A DNA stretch of 23,206 nucleotides from assembly GCA_013150955.1 (NCBI GenBank), contig JAADJD010000039.1, forward strand, positions 1 to 23,206, in the 5' to 3' direction. The DNA is from Calditrichota bacterium. Its GTDB lineage: Bacteria > Calditrichota > Calditrichia > RBG-13-44-9 > J042. A program made the position numbers and the translations under genes. The notes beneath the pieces were generated by a model, which worked only from the letters and a program-made list of their open reading frames with translations, was not told the origin of the DNA and searched no databases. Shown one piece after another: positions 1 through 23,206 of the stretch (its first letter is position 1; every line of letters begins with the position of its first letter).

Positions 1-91
1 ACTACAACTACGGCGGCGGGGTCTTCTCCGACAACAGCAACCCCACCTTCCGAAACTGCGTGTTCTCCAACAACATCGCCGACGATGGCGG
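1..91 (+). repeat. Internal direct repeat of the beta-helix gene, copy 1
   Basis: Bases 1-91 are identical to 1195-1281 apart from four extra bases here, in the AACCCCACCTTCCG region at about 40-53. The offset is 1194 bases. Similarity stops at base 92. Its left extent cannot be seen because the window starts inside it. Confidence 0.9.
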
Positions 92-1400
92 CGCCCTGGA
101 GGCCGTCAACTCCTCTACCGTCACCCTGGAAAACTGCCGCCTCGAAAACAACTCCGCCCGAAAAAACGGCGGCGCCATCTTCAGCTGGGGTGCCGCACTG
201 GTCATCGCCGACTCCTGTGTCCTGGTCAAAAACCAAAGCGGCACACAGGGTGGAGCCATCTTTACCGGAGGCAACGGACAAATCTCCGCTCAATACTGCA
301 CCATCACCAACAACGCCTCATCCAATGGCGGAGCCATCTTCGCCCAGGACAACACCTCACCAGCTCTAACCAACAGCATCATCTACTTCAACTGGCCCAA
401 TGAAATCGTGCCCGCCAACCTCAACAGCATCACCTACTGCAACGTACGCGGCGGATATCCCGGAACAGGAAATCTGGACACCGATCCCCTCTTCTGCAAC
501 TGGGAAGAAGGCCAATACACCCTGGCAGCAAACTCCCCCTGCCTCACAGCAGGCAGTGGCGGCACCCGCATGGGATACTTCGCCAGCAGCTGCCAGCCTG
601 TCTACCCGCGCACCCTAAACGTCCCCCAGGAATTCCCCACCATCCAGCAAGCCATTCTGGCTTCCTATCAGGGCGATACCGTACTGGTGGCACCAGGGGT
701 CTACCAGGAAAACATCGACCTGTGGGGACGGCGGGTCCTGTTGGCCTCCCATTTCATCCTCAGCAAAGACACCGCCCACATCTCCGCCACCGTCATCGAT
801 GGAGGAGGAACAGCGGTGAATCAATCGGTGATCACCATCAAACGGGGCGAAGATTCCCTCTGTGTGATCCAGGGCCTTACCCTCACCAATGGCATGGTGG
901 ACGCCGGCCATGGGGGCGGCATTACCATCAACAATGGCGCATCCCCACGCATCGAGGACTGCTACATCGTGGAAAACATCGGGCTCCTGAACACCACCTA
1001 CGGATGGGGCGGCATTGGCATCTGCAGCCTCAACGGATCCTCACCCGTATTCGAACGATGCATCATCCGGAAAAACATCGCCTCCGGATACGACAACGGC
1101 CGCCAACACCGCGGCGGGGGCGCCTATCTGTCCGGTGGCACGCCCATGTTCATCGACTGCCAATTCGACTCAAACATCGTGGCCTACCAGAGCTACTACA
1201 ACTACGGCGGCGGGGTCTTCTCCGACAACAGCAACCCCTCCGAAACTGCGTGTTCTCCAACAACATCGCCGACGATGGCGGTGGTCTCATTGCAGTCAAC
1301 TCCCCGAACATGGTCATTTCAAACAGTCTCTTCATTGGCAATCATTCCCGAAAGAGCGGCGCGGCGGTATACCTCTCCAGTTCAAATTCGAACCTGGTGA
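3..1400 (+). CDS. Secreted parallel beta-helix repeat protein, N-terminal part (5' truncated, frameshifted)
   Basis: The reading frame is open from the left edge, so the true start lies outside the window. The translation is rich in Asn, Gly, Ser and Cys with repeated GGAIF/GGGITI-type turns, as in polymorphic-outer-membrane or right-handed parallel beta-helix proteins. From about base 612 there is a NosD/DUF1565-like stretch (FPTIQQAILASYQGDTVLVA, then PGVYQENIDL). Near 480-560 there is a 'DTDPLF...SPCLTAG' cap typical of these proteins. The genuine frame ends at about 1238. A 4-base deletion relative to the copy at 1-91 then shifts translation into unrelated residues, and a stop follows at 1398-1400. 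The natural continuation is the frame at 1241-2122. Either the gene is a pseudogene, or the repeat was mis-assembled. Codons up to about 1250 end in C strikingly often. Ligand or substrate is unknown; adhesin or polysaccharide-binding roles are guesses. Confidence 0.75.
   Translation, partial: YNYGGGVFSDNSNPTFRNCVFSNNIADDGGALEAVNSSTVTLENCRLENNSARKNGGAIFSWGAALVIADSCVLVKNQSGTQGGAIFTGGNGQISAQYCTITNNASSNGGAIFAQDNTSPALTNSIIYFNWPNEIVPANLNSITYCNVRGGYPGTGNLDTDPLFCNWEEGQYTLAANSPCLTAGSGGTRMGYFASSCQPVYPRTLNVPQEFPTIQQAILASYQGDTVLVAPGVYQENIDLWGRRVLLASHFILSKDTAHISATVIDGGGTAVNQSVITIKRGEDSLCVIQGLTLTNGMVDAGHGGGITINNGASPRIEDCYIVENIGLLNTTYGWGGIGICSLNGSSPVFERCIIRKNIASGYDNGRQHRGGGAYLSGGTPMFIDCQFDSNIVAYQSYYNYGGGVFSDNSNPSETACSPTTSPTMAVVSLQSTPRTWSFQTVSSLAIIPERAARRYTSPVQIRTW
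1195..1281 (+). repeat. Internal direct repeat of the beta-helix gene, copy 2, carrying a 4-base deletion
   Basis: This copy is identical to bases 1-91 except that ACCT (placement ambiguous by a base or so) is missing after about 1238. The loss converts the frame NPTFRNC of copy 1 into NPSETAC and breaks the gene. Outside the segment the two regions diverge quickly, so this is a short, very recent or conversion-homogenised repeat. Confidence 0.9.
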
Positions 1401-2122
1401 ACAACACCTTTTACCGTAACCTGGCATCCGGTGCCGGTGGCGGGATAGCGTGTAACAACTCCAGCCCGATTATTATGAATACCATCATGTGGGAGGATTC
1501 ATCCACAACAGGAGACAATGAAATTCATGTTTTTAGTGGCACCCCGACTGTCCAGTACACCAACATCCAGGGCGGCTGGTCTGGCACCGGAAACATCAAT
1601 CTCGATCCTATTTTCGCTGATACGGTTCATTTCTATCTGGATCCCTCTTCCCCCTGTATCGATGCGGGTAATCCCGATGCGTCTTACAACGACCTGGAAG
1701 ATCCCGATCGTCCGGGTTTTGCGCGATTTCCGGCAATGGGCACCTTACGCAACGACATGGGCGCATATGGGGGTCCCGGCATCGCAGAGTGGATCATCAC
1801 CGGCATAAAAGAAGACACTAATCTCCCAAACGGGAATTGGCCAGACCAGTTGGAACTATACCAGAACTTCCCCAATCCGTTCAATCCCACAACTACCATT
1901 AAATACTTTCTCCCCACCGGTGGGAAGGTAGAAATTGCAATTTTTAATGCGCTGGGACAGCGAATAAAAGTATGGGTAAACCCCTATCAGGAAGCCGGTG
2001 CGCATAAAGTTGTGTGGGATGGAACCACGGATTCGGGCCAGCAGGCTGGCAGTGGCCTTTATTTCTATCGCATACGAACCGGACAACACACCATAATTCG
2101 GAAGATGATTTTACTCCGCTGA
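1241..2122 (+). CDS. C-terminal part of the beta-helix protein with T9SS sorting domain
   Basis: This frame resumes the protein after the frameshift at about 1239: RNCVFSNNIADDGG matches the first repeat copy exactly. It contains further beta-helix turns, then a 'LDPIFAD...SPCIDAGNP...NDMGAYGGPG' segment typical of the end of such domains (about 1591-1780). The C-terminus, from about 1849, is a textbook type A type IX secretion sorting domain: YQNFPNPFNPTTTIKYFLP, then IFNALGQRI, AGAHKVVWDG and SGLYFYR. This fold directs outer-membrane export and anchoring in FCB bacteria. No convincing independent start exists; the first ATG in frame is at 1310. I therefore treat this as the severed 3' half of the preceding gene rather than a separate one. 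Without a frame repair the upstream product would lose its sorting signal and remain periplasmic. Confidence 0.8.
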   Translation, partial: RNCVFSNNIADDGGGLIAVNSPNMVISNSLFIGNHSRKSGAAVYLSSSNSNLVNNTFYRNLASGAGGGIACNNSSPIIMNTIMWEDSSTTGDNEIHVFSGTPTVQYTNIQGGWSGTGNINLDPIFADTVHFYLDPSSPCIDAGNPDASYNDLEDPDRPGFARFPAMGTLRNDMGAYGGPGIAEWIITGIKEDTNLPNGNWPDQLELYQNFPNPFNPTTTIKYFLPTGGKVEIAIFNALGQRIKVWVNPYQEAGAHKVVWDGTTDSGQQAGSGLYFYRIRTGQHTIIRKMILLR

Positions 2123-2137
2123 ACGGTTGATGATTGG

Positions 2138-2250
2138 TTTCATTCGCGTGATTCGCGGTTTATTGCATAATTCGGGATAATTTTACTTGAAACAGTTGAT
2201 TTGAATCAGATGAAATCACGCATTCGCCGGTTTTGCATGCCTAATCCCGG
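2138..2250 (+). repeat. Degenerate right-end fragments of the intergenic inverted-repeat element
   Basis: Bases 2138-2176 (TTTCATTCGCGTGATTCGCG onward) match the right end of the dispersed element seen at 14236-14275. A weaker, similar block lies at about 2200-2250 (ATCACGCATTCGCCGG). Both look like decayed solo ends. The gap between the beta-helix gene and lpxH, 2123-2598, holds nothing but these fragments, copy A and about 170 bases with no recognisable content. Confidence 0.55.
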
Positions 2251-2254
2251 ATTG

Positions 2255-2423
2255 ATCCCAGATTAAGCAATAGCCTACGAATTACACGAATTAACACCAA
2301 TAAAACCAATAAAATACTTTGGATTGTGTCTGAATGAAAATGTGTTCCAGGGTTTATTCGCGATTTTGTAGATATGTTTTGGTTTCAGTCGTGCGATTCC
2401 TGGTTTAATGCATTATTTGGGTT
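2255..2423 (+). repeat. Dispersed inverted-repeat (MITE-like) element, copy A
   Basis: The left end at 2255-2294 and the reverse complement of the right end at 2384-2423 resemble each other over about 40 bases (CCCA...CTACGAAT.ACACGAAT type). The core at 2321-2382 differs from the core of copy B (14173-14234) at only two of 62 positions. No open frame or protein similarity is visible. It sits between convergent gene ends. A weak second right end may follow at about 2430-2466. Confidence 0.75.
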
Positions 2424-2598
2424 GATATGAACAAATTCATCGCGGATCGATTGTTCACCCTGGGTTGAAATTTCTCCACCCTGGCTCAATTGTCGGCTAT
2501 TTTCGTATCCTCAAAATTTTCCTGCACAAATCCCAACACCTTTCCAACGAAACTCAGCCGGACATCACCATCCAGAGCATTGATCCCGGTGCCCTCAT

Positions 2599-3333
2599 CT
2601 ATCCAGCTCCCCCGTGCCAGCGCTTTAATTCCAAACTTTCCCCATCAAAAACGGCATAGGTAAAATGATCGATCCAGTCTCCCAGGTTCACATAAACCTT
2701 TTCCCCGATGATCTGGTAATTGGGCATGTGAAGGTGTCCCATCACCACAAAGTCAAACCCTTCCTGAAACTTTTCGATTGCCAGTTGCAGGTAATCGGTG
2801 TCGTTGGGCACCCCACTCCGGGCAGTGTGTTCCCGGCTCAGGGAGGAAATCCACTTTGCGAAGGGAATGCCAATATCCGGGTGAATCAAACTGTACAAAA
2901 ATATGTTGATCTTATTCCGAAAGATGCGCCTGAGTAGACGGTAGCCCCGGTCATCCCGCGCAATCCCATCCCCGTGATTGATGTAAAATCGCTTATCCTC
3001 GATCATGCAATCCAGCGGATCCATGTGAATCCGGAAATTCATTTCCCGGGAGAGGAAATCGCGCATCCAGAAATCGTGGTTCCCCGCAATGTAGTGCAGT
3101 TCTTTTCCCAGCTCGTTCAAATGATTCAATGCGCACAGCACTCGCGTATATCCCCGCGGAATCACCGTGCGATACTCAAACCAGAAATCGAACAGATCGC
3201 CTACAATAAACAGCCGATCACCGGTGGTAGCAACATGATCCAGAAAGGAGAGCAACTTTCGCTCTTTAACCCGCTCCGACTTCGTATTGGCCATCCCCAG
3301 GTGCACATCCGAAATGAAGTACGATAAACCCAT
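2599..3333 (-). CDS. lpxH: UDP-2,3-diacylglucosamine diphosphatase LpxH
   Basis: This 244-residue metallophosphoesterase matches the LpxH family, which hydrolyses UDP-2,3-diacylglucosamine to lipid X and UMP in lipid A synthesis at the inner-membrane face. All metal-site motifs are present in order: SDVHLG (D9, H11), GDLFDFW (D46, D49), GNHD (N85, H86), HGD (H120, D122) and GHLHMP (H200, H202). Length is close to the roughly 240 residues of E. coli LpxH. The ATG at 3331-3333 is immediately followed by the first motif, so it is the only sensible start. The gene is divergent from lepA and stands alone. It supports a diderm organism that makes lipid A. A related metallophosphoesterase with a different substrate is the main alternative. 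Confidence 0.85.
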   Translation of the reverse strand: MGLSYFISDVHLGMANTKSERVKERKLLSFLDHVATTGDRLFIVGDLFDFWFEYRTVIPRGYTRVLCALNHLNELGKELHYIAGNHDFWMRDFLSREMNFRIHMDPLDCMIEDKRFYINHGDGIARDDRGYRLLRRIFRNKINIFLYSLIHPDIGIPFAKWISSLSREHTARSGVPNDTDYLQLAIEKFQEGFDFVVMGHLHMPNYQIIGEKVYVNLGDWIDHFTYAVFDGESLELKRWHGGAG

Positions 3334-3393
3334 TGTCCCGCCAAACCTCGTTTTCTACGGCATTATTCCCAACCGAAATGGTTTGTAATTCGT

Positions 3394-3422
3394 TTGACAA
3401 ATCCTTTTTCTGCGCTTAAATT
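3394..3422 (+). promoter_or_regulatory. Candidate sigma70-type promoter for the lepA operon
   Basis: A perfect TTGACA at 3394-3399 is followed after 17 bases by TAAATT at 3417-3422 (4 of 6 to TATAAT). It lies about 80 bases before the lepA ATG, in the only AT-rich divergent gap upstream of the block. If the organism uses a Bacteroidota-type promoter instead, this match would be accidental. Confidence 0.4.
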
Positions 3423-3501
3423 TTCATACTTTAGTAATTAAATGAATCCGTAAGGCTTTTGCAGTAAAAAAATAAATTTGAGATAACGAAACGACTACTC
3501 G

Positions 3502-5301
3502 ATGGAAATAAAAAACATTCGGAATTTTTGCATCATCGCCCACATCGATCATGGGAAATCCACCCTGGCAGATCGGCTGCTGGAATACACAGGTGCCCTT
3601 CATCAACGCAAGCTGCAGGAGCAGGTACTGGACAGCATGGATCTGGAGCGGGAGCGGGGTATTACCATCAAAGCGCATGCTGTGCGAATGGACTATCGGA
3701 CTCCCGAGGGTGCCCATTATGTTTTCAATTTGATCGATACCCCCGGTCATGTGGACTTTACCTACGAAGTATCCCGCAGCCTGGCCGCTGCGGAGGGAGC
3801 TTTGCTTCTGGTAGACGCCGCGCAGGGGGTAGAAGCCCAGACGATCAGCAATCTCTACCAGGCCATTGAAAACGATCTGGTCATTATCCCCATTATCAAT
3901 AAAATCGACCTGCCCAATGCCCAGGTCGACGCCGTAAAGCACCAGATCCTGGAATTGATTGGATGCGAGGAAGACGAGATTCTTCTGGTAAGTGCCAAGA
4001 CCGGCGAAGGGGTGGCCGATGTGGTTCAGGCGATCATCGATCGGATTCCCCCACCCAAGGGGGATCCCCACGCTCCGTTGCAGGCGCTGATCTTCGACTC
4101 CAGTTTCGATGTGTACCGGGGCGTGGTTGCCCTGATACGCATATTTAACGGCGAGATTCAGGTTGGCGACAAAATCCGTTTCATGGCCACCGGTCGCGAA
4201 TTTGAAGTGGAAGAAGTGGGTACCCTTCTACTAAAACGCATTCCCAGCAAAAAACTCACCACTGGCGAGGTTGGCTATCTCATCTGCGGGGCCAAAAATG
4301 TTCGCGACATCCGCGTGGGCGATACGGTTACCCACGCCAGGCGTCCGGCGGAGAAACCCCTTCCCGGATACCGACAGGTTAAACCCATGGTATTTGCTGG
4401 AATCTACCCGGTAGATAGCCAGGACTTTGAAGATTTACGAAACGCCCTGGAGCGGCTGGCGCTAAATGATTCTTCCCTGCATTTCGAACCGGAAACCTCC
4501 TCTGCGCTGGGATTTGGCTTCCGCTGCGGTTTCCTGGGACTGCTTCACATGGAAATTGTGCAGGAGCGACTGGAGCGGGAGTTTGGCCAGAACATCATCG
4601 TAACCACTCCCAACGTGGTCTACAAAATCACCACCACAGATGGCGAGGAACTGTACATCGATAATCCGGCCAAAATGCCGCCACCGGTCAAGATCGCAAA
4701 GTTCGAAGAACCGTACATCGACGCGCATATCATCACCCCGCCCGAATACATTGGCAACATCATGAAACTGGCCAGCGAGAAGCGGGGAATCTTAAAAAAC
4801 ACCACCTACCTGGATCCCACACGAGCGGATTTACACTACCTCTTTCCCCTTTCGGAAGTTATTTTCGACTTCTTTGACCGGCTCAAATCGGTTAGCCGGG
4901 GATATGCCTCGCTGGACTACGAATTTGCGGGTTACCGGGAATCGGAACTGGTGAAGCTGGATATATTGATTAATGGGGAAGTGCTGGATGCCCTGTCGGC
5001 CATTGTTCACAAGGATCGGGCGTACGATTACGGCCGCAAGCTGTGCCAGAAACTTCGCCGGCTCATTCCCCGACAATTGTTTGAAGTGGTCATTCAGGCC
5101 GCCATTGGCAGCCGGGTCATTGCCAGAGAAACGGTAAAACCCCTGCGAAAAAATGTACTGGCAAAATGTTACGGCGGTGACGTGACCCGGAAACGGAAAC
5201 TGCTGGAAAAGCAGAAAGAAGGAAAAAAACGCATGAAACAGGTGGGACGGGTCGAAATTCCCCAGGAAGCCTTTCTGGCCGTGCTTTCGGCCGATGAATA
5301 A
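3502..5301 (+). CDS. lepA: Translation factor LepA (EF4, back-translocating GTPase)
   Basis: This 599-residue protein is the full usual length of LepA, a ribosome-dependent GTPase in the cytoplasm. The G motifs are intact: AHIDHGKST at 13-21, RGIT from 52, DTPGH at 79-83, NKID at 133-136 and SAKTG from 164. LepA-type domains II and III follow, then the LepA-specific C-terminus ending [18 protein letters not shown]. The start follows a poor Shine-Dalgarno context (AACGAAACGACTACTCG), but residues 1-12 align with the family, so ATG 3502 is sound. It leads a rightward block with lepB and hemW, an order seen in many bacteria (lepA-lepB in E. coli). Nothing is odd in the sequence. Confidence 0.97.
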
Positions 5302-5382
5302 CACCCGCTCCCCACGATAACCAATCGATCGGAACATAATTGCCCCTTTAGCGAATAAATGGTCGAGTTTGATTGCATGAAC

Positions 5383-5390
5383 GGAGGTGA
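5383..5390 (+). promoter_or_regulatory. Strong ribosome binding site fixing the GTG start of lepB
   Basis: GGAGGTGA lies six bases before GTG 5397. No ATG nearby gives the signal-peptidase frame, so this site decides a GTG start. The upstream ATG at 5377 opens only a seven-codon frame that ends on the start codon. Confidence 0.8.
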
Positions 5391-5396
5391 CCAACT

Positions 5397-6116
5397 GTGA
5401 AACCCGCAGAAAAATACTGGGATGGCATCAAGGCAATTCTGATTGCCGTACTGGTGGCACTGACCCTGCGCCAATTTGTTATTGCCGCTTACAAAATCCC
5501 AACCGGTTCCATGGAAGACACCCTGTTGATCGGGGACTTTCTACTGGTGAACAAATTTGCTTACGGTGCCCAAACACCGGACTGGATTGGCATTCCCTTT
5601 ACCCGCGGGCATCGGATTCTGGGAATTCCCACTGGTTTTGATGTACCCGACTGGCTCCACATTCGCTTTCCGGCCCTGACCAAGCCGGAACCGTACGACA
5701 TCGTGGTGTTCAAGTATCCGCGGGATCCACGCCTGGAGTACATCAAACGATGCGTGGCCGTGGGTGGCCAGACCATCGAAGTGGTAAACAAAGAAGTGTT
5801 TGTGGACGGGAAACCGTTCCCCAAGCCGCCGAAAATGAAACATATCGATCCCTACATCATCGCGCGAGATGATCCCTTTGGTCGGGGATTTCAGGTGTTT
5901 CAACCCGGCCTGGGCAGCCGCGATAACTTTGGCCCCTACACGGTGCCCGAGGGACATTATTTCATGATGGGCGACAATCGAGACAATAGCTCCGACAGTC
6001 GGGAATGGGGACCCGTTCCCCCACAAAACATCGTCGGTAAACCTTTGATCATTTACTTATCCCTGAATTCCATGTATAACATTCGCTGGAATCGATTGGG
6101 AATGGTAATTCGCTGA
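5397..6116 (+). CDS. lepB: Signal peptidase I
   Basis: This 239-residue type I leader peptidase removes signal peptides from exported proteins on the outer face of the cytoplasmic membrane. One N-terminal membrane segment (about 11-31) precedes the catalytic serine in PTGSME (S38). The lysine general base is K117 in RLEYIKRCVAVGG. The conserved box GDNRDNSSDSR lies at about 195-205. Start codon is GTG. It sits 95 bases after lepA and its stop overlaps the hemW start (TGATG), implying co-transcription and translational coupling. The only unusual part is an insert of about 40 residues between S38 and K117 (around 58-95), longer than in minimal Gram-positive enzymes but normal for diderms. Confidence 0.95.
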   Translation: MKPAEKYWDGIKAILIAVLVALTLRQFVIAAYKIPTGSMEDTLLIGDFLLVNKFAYGAQTPDWIGIPFTRGHRILGIPTGFDVPDWLHIRFPALTKPEPYDIVVFKYPRDPRLEYIKRCVAVGGQTIEVVNKEVFVDGKPFPKPPKMKHIDPYIIARDDPFGRGFQVFQPGLGSRDNFGPYTVPEGHYFMMGDNRDNSSDSREWGPVPPQNIVGKPLIIYLSLNSMYNIRWNRLGMVIR

Positions 6117-7249
6117 TGACCCAGAACGCCGGGCTTTACATACACATTCCGTTTTGCGAACGGAAATGTGGGTATTGTGATTTTTACTCCATTACCCGCC
6201 TGGACCTGATAGAGGCCTTTGTGCAGGCCCTGATAAAAGAAATGGCCATGCTGGCCCCCGCTTTCGAATCGGTACAATTCCAGACGGTGTTTTTCGGGGG
6301 AGGAACGCCATCGCTGTTGTCCCCTTCACAGATACACCACATATTCGATGCGCTTTACCACCACTTTACGATTCACCCCGACGCAGAGATCACCCTGGAA
6401 GCCAATCCCGGCACCCTGAATCGGGAGAAGCTGGAGCACTACCGGGAGCTGGGCATTAACCGATTGAGCCTGGGGGTACAGAGCTTTCATCCCGGAGAAT
6501 TACATTTTCTGGGTCGCATCCACACCGCAGAGGATGTGATTCACAACGTGACCCTGGCACGCCAGGTGGGATTCCAGAACATCAATCTGGATCTCATGAC
6601 CGCCTTCCCAGGACTGACCCCTGAATCCTTCCAGAAAACGCTGGAGCAGGCCGTTGCGCTGCAACCGGAACACATCTCCTGTTACACCCTGATTTTCGAA
6701 CCGGGTACTCCTTTTCACCATCAATTGATAAATGGGAAAATGCAACCGGTACCGGACGATGCCGAAGCCGCCTTCTACCAGCAGGCCCGGCAATTCCTTG
6801 AAAAACAGGGATACCTGCAGTACGAGATCTCCAATTATGCTCGCGGAGAGGCATTTATCTGTCGGCACAATTGCATATACTGGGAATATAAACCTTACCT
6901 GGGTCTGGGGCCATCGGCCCACTCGTTTTACGACAACCAGCGGCGGGCCAACGTGCGTTCTGTGCAGGCCTACATCCGGAAACTCGCCGCCGGGCAGTTG
7001 CCCCTTCAATTTCGCGAATCCCTTACCCTGGAACAACAAATGTTCGAATATATCTTCTTACACCTGCGGTTACGCAAGGGGCTGGATTTGCAGGCGTTTC
7101 AGGAACGGTTCGGTACGGACTTCGTTTCTCGCTATCGGGAAACGCTGGATCGACTGTTGGAGAACGGGTTCATTGAACCACCCAATGGATTCTTAAAATT
7201 AAGCGAAAAAGGCTGGTTGATGGCGGACAGCATCGCCACCTATTTTTGA
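6116..7249 (+). CDS. hemW: HemW-type radical SAM heme chaperone
   Basis: This 377-residue protein belongs to the HemN/HemW radical SAM family. The cluster ligands are C14, C18 and C21 in PFCERKCGYCDF, and the GGGTP SAM-binding motif is at 61-65. The HNxxYW heme-binding signature of HemW is present as HNCIYW (251-256). The protein also begins straight at the radical SAM core, without the extra N-terminal extension and fourth cysteine of true coproporphyrinogen oxidase HemN. Both points favour HemW, which delivers heme to membrane respiratory enzymes. The ATG overlaps the lepB stop by one base. The C-terminal HemN_C winged-helix region (about 295-370) is complete. Older annotations would call it oxygen-independent coproporphyrinogen III oxidase. 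Confidence 0.9.
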   Translation: MTQNAGLYIHIPFCERKCGYCDFYSITRLDLIEAFVQALIKEMAMLAPAFESVQFQTVFFGGGTPSLLSPSQIHHIFDALYHHFTIHPDAEITLEANPGTLNREKLEHYRELGINRLSLGVQSFHPGELHFLGRIHTAEDVIHNVTLARQVGFQNINLDLMTAFPGLTPESFQKTLEQAVALQPEHISCYTLIFEPGTPFHHQLINGKMQPVPDDAEAAFYQQARQFLEKQGYLQYEISNYARGEAFICRHNCIYWEYKPYLGLGPSAHSFYDNQRRANVRSVQAYIRKLAAGQLPLQFRESLTLEQQMFEYIFLHLRLRKGLDLQAFQERFGTDFVSRYRETLDRLLENGFIEPPNGFLKLSEKGWLMADSIATYF

Positions 7250-7281
7250 ATCCGCACATGAATGAAAAGGACAATGCATTG

Positions 7282-9129
7282 ATGCGTGAAAGGCGGCTAT
7301 ATTTTCTCTGGGGGGTTCTGCCTCTTTTGCTAATTTTCTGGGGAATTTCCCTGAACGCCCAGCAGAACCCGGCCGCGCGGCAAAGTGATCGCGCCATGCA
7401 GCAGTACCGGCTGGCTCAGACGTACCAGCAGCTGGGCGATCACGAAATGGCCGCCCGGATTCTGGAAAACCTGCATCGCCAGCAGCCCCAGAATCTTCTA
7501 TTTTACGAAGCACTGCTGGAATCCTACCTGTTCCTTTCCCGGCTGGACAAAGCCGAGAAATTGATCGAGCAGCAACGGGCACTGCATCCCGGAAACGTTC
7601 GTTTCGACATCGACAGAGGGCTGGTGCTCTACAAAAAAGGGCAGCAGGAAGCCGCCCTGCAGCTTTGGCAATCCATCCTCCAAAAACGGAAAAATGACGT
7701 CACCGTATACACCATGATCGCCAATGCCATGTGGCAAAATCGGCTGTACGACGAAGCCCTGGACGTTTACAAAGCCGCGTATCGCCAATTTCCCGGTCGC
7801 ACCTACCTGCTGCAAAACATTGCCAATCTTTATCGCATGCGGATGCAGTACCGGCAGGCCCTGATCTACTACCTGGAATATTTAAAACGGGAACCGGATC
7901 GTTACCGGGGAATCATTCGTCAGATACTCACGTTTCGTTTGACCGATGAACAGGCCGATAGCCTGATTCAATTTCTAAAGAACGAAGCCCGTCTGGATAC
8001 CGATTCGCCTCAAATCAAACTGCTCATCGCCAAATTCTATCAAAAATATCAGCATTACGAAGATGCCCTGAAAATGTACCTGGAAATCCAGGGGAATAAA
8101 GACACCTACGGGTATTTACTGGATTTTGCCCGCGCGGCGCAGAACGACTCGGCCTTTGCGGAAGCGCTGAAAGCCTACGAAGCCTTCATCGCCCGCTTCC
8201 CGCATTCACCGGACATTTTACGCGCCTATCAGGGAGCGGCCTACTGCCATCTGGCACTGGCCCGGATGAACAACGATGTTCACCACGCCCGCCAGGCCCT
8301 GAATATCATTCAAACGGTGCGCGACCGGCATTCCAATCAAAATCAGATTGCCCGCCTGAGGATGCTGGAGGCCGATATTTACAAAACATTTTTCTTCGAT
8401 ATCGATCGCGCGTTACAGATTTACCGGGAATTGTTCCAGGCCTTCCCCAAGCGTCCCGACATTGCAGAAACGGCCCGCATTCGCGCGGCAGAGTGCTACC
8501 TGATCCGGGGGGAACTGGATGCCGCCCGGCAGGTGCTGAAACCCATCCGCACCCGCCAGCGCAAACCGGAAGCACTTTACCTGATGGCCCGCATTGCGTT
8601 CTATCAGCAAAAGTACGATCAGGTAAAGCAGTTCCTGAACGAGATCATTCGCCAGGAAGGCATCTCCGGAAACATGATTAACGATGCCCTGCAACTGCTG
8701 CTGTGGATTGATTACCAGGAAACCGCCCCACGGGCACTGCAGTTGTACAGCCAGGCGGACTTACTGCTCTTTCAGCAAAAGAAATCGGAAGCGTTGAAAA
8801 AAATTGAGGATGCCCTGAACCAGGAAATGCCGGCCGATTTTCGCGCCCGCTTGCTGCTTCAGGCGGCTGACCTGGCGGACGATCTGGCACAATACGACCA
8901 GGCCATTCAATTACTCAACACGTTTTTTCAGGACAAGACCCTTTCCGTTTACGCCGACGAGGCGCTGTACCGGCTGGGAACCATTTTTCTCCGCCGTTTA
9001 AACAATCCCACGGAAGCGTTCCTGATTTATGACCGGCTGCTCAGCGAATTCCCCAACAGTCCTTACGCAAACGCGGCTCGGGATCGTTTAAGAGAAATTC
9101 GAGAAAAACATCCGGATTTAGTGCCATGA
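7282..9129 (+). CDS. Secreted tetratricopeptide-repeat protein
   Basis: This protein of about 615 residues has a cleavable-looking signal (MRERRLYFLWGVLPLLLIF, with a likely cut after LNA) followed almost wholly by TPR-type helical pairs. Clear units are at QYRLAQTYQQLGDHEMAARI, YDEALDVYKAAYRQFPG, YEDALKMYLEI and, at the end, YRLGTIF...AFLIYDRLLSEFPNSP. TPR scaffolds mediate protein contacts; the C-terminal units resemble YbgF/BamD-type repeats, suggesting a periplasmic envelope role, which is inference. The frame is open from TTG 7246 and ATG 7258. I chose ATG 7282 because AAAGGA precedes it by 11-12 bases and it yields a compact basic-hydrophobic signal peptide. The stop overlaps the next ATG (ATGA), so the two genes are coupled. 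Confidence 0.85.
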   Translation: MRERRLYFLWGVLPLLLIFWGISLNAQQNPAARQSDRAMQQYRLAQTYQQLGDHEMAARILENLHRQQPQNLLFYEALLESYLFLSRLDKAEKLIEQQRALHPGNVRFDIDRGLVLYKKGQQEAALQLWQSILQKRKNDVTVYTMIANAMWQNRLYDEALDVYKAAYRQFPGRTYLLQNIANLYRMRMQYRQALIYYLEYLKREPDRYRGIIRQILTFRLTDEQADSLIQFLKNEARLDTDSPQIKLLIAKFYQKYQHYEDALKMYLEIQGNKDTYGYLLDFARAAQNDSAFAEALKAYEAFIARFPHSPDILRAYQGAAYCHLALARMNNDVHHARQALNIIQTVRDRHSNQNQIARLRMLEADIYKTFFFDIDRALQIYRELFQAFPKRPDIAETARIRAAECYLIRGELDAARQVLKPIRTRQRKPEALYLMARIAFYQQKYDQVKQFLNEIIRQEGISGNMINDALQLLLWIDYQETAPRALQLYSQADLLLFQQKKSEALKKIEDALNQEMPADFRARLLLQAADLADDLAQYDQAIQLLNTFFQDKTLSVYADEALYRLGTIFLRRLNNPTEAFLIYDRLLSEFPNSPYANAARDRLREIREKHPDLVP

Positions 9130-10388
9130 AACGGTTCATTCAAATTCTTGCACTGGTGTTTGTTTTTTCCGCCCCCGCACAAAGCCAGTACTGCCTGATT
9201 CCCATGGATCTCGCCCAGACCGACCATTTAAAAGCTTACGGGATCGCTTACTGGAGCCTGACCCGGGGCGTGAATGTGGAATGGCTGCTCAATTACCGCG
9301 GGGGATCCTTTCTGCTGGAAGTATTTCCCGGACTGGAAACTGAATGCCGCATCCGCGGGGTAACGTACGAGATTATTTCCGCCACCCAGGTTAACGAAAT
9401 TTATGCTACCATCGAAAATGAAAACATGGAACGGGTGCTGCTGGAAAAAGCCCCCAAAATTGCCGTTTACACGCCCCCCAACAAGCAGCCCTGGGATGAC
9501 GCCGTTACCCTGGCACTGACATACGCGGAAGTACCGTACGACAAGGTGTACGATCCGGAAGTGCTGGCCGGAAAGTTGACCAATTACGACTGGCTACATT
9601 TGCACCATGAAGATTTTACCGGGCAATACGGGAAGTTTTATGCCGTTTACCGGAACGCAGCCTGGTACCAGGAAGAGGTTCGGGTGAACGAAGCCATGGC
9701 CAGGCGCTTTGGATTTGCCAGCGTGTCCGAATTGAAAAAGGCCGTGGCCTGGGAAATTCGTTCCTACGTGGAAAAAGGCGGTTTTCTTTTCGCCATGTGT
9801 TCCGCAACCGATGCGCTGGACATTGCCCTGGCCGCTCAGGGGGTCGACATCGTCGATGTGCCCTTCGATGGCACCCCACCCGATCCCAACTATCTGCAAA
9901 AACTGGACTATTCCAAGACGTTTGCCTTTCAAAATTTCAAGCTCTACACCGATCCCAATATTTACGAATATGCCGACATCGACGTGCCACCCAGCTTTGC
10001 TCCCAGAGTTCGCGATCCCGAAACCGATTATTTTACCCTGTTCGAATTTTCGGCGAAATACGATCCGGTGCCCACCATGCTTACCCAAAATCATGTGGAC
10101 GTGGTGAAGGGCTTCATGGGTCAGACTACCATGTTCGATCGCAAAAAGATTAAACCCTCGGTGATCATTCTGGGCGAGGTCGAGGGTACCGACGAAGTCA
10201 AATACATTCACGGCAATCTGGGAAAAGGCACCTTTACATTTTACGGGGGACACGATCCCGAAGACTACACCCACGCGGTGGGAGACCCACCCACGCAGCT
10301 GGAACTGCACAAAAATTCCCCCGGTTATCGATTGATTCTGAATAACATTCTATTTCCAGCGGCGCGGAAAAAGAAGTTGAAAACATAA
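9126..10388 (+). CDS. Secreted conserved protein of the 'asparagine synthetase B'-labelled family
   Basis: This 420-residue protein has a short signal peptide (MKRFIQILALVFVFSAPAQS). The mature start IPMDLAQTDHLKAYGIAYW and the LLNYRGGSFLLEVFPGLE block are, to my recollection, the hallmark of a Bacteroidota family that databases call asparagine synthetase B. The label is doubtful: I see no N-terminal catalytic Cys2 and no SGGxDS ATP-pyrophosphatase loop. Instead C225 in GGFLFAMCSATD and H376 with E379 in GGHDPED could suggest a class I glutamine-amidotransferase-like (flavodoxin-like) fold; that is inference. It overlaps the TPR gene by four bases, so both probably act together in the periplasm. 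A lysine-rich tail (AARKKKLKT) ends it. Function is unknown. Confidence 0.6.
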   Translation: MKRFIQILALVFVFSAPAQSQYCLIPMDLAQTDHLKAYGIAYWSLTRGVNVEWLLNYRGGSFLLEVFPGLETECRIRGVTYEIISATQVNEIYATIENENMERVLLEKAPKIAVYTPPNKQPWDDAVTLALTYAEVPYDKVYDPEVLAGKLTNYDWLHLHHEDFTGQYGKFYAVYRNAAWYQEEVRVNEAMARRFGFASVSELKKAVAWEIRSYVEKGGFLFAMCSATDALDIALAAQGVDIVDVPFDGTPPDPNYLQKLDYSKTFAFQNFKLYTDPNIYEYADIDVPPSFAPRVRDPETDYFTLFEFSAKYDPVPTMLTQNHVDVVKGFMGQTTMFDRKKIKPSVIILGEVEGTDEVKYIHGNLGKGTFTFYGGHDPEDYTHAVGDPPTQLELHKNSPGYRLILNNILFPAARKKKLKT

Positions 10389-10460
10389 ACGAAACGGTCA
10401 CCCCTTTTCCAACGGCTGGGCCGATTGCAATTGGCCAAACCTAAACGCAGGAGGGCGGTT

Positions 10461-10859
10461 ATGTTTGTTGAATTCCGGGTATCCACCCACAGCCGCACCG
10501 AGTTTGTGGACATCACCCCGCAGGTGCAACAGGCAGTAAGGGATAGCCAGGTGAAGGAAGGCATCTGCCAGATCTGGGTACCCCACACCACAGCGGGAGT
10601 CACCATTAACGAAAATGCGGATCCCTCCGTGGTTCGGGATATTTTAATGGAATTGAACAAGGTGATTCCGTTTGAGGATAATTACCAGCACCTGGAGGGA
10701 AACTCCGCTGCCCATATAAAATCCTCGCTGGTGGGCTGCACCCTGAATGTGATCATTCACGAGGGGCGATTGATGCTGGGTACCTGGCAGGGCATTTTCT
10801 TTTGCGAATTCGACGGCCCCCGAAGCCGCAAGGTGTGGTTAAAAATCGTCCAGGGGTAA
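10461..10859 (+). CDS. yjbQ: YjbQ family protein (UPF0047)
   Basis: This 132-residue protein spans the whole YjbQ/UPF0047 fold. The conserved blocks are [47 protein letters not shown] and [19 protein letters not shown]. Members are trimeric. Some have weak thiamine-phosphate synthase activity, hence the name 'secondary thiamine-phosphate synthase'; the true role is unsettled. The start is ATG 10461 because AGGAGGG lies five bases upstream at 10449-10455. A longer open frame from 10425 has no such site and adds an unrelated basic peptide. It lies 72 bases after the preceding gene and may still belong to that transcript. Confidence 0.9.
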
Positions 10860-10870
10860 CTTGCACACAA

Positions 10871-10923
10871 CCGGTGGCAGTGGGAGAAATGCCGATCGGG
10901 AAGCCCAGCCCATTGCCTGCCGG
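10871..10923 (+). other. Long stem-loop between yjbQ and the methyltransferase gene
   Basis: Bases 10871-10884 pair with 10909-10923 as a 14-base-pair stem with one bulged T (10918) and two G-T/U wobbles. They enclose a 24-base loop containing the palindrome CCGATCGG. It starts 12 bases after the yjbQ stop. No T-run follows directly (ACTCAATTGAACCG, then TTTTT at about 10938), so it is not a standard intrinsic terminator. It could protect the 3' end of the upstream mRNA or attenuate the downstream gene. Confidence 0.55.
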
Positions 10924-10967
10924 TACTCAATTGAACCGTTTTTATCTGGAACCTGGAGGCCCGAGAA

Positions 10968-11594
10968 ATGACCGATACCACTTATTTTGATCATGTTTCC
11001 CATCAATGGGATGCCATGCGCCGCCAGTTTTACTCGGACAAAGTCCGCGAAACCGCGATTGCAAAGGCGCAAGTTCGGGCGGGAGAACTGGCGGTGGACA
11101 TGGGGGCCGGCACCGGATTTTTAACCGAAGCCTTGCTGGCAAAAGGCGTGCGGGTCATTGCTCTGGATGCCTCCCGAAACATGCTTCGGGTACTGCTGCA
11201 AAAGTTGGGACGGCACCCCAACCTGTGGTGTCAGCAGGTGGATGGAGACTGGCTTCCGCTGGCCAGCCATTGTGTGCAGGCGGTTCTGGCCAATATGTTC
11301 CTGCACCACGTGGAATCGCCAGCAGGGACGATCCGGGAACTGGCACGCGTGCTCCGACCGGGTGGCCGGCTGGTAATTACCGATCTGGATCGTCACGAGT
11401 ACCGTTTCCTGCTGGAAGAGCACCACGACCGCTGGCCGGGCTTCGAGCGGCGGGACATTCATCAATGGATGATCCAGGCCGGGCTCACCCGCGTTCAGGT
11501 GGATTGCGTGGGTGAAGAGTGCTGCGACACCTCTGCCGACGGGAAACAGGAGGCCCGTATCAGCATTTTTGTTGCCTGGGGCGAAAAAATTTAA
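10968..11594 (+). CDS. Class I SAM-dependent methyltransferase
   Basis: This 208-residue protein is a Methyltransf_11-type enzyme. Motif I is VDMGAGTGFL (D44 to G50), the motif II acidic residue is in VIALDAS, the post-II region is GDWLPLASHCVQAVLANMFL, and the motif III region is VLRPGGRLVITDLDRH. The N-terminus FDHVSHQWDAMRRQFYSDKVRE resembles small-molecule methyltransferases often found with ArsR-type regulators, but no regulator is next to it. The substrate cannot be told. The start is well set: GGAGG at 10955-10959 lies eight bases before the ATG. A cysteine pair near the end (EECCDT) is of unknown meaning. Confidence 0.85.
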   Translation: MTDTTYFDHVSHQWDAMRRQFYSDKVRETAIAKAQVRAGELAVDMGAGTGFLTEALLAKGVRVIALDASRNMLRVLLQKLGRHPNLWCQQVDGDWLPLASHCVQAVLANMFLHHVESPAGTIRELARVLRPGGRLVITDLDRHEYRFLLEEHHDRWPGFERRDIHQWMIQAGLTRVQVDCVGEECCDTSADGKQEARISIFVAWGEKI

Positions 11595-11836
11595 CTAATC
11601 TATTGAAAAATTGGAAACTACGCCGATTTTTATCTAAATTACAGGCGGCTGGATCTTTGACACATCGGCCCGCTGTCCGATGAAACCGTAAAACCCAATT
11701 GTGGGAATTTCCAATGCCAAAAATGTGACCTCAGAGACAATGGTCTACGGAATAATCCCGTATAGATTAATCATTGTTTGTCTTTAAATTACGGCAACGG
11801 AAATCGCCAAACGAATAAAAGGAGATGGTAAACAAA

Positions 11837-13120
11837 ATGATGAGGCCAATCATGTTAGACCAGATTATTGAAAATATCATCCAGAAAATCCGCAGGGAAG
11901 TGGTTCAGCCAGGGATGGATCGGATCCCCCTCACATACATCATGACCCGCAACATTCCCGATTCCGTGAAACATTTTTTCGATCAGGAAGTGGAGATCTG
12001 GCTGCGGGAAGAGGCGGATAAGTTTAGCACCAGCGATCGCTTCGACTACGATTTGCCGGAGGTGCGCGTGCTGATCGACAAAATCTTCGACATCTTAAAA
12101 CAAACCGCCACCTTCCACATTACGGTGTTCAATCGCCTGCTGGAGCGCGCCATTAAACTGGAAGCCAATTACCTCATCCGGCCGCATCAAACCCTGACCC
12201 AATTCCTGTTTAAGGATAGCTTCACCATCACCACCATGGAAGTGTACGACATGCTGAAATATTTCGAAAAATTTCAGTATTACAAGGACGCGCTTACTGA
12301 TTATTTCAATTTAAAATATATGCGGGAAATTTCCCAGCCACAATTCGAGGAACTGATTGAGGCCATCGACAAGCAGGTATTTTCGAAGAATACGGTGGAA
12401 ACCACGCTGCAGATGGTGAAAACCATCGTGAATTTTCTGAATGAAGGGCGCACCCCACCCAGCGATACCATTTCCCTGGAGATCCTTTTAACCGCATTTA
12501 ACGATCGGAACCTCAGTCCGTTTGTACATCTGGTGGAACAGGAACAGCGGGCCGGCACTCAGGAAATTTCCCTGGCGGATCTGGAACAAATGTTGCGCAG
12601 CGGTAAGCCGCTTAGCGAGGTGAAAGCCGCCGCCGAAGCCGAACGCAAGCTGGAGGAGATTGCCGACATCGAAGAGGAAAAACCCGAAGTACAGGTGGAG
12701 AGCATCACCGTTTCCGAGGTCACCGAACCGCCGCCCGTTGTGGAAGAAAAAGAAGAGGAAGAACTGCTGGAAGAGGAAGAAGAGGAAGTGGAAGAGGTGG
12801 GGAAAGCTGCCGAGCAGCTGGCTGATGTGGTGGCGGAAAAAATTAAGGGCGATCATCTGGAAGACCTGCACAAATTGATCAAACCCAAGCAGCGGAAGAA
12901 ATTCATCAAGAAAATTTTCCGTAAGAACGAGTCGCAATATCTGGAATTTATCGATTTGCTCAATCGCATACCGGACTGGAAAAAGGCCTCCCGCACCATT
13001 GATGAGTATTTCATGACCGCCAGCATCAATCCCTATTCGAAAGAGGCGCTGGAGTTCAGCGATCTGGTGTACAACCGCTATTTCCCCAAGGATCGGCCGT
13101 TGACCGAGGATGAATTTTAA
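11837..13120 (+). CDS. Conserved protein of unknown function with acidic linker
   Basis: I do not recognise a characterised family. The protein is about 427 residues, without signal peptide or membrane segment. Residues 1-225 are helix-rich and charged. At about 245-320 there is a low-complexity Glu-rich linker (EEKEEEELLEEEEEEVEEV). The C-terminal ~90 residues (DLHKLIKPKQRKKFIKKIFR, then YLEFIDLLNRIPDW) recall the short helical module found at the C-terminus of many uncharacterised Bacteroidota proteins; that similarity is from memory. AAAGGAG at 11818-11824 directly abuts an in-frame ATG at 11825, which is too close, so I take ATG 11837 (12-base spacing). ATG 11840 is equally possible. It is 12 bases from the next gene, likely one transcript. 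The 242-base gap before it shows no convincing promoter. Confidence 0.7.
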   Translation: MMRPIMLDQIIENIIQKIRREVVQPGMDRIPLTYIMTRNIPDSVKHFFDQEVEIWLREEADKFSTSDRFDYDLPEVRVLIDKIFDILKQTATFHITVFNRLLERAIKLEANYLIRPHQTLTQFLFKDSFTITTMEVYDMLKYFEKFQYYKDALTDYFNLKYMREISQPQFEELIEAIDKQVFSKNTVETTLQMVKTIVNFLNEGRTPPSDTISLEILLTAFNDRNLSPFVHLVEQEQRAGTQEISLADLEQMLRSGKPLSEVKAAAEAERKLEEIADIEEEKPEVQVESITVSEVTEPPPVVEEKEEEELLEEEEEEVEEVGKAAEQLADVVAEKIKGDHLEDLHKLIKPKQRKKFIKKIFRKNESQYLEFIDLLNRIPDWKKASRTIDEYFMTASINPYSKEALEFSDLVYNRYFPKDRPLTEDEF

Positions 13121-13132
13121 TTCCTTCCCGCC

Positions 13133-13996
13133 ATGGCCAGGGCACGTTTCATCATCATTGGTGGGGGCCGGGTTGGTCGGGTGCTGGCCTACCATCTGCT
13201 ACAGGCGGGTCACCGGGTCATGGGCATTGTCGAGACCCATCCCGCCCGTGCAACCGAACTGAAGGCCCTTTTCCCCGAAGTGCCCGTGGAAGATGCCATC
13301 CCGGAAGATGGGCTATCCCAATGCGACTGCCTGTTAATCTGCGTACCCGATGACCAGATTACCGAAGTGGTGAAAACACTCATCCCCCACAAAACGCATC
13401 TGCAACGACAAATCATTGTCCATACCTCGGGTTCGGTGCCATCGGCCGTGCTGAGTCCGTTGCGACACCGCTCGGTGCAATGCGTGAGTGCTCATCCCAT
13501 TTCCAGCTTTAGCACATTGCATCCTTCCACCCAGTCGCTTCAACACGTTTTTTTTGACCTCGAAGGCGATCCGGAAGGCGTGCAGTGGTTTTCCCGCATT
13601 GTTGCCGATCTGGGTGGTCGGGCTCTGTCGGTAACCATCGAACAGAAGAAAGCCATTCATTTAGCTGCGGTTTTTTATTCCAATTTTTTTTTGGGATTGG
13701 CGGCCGCGGCCCAGGATATTCTTCAACAGCAGGGATTTCCTTCCGAACATCGCTTCCAGCCGTTTTTACCGTTGATCCAGGCCACCCTGTCCAACCTGGA
13801 GCAGCAACCTCCGCTCCAGGCACTCACCGGGCCACTAAAGCGCGGGGATGTCTCCACCATTCAAACGCACCTGGATCTGCTGAAACGCCACGCCCCCGAA
13901 TGGTTGCCGCTGTATCGGGAAATTTGCCGGGCCCTGTTGCCGAAGCTGGATCTCCCGGAAGATAAAAAGCATCGGTTGAAGCAGTTGTTGGGATAA
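13133..13996 (+). CDS. Rossmann-fold oxidoreductase-like protein with DUF2520 domain
   Basis: This 287-residue protein starts with a nucleotide-binding GGGRVGRVL motif at about residues 10-18 after a hydrophobic strand (RFIIIGGG). A DUF2520-type C-terminal helical domain follows, marked by SAHPISSF, the KKAIHLAAVFYSNFF block and ALTGPLKRGDV. The family resembles prephenate/6-phosphogluconate dehydrogenase-like enzymes and presumably binds NAD(P); no substrate is established. The ATG follows the previous stop by 12 bases without a good Shine-Dalgarno site, suggesting coupling to the upstream gene. A nine-T run inside the codons for NFFLG leaves the frame intact. It is often encoded near pantothenate genes elsewhere, but not here. 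Confidence 0.85.
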   Translation: MARARFIIIGGGRVGRVLAYHLLQAGHRVMGIVETHPARATELKALFPEVPVEDAIPEDGLSQCDCLLICVPDDQITEVVKTLIPHKTHLQRQIIVHTSGSVPSAVLSPLRHRSVQCVSAHPISSFSTLHPSTQSLQHVFFDLEGDPEGVQWFSRIVADLGGRALSVTIEQKKAIHLAAVFYSNFFLGLAAAAQDILQQQGFPSEHRFQPFLPLIQATLSNLEQQPPLQALTGPLKRGDVSTIQTHLDLLKRHAPEWLPLYREICRALLPKLDLPEDKKHRLKQLLG

Positions 13997-14058
13997 CCCG
14001 ATTCTCCAGAGTCGGTAGTCCCCCCCAACGTAAAGCGAGGGGAAGGAACTTTTCGTTG

Positions 14059-14325
14059 AACCCAGATTATGCTTTTGCCTACGAATGACACGAATGAACA
14101 CGAATAAACCCAAATTATGCTTTAGACCAAGAATGACATTAATGAACACAAATAAAACCCATAAAATACATTGGATTGTGTCTGGATGAAAATGTGTTCC
14201 AGGGTTTAATCGCGATTTTGTAGATATGTTTTGGATTCATTCGTGTGATTCGCGGTTAAATGCATTATTTGGGTTAAATCGGATGAATTCGCGTGATTCA
14301 TGGATTCATGCATGATTTCGGTTAA
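14059..14325 (+). repeat. Dispersed inverted-repeat element, copy B, with doubled ends
   Basis: Two successive left ends (14059-14098 and 14107-14146) are followed by the conserved core (14173-14234). Two successive right ends follow (14236-14275 and about 14281-14325). The second left end and the reverse complement of the first right end agree at about 31 of 40 positions, starting AACCCAAAT. No coding potential is seen. It lies between the convergent ends of the DUF2520 and trmH genes. The doubled ends suggest nested insertion of one copy in another, or a composite palindrome that is the true unit. Confidence 0.75.
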
Positions 14326-14519
14326 AACCTGCGGCTACCAGTTTCCAACAGATTCTCCCAGGTCGGTGGGTACCCTGATTGGGATATGTTTCCGCAAGGT
14401 ATCTGCTATCCTGGTACACTGGCCTGTTTCACCATAACACCTGGCGTGGCGCTTACCCCAGTTTTCCCCAAACCGACCAAATGCAGTGGATTCCGGGCGT
14501 TATTCCTGGAATCAGTCGC
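14326..14519. other. Non-coding remainder between copy B and trmH
   Basis: I see no credible gene here. The only structure is a 6-bp inverted repeat GATTCC/GGAATC at about 14490-14514, downstream of the trmH stop. It has a long loop and no T-run, so I do not call a terminator. The 62 bases 13997-14058 before copy B are likewise without recognisable content. Confidence 0.5.
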
Positions 14520-15101
14520 TCATCGTTCCAGCCAGTCCTTCAATAACGCCTCAATCCAGTCGTTGGGAAGATCGGGATTGGGATAGCGCCCTTCTTGCAG
14601 CCGCTGCCGGACGGCCTCGTAAAGGATCACCGCGGTGGCAACAGACACATTCAGGCTCTCCACCATGCCAAACATGGGGATGTAAACATTGGCGTCGGCG
14701 ATGGCCAGCGCCTCGTCCGATACCCCGCGATGCTCATTGCCCACAATGATAGCAGATGGCTTTGTCCAGTCGATCTCATAAATGGACACCGAGCGATGTC
14801 CCAGATGCGTGGCGTAAATGGTAAATCCCCTGTCCTTCAGGTGCTGGCGTAAATCCCGGGGATTGCGAAACTTTATCGTGTCAATCCATTTTTTGGCCGA
14901 TGCCGAGGATTTTTTTCCCAGCTCGGGAAAAGCTTCCTCCGTATACAGCAAATGCACCTGCAATACCCCTGCGGCGTCGCAGGTTCGCAAAATGGCGCTC
15001 ACGTTGTGTGGATCGTGAATGTTCTCGCACACCACCGTTAAATCGGGTTGCCGATTGGCCAGCACCCGCCGAAACTTTGCAATCCGTCTTTCTGTCGGCA
15101 T
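14520..15101 (-). CDS. trmH: tRNA (guanosine(18)-2'-O)-methyltransferase TrmH-type SPOUT enzyme
   Basis: This 193-residue protein has the three SpoU/SPOUT motifs: NIHDPHNVSAILRTCDAAGV (with the catalytic-type N and R), IIVGNEHRGVSDEAL and IPMFGMVESLNVSVATAV. These form the trefoil-knot SAM site that 2'-O-methylates RNA ribose. The N-terminal RRIAKFRRVLANRQPDLTVV is typical of TrmH, acting on G18 of tRNA, rather than of RlmB. The C-terminal tail (YPNPDLPNDWIEALLKDWLE) is short, as in TrmH. The frame is open to 15194, but ATG 15101 is preferred: family similarity begins there and AGGGGG lies about ten bases upstream. It is divergent from the zinc-ribbon gene. Confidence 0.88.
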   Translation of the reverse strand: MPTERRIAKFRRVLANRQPDLTVVCENIHDPHNVSAILRTCDAAGVLQVHLLYTEEAFPELGKKSSASAKKWIDTIKFRNPRDLRQHLKDRGFTIYATHLGHRSVSIYEIDWTKPSAIIVGNEHRGVSDEALAIADANVYIPMFGMVESLNVSVATAVILYEAVRQRLQEGRYPNPDLPNDWIEALLKDWLER

Positions 15102-15186
15102 TCTGCTACACCCCCTGTTCAACGGCTGAGAATATACACTGTCTCCCCACAAAACAAAACGTGAAATGCAAAATCGAGAAAAAAAT

Positions 15187-15216
15187 TTGATCAACTATTT
15201 CCAAAAAATTTATTAT
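15187..15216 (+). promoter_or_regulatory. Candidate promoter of the zinc-ribbon gene
   Basis: TTGATC (15187-15192) and TATTAT (15211-15216; 5 of 6 to consensus) are separated by 18 bases. They lie in a very AT-rich part of the divergent trmH gap. A 5' leader of about 135 bases would precede the start codon. Confidence 0.35.
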
Positions 15217-15360
15217 ATTTTTGGCAATTTTGGGAAAGTAGGGTTCGAATTAACCGAAAATACAGGTAAATTTGCAGCAACAAGGGTGTCAAAACGACGG
15301 GAACAAAATCAGAAAAAGGAATGTAATCGTAAAGACGAATTTTGATAAGGAGGAGAAACA

Positions 15361-16083
15361 ATGGCCCGGCGTAAAAAAGACATGATGGACGAAGAATGGG
15401 AAGAAAAAGATCAGGAAATGAATGAACCGTCGGAAGATGAGGATTACGATGCGGATGCGAAGGAGCCGGATGACGAAGAGATAGAGGAAGACATTCTGGA
15501 GCTGGAGGAAATTGAAGCCAAGCTGGAGAGCGGGGAAGCCTTCTTTACCACTTCGGACGATCGTTCCTTACTGCCCAAAGCACGGATTGTTTATTCCTGT
15601 CCTCGCTGCCGGCGCATTTTCTTCAACAATCGCTGGGTAAAAGATAATATTACCGACCTGTTTACCGTACGCACGGAGCTGGCCTACTGCGATCGCTGCA
15701 CCAGCAAAGCGGTGGACAATTTCGTGGGCAGCATCGAGATTTATGACAAGAAATTAAAAGAGCGCAAGGACGAATTTGTCCGTCTGGCCCACGAGGTGGA
15801 AGCGGAACTGGAAAACCGCCCACCGTTCGAAAAAATCATCAACATCGTGGAGAAAAACGATATTCTTTTCATTTTCACCAACACCACCCGATTGGCCATG
15901 GAAATTGGTCGTCGCATTCGTAGCGAATTTCACGGCGGCGTGCAATACGAATGGTTTGACCGGAACCAGTACCTCCGGGTAAAATGGTACGACGAAGTCC
16001 ATAATAAAGAATATTTCAAGGAACGGATTCGGGCACTTAAAGAACGGCGCTTTGGTCTGTTTGCCTTTGAAGACGAAGAATAA
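15361..16083 (+). CDS. Zinc-ribbon protein resembling the BCAM0308/NMD3-like family
   Basis: This 240-residue protein has three parts. Residues 1-60 are strongly acidic low complexity (EDEDYDADAKEPDDEEIEED). A four-cysteine zinc ribbon follows, with CPRC at 80-83 and CDRC at 110-113. The C-terminal domain has the pattern KIINIVEKNDILFIFTNT...LAMEIGRRI...YLRVKWYD, which I match from memory to BCAM0308 family proteins (sometimes called NMD protein affecting ribosome stability and mRNA decay). RNA or ribosome binding is therefore plausible but not shown. The acidic extension is longer than I expect for that family. AAGGAGGAG at 15347-15355 gives the start without doubt. It is a single-gene unit with its own terminator. 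Confidence 0.7.
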   Translation: MARRKKDMMDEEWEEKDQEMNEPSEDEDYDADAKEPDDEEIEEDILELEEIEAKLESGEAFFTTSDDRSLLPKARIVYSCPRCRRIFFNNRWVKDNITDLFTVRTELAYCDRCTSKAVDNFVGSIEIYDKKLKERKDEFVRLAHEVEAELENRPPFEKIINIVEKNDILFIFTNTTRLAMEIGRRIRSEFHGGVQYEWFDRNQYLRVKWYDEVHNKEYFKERIRALKERRFGLFAFEDEE

Positions 16084-16111
16084 ACCAGAACAACGGGGAC
16101 GCAAATCCGGG

Positions 16112-16138
16112 ATGCCCGCACAGCTGGCGGGCATTTTT
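16112..16138 (+). terminator. Intrinsic terminator after the zinc-ribbon gene
   Basis: ATGCCCGC (16112-16119) pairs perfectly with GCGGGCAT (16127-16134) across a seven-base loop. A run of five T (16134-16138) overlaps the stem end. It starts 29 bases after the stop codon. Confidence 0.9.
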
Positions 16139-16140
16139 AT

Positions 16141-16340
16141 TTCAGATTTTGCATTAGACAACGAATGACACGAATGAACACCAATAAACCCAGATTATGC
16201 ATCAGACCACGAATTGCACGAAATAATCAAATACATTGGATCAGATCTGGATGAAAACTGGTTTTAGGGTATATTCGCAATTTTGTGGATATGGTTCATT
16301 TTCATTCGCGCGATTCGTGGTTTAAGGCATTATTTGGGTT
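16141..16340 (+). repeat. Dispersed inverted-repeat element, copy C
   Basis: It begins directly after the terminator T-run. Two left ends (about 16141-16182 and 16187-16221) and one right end (16301-16340) flank a more diverged core (ATACATTGGA, CTGGATGAAAA, TATTCGCAATTTTGTGGATA). The second left end and the reverse complement of the right end match at about 28 of 35 positions. It ends 15 bases before the next gene's ATG, so any promoter of that gene must be within the element or further upstream. Confidence 0.7.
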
Positions 16341-16355
16341 AAATAAAAGATCGTA

Positions 16356-17045
16356 ATGCCCATGAATTCCCAATCCCATGCTCTGGCTGCCATTCGTCCC
16401 CACTATTTTTTGACCATCGGCGACGTGCAGAAAATTGCCGCCGCAAAAGCGGTGTTATTTGCCGATCACCTGCGCTACAGCAAACAACGTTCCATCACCC
16501 GCGCGTTGTTTCCCGGCGCTCAGGAAGTGCTGCAATTGACCATTCCGGTACGGCATCCCGAAGCTTCCAACGCTCCCCTGCACACCATTCAAATCGACTC
16601 CCACCAATCCTGGCCACGGCGCCATCTGCGGGCACTGGAACTTCACTACCGCTACGCCCCTTACTTTGAACGCTACTTCTTCTACCTGCAAAAGCACTAC
16701 CGTTTCATCCCGGTACATTTAACGGATTTTTTGTGGACACTCACATGCTGGCAGATGCAGGTGCTGTTTCCGGGCAAGGCGCTGTTTCGGGCCACCAGCG
16801 AAGGGATCCGGAAACCGGACGATCTGATCCGCTTTATGAAGGAACAGGAACTCACCCACTTTCTTTGCACACCGGAAGAAGCCGGTTATTATTCGAAAAA
16901 TTACCCGACGGTTCCCTGTAATGTTCTCCCGGAAATTGACCCGCGCGCCTGGACGCCGCCGAATGCACTGCAATCCCATCATGCGTTTCTGGCGATCATT
17001 TTCTACCATGGGCCGGGGCCACAGTATCGCCTCACATTCGCCTGA
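16356..17045 (+). CDS. WbqC-like family protein
   Basis: This 229-residue protein fits the WbqC-like family (Pfam PF08889), found in polysaccharide and glycan gene sets. Seen here are RPHYFLTIGDVQKIAAAKAV near residues 14-33, FADHLRYSKQRSITR, LTIPVRHP, the RRHLRALELHYRYAPYFERY block, and the closing AIIFYHGPGP. The family's biochemistry is not firmly known; a role in O-antigen or surface sugar metabolism is inferred from context elsewhere and fits gmhA nearby. There is no Shine-Dalgarno site before ATG 16356 or ATG 16362. The C-terminal motif is slightly divergent from the usual (D-L-L-F-N-x-G-P) form. The following 257 bases before the next gene show no credible coding sequence. Confidence 0.75.
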   Translation: MPMNSQSHALAAIRPHYFLTIGDVQKIAAAKAVLFADHLRYSKQRSITRALFPGAQEVLQLTIPVRHPEASNAPLHTIQIDSHQSWPRRHLRALELHYRYAPYFERYFFYLQKHYRFIPVHLTDFLWTLTCWQMQVLFPGKALFRATSEGIRKPDDLIRFMKEQELTHFLCTPEEAGYYSKNYPTVPCNVLPEIDPRAWTPPNALQSHHAFLAIIFYHGPGPQYRLTFA

Positions 17046-17302
17046 GGATGGCTTTCTTTCCGTTCGGGATATGCAATTGCCTTGCATTTCCAGTACGCCT
17101 TTATTATTTTCAGCGTGGATAATTTAAGCCAGGAAGGACGTTTTACCGATATTCTCTTTGCCAGCCGCGGGTAGAACGGCTGCACTGCCCGCAGGTACCC
17201 GATGCGATCTTCAACAATCCCCTGTCTGGCAACGATAGAGCCACCGCATTCGAAACGGACAGGGATGCCAGGGTGAATCAATCGGCGAATCGGATCGAAT
17301 CT

Positions 17303-18052
17303 ATGGGAACAACACTGTCCAGATTAAAGGAAATCATTCAACAGAAAGGGGCAGGATTTGTTTTGTTGCTGGATCCAGACAAGTCCTCCCTCCCACAACT
17401 ACCGGACACCATCCACCAGGCCATTGAAGCCGGGGTGGATGTTTTCTTTCTGGGTGGAAGTTTTCTCTTCCAGAACAATTTCGACACATTTGTGCAAACG
17501 GTGAAACAGGCTGCCGGGGATCATCCAGTGATCTTGTTTCCCGGAAGCATCTATCAGCTTTCAGCCCATGCGGATGCGGTACTGTACCTTTCGCTGATCA
17601 GCAGCCGAAATCCCGAGCACCTGATTGGCACTCAGGTACTGGCTGCACCGCTGGTGTGGAAACTGGGACTGGAGACCATTTCCTGCGGTTACATGATCAT
17701 CGAATCGGGCAAGCTGACCAGCGCCCAATTTTTAAGCAATTCCTCACCCATACCGCGCAATAAGCCGGACATTGCTCTGGCCCACGCCCTGGCGGCGCAA
17801 TACCTGGGCATGCAAACGGTTTATCTGGAATCCGGCAGCGGCGCCGAATTGACCGTCCCGGAGGAAATGATTCAACAGATTGCCCAACACATTCGCATCC
17901 CCCTGATTGTGGGCGGGGGTATTCGTTCTCCAGAAACGGCGGCCGCCAAGGTGCAGGCGGGGGCCCAGCTGGTGGTGGTGGGGAATTTTTTCGAAAAAAG
18001 CGATCACATCCATTTGATGCGCGAGTTTGCATCGGCCATTCATCAAAAATAG
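17303..18052 (+). CDS. Geranylgeranylglyceryl phosphate synthase family protein (PcrB/GGGPS)
   Basis: This TIM-barrel prenyltransferase of 249 residues should join a polyprenyl diphosphate to sn-glycerol-1-phosphate, the first ether-lipid step in archaea, also encoded in Bacillota (PcrB) and several FCB bacteria. Visible family motifs are LLLDPDK (21-27), FLGGSFL, VLFPGS, SLISSRNPEHLIG, YLESGSGA, PLIVGGGIRSPETA and VVVGNF. The glycerophosphate-site glycines are therefore intact. ATG 17303 gives the usual short leader before GAGF; GTG 17273 would add ten residues and cannot be excluded. The SIS gene follows after ten bases, so they are likely co-transcribed. The length and the GGGIRSP loop suit the group II enzymes of archaea and Bacteroidota better than short PcrB. 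Confidence 0.88.
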   Translation: MGTTLSRLKEIIQQKGAGFVLLLDPDKSSLPQLPDTIHQAIEAGVDVFFLGGSFLFQNNFDTFVQTVKQAAGDHPVILFPGSIYQLSAHADAVLYLSLISSRNPEHLIGTQVLAAPLVWKLGLETISCGYMIIESGKLTSAQFLSNSSPIPRNKPDIALAHALAAQYLGMQTVYLESGSGAELTVPEEMIQQIAQHIRIPLIVGGGIRSPETAAAKVQAGAQLVVVGNFFEKSDHIHLMREFASAIHQK

Positions 18053-18062
18053 GGACATTTCT

Positions 18063-18668
18063 TTGGATATTCAACAATACATTCAGCGGGAGATTCAGGA
18101 ACACCTGGAAACCCTGCAGCGTTTGCAGCGGGAGCACGCCGGGGTCATCGAACGTATCGCCCACAAATTCGTGGAAACCTTTCGTCGGGGCGGAAAGATT
18201 TTATTTTGCGGAAATGGGGGCAGTGCTGCGGACGCCCAGCATCTGGCTGCAGAGCTGGTCATTCGGTTGCGCGGCCATTTCTCCCGGCCTTCCCTGCCCG
18301 CCATTGCCCTGACCACGGACACGTCCATTCTTACCGCCGGAGCCAACGATCTGGGCTTTGAGCAGGTCTTCGCCCGTCAAATCGAAGCGCTGGGTAATGC
18401 CGGTGACCTGCTGGTGGCCATCAGCACCAGCGGAAATTCCCCCAACGTCCTGCAGGCCATTGAAACGGCTCACCAGCGGGGTCTTTTTGTGGTGGGATTT
18501 ACCGGGGGAAGCGGCGGCAGGATGATTCACCAGGTGGACATTGCCCTGGTCATTCCCTCGGAAACCACGGCACGCATTCAGGAAGGCCATATCCTGGCCG
18601 GACACATCATCTGCCAGCTGACCGAAGAAATGCTGTTTTCCGATGATGCCGATGCGTCATCGTCCTGA
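18063..18668 (+). CDS. gmhA: Phosphoheptose isomerase GmhA
   Basis: This SIS-domain protein of about 201 residues should convert sedoheptulose 7-phosphate to D-glycero-D-manno-heptose 7-phosphate for LPS core and S-layer heptose. The signature CGNGGSAADAQHLAAEL lies at 49-65, containing H60 and E64. LTTDTSILTAGANDLGFE, ISTSGNSPNV and RIQEGHILAGH follow; the Gln and His of the last motif are eight residues apart, as in the zinc site of the E. coli enzyme. The best start is TTG 18063, with AGGGA at 18051-18055 and family-like length. The upstream TTG at 18027 would overlap the preceding gene. Convergent with the HD-GYP gene 35 bases beyond. Confidence 0.9.
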   Translation: MDIQQYIQREIQEHLETLQRLQREHAGVIERIAHKFVETFRRGGKILFCGNGGSAADAQHLAAELVIRLRGHFSRPSLPAIALTTDTSILTAGANDLGFEQVFARQIEALGNAGDLLVAISTSGNSPNVLQAIETAHQRGLFVVGFTGGSGGRMIHQVDIALVIPSETTARIQEGHILAGHIICQLTEEMLFSDDADASSS

Positions 18669-18703
18669 AGCCTTCCTGCTCCCGAATCGCCCGTCCGGGA
18701 AAG

Positions 18704-19738
18704 TTATCGATTGCTGTTGATTTTGAAAGAAATGGAGGCCTGCCGGATGGTAAACTCCCGATTGCCATCGCTGGTATTTTCCGGATGCTTTCGCATGACC
18801 CGGATGAATACATCGACCAGATGCGGATCGAATTGCGTCCCGGCATTTTTACGAATTTCCTCCAGCGCTGATTCCTGTTCCACCGCCTTGCGGTAGACCC
18901 GATCAGAAACCAGTGCCTCGTACGCATCGATGATGGCCAGCAGGCGGGAAAAGAAGGGAATGGCTTCGCCCTTTAGACCGTCGGGGTATCCGCTGCCATC
19001 GTAGCGCTCGTGATGATGGCGAACGATGGAGGCAACCTCGGACAATTCCTCAATCTCCCCGATGATCTGACTGCCAATAATGGGATGATCTTTGGCCTTG
19101 CGCAATTCATAATCTTCCAGACTGCTGGCCTTGTGTAAAATGTGATCCGGCATCCCGATTTTGCCAATATCGTGCAGATAGGCGGCCAGCATCAGGGTAA
19201 ACTTCTGGTCGGGATTCAACTGCAGCTCATCGGCCATACGCATGGCCAGGCGTACCACCCGCTGGGAATGGCCGGAAGTGTAGGGATCCTTGGCATCCAG
19301 CGCTCGCATCAGGGCCTTCAGCGCTTTGAACAAAATTTCGGCCTTGTTCTCCTGAATGCGGCGGGCTTCCAGGCGCTTGCGCTCTAAATTCCGCTCGATG
19401 ACAACCGGAATTTCGTCAATCTTGATGGGCTTCACCAGATAATCGCTTACACCCAGCTTCAGGGCGTGCTTGACCAGGGACAGGTCGTGCACACCGGTGA
19501 CCAGCACCACCGGAATGTCCAGGTACATGGCCATGACCTTTTTGGCCAGCTCGATACCATTCACGCCGGGCATGTTGATATCGCTAATGACAATATCGAC
19601 CTTGTTTTGTCGGATGATGTCCAGGCCACCGGTGGCCGAAAAGGAGAGATGAACATGGTAACCAAAATGCTCCAGTGCCTCCCTGAGCATTTGACCGTAC
19701 TCGATATCATCCTCAATTACCAGAACCGAAATCGCCAT
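18704..19738 (-). CDS. Response regulator with HD-GYP domain
   Basis: This 344-residue protein starts with a receiver domain: E9-D10-D11 acidic pocket, phosphoacceptor D53 in VISDINMPG, T81 and K103 in DYLVKPI. A short helical linker leads to an HD-GYP domain: HSQRVVRLAMRMA, AAYLHDIGKIGMPD, the HHHERYDGSGYPDGLKG signature and AIIDAYEALVSDRVYRKA. Such proteins usually hydrolyse cyclic di-GMP, with phosphorylation as control; no histidine kinase is next to it. The C-terminal ~25 residues (after KHPEN) are an extra tail. ATG 19738 is chosen over GTG 19747 because AGGTGG sits at the right distance. It lies 24 bases after the acyl-CoA dehydrogenase, so the two are probably co-transcribed. Confidence 0.92.
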   Translation of the reverse strand: MAISVLVIEDDIEYGQMLREALEHFGYHVHLSFSATGGLDIIRQNKVDIVISDINMPGVNGIELAKKVMAMYLDIPVVLVTGVHDLSLVKHALKLGVSDYLVKPIKIDEIPVVIERNLERKRLEARRIQENKAEILFKALKALMRALDAKDPYTSGHSQRVVRLAMRMADELQLNPDQKFTLMLAAYLHDIGKIGMPDHILHKASSLEDYELRKAKDHPIIGSQIIGEIEELSEVASIVRHHHERYDGSGYPDGLKGEAIPFFSRLLAIIDAYEALVSDRVYRKAVEQESALEEIRKNAGTQFDPHLVDVFIRVMRKHPENTSDGNREFTIRQASISFKINSNR

Positions 19739-19762
19739 TCGCACCACCTGTTGTTTTTGCGC

Positions 19763-20932
19763 TTAACTGTACGCGGGGATGCCGGTAATATCCTCGCCCA
19801 CGATGAGGGTATGGATATCGTGTGTCCCTTCGTAGGTGTACACCGATTCCAGATTACACATGTGACGCATGCTTTGATATTCCGAGACAATCCCGTTGGC
19901 TCCCAGAATGTCTCTGGCCATTCGGGCAATCTGGAGGGCATGGTACACATTATTTCGTTTGGCCAGAGAGACCTGGGTAAATCGCATTTTATTCTGATCC
20001 TTTAATCGACCCAGTTGTAAAGCTAACAACTGCATCTTGGTAATTTCTGTGATCATATACACCAACTTGTTCTGCACCAGCTGAAAAGATGCGATGGGTT
20101 TATCGAACTGAATGCGGGTTTTGGCATAATTCAGCGCCTCGTCGTAGCAGGCCATGGCCGATCCAATGGCCCCCCAGGCGATACCGTAGCGGGCCTGGGT
20201 CAGGCAACTCAATGGTGCCTTCAGTCCCTTCGCGTGGGGCAGCATGTTTTCGGCCGGAATGCGGCAATCCTGAAACACCAGTTCGGAAGTGACCGATGCC
20301 CGCAGGGAATGCTTATCTTTGGTTTCCGGCGCTTCGAATCCCGGCGTACCTTTCTCCACCAGAAAACCCCGAACTTCTCCATCCAGCTTGGCCCACACCA
20401 CGGCCACATCCGCAATGGAGCCGTTGGTAATCCACATCTTTGCGCCGTTCAAAATGTAGGAATTGCCATCTTTGACCGCTTTGGTTTGCATTCCGCCGGG
20501 ATTGGAGCCGTAATCCGGCTCGGTGAGGCCAAAACAACCGATCTTTTCGCCCCGCGCCAGTTTGGGCAACCAGTAATCCTTCTGCTCCTCGCTGCCATAA
20601 GTAAAAATGGGATACATCACCAGCGCACCCTGGACAGACGCAAAACTCCGGATGCCGCTATCCCCCCGTTCCAGCTCCTGCATCATGAGTCCATAGGCCA
20701 CGTTGTTCACCCCCGCACAACCATACTTTTCGGGAAGGTTCGCCCCAAACAATCCCAATTCAGCCATCTGGGGAACTAAATGCATGGGGAATTCGGCTTT
20801 CTGATAGGCCTGTTCAATCACCGGCATGACTTCCTCGTCCACCCATTCGCGAACCGACTGCCGGATCATCTTTTCCTCATCGCTCAACAGATCGTCCACA
20901 TTGTAATAATCCGGGGATTCAAATTTCTTCAT
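19763..20932 (-). CDS. Acyl-CoA dehydrogenase, glutaryl-CoA dehydrogenase-like
   Basis: This 389-residue FAD enzyme of the acyl-CoA dehydrogenase family is closest in motif pattern to glutaryl-CoA dehydrogenase. It has FASVQGALVMYPIFTYGSEE, then GCFGLTEPDYGSNPGGM, then YEGTHDIHTLIVGEDITGI. E368 aligns with the catalytic base and Y367 precedes it. E88, R95 and S96 match the positions known to bind the glutaryl carboxylate (E87, R94, S95 in the human enzyme). This suggests oxidation of glutaryl-CoA to crotonyl-CoA in lysine or aromatic breakdown. No electron-transfer flavoprotein or partner genes are nearby. AGGAG at 20942-20946 directly abuts ATG 20941, so the second ATG (20932, nine-base spacing) is preferred. 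Confidence 0.85.
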   Translation of the reverse strand: MKKFESPDYYNVDDLLSDEEKMIRQSVREWVDEEVMPVIEQAYQKAEFPMHLVPQMAELGLFGANLPEKYGCAGVNNVAYGLMMQELERGDSGIRSFASVQGALVMYPIFTYGSEEQKDYWLPKLARGEKIGCFGLTEPDYGSNPGGMQTKAVKDGNSYILNGAKMWITNGSIADVAVVWAKLDGEVRGFLVEKGTPGFEAPETKDKHSLRASVTSELVFQDCRIPAENMLPHAKGLKAPLSCLTQARYGIAWGAIGSAMACYDEALNYAKTRIQFDKPIASFQLVQNKLVYMITEITKMQLLALQLGRLKDQNKMRFTQVSLAKRNNVYHALQIARMARDILGANGIVSEYQSMRHMCNLESVYTYEGTHDIHTLIVGEDITGIPAYS

Positions 20933-21126
20933 GATGCCCATCTCCTATTTGTAAAATTGCGATGCCTAATTTATCGCCGCAGGAGCCGGTAAGGCAACCT
21001 AAATAAATTTCCAGAAAGGAATATGAGGGGACAACCATGCCAGGGTTGTGGCCAACGCCAAAGATTTTCCTCCCCGATTTTGAAGGTTAGCGAAAGTGAA
21101 TCCCAATTTTCAGCCCCGGGAGGTTC

Positions 21127-22713
21127 TTACTGCTCTGCCGGCTTTTCTTTCAGCATCGCGTTCAGGGCTTCATCCAGGTAAACGAGTAAATCGCTGGCCA
21201 TCATGGTGATGGCCTGGTTTTTTTGCACATAATAATCGGCAATGTATCCGTGAAGCAGATTGGCCATCGCCGTGGTCCATAAGAGATTTTTCGTGTGCAT
21301 CTGACAAATTATCCCTCCAATAAACCCACTGAGGACATCCCCGGTACCGCCTTTGGCCAGGGCGCTATTTCCGGTGCCATTGATCAACACATCCCCATTG
21401 GGTGCAGCCGTCAGGGAGGTTGCCGATTTCAGGTTCAGGACAACGTTGTGGTTTTTGGCAAACTGGCGGGCCAGGTCGATGCGTTGCCGGAACAATTGAT
21501 CCTTGCCAACATCGGGTAAAAAGCGGAGAAATTCCCCATCATGAGGGGTTAACACCCAACTGGGGTTGGCGTAGTCCCGGAAGAAATCGGGATGCATGGC
21601 CAGGGCATACAGGGCATCGGCATCGATGACCGCCAGTTTATTGAAACCGGTCAACAACTCCAGGATGGTTTCCTGAACTTCATGACTGCGTCCCAATCCC
21701 GGCCCGATGATCAATACATCGCACCAATCCAGCAATTCTCCGATGGCCGATAGACTGACTTTTCCAATGGTATGTTCCGGGGTCTCGGGTAATGGCCGGG
21801 TGATGACCTCGGTGAGTTTTTGTTCCAGGATGGGATTGAGGCTTTCGGGAATGCCCAGGATCACCAGTCCGGCCCCAATTTTGGCTGCTGCCTGTGCCGT
21901 CAACGTGGCGGCACCGGTGTAACCCGGCGAACCGGCCAGCACCGCAACCTTGCCAACGGTATATTTATTATCCGCTTCAAAACGTGGGGGCGGAAAAAAA
22001 TCCTCTGGCCTCAACAGATATGTGGAGCTGGTTTGGTTCTCGAAAACCTCCGGGGGAATACCAATATCGGCGATTTTTACCTCCCCACAGGCCATTCTGG
22101 CGGGATGCACCACATGACAGTATTTGGGAAGCCCCATGGTGACCGTAATGTCCGCCCCTATACAAACATCGGTCACATCCGTATTGTCAGCAATTAAACC
22201 CGAAGGGATGTCTACCGCCACAATCGGACAGAGAAAGATATCGTTGATGAACTCAATAGCGTTTTTCAAGAATCCCTTCACCGGCCCCCGAATACCGGTT
22301 CCCAGGATGGCATCCACCACTACATCGGCCTCATCTAATCCCTCTGCGGCAACCAGACCCCTCAATTGCGTCATGCTACTTACAAAATCCAGCGGGACAT
22401 CCAGATTTTGTATAATTTCTAAATTAGTCAAGGCATCGCCGGTAAAATCTTCCGGATCTGCCAGACAAACCACCTTCACTTCAATATTCGCAACGTGCAA
22501 ATAGCGAGCTACGACCAGGCCATCCCCTCCGTTATTTCCCTTGCCACAAAAAATGACCACCAGTGGTGCCTCCACCTCTTTCAACAGATCCCGGATCACG
22601 AAGGAGGTAAACTGGCCGGCCCGTTCCATCAAAACAATTCCTGGAATGCCGATGGATTCGATGGTCAGCTGATCGATGCGACGCATCTCCCCGGCAGTGA
22701 CAACTGGATACAT
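21127..22713 (-). CDS. nnr: Bifunctional NAD(P)H-hydrate repair enzyme Nnr
   Basis: This 528-residue protein joins an NAD(P)H-hydrate epimerase (residues about 1-220) to an ADP-dependent (S)-NAD(P)H-hydrate dehydratase (about 235-520). Together they repair hydrated NADH and NADPH in the cytoplasm. Epimerase marks are MRRIDQLTIESIGIPGIVLM and FCGKGNNGGDGLVVARYL. Dehydratase marks are AVLAGSPGYTGAATLTAQAA, IIGPGLGRS, VIDADAL, LTPHDGEF and the nucleotide/catalytic ALAKGGTGDVLSGFIGG. Length equals the usual YjeF fusion. ATG 22713 is favoured because GGAGA lies five bases upstream; the ATG at 22725 has no site. The dehydratase end (KNQAITMMASDLLVYLDEAL) is complete. The 194-base gap to the next gene contains a 6-bp hairpin (21031-21049) but no T-run. 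Confidence 0.93.
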   Translation of the reverse strand: MYPVVTAGEMRRIDQLTIESIGIPGIVLMERAGQFTSFVIRDLLKEVEAPLVVIFCGKGNNGGDGLVVARYLHVANIEVKVVCLADPEDFTGDALTNLEIIQNLDVPLDFVSSMTQLRGLVAAEGLDEADVVVDAILGTGIRGPVKGFLKNAIEFINDIFLCPIVAVDIPSGLIADNTDVTDVCIGADITVTMGLPKYCHVVHPARMACGEVKIADIGIPPEVFENQTSSTYLLRPEDFFPPPRFEADNKYTVGKVAVLAGSPGYTGAATLTAQAAAKIGAGLVILGIPESLNPILEQKLTEVITRPLPETPEHTIGKVSLSAIGELLDWCDVLIIGPGLGRSHEVQETILELLTGFNKLAVIDADALYALAMHPDFFRDYANPSWVLTPHDGEFLRFLPDVGKDQLFRQRIDLARQFAKNHNVVLNLKSATSLTAAPNGDVLINGTGNSALAKGGTGDVLSGFIGGIICQMHTKNLLWTTAMANLLHGYIADYYVQKNQAITMMASDLLVYLDEALNAMLKEKPAEQ

Positions 22714-22743
22714 GAATGTCTCCATTACTGTTTTTGTTTCATC

Positions 22744-22772
22744 AGTTTACAAAAATTCCCGGAAACGGGCAA
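22744..22772 (-). promoter_or_regulatory. Candidate promoter of nnr
   Basis: On the minus strand TTGCCC (22767-22772) and TAAACT (22744-22749) are 17 bases apart, each 4 of 6 to the sigma70 consensus. They lie about 30 bases before the start codon. This is a modest match and could be chance. Confidence 0.28.
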
Positions 22773-22833
22773 ACGAATTTCTTTTCTGGTTCTGTGGAAG
22801 GTCGCAATCCCCCTTCAACTGGCCCAGGCCATA

Positions 22834-23206
22834 AACCCTAATCATGCCATCAACCACGAATCAAGCGAATGAATTCGGAAAAAATCAACAAAATAGCGAA
22901 TATATCCGGAAAAAACATTTTCATCCAGATAGAATCCAGTGCATTTTATTATTTTTACCCGTTGTGCTAATTCAGGATAAAGCAGATATTTTGAAAAACC
23001 GTTAAAACGGTTAAGAATCAACCAGTTACGTCATCTATTCTCCTGGCTGAAGCCAGGAGTTAATCAACATTATCATTCATTAACACCCAGATTTATCTGG
23101 GTGGACAACTCCTATAGTAACAATAATTTACAGAACCGTTTCAACGGTTTGGGTTGTCTAATTCGCACAACGGGTAATTGTATTTTATTATTTTATTGGT
23201 GTTAAT
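22834..23206 (-). repeat. Dispersed inverted-repeat element, copy D, inverted and interrupted
   Basis: The right end of the family lies at 22834-22873 in reverse orientation (AACCCTAATCATGCCATCAA, then CCACGAATCAAGCGAATGAA). The core follows (ACATTTTCATCCAG). At about 22955 the similarity stops. It resumes at about 23182 with ATTTTATTATTTTATTGG and GTGTTAAT, the reverse complement of copy A's left half. The intervening 226 bases are a different element. The outer left end lies beyond the window. Confidence 0.7.
22956..23181. mobile_element. Small non-coding hairpin element inserted in copy D
   Basis: Its ends are a 16-base inverted repeat: ACCCGTTGTGCTAATT at 22957-22972 and AATTCGCACAACGGGT at 23160-23175 (15 of 16 pair). 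ATTTTATTATTTT flanks it at 22943-22955 and 23182-23194, as a 13-base target duplication would. Inside are four hairpins in mirror order: 22997-23012 (AACCGTT arms), 23040-23059 (CTCCTGGC arms), 23084-23103 (CACCCAGA arms) and 23134-23149 (AACCGTT arms again). No open frame is present, so it would depend on a transposase encoded elsewhere, or be a REP/BIME-like array. Confidence 0.65.

Follow-up and report, generated by a model that had tools for sequence, protein, structure and literature searches.

Insertion sequences of the IS982 family are 845-1282 bp long, share the end consensus AC(N)6T(N)5TT and are flanked by direct repeats of 2-10 bp (PMC7335449), and a 240-bp IS982 MITE, MITECca01, has been published from Cardinium (PMC9769881). 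Among single-strand transposases, the motif Y...Q..HH is the signature of Y1 subclass 1.2, whose members are said generally to lack the typical structures at their termini (PMC6006769). The window analysed here, a stretch of 23,206 nucleotides from a Calditrichota bacterium (contig JAADJD010000039.1), ends in a copy of a host repeat, H, that is interrupted by a hairpin-rich element. This element has ends of the IS982 type and an interior resembling hairpin arrays that adjoin Y1 genes in other genomes. The features of the locus are:

22957-23175, plus strand: whole element, assigned as a non-autonomous IS982-type MITE of 219 bp from ~40 copies, their alignment and the target-duplication table
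22957-22972, plus strand: left terminal inverted repeat ACCCGTTGTGCTAATT, fitting the IS982 consensus AC-N6-T-N5-TT (PMC7335449)
23160-23175, minus strand: right terminal inverted repeat ACCCGTTGTGCGAATT, in its minus-strand reading (PMC7335449)
22997-23012, no strand: hairpin 1, AACCGT-TAAA-ACGGTT, with TRAA loop polarity
23040-23059, no strand: hairpin 2, CTCCTGGC-TGAA-GCCAGGAG, with a TRAA loop
23084-23103, no strand: hairpin 3, CACCCAGA-TTTA-TCTGGGTG, with a TTYA loop, inverted unit
23134-23149, no strand: hairpin 4, AACCGT-TTCA-ACGGTT, with a TTYA loop, inverted unit
22834-22956, plus strand: left part of host repeat H (copy D), from BLAST against other H copies in the window and genome; maps up to H125
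23176-23206, plus strand: right flank, host repeat H from H106, the same sequence as at the ends of C58, C34 and C59

An earlier, sequence-only reading of this DNA had proposed an insertion into another repeat with true terminal inverted repeats and four hairpins, and these observations held. Similarity to H is interrupted and uninterrupted (empty) H copies exist; the inverted ends extend over 18 bp at 94% complementarity (22955-22972 / 23160-23177); and all four hairpins were found. The insert measures 219 bp, not 226 bases as first counted. Of the mirror order that had been claimed for the hairpins, the outer AACCGTT pair stands, whereas the inner stems differ in sequence and are mirrored in loop polarity only: the loops run TRAA, TRAA and then TTYA, TTYA, giving two inverted two-hairpin units. 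No transposase gene lies within the element. Its folds were strong both as RNA (z -8.3) and as DNA (z -7.1), with none of 200 shuffles equalling the native sequence in either case, and an Rfam search of the window returned no match.

Searches of the window's own genome yielded about 40 places with strong matches, full or partial, and at ~20 of these both ends are present; these counts are approximate, several contigs ending within a copy. Counts in the genome were 50 for the 11-bp end ACCCGTTGTGC, compared with 6 for the reversed control, and 53 for the hairpin AACCGTTNNAACGGTT, compared with none for its control. With about 40 genomic places and end and hairpin counts far above their controls, the repeat family is not a product of chance. 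Among the 50 AACCGTT matches listed, 49 fall within element copies, and the remaining one (C22:93416) belongs to a truncated copy, interrupted in its turn by repeat H. In this list, the hairpins of the genome are confined to the MITE or its fragments and do not occur as self-standing dispersed units in the manner of REPs and REPINs. Hairpins scattered singly without the ends, which the earlier reading had named as the finding that would overturn it, were thus not seen among these matches; related arrays without these ends do exist in other genomes. Neither the element nor an IS982 transposase was found in a same-genus genome and two same-family genomes, and blastn against phages and plasmids gave no matches.

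Both 16-bp ends of the MITE (ACCCGTTGTGCKAATT) fit the IS982 consensus AC-N6-T-N5-TT. Within the same genome, the IS982 transposase model NF033520 of NCBIfam was exceeded twice over its cut-off (182 and 176 bits). An IS982 element of ~1.01 kb in contig C14 has the ends ATCCGTTGTGCTAATAAAA / TCCCGTTGTGCTAATTAAA and a frameshifted gene, and lies 0.7 kb from a MITE copy; in contig C4, ACCCGTTGTGCTAATAAAA adjoins an IS982 transposase gene that the end of the contig truncates. Over 15 bp, ACCCGTTGTGCTAAT is identical to the IS982 end in C4, and the ends of the C14 element differ by 1 each. The earlier reading had suggested looking for a transposase gene flanked by the same ends; an IS982 gene beside matching or nearly matching ends is present at two sites, frameshifted at one and truncated by the contig at the other; no intact full-length IS982 copy was found in the genome. 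Exact direct repeats of at least 7 bp, AAACCTC, AAACAATGA, AATGTTAA and CAATTTT among them, flank 14 of 46 candidate end pairs, compared with 29 of 2070 pairs with swapped flanks. Exact target duplications of 7-10 bp were seen in 10 own-genome copies; the window copy is without one. The ends of the C14 element and the MITE, the ~1.01-kb length and the duplication sizes all agree with the published IS982 ranges (PMC7335449).

Because the ends match both the resident IS982 and the published consensus, and because copies carry 7-10 bp target duplications, we assign the insert with high confidence to the non-autonomous IS982-type MITEs, a known kind of element. This removes the earlier suggestion of a new small element class as far as the mobile unit is concerned: its ends and target duplications are those of IS982, the transposase is encoded in the genome, and IS982 MITEs of ~240 bp have been published (PMC9769881). 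An IS200/IS605 element would have neither terminal inverted repeats nor a target duplication; this one has both. Only the terminal 15-16 bp are common to the MITE and the resident IS982, and descent of the MITE from it by internal deletion is for that reason not shown. The IS982 transposase was not detected in ten related genomes. The genomes G007 and G031 contain elements with these ends, yet the transposase was undetected in their drafts.

Repeat H is the main landing site of the hairpin element. It is a high-copy repeat of ~175-190 bp with long similar inverted ends (ACCACGAATYACRCGAATGAA-like) and resembles a separate MITE-like family. Its copies in the window are:

2293-2426, 14145-14275, 16221-16340 and 22834-22956: copies of repeat H

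Mapped on H, normal element insertions show overlaps of 7-10 bp, mostly at H115-125, with further insertion points at H72-78 and H106-115 and with both relative orientations represented; the target duplications often fall in the AT-rich middle of H. Two clean copies, L020 and L065, lie outside H and have their own duplications. The earlier reading had also said that it would be overturned by an ancestral insert sitting at one place in other host copies. Most insertions do share the hot spot at H115-125, but the two orientations, the other positions on H and the copies outside it do not fit such an origin. The reverse also occurs: at L060, L188 (C22:93416), L069 and L079, the hairpin element is itself interrupted by H, and each family is thus found nested in the other.

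The flanks of the window copy depart from this pattern. The 13-mer ATTTTATTATTTT, which had been taken for a target duplication, abuts the element on the left only; on the right, 6 bp (AATTGT) intervene. On H, the left flank runs as far as H125 and the right one starts back at H106, an imperfect overlap of 20 bp compared with the normal 7-10 bp. In sequence, the left flank resembles that of the copy in contig C50; the right one is found without a difference at the copy in C58, where the duplication is a clean 10 bp. The gap at the right end and the origin of the two flanks from different H insertion points show that the 13-bp repeat is no target duplication. The last 91 bases of the window (23116-23206) recur unchanged at the end of contig C58, and the first 91 bp of contig C34 are likewise exactly those of C59. 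This sharing is probably an assembler k-mer junction (k = 91), with the window ending at a repeat branch, and the two flanks of the window copy probably reflect either recombination between copies or an assembly junction.

Among 25 copies of the element, hairpin stems vary by 2.4% and other positions by 9.6%, a difference reached by none of 167 circular shifts of the mask. No covariation beyond one pair was found within the genome, where the copies are too similar and changed stems mostly break. A covariance model built from the hairpin interval alone, without the ends, detected related arrays in 9 of the 191 other genomes searched, seven belonging to the same class and two from beyond it. When these matches were aligned, changes on both sides were seen at 25 of 28 pairs, and 98% of cells were paired (25-45% when slid; 0 of 500 shuffles), generous figures from an alignment that was fitted to the structure and includes both strands of near-palindromic arrays. 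The hairpins inspected in the related arrays are perfect palindromes with different letters. Loop polarity and covariation together reveal inverted hairpin pairs with a conserved structure, as in REPs and REPINs, and the likeness to REP/IS200-type units drawn by the sequence-only reading was right.

A pattern search of named genomes extended the arrays to candidate division KSB1, to Zixibacteria and, with all four hairpins present, to a Terriglobia MAG; exact hairpin-3 patterns were found in neither genome contigs nor viral contigs. The array of the Terriglobia MAG, which is acidobacterial (L223, 3980-4170), has the same loop polarity and is without IS982 ends; no Y...Q..HH gene was found nearby in the 8 kb examined. 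Arrays likewise lack IS982 ends in G014, G016, G028, G040, G094 and Zixibacteria, and in G007 the array is carried with IS982 ends. The G014 genome holds a three-hairpin array in a 168-bp unit bounded by other ends, with 69 end sites compared with 0 for the control:

L096, L148, L192-L221: 168-bp elements of G014 with ends GGGYGCATGWCAAATTG

One exact 8-bp duplication was seen for this element; it is of low complexity and suggestive only. The arrays of G040 and G035/G031 show weak end similarities only, and a search for terminal inverted repeats around those of G016, G028 and G094 gave no convincing result. Elements of 269-272 bp in G031 have IS982-type ends, 7-bp duplications and interiors with other hairpins. 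The internal hairpins of this family (L091-L094) are GTTCCTATGGAAC, ATTCCTATCGGAAT, CGTCCTTACAGGACG and GCTCCGATGGAGC. Hairpin-rich interiors recur in different elements; independent capture is not proven.

Related arrays adjoin IS200-like Y1 genes in G013 (KSB1), at two loci in G040, and in G014, and in G013 and G040 they stand on both sides of the gene. The Y1 proteins beside these arrays carry Y...Q..HH, and that of G013 passes the NCBIfam cut-off for IS200/IS605, not the REP-associated one. Hairpins shared between the two flanks were found at 8 of 12 Y...Q..HH loci from nine genomes, compared with 0 of 780 random spans of similar size, a rough control in that the spans come partly from other genomes:

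L159, L162, L164, L169, L170, L174, L175, L184: Y...Q..HH IS200-like Y1 loci with shared hairpins on both sides

In the genome of the window, no Y1 gene flanked by these hairpins was found; its two Y1 loci have other palindromes. Dense palindrome arrays at Y1 genes are expected of classical REP loci. The two own-genome Y1 genes, L103 (C35) and L104 (C13), lie in dense arrays of other palindromes (CCCCACGCAACGCGTGGGG; GCGCGGGCTTTACGCCCGCGC). With moderate confidence, we regard the interior of the element as REPIN-like, its hairpin array being a relative of the arrays that adjoin IS200-like Y1 genes.

An IS982-type MITE with a Y1-related array inside it is most simply accounted for by capture as cargo, and the element is probably a non-autonomous IS982 MITE carrying a REPIN-like hairpin array. 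The end sequences suggest that the DDE transposase of IS982 would recognise the MITE in trans and move it as double-stranded DNA. The hairpin array may have begun as the substrate or product of a Y1 (HUH) enzyme, to be captured later between IS982 ends; in this genome, it would since have been copied only as IS982 cargo. The array might instead be mobile by itself through single-stranded DNA and an IS200-like Y1 enzyme of subclass 1.2 type, with the IS982 ends an accident of one lineage. The arrays elsewhere that lack IS982 ends, and those next to Y1 genes, speak for such mobility; nevertheless, it is decidedly unlikely to explain the element, whose 50 listed own-genome hairpin matches occur only within the TIR-bounded unit or fragments of it, whose target duplications are not made by the Y1 single-strand mechanism, and whose genome yielded no matching Y1 gene. 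Somewhat less unlikely, but still improbable, is a structured RNA, or an element acting on transcripts as a terminator, stabiliser or insulator, that was spread by the MITE and kept for the function of its hairpins. Its less variable stems and strong RNA fold favour this reading; on the other hand, stem changes in the genome mostly break pairs and do not compensate, the window has no Rfam match, and the copies lie largely inside another repeat, H.

Two further explanations concern the relationship with H and the window copy itself. If H and the insert had been amplified jointly as one composite repeat, the position H115-125 would be common to many copies, as it is; the occurrence of both orientations and several insertion points on H, of L020 and L065 with duplications of their own, and of many empty H copies refutes joint amplification as a general account and makes it very improbable, and a minority of copies could have been co-amplified. 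There is about an even chance that part of the window copy is an artefact of assembly, with a right flank that belongs to another copy. The flank mismatch and the exactly 91 bp held in common with C58, and by C34 with C59, point that way, but real recombination between copies would look alike, and the family does not rest on the window copy.

Taken as IS982 cargo, the array places an apparent substrate of an HUH single-strand transposase within the double-strand end system of a DDE enzyme, and two mobile systems appear to have merged in one tiny element. The association between the hairpins and Y1 is the most interesting lead, and it points to hairpins as a candidate substrate of a Y1 subclass for which no DNA partner has been described. 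We tentatively suggest, at somewhat below even chances, that Y1 enzymes of subclass 1.2 type have REP-like substrates (paired TRAA-loop hairpins in inverted two-hairpin units), and that such arrays have spread over several phyla and have repeatedly become cargo of MITEs, in different families, with IS982 ends in G000 and G007 and with another TIR and a possible 8-bp duplication in G014. If the array does recur in different MITE families, the question arises whether hairpins help MITEs to persist.

With the terms used, no publication on REP arrays lying within MITEs was found. The nearest structural parallels are the REP dimers GTAG-15 of Anabaena and CGTC-1 of H. neapolitanus, in which, according to the available extracts of the source (PMC3733652), palindromes are also regularly nested in another inverted-repeat sequence; unlike here, those extracts tie the outer palindrome to no IS family and describe no target duplication. 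With the REP, BIME and REPIN sequences of Y1 enzymes (RAYT, TnpA-REP), the window element shares short hairpins of conserved structure, inverted pairs, variation from genome to genome and, in other genomes, related arrays flanking a Y1 HUH transposase gene. It differs from them in that the array of its own genome has moved within TIRs and with target duplications, that the cognate Y1 gene is absent, and that the array-associated Y1 genes have the Y...Q..HH signature of subclass 1.2 (PMC6006769). Compared with IS982 MITEs, it is unusual for an interior four-hairpin array that is known elsewhere without IS982 ends, and it shares only its terminal 15-16 bp with a parent IS that was not seen intact. 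In all other respects compared, it is like IS982 and MITECca01 (PMC9769881): its ends start with AC and fit AC-N6-T-N5-TT, its direct repeats lie within 2-10 bp, it is geneless at ~220-240 bp with an IS982 transposase in the same genome, and its frequent targets are other mobile elements.
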